From Gammaproteobacteria bacterium (lineage in GTDB: Bacteria > Pseudomonadota > Gammaproteobacteria > S012-40), in the NCBI GenBank assembly GCA_029881255.1, contig JAOUMY010000001.1:992001-1056000 (forward strand): 64,000 nt of DNA. The letters are read 5' to 3'. Below, piece after piece: positions 1-64,000 of this stretch (positions are counted from its first letter, which is position 1; the number at the start of each line of letters is the position of its first letter). The translations under genes were made by a program, and so were the position numbers. The notes below the pieces were generated by a model. It was not told the DNA's origin. It ran no database searches and saw only the letters and a program-made list of their open reading frames with translations.

Positions 1-2
1 AG

Positions 3-905
3 AGTCGTCACCCTTTGTCGATTCCTGAGTTTTGTACGGTAGCCTCTCATTTCGGTCACATCATTAACCGTCGTGTAGAGAGTCTGGTGCGGCATGCCTA
101 TGAGTTTTTCTTTGAAAAAGATAACAATGAGCGTGGGATATTTGTGACTGAAGCGGCGAAAAATATCTTTGTAGTTGAACGCAAGGAGAAAAAATTCACC
201 GCGCAGCGCTTTAGCTCGCTATCGCAGTTGGTGGCCTTTATGAGTATGCCGGTAAACCACTTTCGCGGGGCATGCATAGACGAGCAGTCGTTGAATTCGC
301 AGCCTTTGCGCAGTATTCTCGAAATGAACGAGCCTGGAAAAGTGCAAGTTTTCTATGAGAAAGGTAAGAAGGGGAGTGCGGTGTGGATACTTGACGAAAA
401 CGGCGCACTTTCGGTGCAGCAGTATGAGGGAGTAGATACCTTTGGATTGTTGCATGACTATTACCAATTTATTGCCGATTCACTAAAGCACTACGCGTGT
501 AAAAATGATGAAGAAAGCGAAATAGAGCGAGAATTTCTGCATCGAGAAAATGAGCTTCTTGGCTTCTATAATATGAAAAAAGAAGGATTAAAATTCAAAA
601 TTACTGAAATGGATTTGATGAACCTGCGGCATGCCCAAATACCGTATGATCTGCTTGCTCATGGAGATTTGAGAAAAGGAAAAACGGTTTTCAAATTTAC
701 GTTCAAAGGGCAGGAACTGAGCTCGGCAGAATTAGGCTCAAAAGTATTTGACGAAGTACGCAAGCAAGTCGGCGTCGAAGGAAAGATATCTATTACGCGC
801 ATGGTATTAAGTCCAGAATTAATGAATCTGAAGAAAGGCCAGAAACCAAGTATTCAACATCTCTTGAACTACAAGAAGCGCATTGAAGAAAAACTAAATA
901 AATAG
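3..905 (+). CDS. cyaA: Class I adenylate cyclase, C-terminal part (cut by window edge)
   Basis: The reading frame is open from the first bases of the window, so the gene continues to the left; the TTG at 15 is not a real start. About 300 C-terminal residues are visible. They contain a VQVFYEKG strand, then WILDENGAL, a pattern I associate with the C-terminal part of gammaproteobacterial class I adenylate cyclases, which make cAMP from ATP in the cytoplasm. The catalytic N-terminal domain lies outside the window, so it cannot be checked. A nearby lptM-lysA pair matches the neighbourhood I recall for cyaA in Pseudomonas. It converges with the broken esterase gene. The alternative is an unrelated conserved protein; the call rests on family resemblance and context. 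Confidence 0.62.
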   Translation, partial: SRHPLSIPEFCTVASHFGHIINRRVESLVRHAYEFFFEKDNNERGIFVTEAAKNIFVVERKEKKFTAQRFSSLSQLVAFMSMPVNHFRGACIDEQSLNSQPLRSILEMNEPGKVQVFYEKGKKGSAVWILDENGALSVQQYEGVDTFGLLHDYYQFIADSLKHYACKNDEESEIEREFLHRENELLGFYNMKKEGLKFKITEMDLMNLRHAQIPYDLLAHGDLRKGKTVFKFTFKGQELSSAELGSKVFDEVRKQVGVEGKISITRMVLSPELMNLKKGQKPSIQHLLNYKKRIEEKLNK

Positions 906-919
906 ATTTCACTTGAATT

Positions 920-1579
920 CTATTGTTTCAGTATCTTTTTTAGCCAATCACGAATATCGTTAATCTGTTGCGTATGTATGCTATGAGGCATAGGGTACTC
1001 GCGCCATTCCACCGAATAGCCGGCCGCCGTTAGCGAGCTTTGTGATTGTTTTCAAAGCGCCAACGGTACTACAGGATCGTATACGCCGTGCATTAACATT
1101 ATCGGGGTGTTGCGGTTGGCGGGATGACCGAAGTTCCCGGATTCCTGGCGCGCCAGGTAAGAGGATAGGACAAGTATGCCTTTAAGTGTCTTACCGTAAT
1201 GCAGCCCGGTTTGTAGTGCGATTACGCCTCCCTGCGAGAATCCCGCGAGTACCACCGATCTGTTTTGAGAAAGCTCCTTGTCGACAAGGCCATTGATTCT
1301 TTCGGCGCTTTCCTTGATTCCCGCTAAATCCTGGTAGCGTCCCAGATCCGGATTGTCTATGTCGTACCATCCGCGCATGACCATGCCATTGTTAATGGTA
1401 ATTGGGCGTCGCGGTGCATGAGGGAAAACAAATCGTACGCCGAGGGTCTTATCCAGTCCAAGTTCTTCGGCGATCGGAACAAAATCGTTACCATCGGCCC
1501 CCAGTCCATGTAGCCAGATAATACTGGTTTGGACGTTTGCAGCGGTATCGATGGTGATGGCTTCCATTAGTTCGGACAT
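920..1579 (-). pseudogene. Carboxylesterase/phospholipase family hydrolase interrupted by an in-frame TGA
   Basis: The ATG at 1579 opens an alpha/beta hydrolase of the carboxylesterase type, with IIWLHGLGADGNDF near the start, the nucleophile motif GFSQGG and the acid loop YDPVVP. The frame stops at a TGA (1052-1054) after 175 residues. Reading on in the same frame gives 43 more residues, including WREYPMPHSI, which carries the expected catalytic His, and ends at TAG (920-922). The restored length of 219 fits the family. The stop sits just after PLAL, where homologues usually have Gly or another small residue, so a single GGA to TGA change would explain it. As written the product lacks its catalytic His. 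It could be a true nonsense mutation, a sequencing error or read-through. Confidence 0.82.
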
Positions 1580-1668
1580 GTTCGATTTCTGACCTATCGT
1601 TAAATTGCGGCTATTGTTAAACTATCGCCCCTTGAATTCAAGCCAGACAAGCTGGTCGAGAAATAGTG

Positions 1669-1812
1669 GTGAGCAAACTGTTAAAAATGCTAGTGCTGAT
1701 TTTGTTGTTTGCGCTGACAAGCAATGCCTGCGGACATAAAGGCGAATTGTATTTACCGGCCTCGGCAGAAAAGCAAAACACGACGAAACAGAAAAAATTA
1801 CATCAGGAATAG
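1669..1812 (+). CDS. lptM: LptM-type small lipoprotein (LPS translocon maturation)
   Basis: A 47-residue ORF starts with GTG. It has a hydrophobic signal segment (residues 4-16) ending at a Cys in TSNAC, followed by GHKGELYLP. The CGxKGxLYLP signature directly before lysA is typical of the YifL/LppL family, now LptM, which helps the LptDE outer-membrane translocon mature. The residues before the Cys (S-N-A) are a weak lipobox. The stop is 4 nt before the lysA ATG, so the two are probably co-transcribed. The gene is easily missed because of its size and GTG start. Confidence 0.8.
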   Translation: MSKLLKMLVLILLFALTSNACGHKGELYLPASAEKQNTTKQKKLHQE

Positions 1813-1816
1813 TAGT

Positions 1817-3067
1817 ATGGATCATTTTGAATATCGTGACGGTGAGTTGTATGCGGAATCGGTGAAAGTGGCCGATATAGCCCGTAATGTGGGGACTCCT
1901 TGCTATATTTATTCTCGCGCGACATTTGAACGACACTGGCATGCGTTTAGTGACAGCCTCAAACGACATCGCCACCTGGTGTGTTATGCCGTAAAAGCCA
2001 ACTCTAATCTGGCCGTGTTGAACCTGTTGGCTCGCCTGGGCTCCGGCTTTGATATCGTGTCCGGCGGTGAATTGTTTCGCGTCATCAAAGCGGGCGGTGA
2101 TCCCGGGAAAACGGTTTTTTCTGGTGTTGGTAAAACGGCTCAGGAAATGCGCTATGCCCTCGAACAGGGTATCCATTGTTTCAATCTTGAATCGATAGAC
2201 GAGCTGAATCGTCTGGATGCGGTAGCGGCTGAGTTAGGTGTTAAAGCACCGGTTGCCGTTCGAGTGAATCCTGATGTCGATGCCAAGACTCATCCATATA
2301 TTTCTACAGGCCTGAAAGAAAACAAATTTGGTATTGATATCAAACGCGCGGTGGACGTGTATAGACGTGCAGCGGCTAGCGAACATCTGTCGATCAAAGG
2401 CGTTGCCTGTCATATCGGTTCACAATTGACCACACTTAGCCCCTTTCTTGATGCGCTTGATCGGGTGTTGGCATTGATCGATGAATTGAAGGCACAAGGT
2501 ATCACTATCCAGCACATCGATCTGGGCGGCGGCCTGGGTGTGCGCTATCGCGATGAAAAACCACCCTTACCGTCCGAATATGCCGATGCCATCGATCAGC
2601 GTCTGGGGGATAGAAAGTTATCTATACATATCGAGCCTGGACGTGCGATAGCGGCGAATGCGGGAATTCTCGTGACAAATGTGGAGTTTCTTAAGCATGG
2701 TTCGGATAAGAATTTCGCCGTTATAGACGCTGCAATGAACGATTTAATGCGTCCGTCCTTATACGGTGCCTGGCAGGAAATTATCCCCGTAGTGCAAAGC
2801 TCAGCGCATGAGAAGCAGACATATGACGTGGTTGGTCCCGTCTGCGAAACGGGCGATTTCCTGGGTAAGGATCGCTTGCTTGGCATTGCGCCTGGTGATT
2901 TGCTTGCAGTGCGTTCTGCCGGCGCATATGGGTTTAGCATGAGTTCGAATTACAACTCTCGCCCACGTGTTGCTGAGGTTATGGTTGACGGCGCAGGGTT
3001 TCATATTATCCGCCAACGCGAAACGCTGGAAGACATCGTTAAAGGCGAGGCCTTGTTGCCCGAATAG
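1817..3067 (+). CDS. lysA: Diaminopimelate decarboxylase
   Basis: This 416-residue fold-type III PLP enzyme decarboxylates meso-diaminopimelate to L-lysine, the last step of lysine synthesis, in the cytoplasm. Visible motifs are CYAVKANSN (PLP lysine), HIGSQ, the glycine-rich GGGLGVRY, EPGRAI, and GPVCETGDFLG with the active-site Cys from the partner subunit. The ATG at 1817 (MDHFEYRDGEL) is chosen because it matches family N-termini; a longer frame from 1724 only overlaps lptM. dapF, which often follows lysA, is absent; a convergent chemoreceptor gene follows instead. Confidence 0.96.
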   Translation: MDHFEYRDGELYAESVKVADIARNVGTPCYIYSRATFERHWHAFSDSLKRHRHLVCYAVKANSNLAVLNLLARLGSGFDIVSGGELFRVIKAGGDPGKTVFSGVGKTAQEMRYALEQGIHCFNLESIDELNRLDAVAAELGVKAPVAVRVNPDVDAKTHPYISTGLKENKFGIDIKRAVDVYRRAAASEHLSIKGVACHIGSQLTTLSPFLDALDRVLALIDELKAQGITIQHIDLGGGLGVRYRDEKPPLPSEYADAIDQRLGDRKLSIHIEPGRAIAANAGILVTNVEFLKHGSDKNFAVIDAAMNDLMRPSLYGAWQEIIPVVQSSAHEKQTYDVVGPVCETGDFLGKDRLLGIAPGDLLAVRSAGAYGFSMSSNYNSRPRVAEVMVDGAGFHIIRQRETLEDIVKGEALLPE

Positions 3068-3070
3068 ATG

Positions 3071-4936
3071 TTAGTTGACACGGAAGCGGGTGACGACGGA
3101 CTGCAGTTTGGTAGCAAGCTCCTTGAGTGCCTCACTCGAACCTGCCGTCCTGCTTGCACCCTGTGAGGTGGTTTCGGCTATTTTGCTGATATTGACGATG
3201 CTGTTGTTGATCTCATCCGCGACGGCGGTCTGCTCTTCCGCCGCACTGGCAATTTGGGTGTTCATTTCATTAATGCTGCTAACGGCGCTGGCAATAGTCT
3301 GTAAGGATGTACCGGCCTTGGCCGCCTGTTCAACGGTTTCCCGCGCACGTTCCTGGCTTTCGTTCATAACATTTACGGCGTCTTTGGCACCGCTTTGCAG
3401 GCGCTCAATCATCTCATGAATCTCTCGAGTGGATTCCTGTGTGCGGCTGGCGAGTACCCTGACCTCGTCGGCGACGACGGCAAATCCTCGTCCCTGTTCA
3501 CCAGCGCGAGCCGCTTCAATAGCGGCATTCAGTGCCAGCAGATTCGTTTGTTCAGCGATTCCGCGAATTACGTCCATAACCGAGCCGATATTTTCGCTAT
3601 CGGATTCTAACTTGTTTATTACGGTAGTCGCCCGCTCGATCTCGCGCGCTAGCGCATCGATATCGGTCATAGTTTGCGAAACCACTTTTTGACCGGTACG
3701 TGTTTCCGTATCAGCATTGCGTGCGGCTTCAGCGGCGGCTTCAGCGTTACGCGCAACTTCCTGCACTGTTGCAGACATTTCGTTGATGGCTGTTGCCACC
3801 TGGTCTGTTTCTTTCTGTTGTTCCTGTACGCCACCATTGGTCTGACCGGTGACGATGGCCAATTCTTCAGCCGCACTGGACAAATGTCCCGCGTGGGTGT
3901 GTATTTGCGTGACCTGCGAACTAAGACTCTGAACCAGACTTTTCAAGGACCGGCCAAGGCGATGGGTTTCTTTCAGTCCATTGGCTTCGACTTTTATGGT
4001 TAAGTTGCCATCCTCAACCTGTTCCATGTTGGTAATCAGGTCATTCATGGGTGAGAGTAGAAACTTACGCATAGCAATGACGGTTGCCACTACCCCGATG
4101 ACGATTAACACAAGCATTGTGCCTACAGACAGAAGCTGTGTTTTGAAGAAACTGCTGTTGAATTTCTCGAGGTTTTCCACAATATCCACAACGAGCAATG
4201 TCTTGCCAGCGGCGTCGGCTAATTCATACGGAACAACCAGACTATTGGCATCAAGTGTTGAGGGCCAGTTGTCGGTTTTAAATGTTTCTTCCGAATGAAT
4301 GCTTTTAATGCGCACGGCCGTGTTTAAAACTTCTTCGAGTTTGCGTAGATTGAAAGCCGGGTCAACCACTACTTCCAAATAACCAGAAAGACGCAGGCCT
4401 CCAACCGGCACTAGCACAGAATGCATCGGGCCGTGGTCAGAAATCCAAAGTTCGGATAGCGCCTTGAAGCGATCACCGCCTTTACGCACTTTGGCCGTTT
4501 CATAAAGATTTGTCGGCAGTTTGCGAGGGAGTCCACTAATACCTTCGCTACTCTCTAACGTAAAACGTAATTCCTGATCGTATAAACGCAGCTTATTTAG
4601 TTTCAATAAGCCCGAAGTTACGAAGCGTTGAGCAAATTGTTCATTGAGATGATTTACGACGAATTCACTGTTTTCCGGCTCATCGAGCTGAGTGTATGCA
4701 TTGCGGAATTCGGAAGACTTACCCGCTGTTGTTCCCAGGTCCTGCGCGATTAGTGCAAGCTCCTTGATAATTTCCTGGCTCGAGACCTGTGTAATGCGTG
4801 ACAAAATACGGACTTCTTCGCTCTCTGCCGCATTTTTGAATAGACTGGCGGAGAAAAAGGAAAGTGTCACCGCAATGGTTCCAATTCCAATAACGGAACC
4901 TAAGGTTAACAGCCTGAGTGAAACACGATTAATCAT
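3071..4936 (-). CDS. Methyl-accepting chemotaxis protein
   Basis: The 621-residue receptor has a transmembrane segment at about 8-30, a periplasmic sensor of about 235 residues, a second transmembrane segment at about 268-292, a HAMP domain, and a long coiled-coil signalling domain. The hairpin tip reads [20 protein letters not shown], the invariant region that contacts CheA and CheW. The C-terminus (VVTRFRVN) lacks a CheR/CheB-docking pentapeptide. I cannot assign the ligand. It follows the rhodanese gene by 64 bp with a hairpin between, so it may have its own promoter. It ends 3 bp from the convergent lysA. Confidence 0.95.
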
Positions 4937-4962
4937 AATAATAGTTATATTCGGTTAGCGTA

Positions 4963-4984
4963 GGAGGGGTTGTATCACCCCTCC
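4963..4984 (-). terminator. Hairpin between the rhodanese gene and the chemoreceptor gene
   Basis: There is a perfect 8-bp inverted repeat (GGAGGGGT / ACCCCTCC) with a 6-nt loop. It lies just after the rhodanese stop codon on the minus strand. No T-run follows on either strand, so it may be a weak or Rho-assisted stop, or an mRNA-stabilising hairpin, rather than a classic intrinsic terminator. Confidence 0.4.
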
Positions 4985-5000
4985 TTGCTAGAGCGAGTAA

Positions 5001-5432
5001 TTACGGATGAACGACGGGTAAGCCTTTCGCTTCCCATTCTTCCATTCCGCCGCGGAACCAGTAGACCTTTTTGTAACCAGCGGCTAGCGCAACCTTAGCA
5101 GACTTAACGCTGCGTCCGCATTTAACACCGTTACAGTAGAAAACAATAGGTGTGGTTTTGGACTTGACATGCTTGGCCAAAGAATCTTTTGTTGTCTCTG
5201 TATTAGGCAGGCTAATCGCACCTTCGATAAAACCTTTTTGAAAATCGCTTTTCTTGCGTGCGTCGAGGATGACGAGTTGAGGTGAACCTTCAACCAGTTC
5301 AATTAAATCCTCGGCAGATACGCGAGTCGTACCATCGATAAATGGAGGAACCTCTTTTTTTTCCGCGAAACTTGTTCCGGAAACGAGCAGGGTTCCGAGT
5401 AATACCAGTAAGGTGGCTCTCAACGCTTTCAT
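5001..5432 (-). CDS. Periplasmic single-domain rhodanese-like protein
   Basis: The 143-residue protein has a signal peptide (about residues 1-23, cleavage after SGTSFA) and one rhodanese domain. The domain has the entry strand VILDARKKSDF, FIEGAISLP, and the active-site loop FYCNGVKCGRS with the nucleophilic Cys. The end YWFRGGMEEWEAKGLPV is typical of the fold. Family members bind or transfer sulfane sulfur; the acceptor is unknown and the signal places this one in the periplasm. The ATG at 5432 directly precedes the signal peptide. Confidence 0.9.
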   Translation of the reverse strand: MKALRATLLVLLGTLLVSGTSFAEKKEVPPFIDGTTRVSAEDLIELVEGSPQLVILDARKKSDFQKGFIEGAISLPNTETTKDSLAKHVKSKTTPIVFYCNGVKCGRSVKSAKVALAAGYKKVYWFRGGMEEWEAKGLPVVHP

Positions 5433-5566
5433 AAAATATTCTCTCCAGTGGTTTGCAAACTAATCTAACTATTATTTTATGGTATATAGACTTAGGTAGT
5501 TCTCCTGCCCCCGTATATATGATTTCGTCCTTTTTCGAGTAAGACTTTAGTTGTAAAGACCGATGT

Positions 5567-6331
5567 TTAGTCAATATTTCCGGATGGTAACAATGGAAAA
5601 GCGCCTTCCAGTCGGGTGAGGTAGGCGGTAAAGGTTAATCCTGATTCGGCGTATTGTATTTGAACGGGCAAGTACTGGAGTGAAGGGGCGCACCAGAGGC
5701 TGGTGCTAAAAAACTCGGTGTCAGCATGGACCACCAGCGTGTCGAGTCGGCCAAGATAGGTGTCTATTGCCTCTTTCTTTTGGAGCTTGATGTGAAAGTC
5801 CTTTAACTTTTTGTTTTCTGTGATGTGATACATCATCTCCTTTTTACCTTGAGCTAGGTCTTGCATGATTTGTAGGGGGTAAACGTTTTGATCGAGACTG
5901 CCTTTTTCTAGCGGATAGGTTCGTTTGGTTACACCTATCGTTGAGTGGGCGGTATCTGTGTGCCAGTCGAATTGTTGAGCAACGACGTTTCCCTTGTTAT
6001 CGGAATAGGCGTAATCCAATGGTCTCAGTAGACGATTATGGATGTCGAAATGTGTGACTCGCGTCTCAGACTTTTTGAGCAGGTAGCCGGCAAAACCGGT
6101 GGTTTTTAACGTAGACGTATATTCATGCGGTGTGGATGAATTCCAGGTCAGGATGCGTGTGGCTTCGCCAACTTTCAGGGGGCCGATTTTGACATCGTAA
6201 TAGGCTGAGAAGGCTGGAGGGAGTCCAGGGGCTGGCGCTTCAGTGTGGTTGTTCTGGGCTCTGCAAGGAAAGGCTGGCAGGCCAGCCAGTATCACCAGAG
6301 TATATAACAGGCGTTTCAAGCACTTTTCCAT
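5567..6331 (-). CDS. DUF3108 periplasmic protein
   Basis: The 254-residue protein has a signal peptide (about 1-25, ending PAFPCRA) followed by a DUF3108 domain, recognisable from the AYYDVKIGPLKVGEATRILT opening. No enzyme motif is visible; the fold is expected to be beta-rich and periplasmic. Genes of this family often follow purN in gammaproteobacteria, as here. The start overlaps the last 92 bp of purN in another frame. A shorter start inside the signal peptide is unlikely because the hydrophobic core would be lost. The function is unknown. Confidence 0.82.
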   Translation of the reverse strand: MEKCLKRLLYTLVILAGLPAFPCRAQNNHTEAPAPGLPPAFSAYYDVKIGPLKVGEATRILTWNSSTPHEYTSTLKTTGFAGYLLKKSETRVTHFDIHNRLLRPLDYAYSDNKGNVVAQQFDWHTDTAHSTIGVTKRTYPLEKGSLDQNVYPLQIMQDLAQGKKEMMYHITENKKLKDFHIKLQKKEAIDTYLGRLDTLVVHADTEFFSTSLWCAPSLQYLPVQIQYAESGLTFTAYLTRLEGAFPLLPSGNID

Positions 6332-6935
6332 CGAGATAGACCTTGTCCTTGCGCATGATTAAACGATTTTCGGCAAACCATTTGACAGCTTCAGGATAAA
6401 TGATGTGCTCCACTTCCTGTACGCGTTTGGCCAGATTTGCCGCAGCGTCATTTTCAAATATCTTGACCCTGGCCTGAACAATTAATGGTCCACCGTCGAG
6501 TTCGAGTGTAACAAAGTGGACAGTCGCCCCATGATATTTTTCCCCAGCGGCCAGCGCACGCTGGTGTGTATTCAATCCTCGATAACTGGGTAGCAAGGAG
6601 GGGTGGATGTTGAGTAGCTTGCCTTCATAGTGCGCAACAAATTCCGGGGTCAGGATGCGCATAAAGCCGGCCAGTACCACGAGCTGGGGACGGTAACGGT
6701 CGATCGTTTCGATCAATTGCAGATCAAACGACTCTCGATCGGCAAACTGTTGGTGGTTGATAACCTGTGTTTCGATATTGGCGTTTGCGGCTCGTGTCAG
6801 ACCGTAGGCATTTGGGCGGTTAGAGATGACCGCAGCGATCTTTATCGGCAAAGTACCGGATTGCTGACCATCGATTAGGGCTTGCAGATTGGAACCATTA
6901 CCTGAAATCAGTACGACGACTTTTGTGTTGTACAT
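6240..6935 (-). CDS. purN: Phosphoribosylglycinamide formyltransferase
   Basis: The 231-residue GAR transformylase transfers a formyl group from 10-formyl-THF in purine synthesis. The motifs ISGNGSNLQAL (phosphate binding), NIHPSLLPSYRGLNTHQRAL (catalytic Asn-His) and GATVHFV are present. It starts 6 bp after purM, so the two form an operon. It is longer than usual: the last 30 or so residues (after VYLDGKVLE) overlap the DUF3108 gene and look like a family-specific tail. Confidence 0.96.
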   Translation of the reverse strand: MYNTKVVVLISGNGSNLQALIDGQQSGTLPIKIAAVISNRPNAYGLTRAANANIETQVINHQQFADRESFDLQLIETIDRYRPQLVVLAGFMRILTPEFVAHYEGKLLNIHPSLLPSYRGLNTHQRALAAGEKYHGATVHFVTLELDGGPLIVQARVKIFENDAAANLAKRVQEVEHIIYPEAVKWFAENRLIMRKDKVYLDGKVLETPVIYSGDTGWPASLSLQSPEQPH

Positions 6936-6941
6936 GACAAA

Positions 6942-7982
6942 TTAACGTGTCACGCGAACGACGGGTTCCTCGTCGTCAGAGTGTGTGATCTCGCCGATCA
7001 ACCATGCTTGCTCACCGGTGGTTTCCAATTCTGCAATAGCCTGGTCCGCTTCTTCTGCGCTGACGATAACAACCATACCGATGCCGCAATTAAAGGTGCG
7101 TAACATCTCCTTAGTTTCAATATTCGCCTGTTTCTGTAACCAATCGAACACAGGAGGCATGGACCAACTGTTGCCGTCGATCATTGCGCAGGTATTTTGC
7201 GGCATCACCCGTGGAAGATTTTCCAGCAAGCCACCGCCAGTTATATGCGCCAGTGCTTTGATGGAAACTTTTTGTTTGAGCGAAAGTATGGATTTGACAT
7301 AGATACGCGTAGGTGTCAGCAGCGTTTCGCCCAATGTGCTCCCTTCAAAAGGGGACGCCAGGTCTGCCTGGCTGAGTTCCAGGACTTTGCGAATTAATGA
7401 ATAGCCATTGGAGTGCGGACCACTTGAGGCCAGGCCAATCAATTTGTCACCGGTTTTAACTGTGCTGCCATCAATGATCTCATCTTTCTCGACGATACCG
7501 ACGCAAAATCCGGCCAGATCGTAGTCGCCAGGACTGTACATGCCAGGCATTTCCGCGGTTTCGCCCCCGGTCAGGGCGGCACCGGACTGTGTGCATCCCT
7601 CTGCGATCCCTTTGATGACATCTGCGGCCACATCGGTGTCCAGGTGGCCGGTTGCATAGTAATCCAGGAAATAAAGCGGCTCGGCACCTGTCACAATGAT
7701 ATCGTTAACGCACATGGCGACCAGGTCGATGCCTATAGTGTCGTGCTTACCCATTTGGTGAGCGAGCTTGAGCTTGGTACCCACGCCGTCGGTACCTGAG
7801 ACCAACACCGGTTTTCGATAGCGATCGACCGGAATCTCAAATAGAGCGCCAAAACCACCAAGTCCACCAAGTACTCCAGGCCTATTGGTTGCAGCAGTAA
7901 AAGGTTTGATTCTTTCGACAAGCTTGTTACCGGCATCAATATTTACGCCAGCGTCTTGGTAACTAAGGGATTTTTCGTTCAC
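6942..7982 (-). CDS. purM: Phosphoribosylformylglycinamidine cyclo-ligase (AIR synthetase)
   Basis: The 346-residue PurM/ThiL-fold ATPase closes the imidazole ring of the purine precursor. Visible motifs are [37 protein letters not shown] and [11 protein letters not shown]. The start is GTG at 7982, giving the family N-terminus [14 protein letters not shown]. It leads the purM-purN-DUF3108 operon and is divergent from the DUF2066 gene across about 70 bp, which must hold both promoters. Confidence 0.97.
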
Positions 7983-8051
7983 GGTGGTTTGGGTCTCGCT
8001 GTAGAATGGTCGGAACTGATGTATCCGAAAAAGGACGAATTATCTGATAAT

Positions 8052-9191
8052 ATGGTGGCAATTCAAAGAGGAAGATATAAGTCATTGAAGATTAAACATT
8101 GTTCTAAGGTGTTTTGTGGGCAAACGACTCAGATGTTGGTGCTGTTTGCGCTGTTGTTTGCCGGGAAGGCCATGGCTGTTAACGTTGACGGTCTCTACAA
8201 GGTGGAAATTCCAGTGGAATCCCAGCGCAATGAGGAACGGGAGGCTGCCATCCAGAAGGCCATGGAGCTGATGTTGATAAGGGTGACTGGAAACAGCCAG
8301 GTAATGTTGCTGCCGGAGATCCCCAATTTGCTGGCTGAAACGCGCAAATATATCCGCCAATTCCGCTACGCCCGCGCCTCAGAAAGCGGAATTCCCGCAT
8401 TCGGTGCTAACGCGAGCGATCAGGTGCTGCGCGTGGTTTTTGACGAAAAATCGGTAAAAGAGGCCTTGTGGAAGGCTGGCTTACCGGTGTGGAGTAATGC
8501 TCGCCCAGCTACTCTGGTGTGGATAGCTATACAAGATACGGATCGTCGCTATCTACTCGATGCAAATGAGGGTAGAGAAATCGTGGCGGTAATCGACACG
8601 CAGGCAAAGAATCGCGGGATCCCCTTACTTTATCCTTTACTCGACCTCGAAGATCAGGTGAATATCAAGGTATCCGATGTGTGGGGCGGATTTAGTGAAA
8701 ATATCGTGCGTGCTTCGGGCCGCTATCCGGCAGAGGAAATATTTTATGGCAGAATATTTCTCGATCCGTTTGGTAACTGGCAGGCCCGTTGGACCTTGGT
8801 TCATGGTGAACAAACAAAGACCTGGGAGTCGACAGGGGTCGATATGTCTCAGGTGCTGGAAGAAGGTGTTTGGGGCTTAGCCGACAATATCGCTGCCCGT
8901 TACACCAGCTCGTCAGTGGCTGGCGCCGATCAGGGGGTTTTGCGGATGCGCGTGGGACAAGTGAAGAATATACGGGATCTGGTTAGAGCGACTCGGTATC
9001 TGGAATCGCTGGCGCAGATTTCTCGTATGCAATTGTCACGTGTCGAGGCTGATCAAGTGACTTATCAGATCGAATTGCGTAGTGATCAACAGGCGCTTTC
9101 ACGAGCGATTTCTTTGGGACAGGTGCTGGCAGAGGACGGCGGCGCTATTAGTGGAGAAGGGACAAGCCTGGCTTATCGTTTGATGCAATGA
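8052..9191 (+). CDS. DUF2066 secreted protein
   Basis: The 379-residue product from the ATG at 8052 has a signal-like segment (VLFALLFAGKAMA), then the DUF2066 opening VDGLYKVEIPVESQ and a block containing ARKYIRQFRYA-like residues. The family is gammaproteobacterial, exported, and of unknown function. It is regularly found divergent from purM and upstream of the CDP-alcohol transferase, perM and hda, exactly as here. The frame opens at 7956 inside purM, so 8052 (or 8019) is a better start; no strong ribosome site separates these. The stop overlaps the next start by 4 bp (ATGA). Confidence 0.82.
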   Translation: MVAIQRGRYKSLKIKHCSKVFCGQTTQMLVLFALLFAGKAMAVNVDGLYKVEIPVESQRNEEREAAIQKAMELMLIRVTGNSQVMLLPEIPNLLAETRKYIRQFRYARASESGIPAFGANASDQVLRVVFDEKSVKEALWKAGLPVWSNARPATLVWIAIQDTDRRYLLDANEGREIVAVIDTQAKNRGIPLLYPLLDLEDQVNIKVSDVWGGFSENIVRASGRYPAEEIFYGRIFLDPFGNWQARWTLVHGEQTKTWESTGVDMSQVLEEGVWGLADNIAARYTSSSVAGADQGVLRMRVGQVKNIRDLVRATRYLESLAQISRMQLSRVEADQVTYQIELRSDQQALSRAISLGQVLAEDGGAISGEGTSLAYRLMQ

Positions 9192-9748
9192 GGCATATAC
9201 CTAATGCTTTGACCATCATGCGGATCATATTGGTCGCGCCAATATGTTATCTGCTTTATGTTGGTGACTACGAAACGGCGCTTGCGGTGTTTTTTGTCGC
9301 GGCGGCTTCGGATGCCATTGACGGCGTAATCGCTCGCCATTTTGGCTGGCAGAGTCGCCTGGGTTCGATACTCGACCCCCTGGCCGACAAGATCATGATG
9401 GTCTGTTCCTACCTGACCCTCGGCTTGATAGGGTTGCTACCCGCGTGGATCATCGCTCTGGTGTTATTGCGTGATGCGTTAATAGTCTCAGGTGGAGTGG
9501 CCTATCATTATTCCTTTGGGCGCTTCCGTATGGAGCCCAGTAACATCAGCAAAGTGAATACCTTTTTTCAGAGCCTGTTAGCTTTTGTGGTTGTGTCTGC
9601 GGAAGTTTATTTACCAATCGAGGCGGCATATCTGGCACTTCTCGTTTATATTACGGCAGTTACCACCGTCGTCAGCGGCGCAGCATATGTGAGAATCTGG
9701 TCGTTGCGGGCCCTGCAATCAAAAAGAAAACTGAATGTACATGAATGA
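9188..9748 (+). CDS. CDP-alcohol phosphatidyltransferase family membrane protein
   Basis: The 186-residue polytopic protein has the family signature DAIDGVIARHFGWQSRLGS followed by ILDPLADK, i.e. the DG-AR-G-D-D metal and CDP-binding motif near residues 38-64. These enzymes exchange CMP for an alcohol on a CDP-lipid; the alcohol is not determined. It resembles PgsA-type transferases, but the true pgsA usually sits next to uvrC, so this is probably a paralogue. It is translationally coupled to the DUF2066 gene and overlaps perM by 14 bp. Confidence 0.88.
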   Translation: MRHIPNALTIMRIILVAPICYLLYVGDYETALAVFFVAAASDAIDGVIARHFGWQSRLGSILDPLADKIMMVCSYLTLGLIGLLPAWIIALVLLRDALIVSGGVAYHYSFGRFRMEPSNISKVNTFFQSLLAFVVVSAEVYLPIEAAYLALLVYITAVTTVVSGAAYVRIWSLRALQSKRKLNVHE

Positions 9749-10795
9749 CTCCCGTCGATGGTTTGTGTTCGCCCTCGTGGCGGCATGCGTATTCTTACTT
9801 TACTTGTTATCTCCGGTACTGACGCCTTTTATTGTGGCTGCCACGCTGGCCTATATGGGTGATCCACTAGTTGACAGGCTGGAGCGTAAGCTCTCCCGTT
9901 CGGTGTCAGTATTGATTGTGTTCGCGCTAATTATTAGCGTGATACTGTTATTGCTTTTGATACTGCTTCCCATGCTGGAAGGGCAGATCAGTGTGCTGAT
10001 AAAGAAACTCCCCGTTTATCTTGATCGACTGCAACATATCTTTTTGCCCTGGTTACAACAGCAGTTAGGCCAATTCGATCCTTCCGTCAATTTTGAAAGT
10101 CTCAAGCAAGCGGTGTTGCAGGCATTTTCTGGTGTCGGTGGGGTGGTGAAAGGTGTGGCGTCTACGCTGTCGTCCTCAGGGCTGGCAGTTATTGGCTTTT
10201 TTGCCAATATCGTATTGATTCCGGTGCTAACGTTTTATCTCTTGCGTGACTGGGATATTCTGGTCGAGCGCGTGCATGAGCTAATCCCTCGTCGTTTTGA
10301 GGCGACCACAGTTAGGCTGGCACAAGAGTCTGACGAAGTATTGGGCGCTTTTGTGCGTGGTCAGGTGTCGGTGATGGCTGCGTTGGGGACAATTTATAGC
10401 ATAGGGTTGTGGATAGTCGGTCTTGATCTGGCCTTGCTCATTGGTATGATGGCCGGCGCTGTCAGTTTTGTGCCCTACCTCGGATTTATTGTCGGCATCG
10501 TGATTGCGGGCGCTGCGGCTATGCTGCAGTTTCAGGACGTTATCTATCTGGTTTATATAGGTCTTGTTTTCGGCGTTGGGCAGGTTTTGGAAAGTTTTCT
10601 ATTAACTCCTTTTCTGGTTGGTGACCGCATCGGTCTGCATCCGGTAGCTGTTATATTTGCGGTTATGGCGGGCGGACAATTATTCGGATTCTTTGGCATC
10701 TTGCTGGCTTTGCCGGTCGCGGCAGTTTTGATGGTGATATTGCGTCACGCCCATGAGCGGTATGTTCAAAGTCAGTTGTATGGGGGTGGTCGTTA

Positions 10796-10796
<1 letters not shown>
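9735..10796 (+). CDS. AI-2E family transporter (PerM-like permease)
   Basis: The 353-residue integral membrane protein has the family layout: paired N-terminal helices (residues 9-75), a soluble segment around residues 80-140 (KKLPVYLDRLQHI), then helices including GMMAGAVSFVPYLGFIVGI and a C-terminal group ending in LALPVAAVLMVILRHAHERY. The SFVPYLG motif is characteristic. Substrates in this superfamily vary, and none can be assigned. It overlaps the phosphatidyltransferase upstream and hda downstream by 1 bp, so it sits in a tight operon. A second in-frame ATG lies at 9741. Confidence 0.9.
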
Positions 10797-12153
<1,357 letters not shown>

Positions 12154-12203
12154 CTACAAGCTTGCTTACTTTATCAGAGCTAACCCTGAATTTGGAAACC
12201 TGA

Positions 12204-12731
12204 ATGTTTGAAAAAGCTCTTTGGCGAAGCCGTTTTGTGGTGCTGGCTGCAGTAGTGGCTAGTCTTTTAACCAGTTTTGCTATGTTTTATATCGCAACGG
12301 TTGATGCATTTTATATGATGGCTCATCTTCTCGAGTACGCATCGCCCGATTTGACACTGGAACAACGAAACCATCTACGTAGCTCCACGGTGACACATGT
12401 GGTCGAAATCGTTGATGGTTACTTGCTGGCGACTGTGTTGTTGATCTTTGCGCTAGGCTTGTACGAGTTGTTTATCAGCAAGATTGATAGTGCGGAAGAG
12501 GAAGATGAAAAGGTTTCTGGAAATGTGTTGGTTATTGAAAGTCTGGATGATCTGAAAAATCGCCTGGCGAAAGTGATTTTGATGATACTGGTAGTGAAGT
12601 TTTTCGAGCACGCAATCGGAATGAACTATGACAGTCCCATCAGTCTGCTGTATCTCGCCGGAGGAATTGCGTTGATCGGGCTGGCTTTGTACCTAACCCA
12701 CGCCAGTGAGCCACATAAGGCCGAAGGATGA
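12204..12731 (+). CDS. UPF0114 (YqhA) family membrane protein
   Basis: The 175-residue protein has four predicted membrane segments (about 9-32, 70-92, 120-140 and 150-168). An acidic cytoplasmic stretch (SAEEEDEKVSG) separates the second and third. The SRFVVLAAVVASLL start and the VIESLDDLKNRLAKVILMIL segment are characteristic of UPF0114. The family is widespread and lacks a firmly assigned function. The stop overlaps the next gene by 4 bp. Confidence 0.87.
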   Translation: MFEKALWRSRFVVLAAVVASLLTSFAMFYIATVDAFYMMAHLLEYASPDLTLEQRNHLRSSTVTHVVEIVDGYLLATVLLIFALGLYELFISKIDSAEEEDEKVSGNVLVIESLDDLKNRLAKVILMILVVKFFEHAIGMNYDSPISLLYLAGGIALIGLALYLTHASEPHKAEG

Positions 12732-13174
12732 GCGAAACGGCTTCGCACCCGTTTGTCGCGGCTTTCCGCGGGAGTTTCATTGGCATTTTGCGTTGGCCTC
12801 AGTTGGCTGCCTTGTGGGAAACGGTTGCGCAAGATGCAGCGGCTGACTGGTATATCTATGCTGTTGGTGAAGCGCCTCCTGACGAACCGGCATCGAGTGA
12901 ACAGGTACTCACATTTATACGGCACATGGATACACTGCTACGTACCGAACATGACTACGATTACTGCGGTATAGTCTATGTCGACAGTCGCGAACACCCA
13001 GGCTATATCAAGATTTTTGATCCCAATAACCTGGGCGTGTCATGTGGATACAGTGATAATCCACCGCTTCCAGGCTGGATTATGTCGAAGTTGAAACCGA
13101 CCAATCTTGTTGAGGCATTGCCACAACCAGGCAATCGAAAGCGATGGTGGCAAAAATTGTTTTCGACCAACTAG
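12728..13174 (+). CDS. Conserved hypothetical protein
   Basis: The 148-residue soluble protein is translationally coupled to the UPF0114 gene. It opens with a FRGSFIGILRWPQLAALWETV block, then ADWYIYAVGEAPP, a helix (VLTFIRHMDTLLRTEHDYDYCG) and IVYVDSREHPGYIKIFDPNNLG. I recognise the pattern as a conserved proteobacterial family without a known role. No signal peptide or catalytic motif is visible. The basic tail (GNRKRWWQKLF) could contact membrane or nucleic acid; that is inference. Confidence 0.72.
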   Translation: MSETASHPFVAAFRGSFIGILRWPQLAALWETVAQDAAADWYIYAVGEAPPDEPASSEQVLTFIRHMDTLLRTEHDYDYCGIVYVDSREHPGYIKIFDPNNLGVSCGYSDNPPLPGWIMSKLKPTNLVEALPQPGNRKRWWQKLFSTN

Positions 13175-13183
13175 GTCTCGCGT

Positions 13184-13531
13184 TTATTTGCCAGTGAAAT
13201 TTGCCGCTACATATTTACCTTCGGTCGTAAGAAAAATATATAACGTGCTTTTGGCGGGATCTTTTTCCTGGGCATTGTTGAAGGTAACTAACCACTCGGT
13301 GTTTGCGCCAACGGTTTTCTTTTCTGCGTTTCCTGGTTTCGCATCTTTCCATGAGGAATCAATTTTATTTCTGTTTACCAGGGTGTTGAGTACGGAAAGC
13401 GCTGCTTTTTGCGCACCAGCGGCATCTACGTCATGAGAATGTGTGTGATCTGCATGGCCGGGACCGGCAAATACGGGTTGGATAAGAAACAGGCTGAATA
13501 TCAATAACAGGATGATTTGTCCGGATTTCAT
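13184..13531 (-). CDS. DUF6488-like periplasmic protein with a His-rich mature N-terminus
   Basis: The 115-residue protein has a clear signal peptide (residues 1-22, cleavage after PVFA). The mature N-terminus is GPGHADHTHSHD, which could bind a metal ion. The rest (QKAALSVLNTLVNRNKIDSSW, then a short beta-rich part) resembles DUF6488, a small secreted PepSY-like family of unknown role. It is followed on the same strand by no close partner and converges with the hypothetical gene at 13174. Confidence 0.68.
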   Translation of the reverse strand: MKSGQIILLLIFSLFLIQPVFAGPGHADHTHSHDVDAAGAQKAALSVLNTLVNRNKIDSSWKDAKPGNAEKKTVGANTEWLVTFNNAQEKDPAKSTLYIFLTTEGKYVAANFTGK

Positions 13532-13574
13532 GTGAATTTACTCCCTCTCTACGTTGTTGTCGATTATAAATTTC

Positions 13575-14054
13575 TTATTTGAACTGATAGCGCACACCCA
13601 AGCCAATACTAAGATCTGGCGATGTCGATGGAAAGATACGCATTACGGGTGCAATTTCCAAAAACGCATCGAATGGTTCGTTTTGCACCAGATAATTAAT
13701 TCCGATGGGAATACGTACGCCCAGATGTTGGTCTCTTCCCGTGACAGCGCGAACGCCCAATCCATAGTAGAACAGCGCCTTGCCAACTTCTACCGGTATT
13801 AGATCCGGTTTGTGCACGACATAATCGGCTTTTAGTTGTATATCGACATTGTTCCTGCCGATATTCCAGCCAGCGCCAATGTCGTACGCGTGGTTTTGCC
13901 CCGATCGCGCACCCTTGCCAGTCCAGTATTTAAAACTGATACCAGTCAGGTCGCCAACGACAATGCCGAGACTTTTGTTGAAAGACGCAGCAAATGCGTT
14001 GGAACTAGCGGCAAGCAATAAAACAGCGCAGGCCACAATATGGTGTGTTTTCAA
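13575..14054 (-). CDS. Small outer-membrane beta-barrel-like protein
   Basis: The 159-residue protein has a signal peptide (1-22, cleavage after SNAFA) followed by alternating amphipathic strands such as GISFKYWTG, DIQLKADYVVH and LGVRIPIGINYLV. It ends in LGVRYQFK. An aromatic two residues from the C-terminus suits BAM-dependent barrels. The size would give about eight strands. No specific family function is evident. It overlaps the end of trmO by 4 bp and is probably co-transcribed with it. Confidence 0.62.
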   Translation of the reverse strand: MKTHHIVACAVLLLAASSNAFAASFNKSLGIVVGDLTGISFKYWTGKGARSGQNHAYDIGAGWNIGRNNVDIQLKADYVVHKPDLIPVEVGKALFYYGLGVRAVTGRDQHLGVRIPIGINYLVQNEPFDAFLEIAPVMRIFPSTSPDLSIGLGVRYQFK

Positions 14055-14779
14055 TAGTCGCTTCCTATGCCTGGAGTGTCGTTTGGAGATATCGACAAAA
14101 CAGTTACAGTCTCTTCGGAAAAACGAAACTTTACCTCAAAGTTGAGTATTTTCATACCATAGGCTTTTTCTTCCTGTGTATGTTGATGGTATGCGGGACG
14201 AGGATCTAGGGCGAGGGTTTCAACTATCAGGTTTTTTAACGTCGGATTCTCGGCAAGAGCCTGATGGCTATCTGTGGAAAACACAATATTGAGTTTGTTG
14301 TTTGGCGGGTGCTGCGCATAGGCGCTCTTCGCATCTGGCAAGCTGTCTGCGTAGCGAATATAGGGCTTAATATCGATTACGGGCGTACCGTCGACAAGAT
14401 CATGTCCGGATACCAAGAGATTCACGCCCTGGTCAAATTCGATATCTATCAACTTTACTGCTGACATGCCGATGGGATTTGGTCGAAAACTTGAACGTGT
14501 GGCAAACACGCCAACAGATTCATTGCCCCCTAGTCGTGGAGGGCGAACACGGGGTTTCCAGTTTGCGTCCAGGTGTTTGTGAAATACAAATACAATCCAG
14601 ATATGAGAGAAATCCTTCAGTCCCAACACTGCTTCGGGATTGTTAAATGGCGGTAACAGTTCCACACGTGCATGTGCTGAAGGGGTTAGCCCGGGTTGTC
14701 GTGGAACCCCGAATTTTTCCTTAAAGCACGAATGCACTATTCCTATCGTTTCAAAAGGAAAAGTTTGCTTCACGTGCAC
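14051..14779 (-). CDS. trmO: tRNA t6A37 N6-methyltransferase TrmO
   Basis: The 242-residue TsaA/UPF0066-fold enzyme uses SAM to methylate t6A at position 37 of ACY-decoding tRNAs. Typical motifs are IGIVHSCFKEKFGVPRQPGL at the N-terminus, the FSHIWIVFVFH strand, FATRSSFRPNPIGMS, and the HDLVDGTPVIDIKPY block. The start is GTG at 14779, 3 bp after the DamX-like stop. A second GTG lies 6 bp downstream. The N- and C-terminal parts are both complete. Confidence 0.93.
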   Translation of the reverse strand: MHVKQTFPFETIGIVHSCFKEKFGVPRQPGLTPSAHARVELLPPFNNPEAVLGLKDFSHIWIVFVFHKHLDANWKPRVRPPRLGGNESVGVFATRSSFRPNPIGMSAVKLIDIEFDQGVNLLVSGHDLVDGTPVIDIKPYIRYADSLPDAKSAYAQHPPNNKLNIVFSTDSHQALAENPTLKNLIVETLALDPRPAYHQHTQEEKAYGMKILNFEVKFRFSEETVTVLSISPNDTPGIGSDY

Positions 14780-14782
14780 TTC

Positions 14783-16165
14783 TTACTTAAGCGTCTTGTG
14801 AATGCTGGCAAAGGTTCTAATCCAAGGTTGTTTTAAGGATAAAGATTTGGAAAGAGAATCAGCTGCCTGTTTAGCTTCACTCTGTGAAGAAAAATCGCCA
14901 TGTACCACCGAATATAAGGTTCTATTTCCCTTTTGGATTTTGAATATCGCACTGTGTTGTTGAAGTCGGTTTTCCGCAATAAAATTTAAAGCAGCTTTTT
15001 CATTGCTGACCGCCAGTAGCTGCAGTGTATAGTGTTGCGGATTGCGTGATCGCAGCCATGTTGTTTCACCGCTTGTAGTGTTATCGTCTGCTTGCGAATT
15101 GGTTTGCGGAGATAAACGATTTGTTTGTGTTTGTGTTTGTGTTTGTGTTTGTGTTTGTGTTTGTGTTTGTGTTGTGGATGGTTCCGGTAATTCCGCAGTT
15201 TCAGGAATAATCGCTGGCGGAGGTGACTTAGGTAATTCCGGTGGAGGTTCTGGGATATCGAGCGCTTGAACCTCTTGGGTCTCGATTTTTGCATTCTGTT
15301 TGGTTTGGAGCAAAACAAGCGACACGACTATGGAAACCGAAAGTGCTAAAGCGACAAGCTTTAATTTTTGCTGGCTTCTTTTTTTGTCTGATCGTGTTTG
15401 CTGGGGGCTGGTTTTTTCATGCTCTTTGCCGCTGCTAAGTATGCTGAATGCCAATGCATTGATATGTCCCGGCTGGCCATGAGATTGTTGGTGAATTCTC
15501 GCCAATACGGGTTCACTGAACACGCTATGTTGGTTTGAGCCGGCGGAGGATAAACGATGTTGGATATATATAGCCGTTTGTTCTTCGCTAAAGACCGGAA
15601 CTTCCAGTTGTAATAATTCTTGGGGTGGTGTGCACTGTTGTATAAGACGACTCAATGTATCGGGAATAAATTTGCCCAATAGTAAAATGCGCAGTACCGG
15701 TCGTCCGCCTATCGCAATCGTACTAATGGAGACGAGTAGTCGAAGTATGGTGTGATCTAGTTGTTCGGCATCATCAATAATGAGCACGGGCATCATGTTC
15801 TGTTCGCGAGCCTCAGTCAATTGATCAGCGAGCTTGCCGAGGATTTTCTCGGGTTCACTTTCATCTATCCGAAATTTTCTCGACATGATCGCGAGTAGCG
15901 AGTTGACCGAATTCGCCTCTTTGGCATCGGTCAGGCAGGTATACCACTCGTCTTGTTTTTCACTGATTAATTGATGCGCCAGTGTTGTTTTGCCTGATTC
16001 GCGCTCATTGTGCAGATAAATAATCTCACTTCCGAACTCGAGCAAATGTACGACTTTTTGCCGAAGCTCTGACCGTTCAATGTCTTCAAAAAAATTCCGC
16101 TCATTGACTTCATCCGCGAAGGGATTGCTAGTCATAATTGCTGTGATGTCTGCGGTGACGGCCAT
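14783..16165 (-). CDS. DamX-like protein: AAA ATPase domain, membrane anchor and SPOR domain
   Basis: The 460-residue protein has an ExeA/GspA-like AAA domain (about 15-250), one membrane segment (about 268-288, LVALALSVSIVVSLVLL), a proline-rich periplasmic linker, and a C-terminal SPOR domain (about 375-455). SPOR domains bind denuded septal glycan, so a role in division is likely. Walker A reads NERESGKTT and lacks the usual first Gly; Walker B is VLIIDDAEQL. The linker contains a Thr-Gln run coded by a hexamer array. Its position downstream of aroKB matches damX in enterobacteria. Confidence 0.85.
   Translation of the reverse strand: MAVTADITAIMTSNPFADEVNERNFFEDIERSELRQKVVHLLEFGSEIIYLHNERESGKTTLAHQLISEKQDEWYTCLTDAKEANSVNSLLAIMSRKFRIDESEPEKILGKLADQLTEAREQNMMPVLIIDDAEQLDHTILRLLVSISTIAIGGRPVLRILLLGKFIPDTLSRLIQQCTPPQELLQLEVPVFSEEQTAIYIQHRLSSAGSNQHSVFSEPVLARIHQQSHGQPGHINALAFSILSSGKEHEKTSPQQTRSDKKRSQQKLKLVALALSVSIVVSLVLLQTKQNAKIETQEVQALDIPEPPPELPKSPPPAIIPETAELPEPSTTQTQTQTQTQTQTQTQTNRLSPQTNSQADDNTTSGETTWLRSRNPQHYTLQLLAVSNEKAALNFIAENRLQQHSAIFKIQKGNRTLYSVVHGDFSSQSEAKQAADSLSKSLSLKQPWIRTFASIHKTLK
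15124..15171 (+). repeat. Hexanucleotide tandem array (TTTGTG)8 inside the DamX-like gene
   Basis: Eight perfect TTTGTG units follow each other, flanked by partial units. On the coding strand they read CACAAA repeats, giving alternating Thr and Gln in the periplasmic linker. Because the unit is 6 nt, gain or loss of units keeps the reading frame and only changes linker length by two residues. Confidence 0.97.
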
Positions 16166-16182
16166 GTTTATTTCCTCCCAGG

Positions 16183-16437
16183 CTAGCCGGGAAATCGCTC
16201 CCCTTGTACAAAAACAACGCGATAACCCCGTTTGATCTGGCTGTCGCGACTTTCCAGAGCGGCCTTTTCGGCTTCATCTTTGCTGGTGTAGTGTTCCCTT
16301 TTCACGCGCCCAGGCGAACCCTGATGTCCCCATTCCTTGACAACCAGCCATCCCTCTAACAAATCCTGTTCGAGATGAATTTGATAAAAGCGTGGCAACT
16401 GGTTTTCTACAGTTGCAGATTGCATATAGATACGCAT
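16183..16437 (-). CDS. WGR domain protein
   Basis: The 84-residue protein is a single WGR domain: LPRFYQIHLEQDLLEGWLVV, then KEWGHQGSPGRVKREHYTSK, followed by a helix and RGYRVVFVQG. WGR domains occur in MolR-like proteins and PARPs and are thought to bind nucleic acid. It lies between dgt (11 bp) and the DamX-like gene (17 bp), so it is in the same transcript. No catalytic partner domain is present. Confidence 0.85.
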   Translation of the reverse strand: MRIYMQSATVENQLPRFYQIHLEQDLLEGWLVVKEWGHQGSPGRVKREHYTSKDEAEKAALESRDSQIKRGYRVVFVQGERFPG

Positions 16438-16447
16438 GAACTAGGGC

Positions 16448-17599
16448 CTAAGTCAGTTGTATCGGCTCAAAAAGCCGTTTGTGCTCCATGATTGCGAAAC
16501 GGTCTGTCATACCCGCGATATAGTCAGCAACGCAACGCGCACGTCCGCTATCGCCTTGCTCTCTCTCCAACTCTCTTGCTTTCAATGAATGTTTGTCCGG
16601 GAGCAGTCGTATATCGTCTATAAACGCCTCGAACAGATTGCGTATTACCAGGCGTGCCTTGTTCGTCATACGATAAACACGATAGTGAGTGTACAGTTCT
16701 CGTCGCAGAAATTGTTTCAACTCCAGGTTGAGTTCGCGCATCTCATCGCTAAAACCGATCAGTGGCTGGTCCTGGCCACGTACATCGTCGATATTGTGTG
16801 GAGCTATTCTTTGGAGAACATCGCGGGTATTGGCAAGTAAATCCGACACCAGGCAATTTATCATGCGTCGTACGATCTCGTGTATGGCTCGTCGCCCCCC
16901 CAATTCTGGATAGAGTCGTTTGACCTCATCGTATTGCTGACGAAACAGACGAACAGATTGCAGTTGTTCGATGCTGATAAACTCTGCGCGCAGACCGTCA
17001 TCGACGTCATGATTGTTATAGGCGATCTCGTCTGCGACGTTGGCAAGTTGTGCTTCTAAGGAGGGTTGTTTTTTTTCGAGAAATCGTTGACCCAACTCGC
17101 CGAGCAAATGCGCATTGGTCAGAGAGCAGTGCTTGAGGATGCCCTCGCGGGTCTCAAAGGTCAGGTTGAGTCCTTCGAATTCAGCGTATTTTTCTTCGAG
17201 ACTATCCACCACCCGCAGAGATTGCAGGTTATGTTCAAACCCGCCGTAGTTTTCCATGCACTCATTGAGTTCGTCCTGTCCTGCGTGACCAAATGGCGTG
17301 TGGCCGAGGTCATGGGCAAGAGAGATAGCTTCGGTTAAATCTTCATTGAGGTTGAGTGTGCGGGCCATCGCCCTGCCAATTTGCGCGACTTCTATGGAGT
17401 GAGTGAGTCGTGTGCGAAACAGATCGCCTTCATGATTGACGAAAACCTGGGTTTTGTATTCGAGTCGACGAAAGGCGGTGCTATGAACGATGCGATCGCG
17501 ATCACGCTGATATTCACTGCGATAACCCGGAGGAGGCTCTGGAAAGCGACGGCCTCGAGAGTTGGAATCCTGTGCTGCGTAGGGCGCAAGTGTCAGCAT
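16448..17599 (-). CDS. dgt: dGTPase-like HD-domain triphosphohydrolase
   Basis: The 383-residue enzyme belongs to the dGTP triphosphohydrolase family (dNTP to deoxynucleoside plus triphosphate). HD metal ligands are seen in [17 protein letters not shown] and [30 protein letters not shown] gives the later Asp. The N-terminus [20 protein letters not shown] is typical. It fits the shorter type-2 subfamily (about 380 residues) rather than the 505-residue E. coli Dgt. It sits 10 bp after aroB. Confidence 0.93.
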
Positions 17600-17609
17600 G
17601 AAGCTCCCG

Positions 17610-18701
17610 TCAATTACTGGTAATGGCGTGATGTTCGTCCAGCGCCTTTCGTAGTAAGGCTGGATCGTAGTCAGCAGTTACCACGGCATTTCCAATTGCC
17701 TTGAGCAAAACCAAACGAATGGTGCCGTGAAGTGCCTTCTTGTCTCTAGCCATGAGTTCGAGAAAGTGATCCGTCGTCAATTTGGCAGGTGCGCGAGTCG
17801 GTAGACAGGCACGGTCGATGATATTGTCGATGCGATGAACATCGTCCTGGTTTAACCAGCCCATGCGCGCCGATAAGTCGGCCGCGAGCAACATGCCTGT
17901 CGCCACCGCTTCCCCATGTAACCAGGAGCCGTAACCCATGCCGGTTTCAATAGCGTGACCGAAGGTGTGGCCTAAATTCAGTAATGCTCTTTGTCCAGCT
18001 TCTCTCTCGTCACTGGCGACGACATCGGCCTTGTTACGGCAGGAGCGTTCGATGGCATAGATAAGTTTGTCCGGCGCCCTTTCCATTAGCGCAGGAATAT
18101 TTTCTTCCAACCACTCGAAGAATTCCCTGTCGCCGATCAGTCCATATTTGATGACTTCAGCCAGGCCAGCACTCAATTCTCTGTCTTCCAGCGAATTTAA
18201 TGTGTTGGTGTCGATGATAACGGCATTGGGTTGATGGAATGCGCCTATCATATTTTTTCCCAGGGGATGGTTCACGCCGGTTTTGCCACCAACAGAGGAA
18301 TCCACCTGGGCAAGCAAGGTAGTGGGTATCTGTATGAAATCCACGCCTCGCTGATAGCAAGCAGCGGCAAAGCCTGTCATATCGCCAACAACACCGCCGC
18401 CAAGCGCTACCAGCGTGCAGCTGCGATCAAAGGGTACGCCCAGGAGTGCATCGAAGATTAAATCTAGTGTTTTGATATCTTTGTATTTTTCGCCATCTGG
18501 CAATATAACGGTGGAGGTCTGATAATCTCTCAGCATAGCTAATGTTGCTTCAAGATAGAGTGGCGCGACGGTTTCATTGCTGACAACTAAAACCTGCTTG
18601 CCGCGGATATGTGGCTTAATCCACTGAGGATCCCCCAGGAGCTGTTGACCGATATAAATAGGGTAGCTGCGGTCGCCAAGATTGACTGTAAGAGTTTTCA
18701 T
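17610..18701 (-). CDS. aroB: 3-dehydroquinate synthase
   Basis: The 363-residue enzyme makes 3-dehydroquinate from DAHP, the second step of the shikimate pathway. Motifs include [22 protein letters not shown] (NAD binding), [17 protein letters not shown] and the zinc ligands in [12 protein letters not shown] and [10 protein letters not shown]. The ATG at 18701 ([18 protein letters not shown]) is preferred over the upstream frame because AGGAAACC lies just before it and it matches the family start. It is in an operon with aroK. Confidence 0.97.
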
Positions 18702-18777
18702 AATGGTTTCCTGGTAAAAATTCCTAGAAGAATATGCTTTATAGGCATTGCTCGCAAGTGATGGGATTGGCAATGCC

Positions 18778-19320
18778 TCAGGCGGAAAGCCTGGATTTCA
18801 ATAGTTTGCAGATTCTGTCAACGACAGATTTGACGCTGTTGTCTCCAGTTTTAACGACCAGATCGGCAATAGCTTCGTAAAGCGGTTCGCGTTGATGCAG
18901 AATTTCGGTCAGTTTGCGTTTGGGATCGTCGGTTTGCAGTAGCGGTCTGCTTTTGTCTTTGCTGGTACGCTCAAATAGTTGCTCTACGTCAGATTTGAGA
19001 TAGATCACCAGACCACCCCGGGATAAAGCCTCGCGATTTTCCTGTCGTAATACGGCACCGCCACCTGTCGCCAATACGATATTTTGCATTTGCACCAATT
19101 CGCTGATAACCGACGCTTCGCGTTTGCGAAAACCCTCTTCGCCCTCAAGTTCGAAAATCAGGGGAATGGTGGCCCCCGTGCGTTTTTCGATTTCCCTGTC
19201 ACTGTCGATGAATTCACGATCCAGTTGTTTAGCGAGCTGAATGCCAATAGTGGTTTTGCCAGCACCCATAGGGCCGACCAGGATGATGTTTTTTTTCGGG
19301 GAGGATGATGCCGAGGGCAT
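18778..19320 (-). CDS. aroK: Shikimate kinase
   Basis: The 180-residue P-loop kinase phosphorylates shikimate. It has Walker [12 protein letters not shown], the substrate-binding [22 protein letters not shown], and the lid region with RPLLQ. The frame also contains a GTG at 19350, but the ATG at 19320 has a good AGGA 7 nt upstream and gives normal length. That AGGA lies in the 3' arm of a 13-bp hairpin (19325-19356), which suggests translational control. It follows pilQ by 45 bp. Confidence 0.96.
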
Positions 19321-19324
19321 AACG

Positions 19325-19356
19325 TATCCTGTGTCAAACTGCGTTGACACAGGATA
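19325..19356 (-). promoter_or_regulatory. 13-bp hairpin covering the likely aroK ribosome-binding site
   Basis: The arms TATCCTGTGTCAA (19325-19337) and TTGACACAGGATA (19344-19356) are perfectly complementary with a 6-nt loop. In the aroK mRNA the 3' arm contains the AGGA preceding the ATG at 19320. No T-run follows, so it is not a normal intrinsic terminator. If the hairpin forms, ribosome access to aroK would be limited. This regulatory role is inferred. Confidence 0.6.
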
Positions 19357-19365
19357 TCACGTTAA

Positions 19366-21564
19366 CTATTGAAGCTTGAACTGTTCCTTGAGGATTTTCG
19401 GCGTGACGAAAATCAATAGCTCTCGTTTATTATTTATTTCACTCTTGGAGCGAAATAACCAGCCTAGCATTGGTATGTCGCCGAGAAATGGCACCTTAGA
19501 CATAGTGACTGTTTTGTTTTGTTCATAGATGCCACCAAGAACGACTGTTTCCCCGTTGTCGACGAGTACTTGAGTAATAACTTCGTTGGTATCGATGGCC
19601 GGAGCGCCGCCTTCGCCTTTGACTTCACTGCTGACGCTGTCCTTGCTAACGCGCACATCAAGTATGATGCGATCATCAGGCGTGATCTGCGGCGTGACCT
19701 CCAGGCTCATTACTGCTTTACGGAAACTGGTTGTGGTGGCGCCGCTCGAGCTTGATTCGCGATAGGGGATCTCCGTACCTTGCTCGATAACCGCCTTGCG
19801 TTGATTTGAGGTGATGACCCGAGGACTGGATACCAGTTCTCCACGACCTTCGGCCTGTAATGCTGATAATTCGAGGTCGAGTAATTTGGTGCCACTGAGC
19901 AGGCCTAACGCGAAAGACGCGGGCGTTCCTTTGGAAACGACTGCGGGTAAATTGACATTAAAATGCGAATCGTTCGCCAGATTGTTTCCGGGTGAAGGTA
20001 TAAAGTCACTGGCGCCCGTACCTGGGTTCAGGCCGAGGCTTTCCGTACTACCACCGAGCATGACTCTGTCACCGCCGTTGCCTAGTCCTTGATTGACGCG
20101 AGTCCCGAAACGAGTACCCAGGTCTCTGGCAAATTTGTCGTCGGCAATGACTATGCGTGATTCAATCAAGACCTGACGAATAGGGATATCAAGACTGCTG
20201 ACTAACTTGCGTATCTCATCGATATGTTCGACCGTGTCGCGAACCAGAAGCGTGTTGGTGCGTTCATCGACGGTGATATTACCGCGATCGGAGAGAAGTG
20301 TATTCTTGTCGGATTTAATGATGTCGGCTAGCTCACTACCCTTGGCGTAGTTAATCTGTATCAGCTCTGAGCGCAATGGAGCCAATTCCGTGATTTGTTT
20401 TTGAGCTTCGAGTTCCAGTCGCTCACGCTCAGATATTTCCTCGCCTGGCGCAACGAGAATGACATTACCGTTTTGGCGCATTGCGAGCGCTTTAGTTTTT
20501 AGGATAATGTCAAGCGCCTGGTCCCATGGAGTGTTCTTCAGGCGGAGCGTAATATTGCCCTGAACGCTGTCACTGACGACGATATTAAGGCCGGAGAAGT
20601 CAGCCAAAAGTTGCAATACCGCGCGTACCTCAATGTCCTGGAAGTTCAATGAAAGCTTTTCGCCTTTGTATTCGGTTTGTCGACGTTCTCCCGTTTGAGT
20701 TACCTCGACAGGTTTTATGTCTATGGTTAGTGTGTTGTCCGATTGGTAGGCCAGGTGTTCAAATTCGCCAGTCGGCGCAACAACCATACGCACATTGCCT
20801 TCTTCGCTAAAGGTGTCTATGGTCTGTACAGGAGTTGCAAAGTCTACAACATCGAGTCGTTGATGTAGTTCTTCGGGAAGACGTGTATTCATAAAGTGAA
20901 CAACGATTTTTCCACCTTCCTGGCGCACATCGATAACGATATTCGGGTCGCTAAACGTTACAAAAATTCGCCCTTCGCCTTTTTCTCCGCGACGGAAATC
21001 TACCTGTTGTATGCTCGGCATACCGGGGTTGCCGATGCTAGACAAGGTGCTCTGTGAAATGCGGTTCGAGTTGCTGGTAGCGGTTGTTTGCCGTGTTTCT
21101 GTTTTTGTATCGGACTCCTGTACTGTTGACTCCGCTTCGCCGCCCAGCGTCAGCACTATCTGGTGTCCTTGCTGTTTGACGGTGTAGGCAGTTTGTTTTA
21201 CAAGATTGATAACCACTCTTGTACGCGCACCCGCTTCGATTGCGGATACTGATTTGACCGGCCCGCTGGCTATTCGGCGAGAACGCCACGGTAATGCGCT
21301 TTTCGTATTTGCCAGGTCAAGTGCAATACGAGGGGGTTCATCGACATTAAAGCTATTGGGTTGTTCGACAGGGCCAGAGAAGACCAGGTTTACCTGCATC
21401 TTGTCGCCAGGTAGTGAAGTAAAGCTCATGTCCTGCAAGGTGACTGGATTTGCTGCTAGAGCCGCACCCGGTGCTAAAAACAGAAGAGACAGCAGGGATC
21501 GCCGAACGCGTCCGGACATCCATTTCCTGCTCTGTTGTTTGATCAGTTTAGTTAGCGCACACAT
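19366..21564 (-). CDS. pilQ: Type IV pilus secretin PilQ
   Basis: The product of about 732 residues forms the outer-membrane pore for type IV pili. After the signal peptide (ending PGAALAA) come two AMIN domains (about 40-130 and 185-280), a secretin/TonB short N-terminal domain (LNFQDIEVRAVLQLLADFSG), an N1 domain, and the secretin domain with VSSPRVITSNQRKAVIEQG and GETVVLGGIYEQ. It is the last pil gene of pilMNOPQ. A GTG at 21588 overlapping pilP is a possible longer start; neither has a strong ribosome site. Confidence 0.96.
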   Translation of the reverse strand: MCALTKLIKQQSRKWMSGRVRRSLLSLLFLAPGAALAANPVTLQDMSFTSLPGDKMQVNLVFSGPVEQPNSFNVDEPPRIALDLANTKSALPWRSRRIASGPVKSVSAIEAGARTRVVINLVKQTAYTVKQQGHQIVLTLGGEAESTVQESDTKTETRQTTATSNSNRISQSTLSSIGNPGMPSIQQVDFRRGEKGEGRIFVTFSDPNIVIDVRQEGGKIVVHFMNTRLPEELHQRLDVVDFATPVQTIDTFSEEGNVRMVVAPTGEFEHLAYQSDNTLTIDIKPVEVTQTGERRQTEYKGEKLSLNFQDIEVRAVLQLLADFSGLNIVVSDSVQGNITLRLKNTPWDQALDIILKTKALAMRQNGNVILVAPGEEISERERLELEAQKQITELAPLRSELIQINYAKGSELADIIKSDKNTLLSDRGNITVDERTNTLLVRDTVEHIDEIRKLVSSLDIPIRQVLIESRIVIADDKFARDLGTRFGTRVNQGLGNGGDRVMLGGSTESLGLNPGTGASDFIPSPGNNLANDSHFNVNLPAVVSKGTPASFALGLLSGTKLLDLELSALQAEGRGELVSSPRVITSNQRKAVIEQGTEIPYRESSSSGATTTSFRKAVMSLEVTPQITPDDRIILDVRVSKDSVSSEVKGEGGAPAIDTNEVITQVLVDNGETVVLGGIYEQNKTVTMSKVPFLGDIPMLGWLFRSKSEINNKRELLIFVTPKILKEQFKLQ

Positions 21565-21580
21565 GTTGTTTACCCACGTC

Positions 21581-22132
21581 TTATTCACTTAATGTCAATG
21601 TGTTTGGTCGTTCAACCCAGCCGCCTGAGCCATCGGAAACGATTTCCTGCAATTTTATTTCCGTATCCCTGATTCGCGTGATGCGTCCGTGATTGTGGCC
21701 CATATAATTACCCTTTCTCACGCGATAAATCGTATTATCCGGGGCCTTAATGATTCCCCATATCAATCCCTGGTTATGCATAACGCCGACCATGGTCAGG
21801 GATTCGAGGGCGTATTTTTCCAGCTCCTCTCTTGCACGCTTGGCATCCGGACTCACACCGTTACGACTAGTGATGGAAATGGTTTTCACCAGCGAAACGG
21901 AAGGCTTAAAGGGGTCACGCAACTGCGCCCCGTGATATTTGTACGACTCGTAGGGCATGAAAGCTGGCAGTGGTTCGATAGTGCCCTGGTATTTGGATTT
22001 GGTACTTTCAACATAACCTTGCAGATCGCTAAGATCTTCGTCGGCACAACTACTCAGTGTCAGCACTAATGCCAGCACAGCGATAGCCAGGGCTCTCGTT
22101 ATACGTTGCTTGTCTGAGTTTAATTCGTTCAC
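21581..22132 (-). CDS. pilP: Type IV pilus inner-membrane lipoprotein PilP
   Basis: The 183-residue protein has a lipoprotein signal ending LTLSSC (Cys about residue 28). It has a PilP-family middle segment (GAQLRDPFKPSV) and a small beta domain (MVGVMHNQGLIWGIIKAPDN, RVRKGNYMGHNHGRI). PilP bridges the PilNO inner-membrane complex to the PilQ secretin. It follows pilO by 2 bp. Confidence 0.95.
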   Translation of the reverse strand: MNELNSDKQRITRALAIAVLALVLTLSSCADEDLSDLQGYVESTKSKYQGTIEPLPAFMPYESYKYHGAQLRDPFKPSVSLVKTISITSRNGVSPDAKRAREELEKYALESLTMVGVMHNQGLIWGIIKAPDNTIYRVRKGNYMGHNHGRITRIRDTEIKLQEIVSDGSGGWVERPNTLTLSE

Positions 22133-22134
22133 GT

Positions 22135-22761
22135 CTATTTACCATTCATTTTAAATTGTTCAACTTCTTTCTCGTCGAGGTATCGATAGGTTTTGGCTGT
22201 TGCTTCCATCAACAGTTGGTCTTTTGAACCTTTTTGTTCCATCGTCGAAATTTTGAAGTCGTGTATTGTTACGATGCGTGGTAGTGCTGCGAGTCCTGCC
22301 ATGAACTTCCCAAACTCGTGATAGCGTCCTCTGACTTTTATCTCGATTGGGAGTTCGACATAGAATTCAGCAGGAATCTCGGGCATAGGTTTAAATAGCT
22401 CGAACTCCAGTCCTGAAGATATCCCCGTTTGTGTGATGTCGGTGAGCAACTCAGCCACCTCTGTTTTGCTCGGTAACTGTTTGAGTAATGAACCGAAGGA
22501 GCGCTGTATATCTGCCATTTGTGCCTGGTAGGCCACTAGATTAGCTGCTTTGGCTGCCTTGATATCAATCAGTTGCTTTAAGTCTCTTTCTTTTAATTTT
22601 GATGCCTCGAGAGCATCCAACTGCGGTTGGGTGTCAATAAGATAACCAAGAATTGAAATCGCTACGCATGCCACAATCACAGCAAGTACCTTGGCGCTGC
22701 TAGGCCAGGCGCCAATATTGTTAAAATCCAGATCGCTGAGACTAAAGCGCTTCATTTTCAT
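22135..22761 (-). CDS. pilO: Type IV pilus assembly protein PilO
   Basis: The 208-residue protein has one N-terminal membrane segment (about 24-43, VLAVIVACVAISILGYLI), a coiled coil, and a ferredoxin-like periplasmic domain (VELPIEIKVRGRYHEFGKFM). It forms heterodimers with PilN in the alignment subcomplex. It overlaps pilN by 4 bp. Confidence 0.95.
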   Translation of the reverse strand: MKMKRFSLSDLDFNNIGAWPSSAKVLAVIVACVAISILGYLIDTQPQLDALEASKLKERDLKQLIDIKAAKAANLVAYQAQMADIQRSFGSLLKQLPSKTEVAELLTDITQTGISSGLEFELFKPMPEIPAEFYVELPIEIKVRGRYHEFGKFMAGLAALPRIVTIHDFKISTMEQKGSKDQLLMEATAKTYRYLDEKEVEQFKMNGK

Positions 22762-23317
22762 AAATTATTCGCTACTCCAGGGCGGGTACGCTTAACCTGC
22801 ATGGAAAACCAGCTTGAATTAGGGTGTTCCCGCGTATCCGAATTGATAACGATGAGTTGTGGTTCTGTTAACCAGTCTGATCGATCCATATTGCGCAGTA
22901 GCGACGAAATTCGCGAATTCGATTCGGCAATACCCTCAATGCTGAGAGTGTTGTTATTTTGTGTAACCTTTAGCAGTTGAACGCCGTCAGGTAGAGTCGT
23001 GATGAGCTCTTCAAATAGGTGGACAACTTCCGGACGACTGTATTGCAGTTTCTGTATGACAGTCATACGATTTAACAAGCGTGTCTTTTCTACTTCAAGG
23101 CTTTTGATATTGGAAATCTCACCATCCAGTTGCGCGATTGCCTGGGTCAGCACGCTATTACGCGATTCTTGCAAGCCGGTGAGTGAGGAGATAACGATGT
23201 GAAATACCACGCCTACCACGAGCGCAAGTCCGCAAAAAAAGCCAAGTAACACGTAAAACTGTTGTTCACGCTCCTTGCGTAACTTTTCTCTCCACGGTAA
23301 AAGATTGATGCCGGCCA

Positions 23318-23318
<1 letters not shown>
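22758..23318 (-). CDS. pilN: Type IV pilus assembly protein PilN
   Basis: The 186-residue protein has the conserved cytoplasmic N-terminal peptide INLLPWREKLRKER, which binds PilM. A membrane segment (about 24-45) and a periplasmic coiled-coil plus ferredoxin-like domain follow. The pilM stop and pilN start overlap (TAATG), indicating translational coupling. Confidence 0.96.
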
Positions 23319-24709
<1,391 letters not shown>

Positions 24710-27214
24710 ATGAAATCAACTCACAAGAAATTTGCCAGATACACCCTGTACTCAGGGCTCGGAATGATGCTCGCCGGGCTGCTTATCACTCTGGGGTTGT
24801 ATTTATATATCGCCCCAAATCTGCCCTCTATAGAGAGCCTGAAGGACGTAAAGTTTCAGGTTCCCTTGCGCATCTTTACCGCCGATGGGGAATTAATCGG
24901 AGAATTTGGTGAAAAGCGCCGCAGCCCGTTGCTTTACGAAGAGATGCCGGAACAACTTATCCAGGCAGTGCTCAGTGCAGAGGATGACCGCTTTTTTGAG
25001 CACCCCGGAATAGATGCTCTTGGTTTGTTACGCGCGGTTGGAAAGCTTATCACCACCGGTAAGAAGGTTCAGGGTGGTGGCACCATTACTATGCAGGTGG
25101 CAAGAAACTTTTTCTTAAGTCGAGAAAAGACCTTTCTTCGCAAGTTTACGGAAATCTTACTGGCATTCAAAATAGAACACGAGCTGGATAAGAAGAAAAT
25201 TCTGGAGCTCTATCTGAACAAGATCTATTTCGGTAAACGTGCCTACGGCGTTGGCGCGGCCGCGTTGACCTACTATGGAAAAGATATTCGTGAGCTGTCG
25301 TTAGCCGAATACGCCATGATTGCCGGTTTGCCCAAGGCGCCTTCCCGTTACAACCCCATTGTAAATCCTAAGCGCGCGCTGTTACGTCGCAACTATGTGT
25401 TACGGCGTATGAATGAGCTTGGGTATATCGATGAAGAGGCGTACAAGGAAGCGGTACTTAGCGAAGTGACTGCGGAAGACCACGGGCATTCCATTGATTT
25501 GGAAGCGCCATATATCGCGGAGATGGTGCGTCAGGAACTGGTCGATCGATATGGTAACGATGTGTATACCGAGGGATACCAGGTTTACACCACTGTTGAG
25601 TCCCGTTTACAGAAGAAAGCGAATCATGCGTTACGTACAGCTTTGCTGGATTATGAGACGCGTCACGGATATCGTGGCCCAGTTCATTCCTATGGCGAGA
25701 TGGAAAGAACGGATCCAGTGGAATGGTCGCAGGCATTTGACGAGGTAGCGCCCGATCCCGTGATGAAGCGAGGGTTTGTCTTCGAGGTAAATGAAAAAGA
25801 TGCCTTGGTCTATCTCGAAGATGACCGAGTTGTGAATTTATGTTGGGACGGAATTAAGTGGGCGGCTCCCTACCAGGACGGAAACTGGACTGGGCCCGAG
25901 CCAACGAAAGCTAGCGACGTGGTGCGCGTGGGTCATGTGGTGTATCTGAGGCCAATCGGAAACCAATGGGAAGTTGGTCAAGTGCCCAAAGTTCAGGGAG
26001 CGATTGTTTCCCTGCGTTCTAGAGACGGCGCGATCCAGGCTGTCATGGGCGGCTATGACTTTAATGCCAGTAAATTTAATCGCGTTATCCAGGCCAAGCG
26101 TCAACCTGGCTCAAATTTTAAACCTTTTGTTTATTCTGCGGCATTGGAAAAAGGCTATACCGCTGCAACGCTCATTAACGATGCACCGGTAGTGTTTGAT
26201 GATCCGGGTCTCGAAGATACCTGGCGTCCGGAAAACTACAGTGGGAAGTTCTTTGGTCCAACGCGTTTTCGCGAAGCCTTGGTTAAGTCGCGTAATCTGG
26301 TTTCGATACGGATATTGCGTTCCATCGGAATCAGCTACGCGCTCGATTATGTAAAGAAGTTTGGATTCGACCCGGCGGAATTGCCGAGAGACTTGTCGCT
26401 TGCTCTTGGTAGCGCCACTGTTACCCCTTTGTCGATTGCGCGTGGTTATGCAACGTTTTCCAATGGTGGATTTCGAGTAGACCCTTACATCATTCAGCGA
26501 ATTGTGGGTAACAATGGGGAGCTGTTGTTTAAGGCCAATCCGGCGGTCGTATGTGGAACATGCAGCGAGTCACGACAGGTAGAGGAGCTGGTTCCCGATA
26601 TTTCCGCAGAGGAAAACGAGGAACAGGTTTTACTGGATACAGGCTTTCTCGCGCTGGATAGTTCTTTGTTGGAAGGAATCAAATTGGGCGAGGAATCGGT
26701 GGTGAATCTCGCGCCCAGGGTTTTAAGCTCTCAGAATGTCTACATCATGACTTCAGTCATGCGTGACATCATCAATCGCGGTACCGGACGACGCGCAAAA
26801 GTCTTGGGTCGCAACGATCTTGCGGGCAAAACAGGTACGACGAATGATCAGCAAGATGCCTGGTTTTCCGGTTTTAATGGCGAAGTTGTGACCACTGCGT
26901 GGGTAGGCTTTGACGACCCCCATCCGCTGGGTGACTCCGAGTCTGGTGCGCGTGCAGCGTTGCCAATGTGGATTAGCTTTATGCGAGAAGCGCTTCGCGC
27001 AAAACCTGAAACGCGGTTTGTTCAGCCGCCGGGTATTGTGACGGTCAAGATTGACCCGAATACTGGCATGCTTGCCGGCCCTGCTACACAAGATGCGATT
27101 TTTGAGTATTTTCCGGAAGACAAGGTACCCACTAGTACCTCAGAGGTCACGATGGAAAACTCGGGAGGGGAATCCGAAGGTGGTGGTGGAAGCATATCAG
27201 AGCAACTTTTTTAA
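24710..27214 (+). CDS. ponA: Penicillin-binding protein 1A (bifunctional glycosyltransferase/transpeptidase)
   Basis: The 834-residue class A PBP polymerises and cross-links peptidoglycan. It has an N-terminal membrane anchor (about 15-38), and a glycosyltransferase domain with EDDRFFEHPGID and GGGTITMQVARNFF. A PBP1A-type OB insertion follows, and the transpeptidase has KRQPGSNFKPFVY (Ser nucleophile), KSRN and KTGTT. The ATG at 24710 gives the standard short cytoplasmic tail; the frame is open further upstream. The tail is Gly-Ser rich. A likely activator, LpoA, is encoded later in this window. Confidence 0.96.
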   Translation: MKSTHKKFARYTLYSGLGMMLAGLLITLGLYLYIAPNLPSIESLKDVKFQVPLRIFTADGELIGEFGEKRRSPLLYEEMPEQLIQAVLSAEDDRFFEHPGIDALGLLRAVGKLITTGKKVQGGGTITMQVARNFFLSREKTFLRKFTEILLAFKIEHELDKKKILELYLNKIYFGKRAYGVGAAALTYYGKDIRELSLAEYAMIAGLPKAPSRYNPIVNPKRALLRRNYVLRRMNELGYIDEEAYKEAVLSEVTAEDHGHSIDLEAPYIAEMVRQELVDRYGNDVYTEGYQVYTTVESRLQKKANHALRTALLDYETRHGYRGPVHSYGEMERTDPVEWSQAFDEVAPDPVMKRGFVFEVNEKDALVYLEDDRVVNLCWDGIKWAAPYQDGNWTGPEPTKASDVVRVGHVVYLRPIGNQWEVGQVPKVQGAIVSLRSRDGAIQAVMGGYDFNASKFNRVIQAKRQPGSNFKPFVYSAALEKGYTAATLINDAPVVFDDPGLEDTWRPENYSGKFFGPTRFREALVKSRNLVSIRILRSIGISYALDYVKKFGFDPAELPRDLSLALGSATVTPLSIARGYATFSNGGFRVDPYIIQRIVGNNGELLFKANPAVVCGTCSESRQVEELVPDISAEENEEQVLLDTGFLALDSSLLEGIKLGEESVVNLAPRVLSSQNVYIMTSVMRDIINRGTGRRAKVLGRNDLAGKTGTTNDQQDAWFSGFNGEVVTTAWVGFDDPHPLGDSESGARAALPMWISFMREALRAKPETRFVQPPGIVTVKIDPNTGMLAGPATQDAIFEYFPEDKVPTSTSEVTMENSGGESEGGGGSISEQLF

Positions 27215-27299
27215 TTATTTTTTCGTTGCTTTGGTTTGAAATGCCTGAGGAAGTTCTCGCTTGGATAGTGGCTATGTATAGGTTGTGAAAGGGGCAGTT

Positions 27300-27908
27300 A
27301 TGTCACGTCAAAGTAGCCCTTGGGGTAAACACACCCGGCAAAGAATCGCAGTGGAAGCGGCGCGTATAATGTCGCAGGACAGTATTAGTGACTTCGAGAC
27401 CGCCAGACGAAAAGCGGCAGATCGGCTTGGTATTAAACAGCGCCGCGATCTCCCTAATAATCAAGAAATAGAACAGGAGTTGCTGGCCTATCGTGCGATG
27501 TTTTCATCCAATGAGCCAAGCTCTGATCTACAAAAATTACGAAAAACGGCGCTTGAAGGCATGTCGTTTCTAGCTCCTTTCAATCCACGCCTGGTTGGTT
27601 CTGTTTTGGATGGAACAGCGGCGGCATATGACGCAGTGCAGCTGCATGTGTTTGCTGAAAATCCCGATGATATTGTGCATTTCTTGATGGAAAAAAATAT
27701 CGACTTCGATCAGCGAAGCGGCAAAGTTCGCTATCGTTCCGGAAAAATCCGCGAGGTTCCTTGTTTGAGATTTGAAGCGGGCGAAACAACGGTAGAACTC
27801 TATGTTTTTGCTCTGGTTGATATCAGACATCCACCGTTAAGTAATACCGATGGACAAACGATGAAACGTGCCGATGCCAACAAGGTAAAAACCTTGCTGG
27901 CGGGATGA
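27300..27908 (+). CDS. Conserved hypothetical protein (possible nucleotidyltransferase-like fold)
   Basis: The 202-residue soluble protein starts at the ATG at 27300, preceded by AAAGGGGC. The N-terminal half is helical (RIAVEAARIMSQDSISDFET, then RKAADRLGIKQRRDLPNN). The second half has PRLVGSVLDGTAAAYDAVQL and HVFAENPDDIVHFL, which reminds me of a nucleotidyltransferase-like G-S region followed by acidic residues. I recall similar genes in gammaproteobacteria but no known function. It converges with the malic enzyme gene, 4 bp apart. Confidence 0.7.
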   Translation: MSRQSSPWGKHTRQRIAVEAARIMSQDSISDFETARRKAADRLGIKQRRDLPNNQEIEQELLAYRAMFSSNEPSSDLQKLRKTALEGMSFLAPFNPRLVGSVLDGTAAAYDAVQLHVFAENPDDIVHFLMEKNIDFDQRSGKVRYRSGKIREVPCLRFEAGETTVELYVFALVDIRHPPLSNTDGQTMKRADANKVKTLLAG

Positions 27909-27912
27909 AGCA

Positions 27913-29163
27913 TTAATCAACGGTCGGATAGCTGGCGGGATAGGCTTTGCGTGCAATGCCTGATTCGACCGCTGCCTTTGCAACGGCTGACGACACGTAT
28001 TGTGACAAGCGTGGATCAAATGGCTTCGGAATGAAATAGTCTTTACCGTAGGACAGGCTGTCGATGTTGTAGGCGACAAGAATTTCCTTAGGTACAGGCT
28101 CCTTAGTGAGTTTGCTCAGGGCGTGTACTGCCGCGATCATCATTTCCTGGTTTACGCCCGTAGCCTGTACATCTAGCGCGCCTCTGAATATGTACGGAAA
28201 TCCGAGAACATTGTTGACCTGATTGGGGTAGTCGCTTCGTCCCGTAGCCATGATTAAGTCGTCTCTAACCGTGTGAGCAACTTCAGGGCGAATTTCAGGA
28301 TCGGGATTGGATAGGGCGAATACAACCGGGTTTGGGGCCATTGAAGCCAGCATTTCTTCGCTAACTAGATTCGGTCCTGATACGCCGATGAACACATCGG
28401 CTCCTGTCATCGCGTCTGTAAGAGTACGCTCATCGGTTTTTACCGCGAACTGTTTCTTGAATTCATTAAGATCACTACGTCCGTCGTGTATGACGCCCTG
28501 GCGATCTATGAGTCGAATGTTTTCTTTATTTGCGCCGAGAGCAATGAGCAGGTTCATAGATGCGAAACCGGCGGCACCCGCACCAAGACAAATAATTTTC
28601 GCTTCGCTTAATTTCTTCTTGGCGATTTCAAGAGCATTGATTAGACCAGCGGAAATAATGATGGCCGTTCCGTGCTGATCATCGTGAAATACAGGAATAT
28701 TTACACGCGACTGGATTTCCTGTTCGATTCGAAAACAGTGAGGCGCTGCTATATCCTCCAGGTTGATGCCGCCAAAAGTAGTCGCGATGCGCACAACGGT
28801 ATCGATAAATTCGTCTGGGTCTTGTGTATCGACTTCGATATCGAACACATCAATTCCGGCAAAGCGCTTAAATAGCACCGCCTTTCCTTCCATAACAGGC
28901 TTGCTTGCAAGAGCGCCAACGTTGCCGAGTCCTAACACGGCTGTACCGTTTGAGATCACCGCAACGAGATTGCCTTTCGCAGTATAAGAATAGGCCAGTT
29001 CCGCATCACGGGCGATTTCCCTAACCGGTTCGGCAACACCAGGTGTATATGCGAGGGACAATTCGTATTGACTGGTGCAAGGCTTGGTAACCTCAATAGC
29101 AAGTTTTCCTGGAATGGGCCGGCGGTGATAGTCCAACGCGGCCTGTTTGATGTCTTTGCTCAT
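27913..29163 (-). CDS. Malic enzyme (oxaloacetate-decarboxylating), short form
   Basis: The 416-residue enzyme converts malate to pyruvate and CO2 with NAD(P). Motifs are SLAYTPGVAEPVREI, LGLGNVGALASKPVMEGK, the metal region VFHDDQHGTAI, the Rossmann loop CLGAGAAGFASM and ALSNPDPEI. It lacks the phosphotransacetylase-like C-terminal half of MaeB-type proteins. Cofactor preference is not clear from sequence. The position between ponA and the nuclease/rpmE pair matches an order I recall from Pseudomonas. Confidence 0.93.
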   Translation of the reverse strand: MSKDIKQAALDYHRRPIPGKLAIEVTKPCTSQYELSLAYTPGVAEPVREIARDAELAYSYTAKGNLVAVISNGTAVLGLGNVGALASKPVMEGKAVLFKRFAGIDVFDIEVDTQDPDEFIDTVVRIATTFGGINLEDIAAPHCFRIEQEIQSRVNIPVFHDDQHGTAIIISAGLINALEIAKKKLSEAKIICLGAGAAGFASMNLLIALGANKENIRLIDRQGVIHDGRSDLNEFKKQFAVKTDERTLTDAMTGADVFIGVSGPNLVSEEMLASMAPNPVVFALSNPDPEIRPEVAHTVRDDLIMATGRSDYPNQVNNVLGFPYIFRGALDVQATGVNQEMMIAAVHALSKLTKEPVPKEILVAYNIDSLSYGKDYFIPKPFDPRLSQYVSSAVAKAAVESGIARKAYPASYPTVD

Positions 29164-29226
29164 GTCGTGTCCTTGTTTGCCTATGGATGCTGGAGTAATA
29201 CGCTGCAGGAAATCTATTGTGGCAGT

Positions 29227-30048
29227 TTAATCCAGTATCTCAATATTTTTTGGATGAAGTATGCGCATATTGAGTCCTGAATTGTACGGAAAAATCCAAC
29301 CTCCTACCCGAACTGTATGGGTGCGCAGGGTTTCAGGCTTTTGTTTCTTAAAATATTTGAGATCCTCGTTTTCAATGCGAAATGCGAACCGGTCAGTAAC
29401 AACAAGCCATGTTGAGTGACGACTAGTAGTGATTTCGCGAATTCGTCCAGTAATAGTGTAGTAACCAAGATGTCGCAAAGTGAGCACCTCAGCGTCATGA
29501 TCCTGGAAACGGGGGTGTGACCAAATTCCTGTGGAGGCCGTCATTGCCTCTGCCTGACTTCTTCGGTAACAGTCAAAGAATTTTTCATTTGGTGGCATGA
29601 AAACGTGTACCCCCATGCCTACGCGCAACATTTCGCTCTGGAGGTTGGTGCCGTTGGGTAAAAATGCGTGCGCCAATATACGCTGATAGCGATCTCTTTT
29701 CTCTTGGTCTCGGATGAGTCCAATACTACCGATGTTTTTTAGAAGATTTTGAAGCGTGATTTTGGCCTGGTCTGCAAACGGTTCTGCAGGGGGATGCTCT
29801 TCGTTTAGTTCTGGTGAATTAATGCCGATTAGTCGAACAAGGCGTTCATCTTCGAGTAGCAGTGTGTCGCCGTCGATAATCGATTTAATGCGCGTGATTT
29901 CGTCAAACTGGTTGGTATTACAGTCTGTATCGCCAAAAGCGTTGGCTGTAAATAAGAGCGACGCAGTGAACAGGGCACGGATAATCCGCGCCCCGAGCAA
30001 TATGTGGGATTTACTTGAGTCCGTATTTTTGGCGGAATTTGTCCACAC
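29227..30048 (-). CDS. Secreted thermonuclease-family (SNase-like) protein
   Basis: The product has a signal segment ([18 protein letters not shown]) and a staphylococcal nuclease domain: [24 protein letters not shown] with an active Arg, and [14 protein letters not shown] with the second Arg. A C-terminal extension of about 100 residues ([23 protein letters not shown]) resembles an OB-like domain. The GTG at 30048 overlaps rpmE by 38 bp; a TTG at 30000 would give a more normal 23-residue signal peptide. Neither has a clear ribosome site. Confidence 0.85.
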
Positions 30049-30214
30049 GACCGGCGGTGTCCACTATCTTTTGCGTCCCTGTATAAAAGGGGTGGCAAGC
30101 GGAACAAACATCAAGATGTAGTTCGCTTTTGCGAGTAGATCTTGTCTTAAATGTATTGCCACAGCTGCATGTAACAGCAATTTCTTTGTATTCCGGATGG
30201 ATATCAGCTTTCAT
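30011..30214 (-). CDS. rpmE: 50S ribosomal protein L31
   Basis: The 67-residue protein from the ATG at 30214 begins [12 protein letters not shown] and is type A L31. It keeps the cysteines in TCSCGN and CSACHPFY, so it is the zinc-binding C+ form. The longer frame starting at 30256 is rejected because L31 begins at the internal Met. The secreted nuclease follows and overlaps its end. Confidence 0.97.
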
Positions 30215-30440
30215 TCTTAAACCTCTGGTTTCCTGTATGCGCCGCCACCGAGTCATTATTGCACGGCACCGCGCGAGCGAAGGGGCGAAAGTATAGTGGA
30301 ACTAAACAGTGCGAGCAAGAGATATCACCCAGGTTCGGGTTTCCTTGATTGTAGGGCATGGGGTAGAATGCGGCGGCGGCTCGTCACTAGAAAGCTGTTT
30401 CCGTTAGTGAATCGCGTATGTGGGGTAACTGGTTGTATTT

Positions 30441-30959
30441 ATGAGTAATACTGAGATTGGCTCGGAAGACGGGCGCTTGATGAAGTTTCTGGTCACGTCC
30501 GTGGCCTTTTTTATGGTTGGTACAGTTCATGGCGTGTTACAGGTCCAAAAACCTATTCGCGCATGGCTGGATTCCATAGGAAGTCCCTATGGAGGCCCTG
30601 GCCATATGATAGATCCGTTGGCACACGCACATATCAATGTCATAGGCGGTGTAGTGATATTGTTAATGGCTGTGAGCTACTATTTATTGCCAAGAATCAG
30701 CAAGCGGCCATTGTATTCATACCGCCTGGTAGAGCACACCTATTGGTGGACAACCATCGGACTTATCGGGTTCTATTCCACATTGTTATTATTTGGTTAC
30801 TGGGAGGGGAGTTTGTTGCTCGAAGGCAAGACTCAGGAGATGCACGATGTACACTCCATCTACAGACCGGTAATTGCGGTGGTATCGACGGTAATGGGTG
30901 TCGGCTTTTGGATCTGGTTCGCAAATATTTTTATAACGTATCGTCATGTCAGAAAATAG
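30441..30959 (+). CDS. Short heme-copper oxidase subunit I-like membrane protein
   Basis: The 172-residue protein has four predicted membrane segments (about 14-36, 62-85, 97-121 and 139-168). DPLAHAHINVIGGVVILLM and SYYLLPRISKRPLYS resemble helices of cbb3-type CcoN and NorB, including His residues at a position where those bind heme. Full-length subunit I has at least 12 helices, so this is a short relative, not a working oxidase by itself. No frameshifted remainder is visible, and a second gene overlaps its end by 14 bp. It may bind heme or be a remnant; both are inference. Confidence 0.65.
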   Translation: MSNTEIGSEDGRLMKFLVTSVAFFMVGTVHGVLQVQKPIRAWLDSIGSPYGGPGHMIDPLAHAHINVIGGVVILLMAVSYYLLPRISKRPLYSYRLVEHTYWWTTIGLIGFYSTLLLFGYWEGSLLLEGKTQEMHDVHSIYRPVIAVVSTVMGVGFWIWFANIFITYRHVRK

Positions 30960-31485
30960 CAAAGAACAGGTTTGTCGTTGCCCCGATCATTGGCCCGACT
31001 GGGATGGTGCCGAACTGTCTTTGTCGGGGCGTTGCGTGCATCGGATGTCGATACCCAGCTTTTTCCATATGCCCCTAGCCTTTGATATGTATGTAGGAAA
31101 GCAGGCGGAAAATATTGAACAATTAGATTTGAAACCGGTGTGGCCAGGTCTAGTGTTTTCGCGCACAGGCATGTGGGGAGGTGAATTGATTTGTCTCATC
31201 GAAGACGCCGAGTCACCCTCGCGTCTAGTTCAATATTTGCCGCCACCTTTTGACGTCCATTTCATGCTTCACCATGGCGGAATAGGAACAATTCAGAAAA
31301 CGCTAAGAGAGCAGCAGATGAGGTTGACCGACGCCGGCAAAGTGCCGGGTGATCTCTATATGGGACATTTGACCTGCCCTGTGTGCGAAGAGCGCAAGGG
31401 TGGCGAGAAAATTCTCATGATGAGGCGCTGGAAATCGAGTAAACGCCTGCAAGGCAAAATCAGTAATCGTGCCTCAACTGTTTGA
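30946..31485 (+). CDS. Conserved hypothetical protein with Cys pairs
   Basis: The 179-residue soluble protein is coupled to the short oxidase-like gene. It opens with CRCPDHWPDWDGAEL and then IPSFFHMPLAFDMYVGKQ. It later has RLVQYLPPPFDVHFMLHHGG and GHLTCPVCEER. The C-x-C and C-x2-C pairs, with several His residues, suggest metal binding. I recall homologues in other gammaproteobacteria, all uncharacterised. It converges with rhlB, overlapping by 12 bp. Confidence 0.7.
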   Translation: MSENSKEQVCRCPDHWPDWDGAELSLSGRCVHRMSIPSFFHMPLAFDMYVGKQAENIEQLDLKPVWPGLVFSRTGMWGGELICLIEDAESPSRLVQYLPPPFDVHFMLHHGGIGTIQKTLREQQMRLTDAGKVPGDLYMGHLTCPVCEERKGGEKILMMRRWKSSKRLQGKISNRASTV

Positions 31486-32805
31486 TCCGCTTGTTTTGGC
31501 TCCCTGATTTGGTCGACGGGACCGGCCTGATCTGTTGCGGTTGTTCTGTTGATTGCCGGGACGTTTGCTATTTGAGCCTCCCTTGTTGAAAGGTTTGACC
31601 CTCTCCATTTTTAGTTTTGCTGGCGGTTGCAGTTCAGGCAATTCAAAAGGATCATAGACTTTCTTTTCAATTTTCTTTTGAATGCGCTCTTCTATTTCAG
31701 GAAGATGGAATGCGTAATTTTCACAGGCCAGACTTACGGCAATACCCTTGTTTCCTGCGCGGCCGGTTCGACCGATGCGGTGTACGTAGTCCTCCGCTTC
31801 ATTAGGTAAGTCATAATTAAAAACATGAGTAACGTCTGAAACGTGTATGCCACGAGCGGCGATATCGGTAGCAACCAATACCTCAAATTCACCTTTCTCG
31901 AAATCGATTACCAGGCGCTGTCGTTTTTTCTGCGGTACATCGCCAGAGAGTAAGCCCGTGCGAATCTGATTTCCCGTCAGTGAAGCTACAAGGCGCTCGG
32001 CTTCAATTTTGGTGTTTACAAAGACTATGCTGCGTTTGACATCGTCCTCTTTGAGTAAGGATATTAGTAAAGCGGTTTTGTCTTCGTTTGCGACGTAGTA
32101 GACATATTGCGCAACGTTTTCGGTGGTAACTGTTTCGGGTTCAACCTCAACCAACTCTGGGTTGTTCATATGTTCGTAGGCGAGTTCGGTAACGCGATAC
32201 GATAGTGTTGCTGAAAACAGCATGCTGAGTCGTCTTTCCACTGGAGGTAGGCGGCGCAGAATGAAACGGATATCTTTGATAAAGCCGAGATCGAACATGC
32301 GGTCTGCTTCATCGATGATGATGATATCCATGTCTTTAAGTTTGAAGACCCCTTGTTTGGCGTAGTCGATGATGCGCCCCGGCGTACCAATCAAAATGTC
32401 GGTGCCATTTTCGATGGCCTTGCGTTGTTTGTCATAGTCTGTACCGCCATAGACGGCAGTTATAGAGAATAGCGATTCACCGATTAGTATGGCGTCTTTG
32501 TGGATCTGGATCGCCAGCTCCCGGGACGGCGCCAGTATCAAAGCCCGAGGTTTCTTCTTGCCCTCAGATGTGACAGGATTGCTCAACATGCGTTGAAATG
32601 TCGCAATGAGGAAGGCCAGAGTTTTGCCTGTCCCTGTTTGAGCCTGTGCCATTACATCTTTGCCGCTTAGGCTAATTGGCAGACTTTGTGCCTGAACGGG
32701 AGTACATAGCTCAAATCCGGCGGCAGAGAGCTTGGAAACAATTCTGTCATCGATTGGAAGCGAAGAAAATGTCGTATTGGTAAGGTGCTTGGGGTTGTTT
32801 TCCAT
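31474..32805 (-). CDS. rhlB: DEAD-box RNA helicase, RhlB type
   Basis: The 443-residue ATP-dependent RNA helicase has the Q motif (FELCTPVQAQSLPI), AQTGTGKT, PSRELAIQ, TPGR, DEAD, SAT, and HRIGRTGRAG. The basic C-terminal tail is rich in Asn, Arg and Gly. In enterobacteria RhlB joins the RNase E degradosome. Its divergent position relative to trxA-rho matches rhlB and supports the assignment over RhlE. A 280-bp divergent region separates it from trxA, in which I see no further gene. Confidence 0.9.
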   Translation of the reverse strand: MENNPKHLTNTTFSSLPIDDRIVSKLSAAGFELCTPVQAQSLPISLSGKDVMAQAQTGTGKTLAFLIATFQRMLSNPVTSEGKKKPRALILAPSRELAIQIHKDAILIGESLFSITAVYGGTDYDKQRKAIENGTDILIGTPGRIIDYAKQGVFKLKDMDIIIIDEADRMFDLGFIKDIRFILRRLPPVERRLSMLFSATLSYRVTELAYEHMNNPELVEVEPETVTTENVAQYVYYVANEDKTALLISLLKEDDVKRSIVFVNTKIEAERLVASLTGNQIRTGLLSGDVPQKKRQRLVIDFEKGEFEVLVATDIAARGIHVSDVTHVFNYDLPNEAEDYVHRIGRTGRAGNKGIAVSLACENYAFHLPEIEERIQKKIEKKVYDPFELPELQPPAKLKMERVKPFNKGGSNSKRPGNQQNNRNRSGRSRRPNQGAKTSGSNS

Positions 32806-33085
32806 ATTTTTAGGGATTGAAAATCAAAAAATTATAATTTAGGACTTGAAAAATTGTTCGGATTGGGCTGAAATTAGCACATTACGCATTATGTTGATAG
32901 GTATTTACCATAATTCTCCAAAGAACCATTGAGTCTTGGAGCTCCGCATCAGCAACAAGAATTTTAACGAACCCCCTACGGATTGAGCCAAAAGGAAAGT
33001 CAGTGCGCTGATAACGGCATAAATCTTGGATTTAGGATGACCAGTTCAAACCAATTCCCAATAACCCGATTGGAGGCACAATAAG

Positions 33086-33412
33086 GTGAGTGATCGTATA
33101 GTCCATTTGTCTGATGATTCGTTTGAACAAGAAGTACTGAAGGATGATGGACCCGTATTGGTTGATTATTGGGCCGAATGGTGTGGTCCTTGTAAAATGA
33201 TAGCGCCCATTCTTGATGAGATTGCCAAAGAATACGATGGCAAGATCAAGGTGGCGAAATTAAATATCGATGAAAATCCGTCTACGCCTCCAAAGTATGG
33301 TATACGAGGTATTCCGACGTTGATGTTGTTCAAGAACGGAAACGTCGAAGCCACCAAGGTTGGTGCAGTATCCAAGTCCCAATTAACGGCCTTCATCGAT
33401 AGTAACCTTTAA
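33086..33412 (+). CDS. trxA: Thioredoxin 1
   Basis: The 108-residue protein has the active site [10 protein letters not shown] and the cis-Pro loop RGIPTLMLF. It reduces disulfides in the cytoplasm with thioredoxin reductase. The start is GTG at 33086, with GGAGG at 33072-33076. rho follows by about 180 bp, the usual trxA-rho pair. Confidence 0.98.
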
Positions 33413-33476
33413 GGTAAAGAATAACTAAGGTATATGTCGTCGACGTTGCTGGAACTGGCGTTGCGCCATATTCAAT

Positions 33477-33498
33477 GTGGTAACCTACCGGTTACCAC
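33477..33498 (+). promoter_or_regulatory. Stem-loop in the rho leader
   Basis: The 9-bp perfect inverted repeat GTGGTAACC / GGTTACCAC has a 4-nt loop. It lies about 100 bp before the rho start, with no T-run after it. rho is attenuated in its own leader in other bacteria, so this may be part of such control or a trxA 3'-end structure. Confidence 0.5.
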
Positions 33499-33595
33499 TG
33501 ACTCACCTTGAAAATTGTTTCTTACTAAGTGTCTGCGGTACTTATTAGCAGGCAGTCGATCTTTTCATCTAATCTTATATATGTAAAATTTGCCT

Positions 33596-34852
33596 ATGAA
33601 CTTCTCAGAGTTGAAACAAAAATCAGCAGCCGATCTGCTGGAACTTGCCCAGTCCATGAATATCGAGGGAATGTCGCGAGCACGAAAGCAGGACGTCGTT
33701 TTCGCTGTTTTAAAAGCCCACGCTAAAAAGGGCGAGGACATTTATGGTGACGGGGTACTTGAAATTCTTCAGGATGGCTTCGGGTTTTTGCGCTCCAGTG
33801 ACGGATCGTATCTCGCTGGACCTGACGACATCTATGTGTCACCAAGTCAGATTAGACGATTTGGTCTACGTACAGGCGATACGGTCTCGGGCAAGATCCG
33901 ACCTCCAAAAGAAGGGGAGCGTTATTTTGCGCTACTCAAGGTAAATGAAATTAATCATGAGCCCCCCGAAAATGCACGTACAAAAATTCTTTTCGAAAAT
34001 CTCACGCCGCTTTTTGCTAAAGAGCGCCTGCGTATGGGGATCGGTAATGGTAGTACGGAAGATTTGACAGCCCGTATTATCGATATCGTTTCACCAATCG
34101 GTAAAGGTCAACGTGGGTTAATCGTGTCCCCGCCTAAAGCGGGTAAAACGATGATGCTGCAAAACATAGCACATTCGATTTCAACGAATCATCCCGAGTG
34201 TATGCTGATCGTTTTGCTTATCGACGAGCGTCCTGAAGAAGTTACAGAGATGCAGCGTTCTGTTCGCGGTGAAGTGGTTTCCAGTACCTTTGATGAGCCA
34301 GCCAGTCGCCACGTTCAAGTTGCAGAGATGGTTATCGAAAAAGCCAAGCGACTGGTTGAGCATAAAAAAGATGTTGTTATATTGCTGGATTCGATTACGC
34401 GTCTGGCGCGCGCCTACAATACAGTTATTCCGTCTTCGGGCAAGGTATTGACCGGTGGTGTTGACGCCAACGCATTACAGCGTCCAAAGCGTTTCTTTGG
34501 TGCAGCACGTAAGGCAGAGGAAGGCGGTAGTCTTACCATACTGGCAACAGCATTGATAGATACGGGTTCGCGCATGGACGAGGTCATCTTCGAAGAGTTC
34601 AAGGGAACCGGCAATATGGAACTCCACCTGGATAGAAAGATTGCTGAAAAGCGTATTTATCCTGCAATCAATATCAATCGCTCAGGTACGCGCAGAGAGG
34701 AATACTTAACTACTCAGGATGAATTACAAAAAATGTGGATCCTGCGTAAAATACTTCATCCCATGGAAGAGCTTCAGGCAATGGAGTTCCTGCTAGATAA
34801 GTTGAAGGATACCAAAACCAATGACGAGTTCTTCGACTCAATGAAGCGATAA
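33596..34852 (+). CDS. rho: Transcription termination factor Rho
   Basis: The 418-residue hexameric RNA helicase ends Rho-dependent transcripts. The N-terminus [19 protein letters not shown] is typical. The RNA-binding OB domain has [16 protein letters not shown], the Walker A is PPKAGKTMM, and the secondary RNA-site loop has [17 protein letters not shown] 33596 is chosen over the ATG 6 bp upstream by alignment to known Rho N-termini. No clear ribosome-binding site precedes it. Confidence 0.98.
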
Positions 34853-34892
34853 TTCTTGTCGAGCGCAAAACTGGCGCTTGGAATTGAATAGT

Positions 34893-34924
34893 AGGGCGAA
34901 CGCATTGTTCGCCCTTTTTTTTTT
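34893..34924 (+). terminator. Intrinsic terminator after rho
   Basis: A perfect 9-bp stem (AGGGCGAAC / GTTCGCCCT) with a 5-nt loop is followed by a run of T to 34924. It lies 40 bp past the rho stop and just before rsmE. Confidence 0.93.
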
Positions 34925-34939
34925 AGGCACAATGCGCCT

Positions 34940-35677
34940 ATGCGACTATCCCGAATTTATATTGAGCAAACGCTGTCATCTGACGCGACTATTAGCGTCC
35001 AGGGTGACGAATACAACTATATAAAAAATGTACTGCGCCTTGGCGTCGGAGCCGAATTGGTGTTGTTTAATGGTGAAGGTGGAGACTACGCTGCGCAAAT
35101 TGAAAGCGTCTCCAAGCGTAGCGTGGAGATTAAGATTGGGGAGTTTAGTCGTACAGAAAATGAATCGGGTTTGTACATTCATTTAGTTCAGGCGATTACA
35201 AAAGGTGATCGCATGGATTTTAGTATTCAGAAGGCGGTGGAGTTAGGTGTAAAGGAGATTACGCCTGTATTTACTCGCTATAGCGCAGTTTCATTGGATG
35301 ACAAACGGCGCGAAAAGAAGCACGAGCATTGGCGGCGCGTAGTGATATCTGCTTCTGAGCAATGTGGTCGAAGCGTGATTACAAAGGTTCATCCACCTGT
35401 CACTTTGGAGCAGTGGCTACAAAGTTCCTGTAGCAACGCCGTGACCCATATCGTTATGGTGCCACAAGGTCAGAATCGGTTCGGGTTGCTCGAGGCTATT
35501 GCATCGCCTTGCGTTTTGCTAATTGGGCCAGAAGGGGGGTTTAGTGACGAAGAGGTGGAGAAATTCACCAGTCTTGGGTTTTCTGCCGTGTCACTAGGTC
35601 CAAGAATTCTGCGCGCGGAAACCGCAACTATCACCGCAATTAGTATATTACAGAGCCGCTGGGGTGATTTAGGTTAG
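34940..35677 (+). CDS. rsmE: 16S rRNA (uracil1498-N3)-methyltransferase
   Basis: The 245-residue SPOUT-class methyltransferase modifies U1498 of 16S rRNA. An N-terminal PUA-like part (residues 1-70) is followed by the trefoil-knot domain with AITKGDRMDFSIQKAVELG, LLIGPEGGFSDEEV and SLGPRILRAETA, which bind SAM. The start lies 16 bp past the rho terminator, so its promoter may overlap the terminator or it may rely on read-through. Confidence 0.96.
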   Translation: MRLSRIYIEQTLSSDATISVQGDEYNYIKNVLRLGVGAELVLFNGEGGDYAAQIESVSKRSVEIKIGEFSRTENESGLYIHLVQAITKGDRMDFSIQKAVELGVKEITPVFTRYSAVSLDDKRREKKHEHWRRVVISASEQCGRSVITKVHPPVTLEQWLQSSCSNAVTHIVMVPQGQNRFGLLEAIASPCVLLIGPEGGFSDEEVEKFTSLGFSAVSLGPRILRAETATITAISILQSRWGDLG

Positions 35678-35978
35678 ATCGAATCTAAATTTGAATGGTT
35701 TCTTATTACCTCCGCAAGTGCTGGATAAGTTTCCCAGTTTGATACAATTGTAAACATTTCGATTTAGTAAGAGATATTTTTTGAGTTGCAAAACAACCGC
35801 TTGAGTCATTTCCCCTTTAAAATGTAACCTGATTTGTAAATAACTGTAAATTCCCAGGTTTTTATCTTCACTTTGTACATAGAGGTCCGCTACATTTATT
35901 GATACAGAATTACTGAGGAAACAACTCAGAAATGTTGAGTTCATGGATGTTAAACTTTAGAATACGAGGTGAAGCGCG
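35678..35978 (+). other. AT-rich intergenic region upstream of the iscR-like gene
   Basis: The 301 bp are AT-rich and should contain the iscR-like promoter. The minus strand carries a 91-codon frame (35669-35944), with a middle resembling a folded segment (LHFKGEMTQAVVLQLKKYLL), but I recognise no family. It has no strong ribosome site and overlaps the rsmE end. I therefore do not call it a gene, although a small real gene cannot be excluded. Confidence 0.35.
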
Positions 35979-36434
35979 ATGAAAATCCCTACCAAAGGAC
36001 GTTACGCAGTAGCTGCAATGATGGATTTAGCGATGAGTGAGAGCCAAGGCCCTCTGACAATTGCGGACATTGCAGAAAAGCAAAATATTTCACTGTCTTA
36101 TCTCGAGCAATTATTTGCCGATTTAAGGAAAAATGGATTAGTGAAAGGGACTAGGGGGCCTGGTGGTGGATATCGCCTGGCAAAACCCGCGCAATATATT
36201 AGTATTGCGCAAATTATTCTGGCGGTGGACGAAAAGGCCGTTCAAACTAGCCGGGAGAACGAACATTATATGCCTTATGTGTTCTGGGCTAATCTTAGCC
36301 AGCGCATGTATGGGTTTTTAAACAATATTACGCTGGCGGAGTGTATAGAAAATCCTCCAGCAGCCGAAGTCTTCAAAGGAGATTCCGGCGAGCAGCAGTA
36401 TCCACAGGATAACTCTGGTAAGGCGGCAGCCTAA
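35979..36434 (+). CDS. IscR-like Rrf2 regulator lacking the Fe-S cysteines
   Basis: The 151-residue winged-helix Rrf2 protein is close to IscR: MKIPTKGRYAVAAMMDLAM, the helix-turn-helix ISLSYLEQLFADLRKNGLV, and the wing GTRGPGGGYRLAK. IscR binds a 2Fe-2S cluster through three Cys within about 13 residues after the SAVDE-type segment. Here that region reads AVDEKAVQTSRENEHYMPYV and has none; the only Cys is in TLAECIEN further on. It probably cannot carry the usual cluster and may act as a constitutively apo-type regulator. It sits 60 bp before iscU. The ribosome site ACGAGGTGAAGCGCG precedes the ATG. Confidence 0.88.
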   Translation: MKIPTKGRYAVAAMMDLAMSESQGPLTIADIAEKQNISLSYLEQLFADLRKNGLVKGTRGPGGGYRLAKPAQYISIAQIILAVDEKAVQTSRENEHYMPYVFWANLSQRMYGFLNNITLAECIENPPAAEVFKGDSGEQQYPQDNSGKAAA

Positions 36435-36494
36435 TTGTCATCTGCGTGGATAATGTTGTTTTCCTGGTTTTATTAATTAACAAGGAGATCAACC

Positions 36495-36896
36495 ATGGCC
36501 TACAGTGACAAGGTAATTGATCACTATGAAAATCCACGCAACGTTGGCAGTTTTGATAAAGCTGATACCAGTATCGGTACCGGGATGGTCGGAGCTCCTG
36601 CGTGTGGTGATGTAATGCGCCTGCAAATCAGAGTCAACGATGCTGGCGTTATTGAAGACGCACGTTTTAAGACCTACGGTTGTGGCTCAGCGATAGCTTC
36701 CAGCTCATTGCTCACCGAGTGGGTGAAAGGCAAGACTCTGGATGAGGCACAACAGATTAAGAACACACAGATAGCAGAAGAGCTCGCTCTTCCACCTGTT
36801 AAAGTGCATTGTTCAGTATTAGCCGAAGACGCAATCAAGGCTGCAATTGAAGATTTTCGTGCCAAGCAGGGAACGCAAAAAACTGGCACTGATTGA
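36495..36896 (+). CDS. iscU: Fe-S cluster scaffold protein IscU
   Basis: The 133-residue scaffold assembles 2Fe-2S clusters. It keeps the ligands in GAPACGDVMRL (Cys and Asp), KTYGCGSAIASSS and VKVHCSVLAEDAI, and the LPPVK chaperone-recognition motif. It is preceded by AAGGAG and follows the iscR-like gene directly, with no iscS between them. No hscB, hscA or fdx follows; a terminator does. The cysteine desulfurase and chaperones must be encoded elsewhere if the pathway works. Confidence 0.95.
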   Translation: MAYSDKVIDHYENPRNVGSFDKADTSIGTGMVGAPACGDVMRLQIRVNDAGVIEDARFKTYGCGSAIASSSLLTEWVKGKTLDEAQQIKNTQIAEELALPPVKVHCSVLAEDAIKAAIEDFRAKQGTQKTGTD

Positions 36897-36925
36897 TTGC
36901 GAGCGCTTCAACTCTCATTTTTAAG

Positions 36926-36949
36926 ACCCGGGATCTCCCGGGTTTTTTT
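36926..36949 (+). terminator. Intrinsic terminator after iscU
   Basis: A 7-bp stem (ACCCGGG / CCCGGGT) with a 4-nt loop is followed by a T-run. It ends the iscR-like/iscU transcript. Confidence 0.9.
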
Positions 36950-36951
36950 AT

Positions 36952-37827
36952 GTGTCTATGTTTGTAATTTCCGGAATGGACTATGCTTTCTGCTACAACA
37001 TCGAAAACTACACGTGTGTGGAAATGCAATATTCAGGGGAAAGCATCTTATTTCGGGGTAGGGACGCATTCGGAGAACTGGTCGTAACTGAAGGGGCGTT
37101 AGTGAGAACGCTTTACTTTGGAAATGAAAAGCGTCAAAGCGCCATGTTTCTTCAGCACGCGGGCTTGCTTGTGCTTGAATATACCCAGGTGATGATGTTG
37201 TCACTTATTTTTAATCGCCAACCGCATCGAGTTTTTTGTCTTGGCCTGGGTGGTGGATCGATACCTAAATTTTTACTTAGAGCCTGTCATGTTTCGCAAG
37301 TCGATGTGGTCGAGTTGAGACAGGCCGTAATTCAAGTTGCATATCGATTTTTCGATGTGCCGGAAAATAGTTCACGCCTGAACATTGAGTGTGCAGACGG
37401 GGCTAGCTACTTTGATGGCGTTGCTCAACACAAATCATACGACCTTATGTTTATTGATGGCTTTGATCGAGATGGGCCAGTGGATGCGGTGTCCAATATT
37501 CCTTATCTTGCGAAGTGCGCAAGCCACTTATCGGCAAATGGGATACTGTGTATCAATCTCTGGAATCGTCGAAAAGACGATTTTCAACAACGATTAAAAG
37601 AGATTCGAGCTCTCTTCGATGGTGGGGTGTTGCTGTACCAATTGGGTAAACTAAATAGTAATGTTGTTTTATTCTGCTTTCGGAACCGCAGCCAGGCCTT
37701 GCAAATTAAACGTTATGAGCATGCTTCCAGGCAACTGCAAAGAGAATTTGGTATCAACTTTCGAAAGTATTTTTCCCGGCTGTATAAACAGAACGTGCCG
37801 ATGTATCAGCGCCTTATGCGTGCATAA
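36952..37827 (+). CDS. Spermidine synthase-like methyltransferase-fold protein
   Basis: The product (up to 291 residues) has a class I Rossmann fold of the polyamine synthase type: RVFCLGLGGGSIPKFLL, QVDVVELRQAV, and YDLMFIDGFDRDGPVD. It lacks the usual N-terminal catalytic loop of true spermidine synthases, and the family is often annotated only as spermidine synthase-like. The ATG at 36952 abuts the iscU terminator; ATG 37024 gives a start closer to homologues and is more plausible. Its substrate is unknown. Confidence 0.75.
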   Translation: MSMFVISGMDYAFCYNIENYTCVEMQYSGESILFRGRDAFGELVVTEGALVRTLYFGNEKRQSAMFLQHAGLLVLEYTQVMMLSLIFNRQPHRVFCLGLGGGSIPKFLLRACHVSQVDVVELRQAVIQVAYRFFDVPENSSRLNIECADGASYFDGVAQHKSYDLMFIDGFDRDGPVDAVSNIPYLAKCASHLSANGILCINLWNRRKDDFQQRLKEIRALFDGGVLLYQLGKLNSNVVLFCFRNRSQALQIKRYEHASRQLQREFGINFRKYFSRLYKQNVPMYQRLMRA

Positions 37828-37942
37828 TTCTGGAGCATCCGGCATTTAACCGACACTTTCACTTTTATGCGGGCTTATCCGCTATTCTTTCACCGGTTAT
37901 AGGCGATATAATACCCGGCTAGTTAAACTCTGTGTCTTACCT

Positions 37943-38992
37943 ATGGCTGTTCTTTTTAGAAAATCCTTTTGTTTCATTGGCTTGTTTCTGTTTTTGGGTG
38001 TTGCCAAAGCGGACTACCAGCTTTACGGGCAGCTGCATCTGTCATCCGATGCGGTAAGAACCGGTGGTGCCAATGTGTTCACTATATCGAGTAATGCCAC
38101 TCGATTCGGTTTTAAGGGGTCTCAAGTTTTAGGAAGTAGCTCGCTACAAGCTGTATGGAAGATAGAGTCTGAGGTTGATGCCACCGGCGAAGCGGATCGA
38201 CTAAAAGGCAGGAACCGCTACTTAGGAATTGCAAGTGGACTTGGGACTATTGTCGCCGGATATCAGGATTCACCATTCAGAACCTTAGGTAGCAAGGTTG
38301 ATATGCTCCCTGAAACTATCGCGGACTTCAGAAGCATTATGGGCGCGGTTCGCGACCAATTTGACCCTATTACAGTTGATACTTTTAATTTGCGGGCAAA
38401 GCGTTCGGTAATGTATGTCTCCCCGAGAATTGCCGGGCTTCAGGTGCGCTGGATGAGGGCGCTAAGACAGTTTGGGCATTACAAGCTGGATTACAGTTCG
38501 CTTTCATCTGAAGCGATCTGGAGTTACAGCGGAGTATATAAAACAAAGTTTTTCTATCTTGGCGCTGCGCGGGAAACGCACGAGAATATTCTTGATTCGG
38601 CTGTGAATCGAGTCGCTGGCGGGCTCACAATGGATGAGACCGAGATCAATTTTATTTACGAGGTCATGGAGTCGGGCATTGATACTACTCTTAGTCGTGA
38701 GAGCTACGGAGTGAGTTTTCGTCGTCGTATCGAAGATACCGCCATCGTGTTGCAGGCTTTTGCCGCGGAAAACGATTATTGGATAAAAAATTCAGAGGGT
38801 TTTTTGTACGCGGCTTCCGTGCAACAGCGAATGTCTAAAGAGGTGGAACTCTATATTGTTGCAGCGTATGTGGATAACGCAGACGCTGCCAGTTTTCGCC
38901 TAGGTGCTGTTGATCATGGGGAATACTACGCGCCACCCGCGCAGGGTGGAAATGTCTATGGGGTTTCCATGGGAGTAACCTACGTGTTCTAG
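37943..38992 (+). CDS. Outer-membrane porin
   Basis: The 349-residue protein has a signal peptide (about 1-23, ending LGVAKA) followed by a Gram-negative porin beginning DYQLYGQLHLS. Typical features are ATRFGFKGSQVLG, a loop 3-like acidic segment, and a C-terminal strand ending GVTYVF with the terminal Phe recognised by BAM. It resembles general diffusion porins of the Porin_4 type. Selectivity cannot be stated. It converges with the DsrE-like gene, 11 bp apart. Confidence 0.9.
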   Translation: MAVLFRKSFCFIGLFLFLGVAKADYQLYGQLHLSSDAVRTGGANVFTISSNATRFGFKGSQVLGSSSLQAVWKIESEVDATGEADRLKGRNRYLGIASGLGTIVAGYQDSPFRTLGSKVDMLPETIADFRSIMGAVRDQFDPITVDTFNLRAKRSVMYVSPRIAGLQVRWMRALRQFGHYKLDYSSLSSEAIWSYSGVYKTKFFYLGAARETHENILDSAVNRVAGGLTMDETEINFIYEVMESGIDTTLSRESYGVSFRRRIEDTAIVLQAFAAENDYWIKNSEGFLYAASVQQRMSKEVELYIVAAYVDNADAASFRLGAVDHGEYYAPPAQGGNVYGVSMGVTYVF

Positions 38993-39003
38993 GCTGTGGG
39001 TGG

Positions 39004-39486
39004 CTACGGCTTTTCCATTTCCACCAAGGCATACCCCCTACGCTGATATTCCGAGACTTTTTCGGGACCTGCTGGCACTACATCCACATATTCCGGAAAG
39101 TCGCTTTCTTCCTTGTGATACCAGGACGCATGCGTTCCACAAACGTGTACCGGTACATTTTCACTGACCAGGCTTTTGACTCGTTGGTGAGCATCAGGCA
39201 TGCTTTTCTGGTTTTCAGTCAGAAGGCCGAATTGTTCACTGCCATGGCTGACGACGGCAATTTTGATTCCCGGATGTTGTTTGCGTAACTTTTCGCCGTA
39301 TTCCTGGATTTTGGGCAAGGCCCAATTCAACGCCTCTTGCTTGCCCTCTACGATCTCGAATACCACACCTGCCGGAGGATTCTTCGCCTTCAGAATAAAC
39401 CTGATATCATCTTCCATTCCGGCCCATAATGGCGTCGAAGTGATGAGTAATGATAGAAAAATAGCTGGAGCGAAAATTTTTCGCAT
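39004..39486 (-). CDS. Periplasmic DsrE-like protein
   Basis: The 160-residue product from ATG 39486 has AAAGGGGAC upstream and a signal peptide (about 1-21, ending TPLWA). The mature part has a DsrE/DsrF-type fold: VVFEIVEGKQEALNWALPKI, IKIAVVSHGSEQFGLL, and VHVCGTHASWYH with a candidate reactive Cys. Cytoplasmic DsrE relatives carry sulfur, but this one is exported and has one Cys in that segment. The longer frame to 39543 is rejected. It is divergent from the DUF1499 gene. Confidence 0.8.
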   Translation of the reverse strand: MRKIFAPAIFLSLLITSTPLWAGMEDDIRFILKAKNPPAGVVFEIVEGKQEALNWALPKIQEYGEKLRKQHPGIKIAVVSHGSEQFGLLTENQKSMPDAHQRVKSLVSENVPVHVCGTHASWYHKEESDFPEYVDVVPAGPEKVSEYQRRGYALVEMEKP

Positions 39487-39527
39487 GATTGTCCCCTTTG
39501 TGTCTAACAAGTGTGCGTAATGTGAAA

Positions 39528-39977
39528 ATGATACTAATAGCAATTGTCGTTTTTGTTCCCTTGAGCATGTTAACCCCGATTCTACTCAACGGGGTGTCTG
39601 TTTTTGAAGCGCCAGGTCCCATAGACAGGCTAAAAATCTATTGGACTCAAAATGTTGCGGAAACCAGACAAGATCATCGCTTCCCTGAGCTTCGGCTACC
39701 GGTATATGACGTTCCAGCTCAGAATTTGTTTCAAAGGATTGAATCCGTCCTGCACGAGCAGGGATGGTCGATTGCCTCCGTGAATCAAGATGCGTTGACA
39801 GTTTCTGCGGTTGTCATTTCACCTCTATGGGGGTTTAAGGACGATATTCAGGTGCGAGTTACGCCGGTGGATGCACAGCATAGTGTGCTTGTTATACGTT
39901 CGGCATCGAGAATCGGTAGAGGCGATTTTGGGGCAAATCTGGCTCATATTCGACGAGTGATTAAGGCCTTGGGTTAG
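39528..39977 (+). CDS. DUF1499 family protein
   Basis: The 149-residue protein has an N-terminal hydrophobic anchor (MILIAIVVFVPLSMLTPILL). The DUF1499 core has LFQRIESVLHEQGWSIASVN, LWGFKDDIQVRVTP and SRIGRGDFGANLAHIR, which match the family closely. Its function is unknown. The chosen ATG leaves 41 bp to the DsrE-like start; a GTG lies 6 bp upstream. Confidence 0.83.
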   Translation: MILIAIVVFVPLSMLTPILLNGVSVFEAPGPIDRLKIYWTQNVAETRQDHRFPELRLPVYDVPAQNLFQRIESVLHEQGWSIASVNQDALTVSAVVISPLWGFKDDIQVRVTPVDAQHSVLVIRSASRIGRGDFGANLAHIRRVIKALG

Positions 39978-40104
39978 GAAGAGGTTTTTATTACCTTATA
40001 AATATTGTAAGGTATAAGCAGTTCCAGTGCTGTACTGAGCATACGGCAAATTGTCTGGATCTAGGTAATAGATCAAATAACCAAAGTTAGAGAGAAGACA
40101 GAAA

Positions 40105-41286
40105 ATGGCAAGTTCCTTTATTCCTCCGGTTCGTACCCTGATGGGGCCCGGGCCATCCGATGTGCATCCACGTGTTTTGAGTGCTATGGCAAGACCGACA
40201 ATTGGCCACCTCGACCCGGCGTTTGTGGGCATGATGGACGACATGAAATCTCTGCTCCAATATGTTTTTCAGACGAAAAATGAGTTGACCATTCCCGTAT
40301 CTGCTCCTGGGTCTGCTGGTATGGAAACGTGTTTCGTCAACCTGGTAGAACCAGGTGACAAAGTCATTGTTTGCCAAAATGGTGTTTTCGGCGGGCGCAT
40401 GAAAGAGAATGTGGAAAGAGCGGGTGGCGTAGCCGTCATGGTTGAAGATGAGTGGGGAAGTGCCGTAAACCCCAACAAACTCGAATCCGCCTTAAAGGCA
40501 AATCCTGACGCAAAAGTTGTCGCTTTTGTGCATGCCGAAACCTCGACTGGTGCGCAATCGGATGCCAAAACCTTGGTGGAAATTGCCCACAAACACGACT
40601 GTGTCGCCATTGTTGATGCGGTGACTTCATTGGCAGGTACTCCGGTACTGGTCGATGAGTGGGGTATTGATGCTATCTATTCCGGTACTCAAAAATGCCT
40701 ATCCTGTACTCCTGGCTTGTCGCCTGTGAGTTTTAGCGAACGTGCAATTGAAAAAATAAAGTCACGCTCGAGTAAAGTGCAAAGCTGGTTTCTGGATCTG
40801 AATCTGGTTATGGGCTATTGGGGGGCTGGTACAAAGCGCGCATACCACCACACCGCACCAATAAACCCGCTTTATGCGCTGCATGAGGCATTGGTCATGG
40901 TGAAGGAAGAAGGACTTGAAAATGCCTGGGCTCGCCATAAGCGTATGCATGAATCGCTCAAGGCTGGATTGGAGGCTATGGGCATTCGATTTGTCGTTGA
41001 AGCAAATGCCCGCCTTCCTCAGCTGAATGCGATTTATATCCCCGATGGTGTTGATGATGCTGCTGTAAGGTCTCGATTACTTAAAGACTACAATCTTGAG
41101 ATTGGTGCAGGTCTGGGCAATCTTGCAGGTAAGGTGTGGCGCATTGGTCTAATGGGTTATTCTGCTAACCTCAATAACGTCATATTGTGCCTTTCGGCCT
41201 TAGAATCTGTGCTGACTGACGTGGGGGCGCCAATTAACAAGGGCTTTGCGGTTGCTGCTGCGCATGAGGCGTTGAAGAATCAATAG
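40105..41286 (+). CDS. Class V PLP aminotransferase (serine/alanine-glyoxylate type)
   Basis: The 393-residue fold-type I aminotransferase begins FIPPVRTLMGPGPSDVHPRV, typical of the alanine/serine-glyoxylate family. It has GSAGMETCFVNLVEPGDKV, VDAVTSLAGTPVLVDEWG, and the PLP lysine in YSGTQKCLSC. It interconverts amino groups with glyoxylate or pyruvate in the cytoplasm; the exact donor is not fixed by the sequence. It is preceded by GAGAAGACAG and followed by a strong terminator, so it is likely monocistronic. Confidence 0.9.
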   Translation: MASSFIPPVRTLMGPGPSDVHPRVLSAMARPTIGHLDPAFVGMMDDMKSLLQYVFQTKNELTIPVSAPGSAGMETCFVNLVEPGDKVIVCQNGVFGGRMKENVERAGGVAVMVEDEWGSAVNPNKLESALKANPDAKVVAFVHAETSTGAQSDAKTLVEIAHKHDCVAIVDAVTSLAGTPVLVDEWGIDAIYSGTQKCLSCTPGLSPVSFSERAIEKIKSRSSKVQSWFLDLNLVMGYWGAGTKRAYHHTAPINPLYALHEALVMVKEEGLENAWARHKRMHESLKAGLEAMGIRFVVEANARLPQLNAIYIPDGVDDAAVRSRLLKDYNLEIGAGLGNLAGKVWRIGLMGYSANLNNVILCLSALESVLTDVGAPINKGFAVAAAHEALKNQ

Positions 41287-41301
41287 TCTTTGAAAAGCCA
41301 G

Positions 41302-41327
41302 AAGGGGCCAAAATTTGGCCCCTTTTT
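41302..41327 (+). terminator. Intrinsic terminator after the aminotransferase gene
   Basis: The long inverted repeat AAGGGGCCAAA / TTTGGCCCCTT is followed by T residues. The AT-rich ends could serve transcripts from either direction, but only the plus-strand gene lies next to it. Confidence 0.88.
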
Positions 41328-41423
41328 ACATTCTAGCTTAAGAAAACAATAAAGAACCCAGGGTAGTATCAATGCGTAACAGCCAATAGAAGCTGCATCG
41401 CACGATAGATTGAGGAGGGTGAC

Positions 41424-41792
41424 ATGAAAAAAGACAAACCATTCGATTTTGAGTATTGGATGAAGCTCGCAAAAAATGATCCGGAAGCGTTTGAAAAGCA
41501 ACGCTCAAGCATGATCGACGCTTTTATCTCCGACGTTCCCAATCCTGTTCAACGAGATCGCCTCGGAAAATTGCAGTGGCGTGTTGAGCGCGAGCGAGAA
41601 CTCGCCAAGAATCCCATGGATGCGGCCATTCGTATTTATGACATGATGTGGGAATCCTTAGGTAAGAACATTGAGGCATTCCAGGAGCTTGCCGATACGT
41701 TGGCCGGTGACTTGTTAAAACAAAAAATTCCAGCGCGACAAATTAAAGAAGAAGCGCGAATTTTGCCATTTAGAAGCCGCATCGGTAGCTAA
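41424..41792 (+). CDS. DUF3135 family protein
   Basis: The 122-residue protein begins FDFEYWMKLAKNDPEAFEKQR, the DUF3135 signature, followed by a helical body (DRLGKLQWRVERERELAKNP). It has no signal peptide or known function. A strong ribosome site (GAGGAGGGTGAC) precedes the ATG at 41424. A terminator follows at 41877. Confidence 0.83.
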   Translation: MKKDKPFDFEYWMKLAKNDPEAFEKQRSSMIDAFISDVPNPVQRDRLGKLQWRVERERELAKNPMDAAIRIYDMMWESLGKNIEAFQELADTLAGDLLKQKIPARQIKEEARILPFRSRIGS

Positions 41793-41876
41793 AATAATTT
41801 AACAAGCATCATCGCTAATCTATTAGTCCATATTTGAACGCATAGTTTTTTGAGATTTCGTTCAGGTTTATTGTAA

Positions 41877-41913
41877 AGCCCGTACTTGCACTGCAATGCG
41901 GGCTATTTTTTTT
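41877..41913 (+). terminator. Intrinsic terminator after the DUF3135 gene
   Basis: A 6-bp GC stem AGCCCG / CGGGCT with a 16-nt loop (itself able to pair as TGCA/TGCA) is followed by A and eight T residues. Confidence 0.85.
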
Positions 41914-41995
41914 GCGTTCCGGTCATGTTTAACGTTTGATTGTAGAACGGGATGGGATTTAAAAAACTGCTTAAATAAATATCTCAATACGGGGT

Positions 41996-42472
41996 TTAGT
42001 TCTTGCTTAGTTTAGGTGGGTACGCCCCTGTTTCGGACCCTTCAATAAGCTGGGCATCTACAGCGTGTACATAATAGCTTTCTTGTCCGTCGCACCCACC
42101 AATGATCGCATACCTAAAGCCTTGCGTAAAAAGTGCATGCAGGCAACTAAGTAAAAGTGCATAGCCAATACCTTTGCCGCGCTGTTCGTTCTGAACGCCT
42201 AGTGGGCCAAAATAATTTGGAAATGTGCAATCGTAGCACGCGAACCCAACTAGCTTTGATTTCCTGACGGCTACAAAGCATTTTATTGGGGTTTGTGTAA
42301 ATGCAATGCTGCATTCATCGGCCCATGCTCCTGAAAAATGCGTGGCGATCCACTGAACTACCGCAGATTTTTCATATGCCATCGCTGGGCGGATGTCGAC
42401 GTCCGATTTTTGAGCCTTCACCAATGCTTCATTGAGCGGGGGGAGATTGTAGAGTCTAACTAATGCATCCAT
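41996..42472 (-). CDS. GNAT family N-acetyltransferase
   Basis: The 158-residue protein has the GNAT core: a strand block KCFVAVRKSKLVGFACYD, then LGVQNEQRGKGIGYALLLS, the acetyl-CoA-binding R/Q-x2-G-x-G/A loop. The substrate is unknown. The N-terminal 30 residues are unusual for the fold. It is divergent from the MATE gene. Confidence 0.88.
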   Translation of the reverse strand: MDALVRLYNLPPLNEALVKAQKSDVDIRPAMAYEKSAVVQWIATHFSGAWADECSIAFTQTPIKCFVAVRKSKLVGFACYDCTFPNYFGPLGVQNEQRGKGIGYALLLSCLHALFTQGFRYAIIGGCDGQESYYVHAVDAQLIEGSETGAYPPKLSKN

Positions 42473-42581
42473 TGTGAACTCCTTTGGCCTTGTACGTTAT
42501 GATACGTGATGAAGGCTAAGAATATCAGGGATAATAGACTCGGCTATGCTGTTGTCTAAACGATTTATTTGGGGCGGTTAA

Positions 42582-43922
42582 ATGAAAAAGCGTGCATGGC
42601 AGACCGACCTCCTGGATTTCGCCAGTCATAAGAAAGTTTTTATGATAGTTGTACCGATGGTGCTCTCTGGCGTGAGTACGCCGCTTTTAGGTATGGTTGA
42701 TACCGCACTAATGGGGCATCTCGATCAACCATACTATCTCGGTGCTGTGGCAGTTGGGGCGCTGGCGTTTAGTTTCCTGTATTGGGGATTTGGTTTCTTG
42801 CGCATGAGTGTTACCGGTCTGACAGCGCAAGCGTTAGGCGCAAGTGACACAGAAGTTATTGTTGGAACACTCGTACGGGGACTGTTGTTTGCGGCAGTCA
42901 TCGGCATTTTTCTACTCCTGGCGCAAGGCCTGGTGATTCGCGCTACCATGTGGTTAGTCGATACCAGTGCCAATGTTGAAAATGGGCTTTCTTTATACTT
43001 GGCGATACGGCTTTGGTCTGCACCCGCGGCTTTCATTAACTATGTATTGGTGGGCTGGTTTCTGGGAGTGCAGCGACCTGCGTATACCTTGTATTTGCTA
43101 CTGCTCGTCAATCTGACAAATATTGTGCTCGATATTGTTTTTGTGTACGTCTGGTCGTGGGATATTTCGGGCGTTGCCTGGGCGAGTGTGTTTGCTGAGT
43201 ATCTGGGATGTATTTTCGGTTTGTTTTTAACGAAACGAATTGTAAGCAAGCGCGGTTGGGTGTTGACGTGGCGAAATCATATTCAAGCCCAAAAATTTCG
43301 CAGTTTGTTTCAATTGAGTGGAAATATATTTATTCGCACCCTGTGTCTCATTGGCAGCTTCGCTTTTTTTACGATCCAAGGTGCGCGCTATGGCGAGATT
43401 GTTCTCGCTGCTAACGCTATACTCATGAATCTGCAAACCTTTATGGCATATGCGCTCGATGGTTTTGCTCACGCGGCAGAAGCATTGGTTGGCAAGTCTA
43501 TCGGTGAACGTGACTATGCTGCGACACGGCGGAGTATTGTTATTTGCGTCTTTTGGTCGGCGTTGATCGCTGCCAGTTTTGTTTTAGCTTATGCCTTGTT
43601 CGGTCCATCAATCATTAATTTGCTTACCGATTTACCTGAGGTCCGTGAAGCTGCTCTAATCTATTTGCCTTGGGCAATCATTGCTCCTCTGCTGTCGGTA
43701 TGGAGTTATGTATTAGATGGTATATTTGTTGGCGCAGCCTGGTCTGTGTTGATGCGTAATACGATGGTGGTGTCAACATTGATTTTCCTTGTGACATGGT
43801 ATGTGTTGCAGGAGTGGGGTAACCACGGATTGTGGTTGGCATTTATGGTCTTTATGAGTGCGCGAGGCATGACTATGGCCTGGGTATTCTTCCAACGCAA
43901 GCACCAGCTACAAGTTATGTGA
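42582..43922 (+). CDS. MATE family efflux transporter (DinF-like)
   Basis: The 446-residue protein has 12 predicted helices. The opening VFMIVVPMVLSGVSTPLLGMVDTALMGHL and FLRMSVTGLTAQALGA are typical of the DinF subgroup of MATE Na+ or H+ antiporters. ALDGFAHAAEALVGKSIGER is the repeated signature in the second half. Its export substrate is not predictable. The next gene starts 61 bp later on the same strand. Confidence 0.93.
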   Translation: MKKRAWQTDLLDFASHKKVFMIVVPMVLSGVSTPLLGMVDTALMGHLDQPYYLGAVAVGALAFSFLYWGFGFLRMSVTGLTAQALGASDTEVIVGTLVRGLLFAAVIGIFLLLAQGLVIRATMWLVDTSANVENGLSLYLAIRLWSAPAAFINYVLVGWFLGVQRPAYTLYLLLLVNLTNIVLDIVFVYVWSWDISGVAWASVFAEYLGCIFGLFLTKRIVSKRGWVLTWRNHIQAQKFRSLFQLSGNIFIRTLCLIGSFAFFTIQGARYGEIVLAANAILMNLQTFMAYALDGFAHAAEALVGKSIGERDYAATRRSIVICVFWSALIAASFVLAYALFGPSIINLLTDLPEVREAALIYLPWAIIAPLLSVWSYVLDGIFVGAAWSVLMRNTMVVSTLIFLVTWYVLQEWGNHGLWLAFMVFMSARGMTMAWVFFQRKHQLQVM

Positions 43923-43983
43923 CCGTTGGGAGCTTGCCGGTTTTCCGCTAAAATAGGCCAACGCGAAATAAGTGGGTGAGACT

Positions 43984-45951
43984 ATGCAAAGCTTGTGGAC
44001 AGACGCCGAGGCGTCACAATACAAAAACGATCTGGAAATGCGGGTCTATACCTCGCGCCTTCTTGGGCGTGATCCGTCACTGGTGCTTCATGGCGGCGGC
44101 AATACTTCGGTTAAGATTCGTGAAACAAATATCCTCGGCAAAGAAGAAGACATTCTCTATGTGAAGGGTAGTGGCTGGGATTTAGCTACAATAGAAGCCC
44201 CAGGTTTTTCTCCAGTTCGGATGCAGCATCTGATAGAGCTTGCTGAATTGACTAAGCTGACAGACCCTGAGATGGTCAATGAACTGAAAACTCACATGAC
44301 TAAGGCTTCTGCGCCTACGCCCTCAGTGGAAGCAATTTTACACGCGACGTTGCCGTACAAATTTGTAGATCACACCCATGCTGATGCCATTGTAACCGTT
44401 ACCAATAATCCTAATGGCAGGCGTTATATCGAGGAGATCTATGGCGATAGCGTGGTCGTTATAGATTACATCATGCCGGGATTTGATCTTGCGCGGCAGT
44501 GCGCAAAGCAATTTGCTCAGCAGGCTCATGCCGGCACTCTGGGTATGGTGTTAATGAACCACGGTATATTTTCATTTGCCGAAACTGCACGCGAATCCTA
44601 TGAGCGTATGATTGCGTTGGTGAAAAAAGCGGAGGAGTTTATCCAGCGCCACAATGCCTGGGAATTGACATTTTCTGCCAGGCCATTGGTGGTTGAAGGA
44701 CTACAGATCGCTGCACTGCGAAAAGATTTGTCGGAAGCAGCCGGTTTTGCTGTTGTTCTTTTTCGAGATAACGGCGATAAAGCTACGGCATTTTCACAGC
44801 GAGGTGATCTTGCGCAAATTTCGCAACAGGGACCAGCTACGCCGGATCATGTGATTCGCACTAAGCCAGTTCCGATGCTAGGAAATAATGTCCAGTCCTT
44901 TGTTGAAAAATACCGAACCTATTTTAACGCCAATGAACCTAATGCACGTGATCGCAAAACTATATTGGATGTTGCGCCAAGAGTTGTGATTGATCCGCAA
45001 CTTGGCTTGTTGACGATAGGTAAGAACGCCAAAGAGGCGGCAATTGTTCGCGATATCTATGATCACACTATCGATATCATCCTGCGCGCAGAAAAACTCG
45101 GGGGATATCGCGCATTGCCGGAGCAGGATATATTCGACATGGAATACTGGGACCTGGAACAGGCTAAGCTGCGCGCGGGTGGAAAAGCGCCGATGTTTAC
45201 TGGTGAAGTGGCCTTGGTGACTGGCGCTGCATCAGGGATCGGCAAGGCATGTGTTGACTCCTTGTTGTCGCGTGGCGCTGCGGTCATTGCATTGGATATC
45301 AATGATAAAATTGTTTCTTTATATCAGCGTGCAGATTTTCTGGGACTGGTCTGCGATGTTAGTGATGAGACGCAGCTTTCGCGAATGATAGAAGAGGCCG
45401 TAAAGCGATTTGGTGGCATAGACATGCTGGTGTTGAATGCAGGTGTTTTTCCTGGCGGCAAGAAAATTTCTGAATTAGGTCAGGAAGAATTCCAAAGGGT
45501 AATGCGTATCAATCTGGATGCCAATGTCAGCCTTCTACATCGTTGTTACCCTTATCTGAAACTCGCGCCGAATGGCGGGCGAGTGGTATTGATGGGATCA
45601 AAAAATGTCCCTGCCCCTGGGCCAGGAGCCGCGGCCTATTCTGCATCGAAAGCCGCGCTGACCCAGATTGGACGCATAGCGGCAATGGAGTGGGGGGCGG
45701 ACAACATCCGCGTCAATATGCTGCACCCTGATGCGGTTTTCGATACCGGGATTTGGACAGAAGAGGTGCTTGCGGCACGTGCTAAACATTATGGTTTGAG
45801 TGTGGAGCAATACAAGCGTAAAAACGTTCTTAGAACCGAAGTAAGCAGTCGCGATGTTGCTGAGCTGGTTGCAGAAATGTGTGGACCGTTGTTTGCAAAA
45901 ACAACGGCAGCGCAATTGCCTGTCGATGGAGGCAATGACAGAGTCATTTAA
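43984..45951 (+). CDS. Bifunctional class II aldolase / short-chain dehydrogenase
   Basis: The 655-residue fusion has an N-terminal class II aldolase/adducin domain (about 1-380) with HGGGNTSVKIRE, the zinc motif DHTHADAIV and LMNHGIFSFAET. The C-terminal SDR (about 405-655) has VTGAASGIGKACVDSLLSRG, NAGVF and YSASKAALTQIGRIAAMEWG with the Tyr-Lys pair. Similar fusions act on rhamnulose-1-phosphate and related sugars. The ATG at 43984 is chosen because GGTGAG precedes it; a GTG lies 12 bp upstream. It is the first gene of a run with two glycerophosphate genes. Confidence 0.92.
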   Translation: MQSLWTDAEASQYKNDLEMRVYTSRLLGRDPSLVLHGGGNTSVKIRETNILGKEEDILYVKGSGWDLATIEAPGFSPVRMQHLIELAELTKLTDPEMVNELKTHMTKASAPTPSVEAILHATLPYKFVDHTHADAIVTVTNNPNGRRYIEEIYGDSVVVIDYIMPGFDLARQCAKQFAQQAHAGTLGMVLMNHGIFSFAETARESYERMIALVKKAEEFIQRHNAWELTFSARPLVVEGLQIAALRKDLSEAAGFAVVLFRDNGDKATAFSQRGDLAQISQQGPATPDHVIRTKPVPMLGNNVQSFVEKYRTYFNANEPNARDRKTILDVAPRVVIDPQLGLLTIGKNAKEAAIVRDIYDHTIDIILRAEKLGGYRALPEQDIFDMEYWDLEQAKLRAGGKAPMFTGEVALVTGAASGIGKACVDSLLSRGAAVIALDINDKIVSLYQRADFLGLVCDVSDETQLSRMIEEAVKRFGGIDMLVLNAGVFPGGKKISELGQEEFQRVMRINLDANVSLLHRCYPYLKLAPNGGRVVLMGSKNVPAPGPGAAAYSASKAALTQIGRIAAMEWGADNIRVNMLHPDAVFDTGIWTEEVLAARAKHYGLSVEQYKRKNVLRTEVSSRDVAELVAEMCGPLFAKTTAAQLPVDGGNDRVI

Positions 45952-46000
45952 TTGCGCGTGGAATATTCAGTTGGTGCAAGGACGACCCGATAACCCCGAT

Positions 46001-46738
46001 ATGAAAAACTTTACTATTGTTGCCCACCGCGGATTCGCCGGTAAATACCCCGAGAACACCATGGCTGCAATGCGTGCAGCCACTGAGGCGGGGATTCATC
46101 ATCTGGAACTTGATATTCAACTTACCAGAGATGGCGTGCCGGTCTTGTTGCATGATGATACCCTGGATCGAACCACCAATTCGACGGGTTCCATTTTTGA
46201 ATATGACTTAGATGATTTAGCCGGCGTCAGCAATGGCGAGCCTGCACGTCTCGGTAACACATTTTCCGGTGAACGTATCGTGACACTGGAAACGTTTATC
46301 AACTGGTTAGCCAAAGATTCGCAGAGACACGTCTATGTCGAAGTCAAAGATGAGTGCCTGGATCATTTTGGTTTCGATTATGTTATCGACAAGGTATTGC
46401 AGATTATTGGTAAAGATAACACTCAAGTAACCATAATCGGCTATGACCTGAATTTCTTGTTAGCTGTTCGTCAACGAGGCTGGCAAGGCATAGGTTGGGT
46501 GTTGACAGCATTTAACGAAGAAGAAAAAAGACTGGCAGAACAGCATCAACCTGATGTGATAATTTGCAATTACAAAAAAGTAAACACAGCGCTTTGGCAA
46601 GGGCAGTGGCAATGGATGTTTTATGAAATTACCGAGGCCGCGCTTGCGCGTCATTGGGTGGAACAGGGCGCAAGCTTTATTGAAACGATGGAAGTGGCCA
46701 ATTTGACCGCAGGCCTGGAGCAGTCAGAATGGCAGTGA
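46001..46738 (+). CDS. Glycerophosphodiester phosphodiesterase
   Basis: The 245-residue TIM-barrel enzyme releases sn-glycerol-3-phosphate from glycerophosphodiesters. It has VAHRGFAGKYPENTM, LELDIQLTRDGVPVLLHDD with catalytic His and metal ligands, and VYVEVKDE. No signal peptide is seen, so it is cytosolic (UgpQ-like). The ATG at 46001 is chosen; the frame extends into the aldolase gene but lacks family residues there. Its stop overlaps the next gene by 10 bp. Confidence 0.93.
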   Translation: MKNFTIVAHRGFAGKYPENTMAAMRAATEAGIHHLELDIQLTRDGVPVLLHDDTLDRTTNSTGSIFEYDLDDLAGVSNGEPARLGNTFSGERIVTLETFINWLAKDSQRHVYVEVKDECLDHFGFDYVIDKVLQIIGKDNTQVTIIGYDLNFLLAVRQRGWQGIGWVLTAFNEEEKRLAEQHQPDVIICNYKKVNTALWQGQWQWMFYEITEAALARHWVEQGASFIETMEVANLTAGLEQSEWQ

Positions 46739-47904
46739 GCTATGACCTTGTGGTCATTGGCGGTGGCATTCACGGTGTGGGCGTTGCTCAGGCAGCCGCA
46801 GTTAAGGGGTATCGTGTTGCCCTCATCGAAAAAAACAGCCTGGCCTATGGCACGTCAAGTCGATCCAGCAAGCTGATTCATGGTGGCCTGCGTTATCTGG
46901 AGAGTGCACAGTTTCACCTCGTCAGAGAGTGTCTAAATGAGCGACAGGTGTTACTGAACATCGCGCCGCACTTAGTCAAACTACAGCGTTTCTATATTCC
47001 TGTATACGATGACACCACGCGCCATGCCCTGACGCTTCACCTCGGACTGATGTTGTATGGCGTGTTTACCGGCGCAAGAAAGTCTGCACGATATCGAAAA
47101 ATCCCCAGACAACAGTGGAGCAAGTTGGACGGCCTTCGAACTGAAAATCTTCAGCACGTTTTTCAATATTGGGATGCGCAAACTGACGATCGACTGTTGA
47201 CACAGGCAGTCATGAGATCTGCGCAACAATACGATGCAGAGTTGATGGAAGGTTGCGAGTTATTGTCGGGAACCAAGATGGATGAAGGTTGGAGTTTACA
47301 CCTGGAACAACAAGGTATCGCAAAGGAAATTAAAGCGAAGGTTATCGTCAACGCTGCGGGCCCCTGGGTTAATCTTGTACTTGAGCGCCTGGCGTTTCCG
47401 CACACACCAGAAGCGGTTGATCTTGTTCAGGGGACGCATATTATTCTGGATCATCGTGTAGAATGCGGCATTTATTATGTTGAGGCGCCAGCAGATAAAC
47501 GTGCTGTTTTTGTCATGCCCTGGTACGACAAGATGATGGTGGGTACAACAGAAACAGTGTTTACCGGTTCGCCAGACAGCGTTGAACCATTGGTCAGTGA
47601 ACGGCGCTATCTGCTGGATACCCTGGCCCATTATTTTCCCCAATACGAAAATATTACGGTTTCTGATATCAGTTCGGAATTTGCGGGTTTGCGTGTATTG
47701 CCTAAAGGTGATGATGCATTTTCCCGTCCGAGAGAAACGATTTTTCGTTGCGATAACGAAAAAAAGCCGAGTCTGCTTTCAATCTACGGCGGCAAACTGA
47801 CGGCCTATCGTGCCACAGCGACAAATGTGTTGGAGCGTCTCGCCGGTGTATTGCCTGAAGCGCGTTTGCAAGGCGATACATCAACAATCATGTTGCCCGA
47901 ATAG
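46729..47904 (+). CDS. FAD-dependent glycerol-3-phosphate dehydrogenase, short form
   Basis: The 391-residue DAO-fold enzyme oxidises glycerol-3-phosphate to DHAP, passing electrons to quinone. The N-terminal dinucleotide motif is VVIGGGIHGVGVAQAAA, followed by SSRSSKLIHGGLRYLE and VNAAGPWVN. It ends right after GGKLTAYRATATNVLERL and therefore lacks the DAO_C domain of E. coli GlpD (about 501 residues). The next gene starts 13 bp later, so there is no lost 3' part. It overlaps the phosphodiesterase, linking both steps. Confidence 0.9.
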   Translation: MAVSYDLVVIGGGIHGVGVAQAAAVKGYRVALIEKNSLAYGTSSRSSKLIHGGLRYLESAQFHLVRECLNERQVLLNIAPHLVKLQRFYIPVYDDTTRHALTLHLGLMLYGVFTGARKSARYRKIPRQQWSKLDGLRTENLQHVFQYWDAQTDDRLLTQAVMRSAQQYDAELMEGCELLSGTKMDEGWSLHLEQQGIAKEIKAKVIVNAAGPWVNLVLERLAFPHTPEAVDLVQGTHIILDHRVECGIYYVEAPADKRAVFVMPWYDKMMVGTTETVFTGSPDSVEPLVSERRYLLDTLAHYFPQYENITVSDISSEFAGLRVLPKGDDAFSRPRETIFRCDNEKKPSLLSIYGGKLTAYRATATNVLERLAGVLPEARLQGDTSTIMLPE

Positions 47905-47917
47905 TGTCATGTAACAC

Positions 47918-48853
47918 CTATTGCGTAGTTGGAGTCCAATACGGATAAGTGAAAAAAGTAAAGTGGATACCGTTGAAGGCAAAGTGCGCAACAATCGCCG
48001 CTTCAAGACGCTGGGTTTTCATATAAGCATATCCATAACCCAATCCTGCCAGTGTTGCGCCAATAAATAATCCGATGCCTCCCCACAAGTGGGCTAAGCC
48101 AAATAACACCGATGTAACACCAAGCGCTAGATAATCCCCATTTTTTTTCTCCACCCAGCGACGGGACAAGCCTCTCTGTATCCAGCCACGAAAGATGGCT
48201 TCTTCTGCGACACTGGTGACGAGTAAATTTGCGAGCAAAAAAGCGAAGAAGTAGGAAGAAAACACGGGATCAAAAGTGACATAGCCAAACAGTCGTCCAA
48301 TGATGAAGGCGCCGGCGATGGACCCCGCAACAACCAACGCAGTTTGTTTTAAGGTGTTTGCCCATTCTTTAAGGCCGCGGATAAGGGTGACGCAAAATAC
48401 CAGATAAAAGAAACCGATCACGGCTTTATCAAAATGGAAGCGTATGCCGGTTTCCGGTGCTTCCTGATGGAGTTGCAGGCCGCGAACCACTGAATAACTA
48501 TCAAAGCCGGGGAGTTTGTGTGAGCCCAGGCCAATAGCCAGTGCGATAAAACTGATGTTAGCAAAAACAGTTAAAGACCTGGCGAGGCGTGGACGCGAGT
48601 TACAAAGTTGTTGGTAGTGTTTGCCTTCGAATAAACGTTGTCCTAACCAAAAACATGTCAGACCGGCCCAGAGAATAAAAGGTATTGCAGGCCAGTGCAG
48701 AAAGCTCTCGGCAAATCCCGCAATTAATGCGGTTGCGAATAGAGCGCTCCAGGCTTGCCAAAATGGAATCAACCACAGACTGATAATGCTGGCAAATAAA
48801 AACCAGAAACTTATGGGGACAGCGGCCAGGTCAAAACCGTTCAACGTATCCAC
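47918..48853 (-). CDS. CPBP family intramembrane metalloprotease
   Basis: The 311-residue polytopic protein has the CAAX-protease-like motifs EEAIFRGWIQRGL (Glu-Glu and Arg), FGLAHLWGGIGLF and HFAFNGIHF. Eight or so membrane segments are predicted. Members process or protect membrane proteins, but the substrate is unknown here. Its start overlaps the aldehyde dehydrogenase end by 13 bp, so they are probably co-transcribed. Confidence 0.88.
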   Translation of the reverse strand: MDTLNGFDLAAVPISFWFLFASIISLWLIPFWQAWSALFATALIAGFAESFLHWPAIPFILWAGLTCFWLGQRLFEGKHYQQLCNSRPRLARSLTVFANISFIALAIGLGSHKLPGFDSYSVVRGLQLHQEAPETGIRFHFDKAVIGFFYLVFCVTLIRGLKEWANTLKQTALVVAGSIAGAFIIGRLFGYVTFDPVFSSYFFAFLLANLLVTSVAEEAIFRGWIQRGLSRRWVEKKNGDYLALGVTSVLFGLAHLWGGIGLFIGATLAGLGYGYAYMKTQRLEAAIVAHFAFNGIHFTFFTYPYWTPTTQ

Positions 48854-50214
48854 ACGGTCTTGGTGTTCATAAACTCGCGCATGCCCTGGACGGATAGTTC
48901 GCGACCGTATCCCGACTCTTTCACGCCGCCAAAGGGAAGTCTGGCGTCACTTTTCACCAGGCCGTTGACAAAGACACTTCCGCATTCAAGTCGCAGTGCG
49001 ACACGTTCACCGCGTTCATTGTCCCGGGTCCATACACTACCACCGAGACCGAATGGCGTATCGTTGGCAATTCTGACGGCGTCTTCTTCGTTCTTTGCGC
49101 GTAACACCAGAGCGACAGGTCCAAAGAGTTCTTCGTGATAGGCGGGAATGGCTGGCGTGATATTGTCGAGCACGGTCGGCGCATAAAAGGCACCTTCGCC
49201 TGGTATCGGCTCACCGCCGGTCAAGATTTTTGCGCCAACGCTAACGCTCTTTAATACTTGTTGATGCAATTCTTCACGTAAGTCATGTCTCGCCATGGGC
49301 GCAAGCGTTGTGTCTGCTTGCAAGGGGCTGCCAGTTTTTAACGAGGCCACTGCTTTTACAAATCGCGAAACAAACTCATCGGCGACACCTGGCGTGATGA
49401 TAAAACGTTTTGCCGCGATGCAACTTTGTCCTGCGTTCATAAAGCGTGATTGCACTGCAACCGGTATAGTCAAATCAAGATCTGCATCGTCTAGTACAAC
49501 AAAGGGATCTGAGCCTCCCAGCTCCAGCACCAGTTTTTTGAGATGGCTGCCCGCTACGCTGGCGACTTTGCGTCCAGCTTCACAACTGCCGGTGAGCGTT
49601 ACTGCGGCAATACGGGGATCGGCGATCAACTTTTCTGTTTGGCTGGCGCTGATCATCAATGTACGGAATACGTTTTCGGGAAAGCCGGCCTCTTTTACCA
49701 GTGATTCGATGGCAAGGGCGCATTGGGGGACGTTAGAAGCATGTTTTAATACGCCTGTATTCCCCGCCATTAACGTGGGAATGACAAAGCGCATGACCTG
49801 CCACAACGGGAAATTCCAGGGCATGATCGCAAGCACCGTCCCAAGCGGTTGATAGGTCACATAACTTTTTCCAGCATCGGATTTTGTGACGTGCTTGGTA
49901 AGGATTTGCTCTGCATTGTCCGCATAATACTCACAGGTCAGCGCCGATTTTTCCACTTCGGCCCTGGATTCTGAGAGTAATTTTCCCATTTCTTCCGTAA
50001 TGATATGCGCAAGCTCGTCCTGGCGGTTCCGTAGTACAATAGCCAGCGTCCGCATGGAACTTGCACGTGAAGACAGACTGGATTGGGACCAACTCTGATG
50101 GGCTTGATGAACTTTAGCGACAGTCCCCTCAATTTCGGTATCCGACCAGCATGAAAATGTCTTAAAGACTAAACCTGTGGCGGGATTTGTCGATCTAAGT
50201 ATATGGGTAGACAA
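48841..50214 (-). CDS. NAD(P)-dependent aldehyde dehydrogenase, succinate-semialdehyde type
   Basis: The product of about 457 residues has the ALDH Glu loop LELGGSDPF, the catalytic Cys in MNAGQSCIAAKRF, and MPWNFPLWQVMRFVIP for NAD binding. The sequence resembles the short GabD-like (Sad/YneI) group that oxidises succinate semialdehyde. TTG 50214 is chosen: AAGGACA precedes it and it gives the start STHILRSTNPATG. The frame runs further to 50274, but those residues are not family-like. It is divergent from slt with little space between. Confidence 0.9.
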   Translation of the reverse strand: MSTHILRSTNPATGLVFKTFSCWSDTEIEGTVAKVHQAHQSWSQSSLSSRASSMRTLAIVLRNRQDELAHIITEEMGKLLSESRAEVEKSALTCEYYADNAEQILTKHVTKSDAGKSYVTYQPLGTVLAIMPWNFPLWQVMRFVIPTLMAGNTGVLKHASNVPQCALAIESLVKEAGFPENVFRTLMISASQTEKLIADPRIAAVTLTGSCEAGRKVASVAGSHLKKLVLELGGSDPFVVLDDADLDLTIPVAVQSRFMNAGQSCIAAKRFIITPGVADEFVSRFVKAVASLKTGSPLQADTTLAPMARHDLREELHQQVLKSVSVGAKILTGGEPIPGEGAFYAPTVLDNITPAIPAYHEELFGPVALVLRAKNEEDAVRIANDTPFGLGGSVWTRDNERGERVALRLECGSVFVNGLVKSDARLPFGGVKESGYGRELSVQGMREFMNTKTVWIR

Positions 50215-50247
50215 AATCCAGTGTCCTTCTTGAACGCAACCAGTACA

Positions 50248-52206
50248 ATGACCAAAATTATGACATGCAAACAATGGAATGTCCTATTGATTACCGGTTT
50301 GAGCCTGCTTCTAGGCTTGAGTCCAGTTTTTGCCTCCGAAATTTCCATAGAGAAACAGCGCGAGATTTACGTTGAGGCCAAGAATGTATTAGCAAAGCGC
50401 CATATGCGCACATATGTCAGGTTAGCCAGTCAGCTGGAAGATTACCCTCTCTATCCCTATCTCCAATACCGTTATACGCGCATGAATATGAGTCATTTGC
50501 CTGACGATGAAATCCGTAAATTTCTCGAGGCAAATGAGGGCGCACCTGTTGGTGAGAAAATGCGTTTTGTTTGGCTGCGTCATCTCGCCATGCGTGGGCG
50601 ATGGCACACATTTTTAGAAGAGTTCAGAGATGGCGGCGGCGAGCGTATGGAATGTTCACGTGCACTGGCGTTATTTAAGACGCAACAATACGATTTGGCA
50701 ATGGATAGTGCCGATAAATTGTGGCTGACAGGTGACTCGAAACCCAGCTCTTGTGATCCCGTGTTCAAAGCCTGGAAAGATCGTGGAGGAATGACTGCGG
50801 AGATGGTGTGGGGCCGGATTCGGCTGGCGATGGAAAATGGTCGGGTGAGCCTGGTGCGTTTCCTGGCCAAGAGCCTCCCTGACGAAGAGCGGCCCTGGGT
50901 AAATCGTTGGATCGATATGCGTCACAATCCTGCAAAGAGCCTGCACCGCGTGGTCTATCAGGAAGAAAAACCGATAGCCAGAGAGATTGTACGCTATGGT
51001 ATACGGCGTTTGGCTCGACGAGATGCGGGTGCTGCCGCAGATGCCTGGGTGAGATTTCGTGATAGCCATTTAGCGAGTTCTGCTGAGGATGTTGTTGCCG
51101 TTGATACCTATATTGCGTTGCAGTCGGCTTACCAGAAACACCCTAAGGCGCTTGAATGGTTAGGCGCGGTTGATAGTGGTAATCATAAAGTGCGGGACTG
51201 GCGGGTTCGTACTGCGATTGAGCAGGAAGACTGGTGGTCTGCATTGACCTGGATCGAAGCGCTCCCACCGGAAGAGCGCAAAGAGGAAAACTGGCAGTAC
51301 TGGCGCGCACGCATACTGGAGATGCAGAGCATGTCCTTGCCTGTGTTACGCACAGCTGCGGAACGTATCTATACCGAACTATCTCAGAACAGAAGTTACC
51401 ATGGATTTTTGGCTGCTGACCGTATCGGGCGTGAGTACATGCTGGACTCGGACAGGCTGGAGTTTGAAGAATCTGCCTTAGATAACATTGCAAAAATTCC
51501 AGGCATTAGCCGAGCCTATGAATTACTACAAATCGGAAGACAGGCCGATGCACGCCGTGAATGGATTTATGCGATCAGGGGCATGGACGAGCAGACCTTG
51601 CGCATGGCTTCGGTATTGGCAAGTCGCTGGGGTTGGTATGACCGGGCGATTCAGACAGTAGCCAGGTCGGATCACTTTGATGATCTTGAACTCCGTTTCC
51701 CAATGGCCTTCAAGGATCTGGTCATGGAAAACGCAGATATGCAAAAAATCGATCCTGCATGGGTATATGGCGTACTACGTCAGGAAAGTGGTTTTATGCC
51801 AGATGCTCGTTCTCACGCAGGCGCATTGGGTTTGATGCAGATTATGCCGCGTACAGGTCGCATTACAGCACGCGCAACCAATACCCGATTGCGTTCGAGT
51901 CGAGAGCTACTGGATGTGAAAAAGAATATCCGCCTGGGTGCAGCTTACTTGCGCCGATTGCTAGATCGAACCCAGGGGCATAGTGCGCTTGCGACAGCTT
52001 CTTATAATGCTGGTCCGCACCGTGTCAAAAGCTGGATGCCGGAAAAACGTATCCCAGCCGATCAGTGGGTGGAGAGCATTCCGTTTGAAGAGACACGAAA
52101 TTATGTTCGTCGTGTAATGGCGTATACCGTTATTTATGATCACCGACTTGATGGTAATATTGAGCAAATCCGTAAACGCATGCCGATAATTCAGCCTCGC
52201 AGCTGA
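50248..52206 (+). CDS. slt: Soluble lytic murein transglycosylase (Slt70-like)
   Basis: The 652-residue periplasmic enzyme cleaves glycan strands to 1,6-anhydro products. A signal peptide (about 1-29, ending SPVFA) is followed by the long superhelical U- and L-domains. The catalytic domain has GVLRQESGFMPDARSHAGAL with the Glu, LGLMQIMP, and ATASYNAGPHRV. An N-terminal Met choice between 50248 and 50260 is open. It ends 59 bp before the GlcG/HbpS-like gene. Confidence 0.93.
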   Translation: MTKIMTCKQWNVLLITGLSLLLGLSPVFASEISIEKQREIYVEAKNVLAKRHMRTYVRLASQLEDYPLYPYLQYRYTRMNMSHLPDDEIRKFLEANEGAPVGEKMRFVWLRHLAMRGRWHTFLEEFRDGGGERMECSRALALFKTQQYDLAMDSADKLWLTGDSKPSSCDPVFKAWKDRGGMTAEMVWGRIRLAMENGRVSLVRFLAKSLPDEERPWVNRWIDMRHNPAKSLHRVVYQEEKPIAREIVRYGIRRLARRDAGAAADAWVRFRDSHLASSAEDVVAVDTYIALQSAYQKHPKALEWLGAVDSGNHKVRDWRVRTAIEQEDWWSALTWIEALPPEERKEENWQYWRARILEMQSMSLPVLRTAAERIYTELSQNRSYHGFLAADRIGREYMLDSDRLEFEESALDNIAKIPGISRAYELLQIGRQADARREWIYAIRGMDEQTLRMASVLASRWGWYDRAIQTVARSDHFDDLELRFPMAFKDLVMENADMQKIDPAWVYGVLRQESGFMPDARSHAGALGLMQIMPRTGRITARATNTRLRSSRELLDVKKNIRLGAAYLRRLLDRTQGHSALATASYNAGPHRVKSWMPEKRIPADQWVESIPFEETRNYVRRVMAYTVIYDHRLDGNIEQIRKRMPIIQPRS

Positions 52207-52265
52207 TAAGCACGCGGTATCAGGCGGTTCCACAATTTCGGTTATCTGTAAGAGGGAGTGCCATC

Positions 52266-52772
52266 ATGCGCAGGTCTATGCTGTCTTTTCCAGCTTTAAT
52301 ACTGTTGTCCAGTTTGTTTTCACCATCAATTTTCGCACAAGAGCCACTGACGATTTCGGTCAAACGGATTAGCATGGAAGTGGCGATGAAGATCGCACAA
52401 GCGGCAATAGATACGTGCCGTAAAGAACGAATCCAGATCGCCGTCACGGTGGTCGACCGTGTGGGAACGCCCCAGGTGATGTTGCGCGACGTCCTGACCC
52501 CCGACCTCGCTATACGCGTGTCTGAACAGAAGGCATATACCGCTACTGTCTTCAATATGGCGACGTCCGACATGGAAAAACGTTTTACCGGAGCATACTC
52601 GGTACCCAAAGATCCCCGTTTGATTGTAGCTGGTGGTGGTCTGCCCTTAACGGCTGGTGGACGGATTCTCGGCGGGGTTGGTGTCAGTGGCGCGCCGTCT
52701 GGAACACAGGATGAAAAATGTGCCAAAGCCGGGGTGGCTGCCGTTCAGGAAGATCTGGATATGGAAGAATAG
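52266..52772 (+). CDS. GlcG/HbpS (DUF336) family secreted protein
   Basis: The 168-residue protein has a signal peptide (about 1-24, ending SIFA) and a GlcG/HbpS domain: AMKIAQAAIDTCRKERIQIAVTV, AIRVSEQKAYTATVF and GGRILGGVGVSGAPSGTQDEKCAKAGVAAV. Family members bind heme or cobalamin or have no known ligand. It is preceded by AAGAGGGAGTG and may be co-transcribed with slt. Confidence 0.87.
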   Translation: MRRSMLSFPALILLSSLFSPSIFAQEPLTISVKRISMEVAMKIAQAAIDTCRKERIQIAVTVVDRVGTPQVMLRDVLTPDLAIRVSEQKAYTATVFNMATSDMEKRFTGAYSVPKDPRLIVAGGGLPLTAGGRILGGVGVSGAPSGTQDEKCAKAGVAAVQEDLDMEE

Positions 52773-52893
52773 GGAAAAACCTGAATTGGAAGGTAAATTT
52801 TGTGAAGCCTCTCACGCAGCTCGCGACGGAATTTAACGATAATTTACATAGCGAATACGTAAATTATTGAGAGTGATTATCTGAGAGGTTTCT

Positions 52894-53007
52894 ATGCAGT
52901 ACTACAAGCAACACCGCAGTCAACGGCCTAACTTTCTGATCGTCGTAGGTATATTTGTTACGCTGGGGATAGTGGTGACCTCGACCTTCCCTACGCTCGG
53001 GTTCTGA
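52894..53007 (+). CDS. Small single-pass membrane protein (37 residues)
   Basis: An ATG at 52894 with GAGAGG 5-10 nt upstream opens a 37-codon frame ending in TGA. The product has a basic N-terminus (QYYKQHRSQRP) followed by a hydrophobic helix (NFLIVVGIFVTLGIVVTS) and a short tail. That layout is typical of small inner-membrane proteins oriented N-in. I recognise no family. A hairpin follows at 53017. Confidence 0.5.
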   Translation: MQYYKQHRSQRPNFLIVVGIFVTLGIVVTSTFPTLGF

Positions 53008-53016
53008 AAATCCACA

Positions 53017-53039
53017 TATGGCCAGGATCACTGGCCATA
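53017..53039 (+). terminator. Hairpin between the small membrane protein gene and the kinase operon
   Basis: A 9-bp perfect stem TATGGCCAG / CTGGCCATA with a 5-nt loop lies between convergent genes. There is no T-run on either strand, so it may protect 3' ends or work with Rho in both directions. Confidence 0.45.
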
Positions 53040-53046
53040 AGAATTC

Positions 53047-54699
53047 CTAGATTACCTTTTCAGCCGTATTGTCGTCGTCCATCTCGACTTGTAGTTCGTC
53101 CTCATCAGCCGCTTCTGGAAAAAAGATTCGAAAACACGCGCCTTCTCCAGGCTGACTCTCTACAATGATATGCCCGCCAAATTCATGCACGATTCCGTGC
53201 ACCATCGAGAGTCCCATTCCTGTTCCTTCACCAGGTTGTTTGGTGGTGTAAAAAGGTTCGAACATTCGAGGCAAGACTTCGCTAGGGATGCCAGGTCCGT
53301 TGTCTTTAACCATTATCTCCGCATAGTTGCCATGAATCTCGCACATACAAGATGTGCATACGACTCTCTTCAGTGTAGACCTATGCGCGCTGATCTTGAG
53401 TTTTCCCGTTCCCTTCATTGCATCTCTAGCATTTATACATAGGTTCATGATGACTTGAACGAGCTGTGTATCGTTTGCGTGGATATTGATGGGGGGTTCC
53501 GTAGTGACTAGAGAAATGGGTACCGTTGAGGAAATAACGGGTTTGAGTAATTTTATAATGTCGTTTAGCTCGGCATTCAAATTGATAAGACTGCTGCTAT
53601 AACCGGAGCCTCGACAAAACGCGAGGAGTTGCGCCACGATTTCCTTGCCACGTGTTCCCGCGCGTTCGACTTGCTTTAAATAATCTGTCAGCGTTTGGTC
53701 CCTGTTTTTCTCCAAATAGGCGAGGCTCAAACCTGTAAAGCCCAAGACGCTGGTTAACAGATTATTGAAATCGTGCGCGATGCCACCGGTTACCTGGCCA
53801 ATAAGTTCCAGTTTTTGCGCATGTTCCAGTCTTTTGCGCAGTAGTTCTTTCTCTAGATCGGCCTGGCGTTTCTCTGTGATATCGGTGACGATAGAATAAA
53901 CGCCGTTGACATTTCCCTTGTTGTCATACTCCGGGAAGTACTGTGTTTGCGCATAGCGTATTTCGCCGCTTGGAGAGGTGACTTGTTGTTCATAAAACAC
54001 CTTCTGTCCTTGAAGGGCTTGTGCCAAATGTGTACTCAGCTCCACATATGCCTGCTCTCCCGCTAGCGCTTTTACGCTCTGACCGATGATTGATGATCGG
54101 GGCTGTTGATACCAGAGTTCGTATGCGGCGTTTACGTATTTATAGTAGCCTTGGGCATCAATTTCAGCGATGAGCACGGGCAGCGAATCGGTGACAGTTT
54201 CAAATTGCCCTTTGAGGCGCTTTGAATATTCGCGTTGCTGACTTAGTTCGTCGACTTTCTTTTCCAGCTTTCTACCGAGTACCTCAGCATGTTGATTGTG
54301 GAATTGTCGCTCGTCTATTTCGATATCCGATTTTTCCTGTGTTGCCGTCTGATTTAAGATGACTAGTAGCTCTTCCATATCGAGTGGTTTGATGAGAAAG
54401 TGCGAAGCACCCAAAGACAAGCCAAGTCTTTTGTCTCGTTCTTCGGTATAAGTTGCGGTATAAAAAACAATAGGGATGTGTTTTGTGCTGACGTTGCTTT
54501 TCAGGTTTTTACACAATTCATAGCCATCCATTACGGGCATGAGGACATCACTAATAATAATGTCGACTTGCTGTTCGCTAGCGATTGCAAGCGCCTCCTC
54601 GCCGTTGGCGGCGTCGAAAACTTCATATCCGTTACCTTCCAGAAAATCTTGCAATAGCACGCGAGAGTCTTCAGTATCTTCAACAATAAGTACCCTCAA
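53047..54699 (-). CDS. Receiver-PAS-histidine kinase hybrid
   Basis: The 550-residue soluble protein begins with a receiver domain (1-120; phosphoacceptor in IIISDVLMPVMDGYE), a coiled coil, and a PAS domain (about 165-280, YYKYVNAAYELWYQQP). It then has a HisKA domain with GGIAHDFNNLLTSVLGF and a HATPase domain with NLCINARDAM, NGPGIPSEV and GTGMGLSMVHGI. A CTSCMC motif sits in the ATPase domain. The layout fits a kinase controlled by a phosphorelay or a cytoplasmic signal. It overlaps the receiver gene upstream by 4 bp and is the last gene of the operon. Confidence 0.93.
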   Translation of the reverse strand: MRVLIVEDTEDSRVLLQDFLEGNGYEVFDAANGEEALAIASEQQVDIIISDVLMPVMDGYELCKNLKSNVSTKHIPIVFYTATYTEERDKRLGLSLGASHFLIKPLDMEELLVILNQTATQEKSDIEIDERQFHNQHAEVLGRKLEKKVDELSQQREYSKRLKGQFETVTDSLPVLIAEIDAQGYYKYVNAAYELWYQQPRSSIIGQSVKALAGEQAYVELSTHLAQALQGQKVFYEQQVTSPSGEIRYAQTQYFPEYDNKGNVNGVYSIVTDITEKRQADLEKELLRKRLEHAQKLELIGQVTGGIAHDFNNLLTSVLGFTGLSLAYLEKNRDQTLTDYLKQVERAGTRGKEIVAQLLAFCRGSGYSSSLINLNAELNDIIKLLKPVISSTVPISLVTTEPPINIHANDTQLVQVIMNLCINARDAMKGTGKLKISAHRSTLKRVVCTSCMCEIHGNYAEIMVKDNGPGIPSEVLPRMFEPFYTTKQPGEGTGMGLSMVHGIVHEFGGHIIVESQPGEGACFRIFFPEAADEDELQVEMDDDNTAEKVI

Positions 54700-55061
54700 G
54701 CGTAATCTCCGAGATAATGTTCGATTTGGCTGATTACGCGATTGGGGTCTATCGGTTTTTCAATATAACCGGTGCATCCAGCTTCGATGAGTTTTTCACG
54801 GTCGCCGGCCATGGCGTACGATGTCATGGCGATGATAGGGATGTCATGAATTTTTTCCCGAATTCGGCGCAATACTTCGGTTCCGTCTATATCAGGAAGC
54901 TGTATGTCCAAAATGATTAATTCTGGTGAAGAACTGAATGCAAGCTCACAACCTAACAATCCTGTTTCTGCTCTTATAGTTTTGTAACCATGAGCCTCAA
55001 GGATGAAGGTAATTAACTCCATGTTATTATCATTGTCTTCGATGATGAGGATATTCCTCAT
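54696..55061 (-). CDS. Single-domain response regulator (DivK/CheY-like), copy A
   Basis: The 121-residue receiver has ILIIEDNDNNMELITFILE, the phosphoacceptor in LIILDIQLPDIDGTEV, the Thr switch in IAMTSYAM and the Lys in YIEKPID. It has no output domain, so it acts by binding another protein. ATG 55061 is chosen because GAGGAAACCA precedes it. It is similar to copy B, 103 bp upstream on the same strand. Confidence 0.93.
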   Translation of the reverse strand: MRNILIIEDNDNNMELITFILEAHGYKTIRAETGLLGCELAFSSSPELIILDIQLPDIDGTEVLRRIREKIHDIPIIAMTSYAMAGDREKLIEAGCTGYIEKPIDPNRVISQIEHYLGDYA

Positions 55062-55163
55062 TGGTTTCCTCCAGAACGGTTGCTCCATTTTTTGTATATA
55101 TAAATACCTCAAATCAGTCGACAATCCATCTGCTTTGAGTTCCCAAGTGTTAGTGTGTAATAG

Positions 55164-55541
55164 TTATGTTGTTGCCAGGTTGTTTACTACACCATTAATT
55201 TTACCCATAAAGGTCGACGGGTCTATGGGCTTTTCTATGTAGCCACTACATCCGGCCTCAATTAATCTTCTGTGTTCTCCCGATAAGGCGTAAGACGATA
55301 CGGCGATGATAGGCGTATTCGGCGTGCCTTCCAGGCTTCTCAATATTCTGAGTACTTCTATTCCATCAATGTCCGGTAGCTGTATATCTAGCAAAACCAA
55401 GTCCGGTGTCGTTGTCATAAAGGACTCAACGCCGTCCATGCCTTGAGTGGCGCGGTGAGTTTGAAAACCATGGCGTTCAAGAATAAAAGTAATCAGTTCC
55501 ATATTGTTTGCATTGTCTTCTATAACCAGGGCGGTTTTCAT
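55164..55541 (-). CDS. Single-domain response regulator (DivK/CheY-like), copy B
   Basis: The 125-residue receiver has LVIEDNANNMELITFILE, LVLLDIQLPDIDGIEV, IAVSSYAL (Ser instead of Thr at the switch) and YIEKPIDPS. It is clearly paralogous to copy A, but diverged throughout. It overlaps the upstream kinase gene by 4 bp, so kinase and receiver are coupled. Confidence 0.93.
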   Translation of the reverse strand: MKTALVIEDNANNMELITFILERHGFQTHRATQGMDGVESFMTTTPDLVLLDIQLPDIDGIEVLRILRSLEGTPNTPIIAVSSYALSGEHRRLIEAGCSGYIEKPIDPSTFMGKINGVVNNLATT

Positions 55542-57499
55542 ATTGCTTCCTTGATGTCAGGGTGGAGCTCCCTTATGTCATTACTGATCAATAGCGAAAA
55601 GCAGCTCCCTTCGCCGGGAACACTGTTTACTTCGATACAACCACCGAGAATTTCTGTTACCAGTTTTCGAGTAAGATACAAGCCTAGCCCTGTTCCTCCA
55701 GCTTTAACTTTAAGGTGTGAGGAAAGTCGTTCGAATGCCTCGAAACATTCTTCAATCTGATCCTTTGGAATTCCTATTCCCGTATCAGTTACGCTAATTC
55801 TTGTAAAGCGGTTACCGCTGTGTACGTCGATCGCTATGCGTCCATTTTCTGTATATTTGACGGCATTGGAAACGATATTGGAAATTGCCTGTGAAAGCCG
55901 TTTATTGTCAGAGTATAGTGTGACATCGGAAAGATTGTTTATCTCCAGACGCAGTCCTTTCTTGGTGATATTTTCCATCTGACTGCTAAGTACGTCTTCG
56001 ATAATGTTCTTCAATCGACACTCCTGAGGGTAAACGTCGATACGATGCCCCTCCAACTTGGCTATGTCGATGACATTGACAATTAATTCCAATAGATGTC
56101 GCGCTGAATTATTAACGCGCTCCAATTGTGATTGTTGTTTGTTGTTTAGATCGCCGGACATGCCTTGCAAAATAATGCCGGTAAATCCGATGATAGAGTT
56201 TAATGGCGTTCTCAATTCGTGTGACATCGAAGCGATAAACAAAGATTTTAGCTTGTCCAATTCCAGTAGGCGTTGGTTGGCGATCTCCAGGTTGTGTGTT
56301 CGTTCTGTGACTTTTTGTTCTAGCTGCTGATTAATATCCTGTAGTTCTTCGATGAGTTCGTCTCGTTCATTGCGTACTCTTAGCGAGTCAATGCCATAGG
56401 AAAGATCGTTGGCCAATTCCTCTAGCATTTGTATTTCGTCATAACTTGCGTTGCTGCCTGTCTCGCTATAGATATTTATGACGCCAAGGCTTGTATCTCC
56501 CACTTTGAGTGGAAGTGAAATAGTCGAATTGAATTGTAAGGTCTTTGCATCTGGCCAGCAGGTTTTGCATGCAAGTTTATTGGGAATGTTATTGTTAATG
56601 AGCGTAATTCCATTATCGATAGCCTTGCTGACACTGGCGCAATTAAATCTATGATCGGAACAATTAAGAGCAATATGAGTTTCGTAATTTTGTTCTTTCC
56701 CGGCATGTGCGATTATCTGGAGTTTGTTGTCGCTGCTGTCGGTGATTAAACCAACCCATACCTGCCGATAATGTTTCTGCTCCACAAGTATATCGCATAT
56801 GGCCTGGCACAACTCCTCCTCGGAACGGGCGCCTGTTAGTGCATGGTTTCCCGCGCTAACCATCATGAGACTTCTATTGATAACCGCGTGCACTTGCTCT
56901 AATTCTCGTCGTTTCAATAATTCAAACCGAAAGTTAGAATTTATTCTTTCCAGGGTGCTTTCTTTCTGTTCCAGTTCCTTTTTCAAGATGACGGTTGTGT
57001 CTTGCAAAGCAGAAATCAATGCCTGCTCGTCAACTGGGCGATGAGTAAGCTTGTATATGCTCAACAGCTTCGCAATTAATTGATGTTCATTGGCAGGAAT
57101 TGTTACGCACTCGATAAAACCGGCTTTGTAACTTGCGGCGAAATCTGTTTTAGCGTCGCCGGAAAACGTGATGACGGGGGTGTGTTGCATGTCTATCATA
57201 CTGGAAAGCACATGCATGGCTTCGATATTTGAATCTAGTGAATCTTCGACATATATAACGACAATATCAGGCCTGGCGATCTCCATGGTACGAATCGCTG
57301 TTTCAATATTTGCGCAAAAGACAACAGAAAACGCATCTGCAAAGGCCTTGCTTGTTAAAAATGCTATGTCGTTTGCACGGCCAACACAAAGTATCAGTGG
57401 TTTACCTTGATTAATATCAGGTTTATAAGATAGTTCGCGGTTTTGCTTTTGAGGAGTAGGAGTGGGGTTACTTAATAGGCTTTCATGCGTCTCATACAT
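55538..57499 (-). CDS. Soluble histidine kinase with degenerate receiver and GAF domain
   Basis: The 653-residue protein begins with a receiver-like fold (about 35-150) in which the phosphoacceptor region reads PDIVVIYVEDS, so the usual Asp is lacking. A coiled coil, a GAF domain (about 205-360) with LACKTCWPD, and a second coil follow. The HisKA domain has SMSHELRTPLNSIIGF, and the HATPase domain has NIVSNAVKYTENG and GGTGLGLYLTRKLV. No membrane segments are seen. It is the first gene of the four-gene operon. Confidence 0.93.
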   Translation of the reverse strand: MYETHESLLSNPTPTPQKQNRELSYKPDINQGKPLILCVGRANDIAFLTSKAFADAFSVVFCANIETAIRTMEIARPDIVVIYVEDSLDSNIEAMHVLSSMIDMQHTPVITFSGDAKTDFAASYKAGFIECVTIPANEHQLIAKLLSIYKLTHRPVDEQALISALQDTTVILKKELEQKESTLERINSNFRFELLKRRELEQVHAVINRSLMMVSAGNHALTGARSEEELCQAICDILVEQKHYRQVWVGLITDSSDNKLQIIAHAGKEQNYETHIALNCSDHRFNCASVSKAIDNGITLINNNIPNKLACKTCWPDAKTLQFNSTISLPLKVGDTSLGVINIYSETGSNASYDEIQMLEELANDLSYGIDSLRVRNERDELIEELQDINQQLEQKVTERTHNLEIANQRLLELDKLKSLFIASMSHELRTPLNSIIGFTGIILQGMSGDLNNKQQSQLERVNNSARHLLELIVNVIDIAKLEGHRIDVYPQECRLKNIIEDVLSSQMENITKKGLRLEINNLSDVTLYSDNKRLSQAISNIVSNAVKYTENGRIAIDVHSGNRFTRISVTDTGIGIPKDQIEECFEAFERLSSHLKVKAGGTGLGLYLTRKLVTEILGGCIEVNSVPGEGSCFSLLISNDIRELHPDIKEAI

Positions 57500-57631
57500 T
57501 GCCGTCTATAATCCATTTTAATTTTGTCCATAAGCTTACTGAAAATATATACGTGTCCGAGGGAAAGTCAACTTGTTCTCTGGGAAATTTGCCGCGAGTG
57601 AGTGCTTAGCTGTAGCTGTATGAGGAATGTT

Positions 57632-59041
57632 CTATTTGTCGTTTGTCGATGGTTGCGGCAAGGTTTTACCAGGATTGAGTATGTTCTTGGGGTCGAATAG
57701 TTTTTTGATGTCATGCATTAATGCTAGTGCATTTGGCTCCAGTTCTCTATCTACAAAGTCGCGTTTTTCCAGACCGACGCCGTGTTCCCCTGAAAGGCTG
57801 CCATTAAGTTGCAGCACAAGGGCGAAGACCGCATCAAGGCACTTTTCAGCATTACGCATTTGCTGAGGATCATCGGGATCAACCAGGAGATTGACATGGA
57901 TATTGCCGTTTCCGGCATGACCGAAGTTAACGATTTTGACGTCGTATATCCCGCTAAGTGATTCGAGGCCTTCGATCAGATCAGGAATTCGCGAAACAGG
58001 TACAACGACATCTTCATTGATTTTCTTTGGTGCCACTTTGCGCAATGCGGGGGAAAGTGCTTTACGCGTTCTCCACAAGGCAGCTTCCTGTTCTTGTGTG
58101 TTTGCGATGGTGAGTGACATTAATCCTGAATTGGATGCAGAATTTTTTACCTGATTCACAGCGTCGTCGATACCGGCGATAGGCCCGTCCACTTCTATCA
58201 TCAACATTGCACCGGCATCTGCAGGCAAATCCGCGTTTGAATAGTGGCGTATCATGTCGATGGCAGCGCCATCGATGAATTCGAGAGCGCAAGGTGTAAT
58301 TGGCTGCGCCATTATTGAAGATACAGCACGCGCTGCGCTGTGCATGTCGGAATATAGCGCTTGCATGACGCGTCTTGTTTCAGCTAGAGGCGTCAACTTT
58401 AAAGTGGCTTCCGTGATGATTGCCAGTTGTCCTTCTGAGCCTATCAAAAGACGGGTTAAGTCATAGCCGACGACACCCTTGGTTGTATATGTCCCGGTCT
58501 TGATGGCTTTGCCGCTACCAGTGATCGCTCGTAAGCCCAGAGTATTTTCCCGCGGTGTGCCGTATTTTACGGCGCGTGGCCCGGCCGAGTTGTAGGCGAG
58601 GTTGCCACCTATTGTGCAAAACGCGCTACTGGTGGGGTCTGGCGGCCAAAAAAAACCTTCAGCTGACGCGGCTTTTTGCAGTGCGTCATTGGTTACGCCA
58701 GGTTGAACAGTCGCTACGCGATTATCCCGATCCACACTAATGATACTGTCCATCTGTTCCAGGGATAAGACTACACCACCGCTTATGGGCACGGTGGCTC
58801 CGGTGGTGCCAGTCCCTCGTCCACGAGGAATAAGTGGAATAGTGAATTCATTGCAGAGAAGAACGAGTTGTTGTATCTGCTCACTGTTTTGAGCGAACAC
58901 CACGGCATCGGGCAAGGCGTGACGACGGCTATTGTCGAACCCGTAAGCCCAGCAGTCTTCGGGACTGGTTAATAGTTTTTCGTTGCCAAACAATTCCGCA
59001 AGTCTGGATAGAAAATTATTTGGCAGAGGTGTTTTCGCCAT
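57632..59041 (-). CDS. FAD-linked oxidase (GlcD / D-lactate dehydrogenase family)
   Basis: The 469-residue flavoenzyme has a PCMH-type FAD domain (PRGRGTGTTGATVPISGG, GGNLAYNSAGPRAVKYG) and a C-terminal FAD-oxidase domain. The latter includes NFGHAGNGNIHVN and LSGEHGVGLEKRDF with likely metal or catalytic His. Family members oxidise D-2-hydroxy acids such as glycolate, D-lactate or 2-hydroxyglutarate. Substrate is not clear. The start overlaps the BON gene by 26 bp. Confidence 0.9.
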   Translation of the reverse strand: MAKTPLPNNFLSRLAELFGNEKLLTSPEDCWAYGFDNSRRHALPDAVVFAQNSEQIQQLVLLCNEFTIPLIPRGRGTGTTGATVPISGGVVLSLEQMDSIISVDRDNRVATVQPGVTNDALQKAASAEGFFWPPDPTSSAFCTIGGNLAYNSAGPRAVKYGTPRENTLGLRAITGSGKAIKTGTYTTKGVVGYDLTRLLIGSEGQLAIITEATLKLTPLAETRRVMQALYSDMHSAARAVSSIMAQPITPCALEFIDGAAIDMIRHYSNADLPADAGAMLMIEVDGPIAGIDDAVNQVKNSASNSGLMSLTIANTQEQEAALWRTRKALSPALRKVAPKKINEDVVVPVSRIPDLIEGLESLSGIYDVKIVNFGHAGNGNIHVNLLVDPDDPQQMRNAEKCLDAVFALVLQLNGSLSGEHGVGLEKRDFVDRELEPNALALMHDIKKLFDPKNILNPGKTLPQPSTNDK

Positions 59042-59765
59042 CGGTGAGCTGTATTGGGGTCTGTTCCTTAAAGGGAATGACGGTTAGTTCCTTGTCATCT
59101 GATGTGCGTACATCTCCGTCAGACGGAGTCGTATTGGCCTGTCTTATCGACTTGGACGAGTTTCGCAACACATCACTGATATCCGACGGAAGAGGCTCAA
59201 ACAGCGCAACGGTAGACGTAATGCCTTTAATCTTATTTACTTTATCTTTGATCTGGTCGGCTTCTTCGGGAGAGACTAGTCCCATTAAATAAACAACTCC
59301 ATCGGACGTTACCACCCGCGCACGAGTGAGCAAGCCGCGATTGGCAATTAAAATACTTTTCACTTTGGCGTTTAGCCATGTATCCGCTGCGCGTTGTTCA
59401 ACGCTGATTGGCTTTTTGATTTGCACTTCATTGTATATTTCCCGCACATTACGCATGGAGTAGACGACATTTCCCGCGTGGACGCGCATATCAGCACTTG
59501 GTGCTTCGCCGGTTAAAAGCACAATGCCGTTAAAGCTGGTGATATTGATGCGGACATGCTTGCCAATTACCTTGTCGGAGTAAATGGCATCGGTGGCTCG
59601 GAGTTCGACGATCTCGTCTTCAATAATGCTTTCCAGGGGGCGCCGGTCGTTGACTACGGTAACGCCCGCACCTGCTACGGTGCCTGCCACGAGAAAGGGT
59701 GTGCACCCACTCAAACCCAGCTGTGCTACCAAAGCGATAAGGAAAAAATGTCTTTTAGTGAACAT
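59016..59765 (-). CDS. BON-domain outer-membrane lipoprotein (DolP-like)
   Basis: The 249-residue product from ATG 59765 has a lipoprotein signal with LGLSGC. Two BON domains follow (about 40-115 and 120-190; GIVLLTGEAPS and GVVYLMGLVSPEEA). DolP/YraP proteins bind anionic lipid at division sites and support outer-membrane integrity. The C-terminal tail of about 60 residues is longer than in DolP. It follows yraN by 5 bp; diaA, which usually lies between them, is missing. Confidence 0.88.
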   Translation of the reverse strand: MFTKRHFFLIALVAQLGLSGCTPFLVAGTVAGAGVTVVNDRRPLESIIEDEIVELRATDAIYSDKVIGKHVRINITSFNGIVLLTGEAPSADMRVHAGNVVYSMRNVREIYNEVQIKKPISVEQRAADTWLNAKVKSILIANRGLLTRARVVTSDGVVYLMGLVSPEEADQIKDKVNKIKGITSTVALFEPLPSDISDVLRNSSKSIRQANTTPSDGDVRTSDDKELTVIPFKEQTPIQLTDGENTSAK

Positions 59766-59770
59766 GTATT

Positions 59771-60136
59771 CTAAAAACCGTCTGCTGTAATCGCGTTTTT
59801 GAGCCATTGTATCTCAAACTGCTCCTCATTGGGTTGAATCGCAACCACATCGAATCGCATCGGGATCTTATCGTATAGGCCGTGCACCTGTGCATAGTTA
59901 ACAGCCGTACGTATTAATTTGCGCTGTTTTGAATAACTTACCTGCGCAACCGATTCCCCGTGTGATGGCGTACTACGGTATTTGACCTCGACAAAGACAA
60001 GAGTTTCCTGATGACGGCAGACTAGATCAATTTCACCCATCTTGCAGAAATAGTTCCGTGTTATGACGTCTAGCCCCTGATTTTGCAGATAGGTCTCCGC
60101 CATGCGTTCAAACTTCTCGCCAGTGGAGCGGGACAT
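59771..60136 (-). CDS. yraN: YraN family (UPF0102) endonuclease-like protein
   Basis: The 121-residue protein has a PD-(D/E)xK nuclease-like fold: GEKFERMAETYLQNQGL, MGEIDLVCRHQETLVFVEVKYR. The Asp and ExK residues expected for catalysis are present. It is related to Holliday-junction resolvases, but activity is not established for most members. It lies 4 bp after lpoA. Confidence 0.92.
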   Translation of the reverse strand: MSRSTGEKFERMAETYLQNQGLDVITRNYFCKMGEIDLVCRHQETLVFVEVKYRSTPSHGESVAQVSYSKQRKLIRTAVNYAQVHGLYDKIPMRFDVVAIQPNEEQFEIQWLKNAITADGF

Positions 60137-60140
60137 AGGC

Positions 60141-62063
60141 CTAAAAGCTGGATAGGGTCGGAGTAAGTGCTAATACTTCTGGTTTTCCGCTGGTAAAACG
60201 TGCCCACGTCAGGTCTCGTTCCAGCCGGTTATTCAGTGCCATGTGGATAATTCCGGTTGCACCATTGAGTCGCGCACTGGTGTTTCCGCGTAACCAGTTG
60301 ATGTAGTACAAAACATTATAAGCATCTACGCCGAGGGCGTAGAGACGGCCAAGTTGCTGGGCGTTTTTCCTGAAGGTTCGATAAACTTCACCGCGTACAG
60401 GCGAAGCGTTGTTGCCGACCAACGTCCATGGCATATCACCAATCAAAACCCCATTCATATCGCGATCAGCGCCGCGATCAATTTTACCGCTGAAGGCATG
60501 AGAGGTTGTATAGATTGGCAGATCACCCGCGTTAAAGAACTTCAATTGCGGCGGTATCAAGCGTGCCTGTCTTGGAAATGCGCCCATGAATATAAAGTCG
60601 ATATCCTGTCTGCGTCGTGCTTCGAAGGCCAGTTTTGCGCCGAGTAATCCCGAGAGATTTTTTTTGCGCTGTTCGCTTTGATCTATGTTCAACATCTTGG
60701 TAATAGATGTTGAAAAATCATTATTCTTCGAAGGGTAACGTTCCTCGGTCACAACCACACCGCCAAGTTGCTCCCAGCGTTGGCGAAATGCGATGACAAC
60801 ACGGTCGCCCCATGAACCTTCTGGAACAATGATGGCGGCCTCGTTATGGCCATCGAACCACGCGCGTTGTGCCACCTGCGTGGCCTCGTCTTCCGGTGAT
60901 AGGCCAAACTGGTAGAGATTTGGCGCAAAAAAGTTTTCATCCTCAACGTGATTGAGAGCAAGAACGGGTATGGATAGCTGCGCGTTTGCAGCTAGCTCGG
61001 TAATGTTCTTCTTGTCGAGAGGGCCGACAACTATCGTCGCACCACCTGCGACGGCTTCGTTGTAAAGCTCTTGTATGGGTTTAGTACCGGCAGTGTTGTG
61101 GAGGCTGATGACTGGTTTGTCATTCGTGTCTTTCGCGTGATAAAAAGCCGACAGAAACCCGTCGCGAATCGCTTGCGCAGCGCTGGCAAACGGGCCCTCG
61201 GTAGGCAATAAAATCGCAATATGGCTGAGATTGGGAGGAGTATTATCTACTGGCGGCGCCAGACCCGCCAGTAAGGTCTCACTGGCTGGGTGGTTGCTAT
61301 AACGTATACGCCAGTTTCTAATAACGCCTGATAAGCGCAACGGGTCTTTTGTTTCCTGTAAATGCAAGCTTAGCTGCATCCAGCCCTTGCCAACAACCGA
61401 CGGCGTTTTGTCCATCAGCTCGCGAAGTTCTTTAGCTGGCAGTAGTGCAAGGTTTTCAATTATCGCTTGCTCATTTGCCTGACGTTGTTCGTCGGTAGTC
61501 AGTAAATTGTGCAGATTCATGTGTTGAATCGCCGCTTCTGTATAATTCTGCTTTAGTTTCAGCGCAGAAATACGTGTTTGCAGAAATTCCACCAGCAATT
61601 CAGTAGGCGTTTTCTCTTCTATCGAACCAAGTATAAATAGCGCAGGGTCTGCCTGGCGTTCAACGACGCGTATGCGTGCCTGCAAAATAGCCGCTTCTGC
61701 AAATTCTGCTTGTTCCGGTTGTATATCCATGTCAATTAAAATACGAGTGGCCTGAGCGGTGTTGCCAGAGTTTATCATTAATCTGACGGCCTTGAACTTG
61801 AGTTGTTCCCTATGTGGACTCGACTTAGTATCGGCAATGCTGTTATACAGCAGGGCAGCCTCGGCTAATTGCCCATTTTCAACTAAGGCCTGCGCCTGAT
61901 CTTCGTTGACGTCATTCTGGTCCTTGATTTCAATCTTGGGTTTCATTGCGCCGGGAGCCGTGGGCTTGCTAGGCCCGGAAGAACATGAGGCCATGAAAAT
62001 GATCACGGCAAACGCCAGTGTTGCGCCTAACAGTCGTTGAAAACCCAAAGTTATTCTCGCCAT
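60141..62063 (-). CDS. lpoA: Penicillin-binding protein activator LpoA
   Basis: The 640-residue lipoprotein starts at ATG 62063 and has a signal ending FMASC. An N-terminal TPR-like helical half (about 40-270; QAQALVENGQLAEAALLYN) is followed by a periplasmic-binding-protein-like half (about 290-640; HIAILLPTEGPFASAAQAIRDG). In E. coli LpoA spans the periplasm and activates PBP1A, encoded here at 24710. The longer frame to 62177 overlaps rsmI and is rejected; ATG 62096 is another possibility. Confidence 0.92.
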   Translation of the reverse strand: MARITLGFQRLLGATLAFAVIIFMASCSSGPSKPTAPGAMKPKIEIKDQNDVNEDQAQALVENGQLAEAALLYNSIADTKSSPHREQLKFKAVRLMINSGNTAQATRILIDMDIQPEQAEFAEAAILQARIRVVERQADPALFILGSIEEKTPTELLVEFLQTRISALKLKQNYTEAAIQHMNLHNLLTTDEQRQANEQAIIENLALLPAKELRELMDKTPSVVGKGWMQLSLHLQETKDPLRLSGVIRNWRIRYSNHPASETLLAGLAPPVDNTPPNLSHIAILLPTEGPFASAAQAIRDGFLSAFYHAKDTNDKPVISLHNTAGTKPIQELYNEAVAGGATIVVGPLDKKNITELAANAQLSIPVLALNHVEDENFFAPNLYQFGLSPEDEATQVAQRAWFDGHNEAAIIVPEGSWGDRVVIAFRQRWEQLGGVVVTEERYPSKNNDFSTSITKMLNIDQSEQRKKNLSGLLGAKLAFEARRRQDIDFIFMGAFPRQARLIPPQLKFFNAGDLPIYTTSHAFSGKIDRGADRDMNGVLIGDMPWTLVGNNASPVRGEVYRTFRKNAQQLGRLYALGVDAYNVLYYINWLRGNTSARLNGATGIIHMALNNRLERDLTWARFTSGKPEVLALTPTLSSF

Positions 62064-62107
62064 ATACTTAGTGTGGTGGATGTAAAGTATTGTCATAAGG
62101 GGGTTAA

Positions 62108-62953
62108 GTGTCAAATTCCAGTGGTATTCTCTATATCGTCGCGACCCCGATCGGCAACTTGCAAGATTTGTCCCCACATGCGATCACCGTGTTAAAAGAG
62201 GTGGGTTTGATCTGGGCGGAGGACACGCGTCATACGCGAAAACTATTAACTCACTTTGCGATCGATACGCCGACGAAAGCATTGCACGAGCATAATGAAT
62301 CCGATATTAGTGCACAGGTGTGTGACATATTGGAATCGGGGCAGAGTTGTGCGCTCGTTTCCGATGCAGGTACACCTCTTATTAGTGATCCCGGTTTTGT
62401 TTTAGTTCGCGAGGCGCATCGCCGTGGTATACGGGTTTCGCCTATACCCGGGCCGAGTGCGGTGATTGCGGCCTTGAGTGCGTCTGGTTTGCCTTCAGAT
62501 CGTTTTGTGTTTGAGGGATTTCTTCCACATAAGTCTCATGCGCGACAGGAGAAGTTGAAAAAGTTACAACGGGAAACGGGCACACTGGTTTTCTATGAGT
62601 CGCCTCGTCGTTTGAAAGAGTGTGTTGACGATATGTGTTCGGTGTTTGGCGCTGAGCGGCGTGTGGTGTTGGCGCGCGAGCTCACCAAGATTTATGAAAC
62701 CATTCATCAGTCGAGTGTTGGGGAGATGCAACAGTTTTTGGCTGAGGATGATGATCAGAGTCGAGGTGAGGCGGTGTTGTTGGTGGAGGGTTGTAAAGAC
62801 GCACCGTCTGATGAGGTAAATGTCATGCTCGAAGATCTGTTGCAGGTGCTCGGTGATGAGTTACCGGTGAAACAGGCGGCGGGTATTGCAGCGAAGCTGA
62901 GTGGTCGCAAGAAGAATGAGCTTTATCAGGAGTTGTTACGGCTTAAGGGTTGA
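62108..62953 (+). CDS. rsmI: 16S rRNA (cytidine1402-2'-O)-methyltransferase
   Basis: The 281-residue tetrapyrrole-methylase-fold enzyme modifies C1402 of 16S rRNA. It has YIVATPIGNLQDLSPHAITV at the start, WAEDTRHTRKLL, LVSDAGTPLISDPGFVLVR and PGPSAVIAALSASGLPSDRF. It is divergent from lpoA across 44 bp, the typical gammaproteobacterial arrangement. Fold-back elements begin 30 bp after its stop. Confidence 0.97.
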   Translation: MSNSSGILYIVATPIGNLQDLSPHAITVLKEVGLIWAEDTRHTRKLLTHFAIDTPTKALHEHNESDISAQVCDILESGQSCALVSDAGTPLISDPGFVLVREAHRRGIRVSPIPGPSAVIAALSASGLPSDRFVFEGFLPHKSHARQEKLKKLQRETGTLVFYESPRRLKECVDDMCSVFGAERRVVLARELTKIYETIHQSSVGEMQQFLAEDDDQSRGEAVLLVEGCKDAPSDEVNVMLEDLLQVLGDELPVKQAAGIAAKLSGRKKNELYQELLRLKG

Positions 62954-62982
62954 ATGTTGGGAGCTGTTTTGCCGGGGTTTCC

Positions 62983-63253
62983 GCTGAGTGTGGTCTAGAC
63001 GCTTGGCGTTTTGATTTATGTGACTGCGTCAGGCATTGTGGCGGGGCTTTTCGCAAAACTCGCTGTGAATCCTTTCCAGCTTCGCTGAAAAGTCCAGGGC
63101 ACACATCCGTGTGTGCCCGTTCGTTTCGGGAACACCGAAACTCACCCCTGTACGCTCGACGGCCGCGTCCATGCGGCCGTCGGTTTTGCGAAAAGCCCCG
63201 CCACAACACCCTCCTTGCACATCAAAACGCCAAGCGTCTAGACCACACTCAGC
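62983..63253 (-). repeat. Large fold-back repeat element, copy 1
   Basis: The outer arms (62983-63015 and 63221-63253) are a perfect 33-bp inverted repeat. Inner arms (63036-63059 and 63183-63206) are a perfect 24-bp inverted repeat. The centre holds three more hairpins: 63097-63118 (9 bp), 63123-63141 (7 bp), and 63157-63182 (10 bp, CGACGGCCGC / GCGGCCGTCG). The core (CGGCCGCATGGACGCGGCC) and terminal TTCACAGCG on the minus strand are shared with copy 2, which faces the other way. Frames here (MDAAVE-type) are structure artefacts, not genes. Confidence 0.9.
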
Positions 63254-63386
63254 TATTTGGGTGGACGAATTATTTTCTACTAGGTTTCTATGCGGCTTGC
63301 CTGTTCAAACTGGAACTTCTTGTTTCAATTAAACCAAACAATTTTGTTGGTGTTGAGAATGTTTTTCCAAAGCCACCACCTAGCTA

Positions 63387-63586
63387 GCATTGTGACTGAG
63401 GCGTGGGTAGTAAATTGGCGGTGCAAGGAGGGTATTGAGGGCGTTTGTCTTGCAAAACCGTCGGCCGCATGGACGCGGCCGTCGAGCTCCCATGGATGGG
63501 TTCACAGCGTGTTTTGCAAGACAAACGCCCTCAATATCCGACGCCGTACCAAAGACAATTTACTACCCACGCCTCAGTCACAATGC
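63387..63586 (+). repeat. Large fold-back repeat element, copy 2
   Basis: The outer arms (63387-63417 and 63556-63586) are a perfect 31-bp inverted repeat. Inner arms (63433-63458 and 63511-63536) are a perfect 26-bp inverted repeat. The core (63459-63510) has CGGCCGC-atggac-GCGGCCG, a short CCCAT-gg-ATGGG hairpin and TTCACAGCG. The arms share no sequence with copy 1, but the core and the spacer GTGCAAGGAGGGT (63421-63433) do. The 133 bp between the copies contain no recognisable feature. Confidence 0.9.
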
Positions 63587-63611
63587 GACAACCCCGCCCT
63601 AAAACTAAAAG

Positions 63612-63628
63612 TCAGAAAAACTCAAAAC
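63612..63628 (+). repeat. 17-bp direct repeat flanking ycgL, left copy
   Basis: TCAGAAAAACTCAAAAC occurs here, overlapping the ycgL stop, and again at 63937-63953 just upstream of its start. Both copies have the same orientation. Confidence 0.7.
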
Positions 63629-63918
63629 CCATCAGACGAGTTATTCAACATGCTGTCATCGGCACGAAATTCGTCATTCGGTGGCATTTGCAGATAGAAA
63701 CCCTTCTCGGACAGGCTTTGCAACACATCGCCGCTATTCGCGCGCGCCAATTTGCGATCTGGGGTGATATCAAGATCCATGGCCTTGATCAGGCGACCGG
63801 TGATTTGGGTAAGGCCTACAGGTAATGTGCTGACGGCCTGATCTTCATCCTCATGATGAGGGACATAGAGATACATTCCCTCTTTTTTAGAGCACCGGAA
63901 AATCAGACACTTCATCAC
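63622..63918 (-). CDS. ycgL: YcgL domain protein
   Basis: The 98-residue protein is a single YcgL domain: CLIFRCSKKEGMYLYVPHHED at the start and GDVLQSLSEKGFYLQMPPNDEF at the end. The family is gammaproteobacterial and often near minC or rnd; the role is unknown. GAGGTGATGTG precedes the ATG at 63918. Neither flanking partner is in the window. Confidence 0.9.
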   Translation of the reverse strand: MMKCLIFRCSKKEGMYLYVPHHEDEDQAVSTLPVGLTQITGRLIKAMDLDITPDRKLARANSGDVLQSLSEKGFYLQMPPNDEFRADDSMLNNSSDGF

Positions 63919-63936
63919 ATCACCTCACTTACTAAC

Positions 63937-63953
63937 TCAGAAAAACTCAAAAC
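63937..63953 (+). repeat. 17-bp direct repeat flanking ycgL, right copy
   Basis: This is the second copy of TCAGAAAAACTCAAAAC, in the region upstream of the ycgL start. The remaining bases to 64000 show no further gene that I can support. Confidence 0.7.
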
Positions 63954-64000
63954 TGCGCTGTTATAACAGAATCGTCCCTCCACCTCTAATCCATCGACAC

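Follow-up and report, generated by a model that had tools for sequence, protein, structure and literature searches.

The window (the whole 64,000-nucleotide stretch analysed) is part of contig C1 in an assembly (G000) of 4.97 Mb and 99.45% completeness. At 35979-36434 on the forward strand it carries an open reading frame with an ATG start and zero internal stops, encoding a 151-residue regulator of the IscR/Rrf2 type, here called IscR2. Sixty base pairs past the iscR2 stop codon begins iscU (36495-36896, forward strand; TIGR01999, 227.7 bits, cut-off 192.4), in which the scaffold residues ACGD, YGCG and VHCS were seen by eye, and the preliminary description's placing of the regulator directly before iscU is therefore upheld. 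This is the sole full-length IscU gene of the genome; the only other IscU match at E ≤ 1 was 27% identical, with an E-value of 0.07. An intrinsic terminator (10-pair stem with a T tail) follows iscU at 36923-36946 on the forward strand, and a terminator scan of the locus found none between the two genes, which makes it likely that iscR2 and iscU form a two-gene unit. An Rfam scan of 34500-38500 gave no match.

IscR2 scored 110.5 bits against the Pfam Rrf2 model (cut-off 30) and 116.9 bits against the Rrf2 superfamily model TIGR00738 (cut-off 73.3). Its 146.1 bits against the curated IscR model TIGR02010 fell short of the cut-off of 207.55, and the other IscR of the same genome scored 215.9. 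The curated models for CymR (93.7 bits, cut-off 195), NsrR (31.1, cut-off 182) and RirA (43.2, cut-off 193) were also missed. E. coli IscR (PDB 4hf1) was matched by phmmer at 130.8 bits with residues 1-131 aligned, and in the alignment the base-reading residues S40, E43 and Q44 and the minor-groove residue R59 are all present. S40, E43 and Q44 are the base readers of E. coli IscR, and R59 is likewise named (PMC9973013). The DNA-binding half is thus IscR-like, as had been proposed. A single-sequence structure prediction reached a mean pLDDT of only 44 and the model was set aside.

The former ligand segment, residues 86-102 (36234-36284, forward strand), had been described as shortened and free of cysteine, and the alignments bear this out. 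Against 4hf1 there is a 7-residue gap, no Cys in the segment and a Tyr at the position of H107; none of Cys92, Cys98, Cys104 and His107 is found when the protein is aligned with 4hf1 or with the other IscR of the genome. The segment, read through W103, instead carries [YH]-x-P-x3-W (Y97, P99, W103), with P99 and W103 in 15 of 15 family-type rows and Y97 in 14. Between families it varies widely, with no common docking motif. The sole Cys of IscR2, Cys122 (codon 36342-36344, forward strand), lies outside the segment at a position that is Leu in cluster-binding IscR; it is retained in 12 of the 15 family rows, and is missing from the iscU-linked copy of one family genome (G007) and from the linked copies of other families. 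A frameshift concealing the cysteines, raised in the preliminary description, was ruled out: no alternative frame of 36200-36320 yields C-x5-C-x5-C-xx-H, and independent relatives also lack the ligands. It is thus confirmed that the window gene is an intact paralogue of IscR from which all four cluster ligands are missing. Their absence predicts a cluster-free protein, both here and for 42 further ligand-less relatives. Since the ligands and the curated score both fail, membership of IscR is not claimed; our claim is that IscR2 may work like a cluster-free IscR.

Two other parts of the window were recorded. A secreted DsrE-like protein is encoded at 39004-39543 on the reverse strand, ∼2.1 kb from iscU (Pfam 23.6 bits, cut-off 22.7); a DsrE look-alike with no Pfam match adjoins the unlinked ligand-less IscR of another locus (L083), beside a rhodanese. 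At 30441-30959 (forward strand) lies the gene for a 172-residue membrane protein that matches a short stretch of the model for the oxidase COX1 at 41 bits (cut-off 34.8); an overlapping PF20603 gene comes next.

The companion IscR and the isc operons of the family

Besides the window gene, two Rrf2 genes of the genome score above the Pfam cut-off, making three in all: a gene on contig C4 that by eye we take for NsrR, and a normal IscR on contig C13. The last, the second IscR with normal cysteines that the preliminary description had suggested looking for, has C92, C98, C104 and H107, with the ligand segment CDGKGNCQDGHPCLTH; IscR2 is 52% identical to it over 127 residues. It heads the order IscR, NifS-like desulfurase, iscS, iscA, hscB, hscA, fdx, a layout from which we infer a gammaproteobacterium. 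The gene iscU is usually found inside the isc operon; this one has none, and no space for one between iscS and iscA. The window gene is not the first gene of an isc operon, but precedes iscU alone. We find no support for the earlier suggestion that isc repression would be independent of cluster status, because the isc operon stands on the other contig behind its own full-ligand IscR and only iscU adjoins iscR2. In the isc operons of this family, iscR and iscS are separated by the gene of an additional, NifS-like desulfurase (L004:8065-9198, reverse strand), which is below every curated cut-off of its matches (best 388.8 of 530.75 bits).

The family set comprised 13 genomes (G000-G012). A ligand-less IscR stands directly before iscU, beside rsmE, in eight of them (G000, G001, G002, G004, G006, G007, G008 and G011), and in all eight the isc operon is without iscU. 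G003 and G010 retain iscU inside the isc operon. G005 and G012 gave weak IscU matches only (46 and 44%) and have a normal iscR before nifS-like and iscA-like genes; in G005 a ligand-less IscR follows rsmE without iscU. G009, a genome that is 67% complete, has an isc operon without iscU, and IscU was not found. Additional stand-alone ligand-less copies occur in G001, G005, G006, G007, G008, G010 and G012. Those of G008 are a tandem pair (L063:4739-5842), each ∼66% identical to the window protein and without iscU. The linked copy of G007 (L061:5004-5447, reverse strand), which lacks C122, is much more diverged than the others and had the longest end branch in a first tree.

A candidate type-1-like box before iscR2

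Palindromes were sought, with no prior motif and with equal restarts for real and shuffled sequences, in the 200 bp upstream of iscR2 in the eight family genomes. One 25-bp palindrome with the half-site ATACYTGAGTAA was found in all eight promoters, scoring 117.9 in four of four runs; 40 of 40 dinucleotide shuffles scored lower (mean 79.5, sd 3.0, maximum 87.2). With leave-one-out training seven of the eight sites were recovered, including that of the window; the G006 site was not. In the window the palindrome reads ATTACTGAGGAAACAACTCAGAAAT and occupies 35909-35933, 70 bp before the iscR2 start. Its length and layout are those of the IscR type-1 box ATASYYGACTRWWWYAGTCRRSTAT, and the half-site matches the one known as site A in the isc promoter of P. 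aeruginosa (PMC3899308). By pattern, then, iscR2 appears to have a type-1 box in its own promoter. Just past the box, at 35935-35963 (forward strand), is a sigma-70-like promoter, TTGAGT-17-TAGAAT, matching the consensus at 9 of 12 positions; it was graded weak because the scan found four such sites where shuffles gave 2.5.

A matrix built from the eight sites alone was applied to the isc promoters of the family, and in each of the 13 genomes its best match fell on the TTGAC box, with p ≤ 0.010 in 10 and 0.050-0.070 in the other three. At a threshold of 12 bits, picked after the data were seen, matches were present in 17 of the 20 promoters of linked ligand-less copies (9 of 12 outside the training set) and in 54 of 70 iscR promoters of isc operons, against 4 of 21 promoters of unlinked ligand-less copies. 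Control upstream regions gave 8 of 314, from overlapping loci that are not fully independent, and the top-scoring controls are upstream of cysE, which itself precedes iscR. The palindrome was not found in five unlinked copies of the family (58.6, shuffle mean 59.6). Among pairs from other families, those of f80, f153 and f37 have near-perfect or textbook type-1 boxes; no type-1-like box was found before the two f142 pairs. These f142 genomes (L250, L263) are of 1.0-1.1 Mb and retain the ligand-less iscR-iscU pair despite their small size.

A loose form of the motif has two exact matches in the whole genome, the box at 35909-35933 and one on contig C2 (L278:1501-1525). The latter lies 59 bp before a DsrC/TusE-type gene (L278:1560-1898) whose product, a sulfur relay protein (Pfam DsrC, 120.4 bits), has its C-terminal Cys replaced and ends in GLPESRRKGGY. 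Four such genes, that of the window genome included, were compared: in three the matrix scores above 11 at -59 to -76, and the G006 gene has no such site. When at most one mismatch was allowed, a regulon search picked out 15 places and a control pattern 13, as expected by chance. The unequal half-sites of the isc box had suggested heterodimer binding; this was dropped, since other families are similarly asymmetric and the -35 element may set the asymmetry.

Ligand loss and linkage to iscU across the class

The class sample held 369 genomes, 157 of them with IscU at E ≤ 1e-40. Among 114 IscU genes whose surroundings were read (family genomes included), 86 follow iscS, 22 directly follow iscR and six do neither; two genomes (G048, G252) have a second IscU match each. 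The loci supplied held 155 IscR-like genes. Those directly before iscU (24, from 11 families) comprise 20 ligand-less, two partial and two full-ligand proteins, whereas all 78 that precede iscS or nifS (73) or iscA (5), from 50 families, have full ligands. Fisher's test of linkage against ligand loss gave p = 2e-20, a value that ignores kinship among rows sharing descent. IscRs with other neighbours (21 ligand-less, 27 full) are a biased sample, as many were retrieved with a profile of ligand-less copies, and five contig-end rows (three full, two ligand-less) were excluded from the comparison.

Ligand-less linked copies occur in seven families (f1, f37, f80, f101, f128, f142 and f153), and all 20 have open frames. 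Partial ligands were seen in f141 and f151, and linked IscRs with all ligands (genomes G260 and G251) in f137 and in f127, a family with an IscU of only 54% identity. The isc operon is without iscU also in f101 (G112) and f153 (G369). Because the same pairing recurs in several other families, it looks like a real regulatory arrangement. In the open-licence literature searched, including PMC8593673 and PMC9973013, we found no description of a ligand-less IscR beside iscU.

On a tree of 114 columns, with 73 of 126 inner branches open, ligand loss took nine changes and linkage nine, and the arrangement may have one old origin. A speE-like gene lies downstream of the pairs in f1 and f128. By eye, we take the neighbours in f80 and f153 to be RibD-like and NUDIX-like genes, and those of f142, f151 and the unlinked f2 and f44 copies to be DUF1249- or phosphoglucomutase-like; DUF1249 in f142 is a weak Pfam match under the cut-off. 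These neighbourhoods hint at an old second IscR locus that iscU joined in some lineages.

S40, E43, Q44 and R59 are present in all 43 ligand-less copies. The dN/dS of iscR2 orthologues was 0.16 for G004-G011 and 0.033 for G164-G274, which belong to a different family and form the closest pair, dS being saturated in the remaining three pairs. Between G004 and G011, iscR2 is 68% identical and the normal IscR 81%. Given the invariant residues and low dN/dS, IscR2 looks maintained as a DNA-binding protein rather than debris.

Possible roles of IscR2 and comparison with known systems

A single E. coli protein serves as holo repressor and as apo regulator, and disentangling these functions is difficult. 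According to PMC3899308 and PMC12594620, [2Fe-2S]-IscR alone binds type-1 boxes and represses isc, and apo-IscR regulates type-2 promoters. It is E43 that prevents E. coli apo-IscR from binding type-1 sites (PMC3899308).

The lost ligands, the conserved DNA readers, the selection, the box, the normal IscR elsewhere, the isc operon without iscU and the recurrence in other families together argue for a working IscR paralogue that lacks the [2Fe-2S] site and forms a unit with the relocated sole iscU. In the reading we favour, tentatively and with a little less than even confidence, holo-IscR controls this unit and IscR2 is a hard-wired cluster-free IscR. Canonical [2Fe-2S]-IscR would repress iscR2-iscU through the type-1-like box, jointly with the isc operon, and when clusters are scarce IscR2 and IscU would rise together. 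IscR2 would then act as a permanently cluster-free, apo-type IscR, so that the Fe-S signal would be carried by its amount and not by its cluster occupancy. A wider proposal, possible but doubtful, is that Fe-S sensing is split in two genes in a recurring module, mostly with the sole iscU: the normal IscR would be the cluster-sensing repressor, and the ligand-less IscR, made with IscU once holo-IscR leaves the type-1 box, the cluster-free output.

Some observations count against the favoured reading. The SUF system is the classical target of apo-IscR; no SufB/D was found in the window genome, while the identical search was positive in 14 of 14 control genomes, and the E. coli type-2 consensus had no exact match in the genome against three for a reversed-pattern control. 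Neither search yielded a target for an apo-type regulator in this genome. The f142 pairs without a box and the full-ligand linked IscRs of G260 and G251 also weigh against it.

The main rival, in our judgement rather unlikely, is that IscR2 without a cluster binds the type-1-like box itself, represses its own unit and fixes the level of IscU regardless of Fe-S status. The box directly before iscR2 in all eight family promoters, the unchanged base-reading residues and the scarcity of boxes at unlinked ligand-less copies (4 of 21) are what such cluster-independent autorepression would give, but E43, which bars E. coli apo-IscR from type-1 sites (PMC3899308), is kept in 43 of 43 copies, and the same box precedes the isc operons of normal IscR (54 of 70). 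The resemblance of IscR2 to the normal IscR would also suit a heterodimer of the two that weakens or tunes repression by the latter, and the related boxes at both promoters mean that both may be made together; we regard this as distinctly unlikely.

The tight pairing with iscU in several families fits an IscR2 that senses IscU by contact, in the manner of CymR with CysK, and adjusts iscU accordingly; we hold this quite improbable, and the wide divergence of the former ligand segment, with no docking motif shared among families, speaks against it. A redox or electrophile switch working through the single thiol of Cys122 has a precedent in SifR, a one-Cys Rrf2 sensor (PMC9218516), and would suit the retention of C122 in 12 of 15 family copies; we hold it highly improbable, and the lack of C122 in the linked copy of G007 and in those of other families speaks against it. 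That iscR2 is a decaying duplicate merely travelling with iscU would explain why it changes faster than the normal IscR (68 against 81% identity), but this was already unlikely and is scarcely credible beside the low dN/dS values, the invariant DNA-reading residues and the open frames of 20 of 20 linked copies.

Should the favoured reading hold, a natural pair of one cluster-capable IscR and one that is not would allow each role to be tested singly. That iscU can stand in a regulated unit of its own also bears on the balance of the scaffold with IscS and the chaperones.

Among known regulators, the one-Cys repressors SifR and YwnA (PMC9218516) are, like IscR2, Rrf2 proteins free of clusters with a single Cys; unlike them, IscR2 does not keep its Cys122 outside the family, and no search matched the two proteins. 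CymR, which is among the PDB and NCBIfam matches, is likewise an Rrf2 regulator without a cluster, but IscR2 reaches only 93.7 of the 195 bits of its cut-off, and its gene lies with iscU instead of with cysteine genes. E. coli apo-IscR, as in ligand mutants such as C92A, resembles IscR2 in its expected cluster-free state and in keeping E43; the state of IscR2 would be natural and permanent, and type-2 targets were not found in the window genome. With IscR of E. coli and P. aeruginosa, IscR2 shares the Rrf2 family, S40, E43, Q44 and R59, an isc gene as neighbour and a type-1-like box in front, but all of its ligands are gone, the segment that held them is seven residues shorter, and it is a second copy besides a normal IscR, standing with iscU alone.

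Follow-up and report, generated by a model that had tools for sequence, protein, structure and literature searches.

Two large fold-back elements near the end of a 64,000-nt stretch of gammaproteobacterial DNA (the window) are members of a dispersed family that we consider best explained, with a probability of roughly 55%, as an element that moves, or once moved, and whose transcript offers CsrA/RsmA two binding sites. Both the transcription of the element and the binding of CsrA are inferred in this explanation. The evidence for it comes from the structure of the elements, their occurrence across genomes, the near invariance of their hairpin loops, a strand-specific pattern of change in their stems and the upkeep of the element at one orthologous site.

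Structure of the two window elements

The pair lies between two convergent genes which, from reading their translations, we take to be rsmI on the plus strand and a ycgL-like gene on the minus strand. Both copies have in common the core CGGCCGCATGGACGCGGCC, the spacer GTGCAAGGAGGGT and the end TTCACAGCG, and the best reading strand, termed here the AYGGAY strand, is minus for copy 1 and plus for copy 2. The earlier note had described two modular fold-backs in opposite orientation with these shared parts, and the element and repeat lengths it gave were confirmed. The parts are as follows:

62983-63253, minus strand: copy 1, whole fold-back element, 271 nt (covariance model R1 match G000:C1:1055048-1055194:-)
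62983-63015, minus strand: copy 1 outer arm, left, perfect with 63221-63253 (33 bp)
63221-63253, minus strand: copy 1 outer arm, right
63036-63059, minus strand: copy 1 inner arm, left, perfect with 63183-63206 (24 bp)
63183-63206, minus strand: copy 1 inner arm, right
63157-63182, minus strand: copy 1 hairpin 1, loop AUGGAC (CANGGANG class)
63097-63118, minus strand: copy 1 second GGA hairpin, GGGCACAC-ACGGAU-GUGUGCCC, in an enlarged loop with extra hairpins
63061-63069, minus strand: copy 1 core end, conserved TTCACAGCG
63208-63220, minus strand: copy 1 unpaired spacer GTGCAAGGAGGGT, containing a further GGA
63387-63586, plus strand: copy 2, whole fold-back element, 200 nt (R1 match, 115.4 bits)
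63387-63417, plus strand: copy 2 outer arm, left, perfect with 63556-63586 (31 bp)
63556-63586, plus strand: copy 2 outer arm, right
63433-63458, plus strand: copy 2 inner arm, left, perfect with 63511-63536 (26 bp)
63511-63536, plus strand: copy 2 inner arm, right
63459-63484, plus strand: copy 2 hairpin 1, loop AUGGAC at 63469-63474
63489-63500, plus strand: copy 2 hairpin 2, CCC-AUGGAU-GGG
63501-63509, plus strand: copy 2 core end, conserved TTCACAGCG
63421-63433, plus strand: copy 2 spacer GTGCAAGGAGGGT, containing a further GGA

The inner repeat of copy 2 extends to 29 bp at 97% identity. Read along the AYGGAY strand, the order of parts is an inner arm ending in AAAAC, hairpin 1 (CGGCCGC-AUGGAC-GCGGCCG), GAGC, hairpin 2, TTCACAGCG, one base, GTTTT and the complementary arm. 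Folded as RNA, the two copies reach -142 and -185 kcal/mol, with z-scores of -16.5 and -19.2 against 200 dinucleotide shuffles; the fold-back structure of both is far beyond chance.

Two further features were seen in the neighbourhood. A 20-nt direct repeat (95%), AASTCAGAAAAACTCAAAAC, flanks the ycgL-like gene at window positions 63609-63628 and 63934-63953. Downstream of this gene, about 30 nt past the window end, begins a bacterial class A RNase P RNA (345 bits; G000:C1:1056032-1056374, equivalent to L003 2372-2714).

Copies in the host genome and across the Gammaproteobacteria

Exact matches to the 19-nt core number 11 in the host genome, rising to 14 when up to three mismatches are allowed, the weakest of which probably reflects chance. 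Covariance model R1, built from 13 host copies, recovered 20 copies in the same genome, and 13 of the 20 fall into six clusters, each with a minus copy first and a plus copy last. All 37 pairs are formed in every one of the 13 aligned copies, the arms are locus-specific, and stem changes among these copies are two-sided in 122 cases and one-sided in 2. An outer stem with a GTGCAAGGAGGG-like spacer was found in three host copies only, the two in the window and one at C3:151547. Host copies sit close behind stop codons.

Two regularities of the host genome proved not to be general. The host pattern, in which the AYGGAY strand is complementary to the strand read by the gene, gave 30 versus 28 over 127 copies, and the minus-then-plus arrangement of all six host clusters is not followed in Methylotuvimicrobium buryatense, in which neighbouring copies are tandem, convergent and divergent. 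These mixed orientations leave a shared divergent promoter unsupported in general. About ten tandem copies of CGAATCCA lie between the divergent host elements at G000:C4:36918-37019 and 37266-37367 (L008/L012). Hairpin 1 is expanded to several hairpins in some copies (L115, L119, L121, L161, L195; L030 and L031 in the host), and certain of these variants carry further GGA loops and a recurrent TTGCTCCTGCAA hairpin.

R1 matches were obtained in at least 71 of 369 gammaproteobacterial genomes (63 of 272 genera; 10 candidates scored per genome), and a phylum-wide draw yielded 28 genomes with a match, all of them Gammaproteobacteria. Genera with matches include Marinobacter, Rheinheimera, Methylotuvimicrobium, Yersinia, Pectobacterium, Shewanella, Stenotrophomonas, Xanthomonas, Sodalis and others. 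Core matches, which retrieve mainly the type-1 form, number 457 in M. buryatense 5G and 135 in Methylomicrobium sp. wino1. Escherichia coli represents a near absence, with the element in 5 of 5426 genomes and in accessory DNA, and a consensus-core search of plasmid and phage collections returned no match. Copies of the family are dispersed, multi-copy and mostly intergenic, and their placement by gene class in M. buryatense shows no enrichment at 3' ends.

The earlier note had suspected a dispersed gammaproteobacterial family and had proposed a covariance-model search of the host and its relatives, and the 20 host copies together with the matches across the class bear this suspicion out. Its own grounds for rejection do not apply: the core is not confined to the window, and an assembly artefact is ruled out by independent occurrence of the element in many genomes. 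The presence or absence of copies at orthologous sites, which it had also asked about, could be followed at Marinobacter homologues, not at the window copies, and both filled and empty states were seen there.

Hairpin loops and the CsrA recognition element

The copies analysed for hairpin 1 were found by a pattern lying outside it. Loop and closing pair together read CANGGANG in 53 of 53 pattern-derived hexaloop copies; along the eight letters C-A-N-G-G-A-N-G, variation occurs only at the two N positions, and C, A, GGA and G are invariant. Of 127 hairpin-1 loops, 119 contain GGA. Hairpin 2 formed part of the search pattern, and its GGA is not independent evidence family-wide. Within one Marinobacter site (gap A, below), all four bases are seen at its N position, and its CA, GGA and G are constant.

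The commonest hairpin 2 is GTACAGGGATGT, and judged by its letters alone this second hairpin (GUACAGGGAUGU) equals the CsrA SELEX consensus, RUACARGGAUGU, in which six-nt loops are closed by AC/GU pairs (PMC7652899). One CsrA dimer can bridge sites separated by 10-63 nt (PMC7652899), and the two GGA motifs of the element are approximately 20 nt apart. The element has the features expected of a CsrA ligand, CANGGANG in hairpin loops and at least two sites. Counting against the CsrA reading, hairpin-1 stems are 7-10 bp, longer than those of most SELEX ligands, which have 4 or fewer contiguous stem pairs (PMC7652899). The host genome encodes one CsrA, and co-occurrence was uninformative as a correlate since CsrA is present in all 29 genomes tested. 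Gardner and Eldai had already predicted CsrA binding of the TwoAYGGAY RNA from motif matching (PMC4333381); the present analysis adds to that work the constraint on the loops across many genera, the selection on one strand, the connection with YPAL and the copy numbers.

Strand-specific selection on the stems

Non-Watson-Crick arm pairs in 127 non-redundant copies, scored on the AYGGAY strand, comprise 60 G.U against 11 A.C (p=3e-9) and 27 purine-purine against 7 pyrimidine-pyrimidine (p=8e-4). The AYGGAY strand is favoured whichever way the gene runs, with G.U:A.C ratios of 10:3 for antisense and 12:1 for sense copies, and 57 M. buryatense copies, which share ancestry, gave 55 G.U against 6 A.C. 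These counts come from related sequences that are not fully independent, and kinship inflates them. Pure arm copying in DNA, or a generic palindrome, would be expected to produce G.T and A.C equally, and the excess observed therefore indicates selection for folding of the AYGGAY strand, either as RNA or, possibly, as single-stranded DNA. Change in the stems probably also involves arm-to-arm copying of DNA.

One orthologous site in Marinobacter

In a Marinobacter operon, three of the intergenic gaps contain elements. At gap A, the 83 species that could be classed comprise 30 with the type-1 element, 8 with another subfamily, 8 with remnants (coreless hairpins, scars or other) and 37 that are empty. 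Filled and other states change 9 times on the tree, compared with 27 for shuffled labels, which indicates that copies are long-lived at this site. Across 25 type-1 species, 642 of 675 arm pairs are Watson-Crick, and the 33 exceptions include 30 G.U and 1 A.C on the AYGGAY strand. Parsimony assigned 89 two-sided changes that kept the pairing and 23 one-sided changes; the tree was built from short flanks and the counts are approximate. The two-sided changes consist of 36 transitions and 53 transversions, and since transversions cannot pass through a G.U intermediate, one-step arm copying or recombination must contribute. No clustering of adjacent two-sided changes, as multi-base template switches would give, was found at this gap. 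Because the AYGGAY strand of this site runs antisense to the operon, the RNA reading requires an antisense transcript.

A second subfamily occupies the same site (L308, L310, L311, L317, L328, L332, L342), with the core CGCTCCTTCGGCAC...CATCCATG...CCATCCATGG and extra hairpins. Long hairpins without the two-hairpin core are present at site A (L293, L337) and at site B (L272), where other species have the full element; these represent either loss of the core or a precursor state.

Proposed mechanism and alternative explanations

An RNA from the AYGGAY strand would form a long stem topped by two hairpins whose hexaloops present the CsrA/RsmA recognition element CANGGANG, and one CsrA dimer could clamp both at the spacing given above. 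In copy 1, the second hairpin would lie further off, inside the enlarged loop. Such a transcript might arise from read-through of a convergent gene, antisense transcription or a nearby promoter, none of which has been shown. Once bound to CsrA, it could serve as one of many scattered sponges, could tether CsrA locally on antisense or read-through RNA, or could do both. Tens to hundreds of copies could titrate CsrA, and the role of the long stem would be to shield the RNA or to fix its geometry. Copies would have spread as non-autonomous mobile elements and then persisted at fixed sites, with stems that drift yet stay paired through selection on the AYGGAY RNA fold and probably through arm copying during replication. 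Mobility itself is indicated by the copy number, the filled and empty sites and the different subfamilies at one site. The means of mobility, like any effect on genes, is inferred.

Several of these observations would also suit a plain MITE-like mobile element without a regulatory role, whose loops in single-stranded DNA are the contacts of a transposase acting in trans (compare REP/RAYT). Very high copy numbers such as the 457 core matches of M. buryatense, one site found filled, coreless, scarred and empty, and the independent occupation of one site by different subfamilies are all in keeping with it, and the published description of YPAL is of an insertion sequence whose target duplications vary (PMC2229807). 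Strand-specific recognition of single-stranded DNA would also yield strand-specific selection. We nevertheless consider this explanation unlikely, as compensatory upkeep of one old copy in 25 species is hard to explain without a local function. A further point against it is that G.T pairs in DNA are weaker than G.U pairs in RNA. A dedicated transposase has not been identified, the plasmid and phage collections lack the consensus core, and M. buryatense shows no clear replication-strand bias (30:46, p=0.08, a figure not relied on).

Wobble selection that tracks the AYGGAY strand in either gene direction, and a favoured strand that is antisense at the Marinobacter site, are difficult to reconcile with a stem that works within the mRNA of the gene upstream, whether as a 3'-end or intercistronic stabiliser or as an RNase III substrate. 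This role has been proposed for YPAL, and De Gregorio 2006, as cited in PMC2229807, links YPAL to transcript stability; the host copies close behind stop codons and those between the Marinobacter operon genes agree with it. The lack of 3'-end enrichment in M. buryatense does not, and we regard the proposal as rather improbable. Template switching between arms in DNA (quasipalindrome correction), with no selection on RNA, would explain why the host copies show almost no one-sided changes and why most two-sided changes at gap A are transversions. It predicts neither invariant loops nor an excess of G.U over A.C on one strand, and this asymmetry argues against it as the sole cause; we judge it very improbable in that form. 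One observation against the reading of a mobile element with a CsrA-binding AYGGAY transcript is that Ysr224, a family of Yersinia sRNAs in Rfam, matches the opposite strand at YPAL loci.

Implications

We suggest tentatively, at somewhat less than even odds, that a repeat of transposable type has carried RNAs able to bind CsrA/RsmA in bidentate fashion into gammaproteobacterial genomes, in tens to hundreds of copies each, and that these form a distributed, locus-anchored layer of sponges or antisense tethers within the Csr network, one that standard RNA annotation misses. If so, a Yersinia MITE and an orphan RNA motif, two little-known annotations so far unconnected, would belong to a single family found across the class and having an identified protein partner. 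Estimates of CsrA titration in many bacteria would then need revision, as each genome could hold hundreds of sites in competition with CsrB/RsmZ. Confirmed CsrA binding would connect a poorly known "junk" repeat with a major regulatory system. The element would then also provide a testable case of a mobile element bearing a ready-made post-transcriptional regulatory module, and one site in 25 species would offer a natural experiment on the evolution of long palindromes.

Relationship to known families

The element belongs with Yersinia YPAL/RU-2, a published miniature insertion sequence, and shares the architecture of the TwoAYGGAY RNA. The earlier note could not name the family and recognised no REP or MITE in it. 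The element sequences lack the short single GTAG-tagged hairpin of REPs (GTAG, RAYT-linked), and the statement on MITEs overlooked YPAL. Delihas 2007 (PMC2759123) gives a Y. pestis RU-2/YPAL sequence with the same core as the host copies, core-pattern loci of Y. similis match it nearly letter for letter, and the superfamily's core sequence and its order of hairpin 1, TCGAGC, hairpin 2, TTYACNGCG are shared. With regard to target duplications (3-26 bp in YPAL), we found a repeated ACATTGG-like string at one site, possibly a conserved element end.

TwoAYGGAY (RF01731) was reported by Weinberg 2010 (PMC2864571); the available portion of that report gives human gut, gammaproteobacteria and Clostridiales as sources and does not present the motif as a dispersed repeat. 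The elements have its features, two AYGGAY-type hairpin loops on a long stem. In the literature searched, TwoAYGGAY and YPAL are nowhere mentioned together. Rfam models miss most copies: a scan of the window found no family at gathering threshold, RF01731 included, the best host copy scored 42.8 bits against RF01731 (gathering 43) with no score for other copies, and only three of 13 element-bearing loci had the element reported, all as Ysr224. Weak matches to mir-14 and mir-629 were rejected as plain long hairpins.

YPAL/RU-2 (about 168 bp) resembles the element in its two-GGA-hairpin core followed by TTYACGGCG, its long internal inverted repeats, and its dispersed, intergenic placement with insertion polymorphism (PMC2229807, PMC2759123). 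It has been described in Yersinia and Erwinia. Unlike YPAL/RU-2, the elements of the window genome have arms that differ from locus to locus instead of one conserved sequence, with an additional outer stem in three copies. The likeness to TwoAYGGAY is a variable outer stem closing two AYGGAY-loop hairpins. Ysr224 (RF02770) spans the YPAL sequence in Yersinia, Sodalis and Pectobacterium loci, but models the complementary strand and, in the loci tested, reaches threshold only in enterobacterial forms. REP/BIME and CGTC-tagged REPs are likewise dispersed intergenic palindromes with opposite-orientation dimers, whereas REPs are one short hairpin with a conserved stem and lack a two-hairpin core on a long stem. 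The sponge RNAs CsrB, RsmY and RsmZ share several GGA-in-loop hairpins fitting the CsrA consensus; they are single dedicated sRNA genes, whereas the element carries two sites per copy in tens to hundreds of copies per genome.
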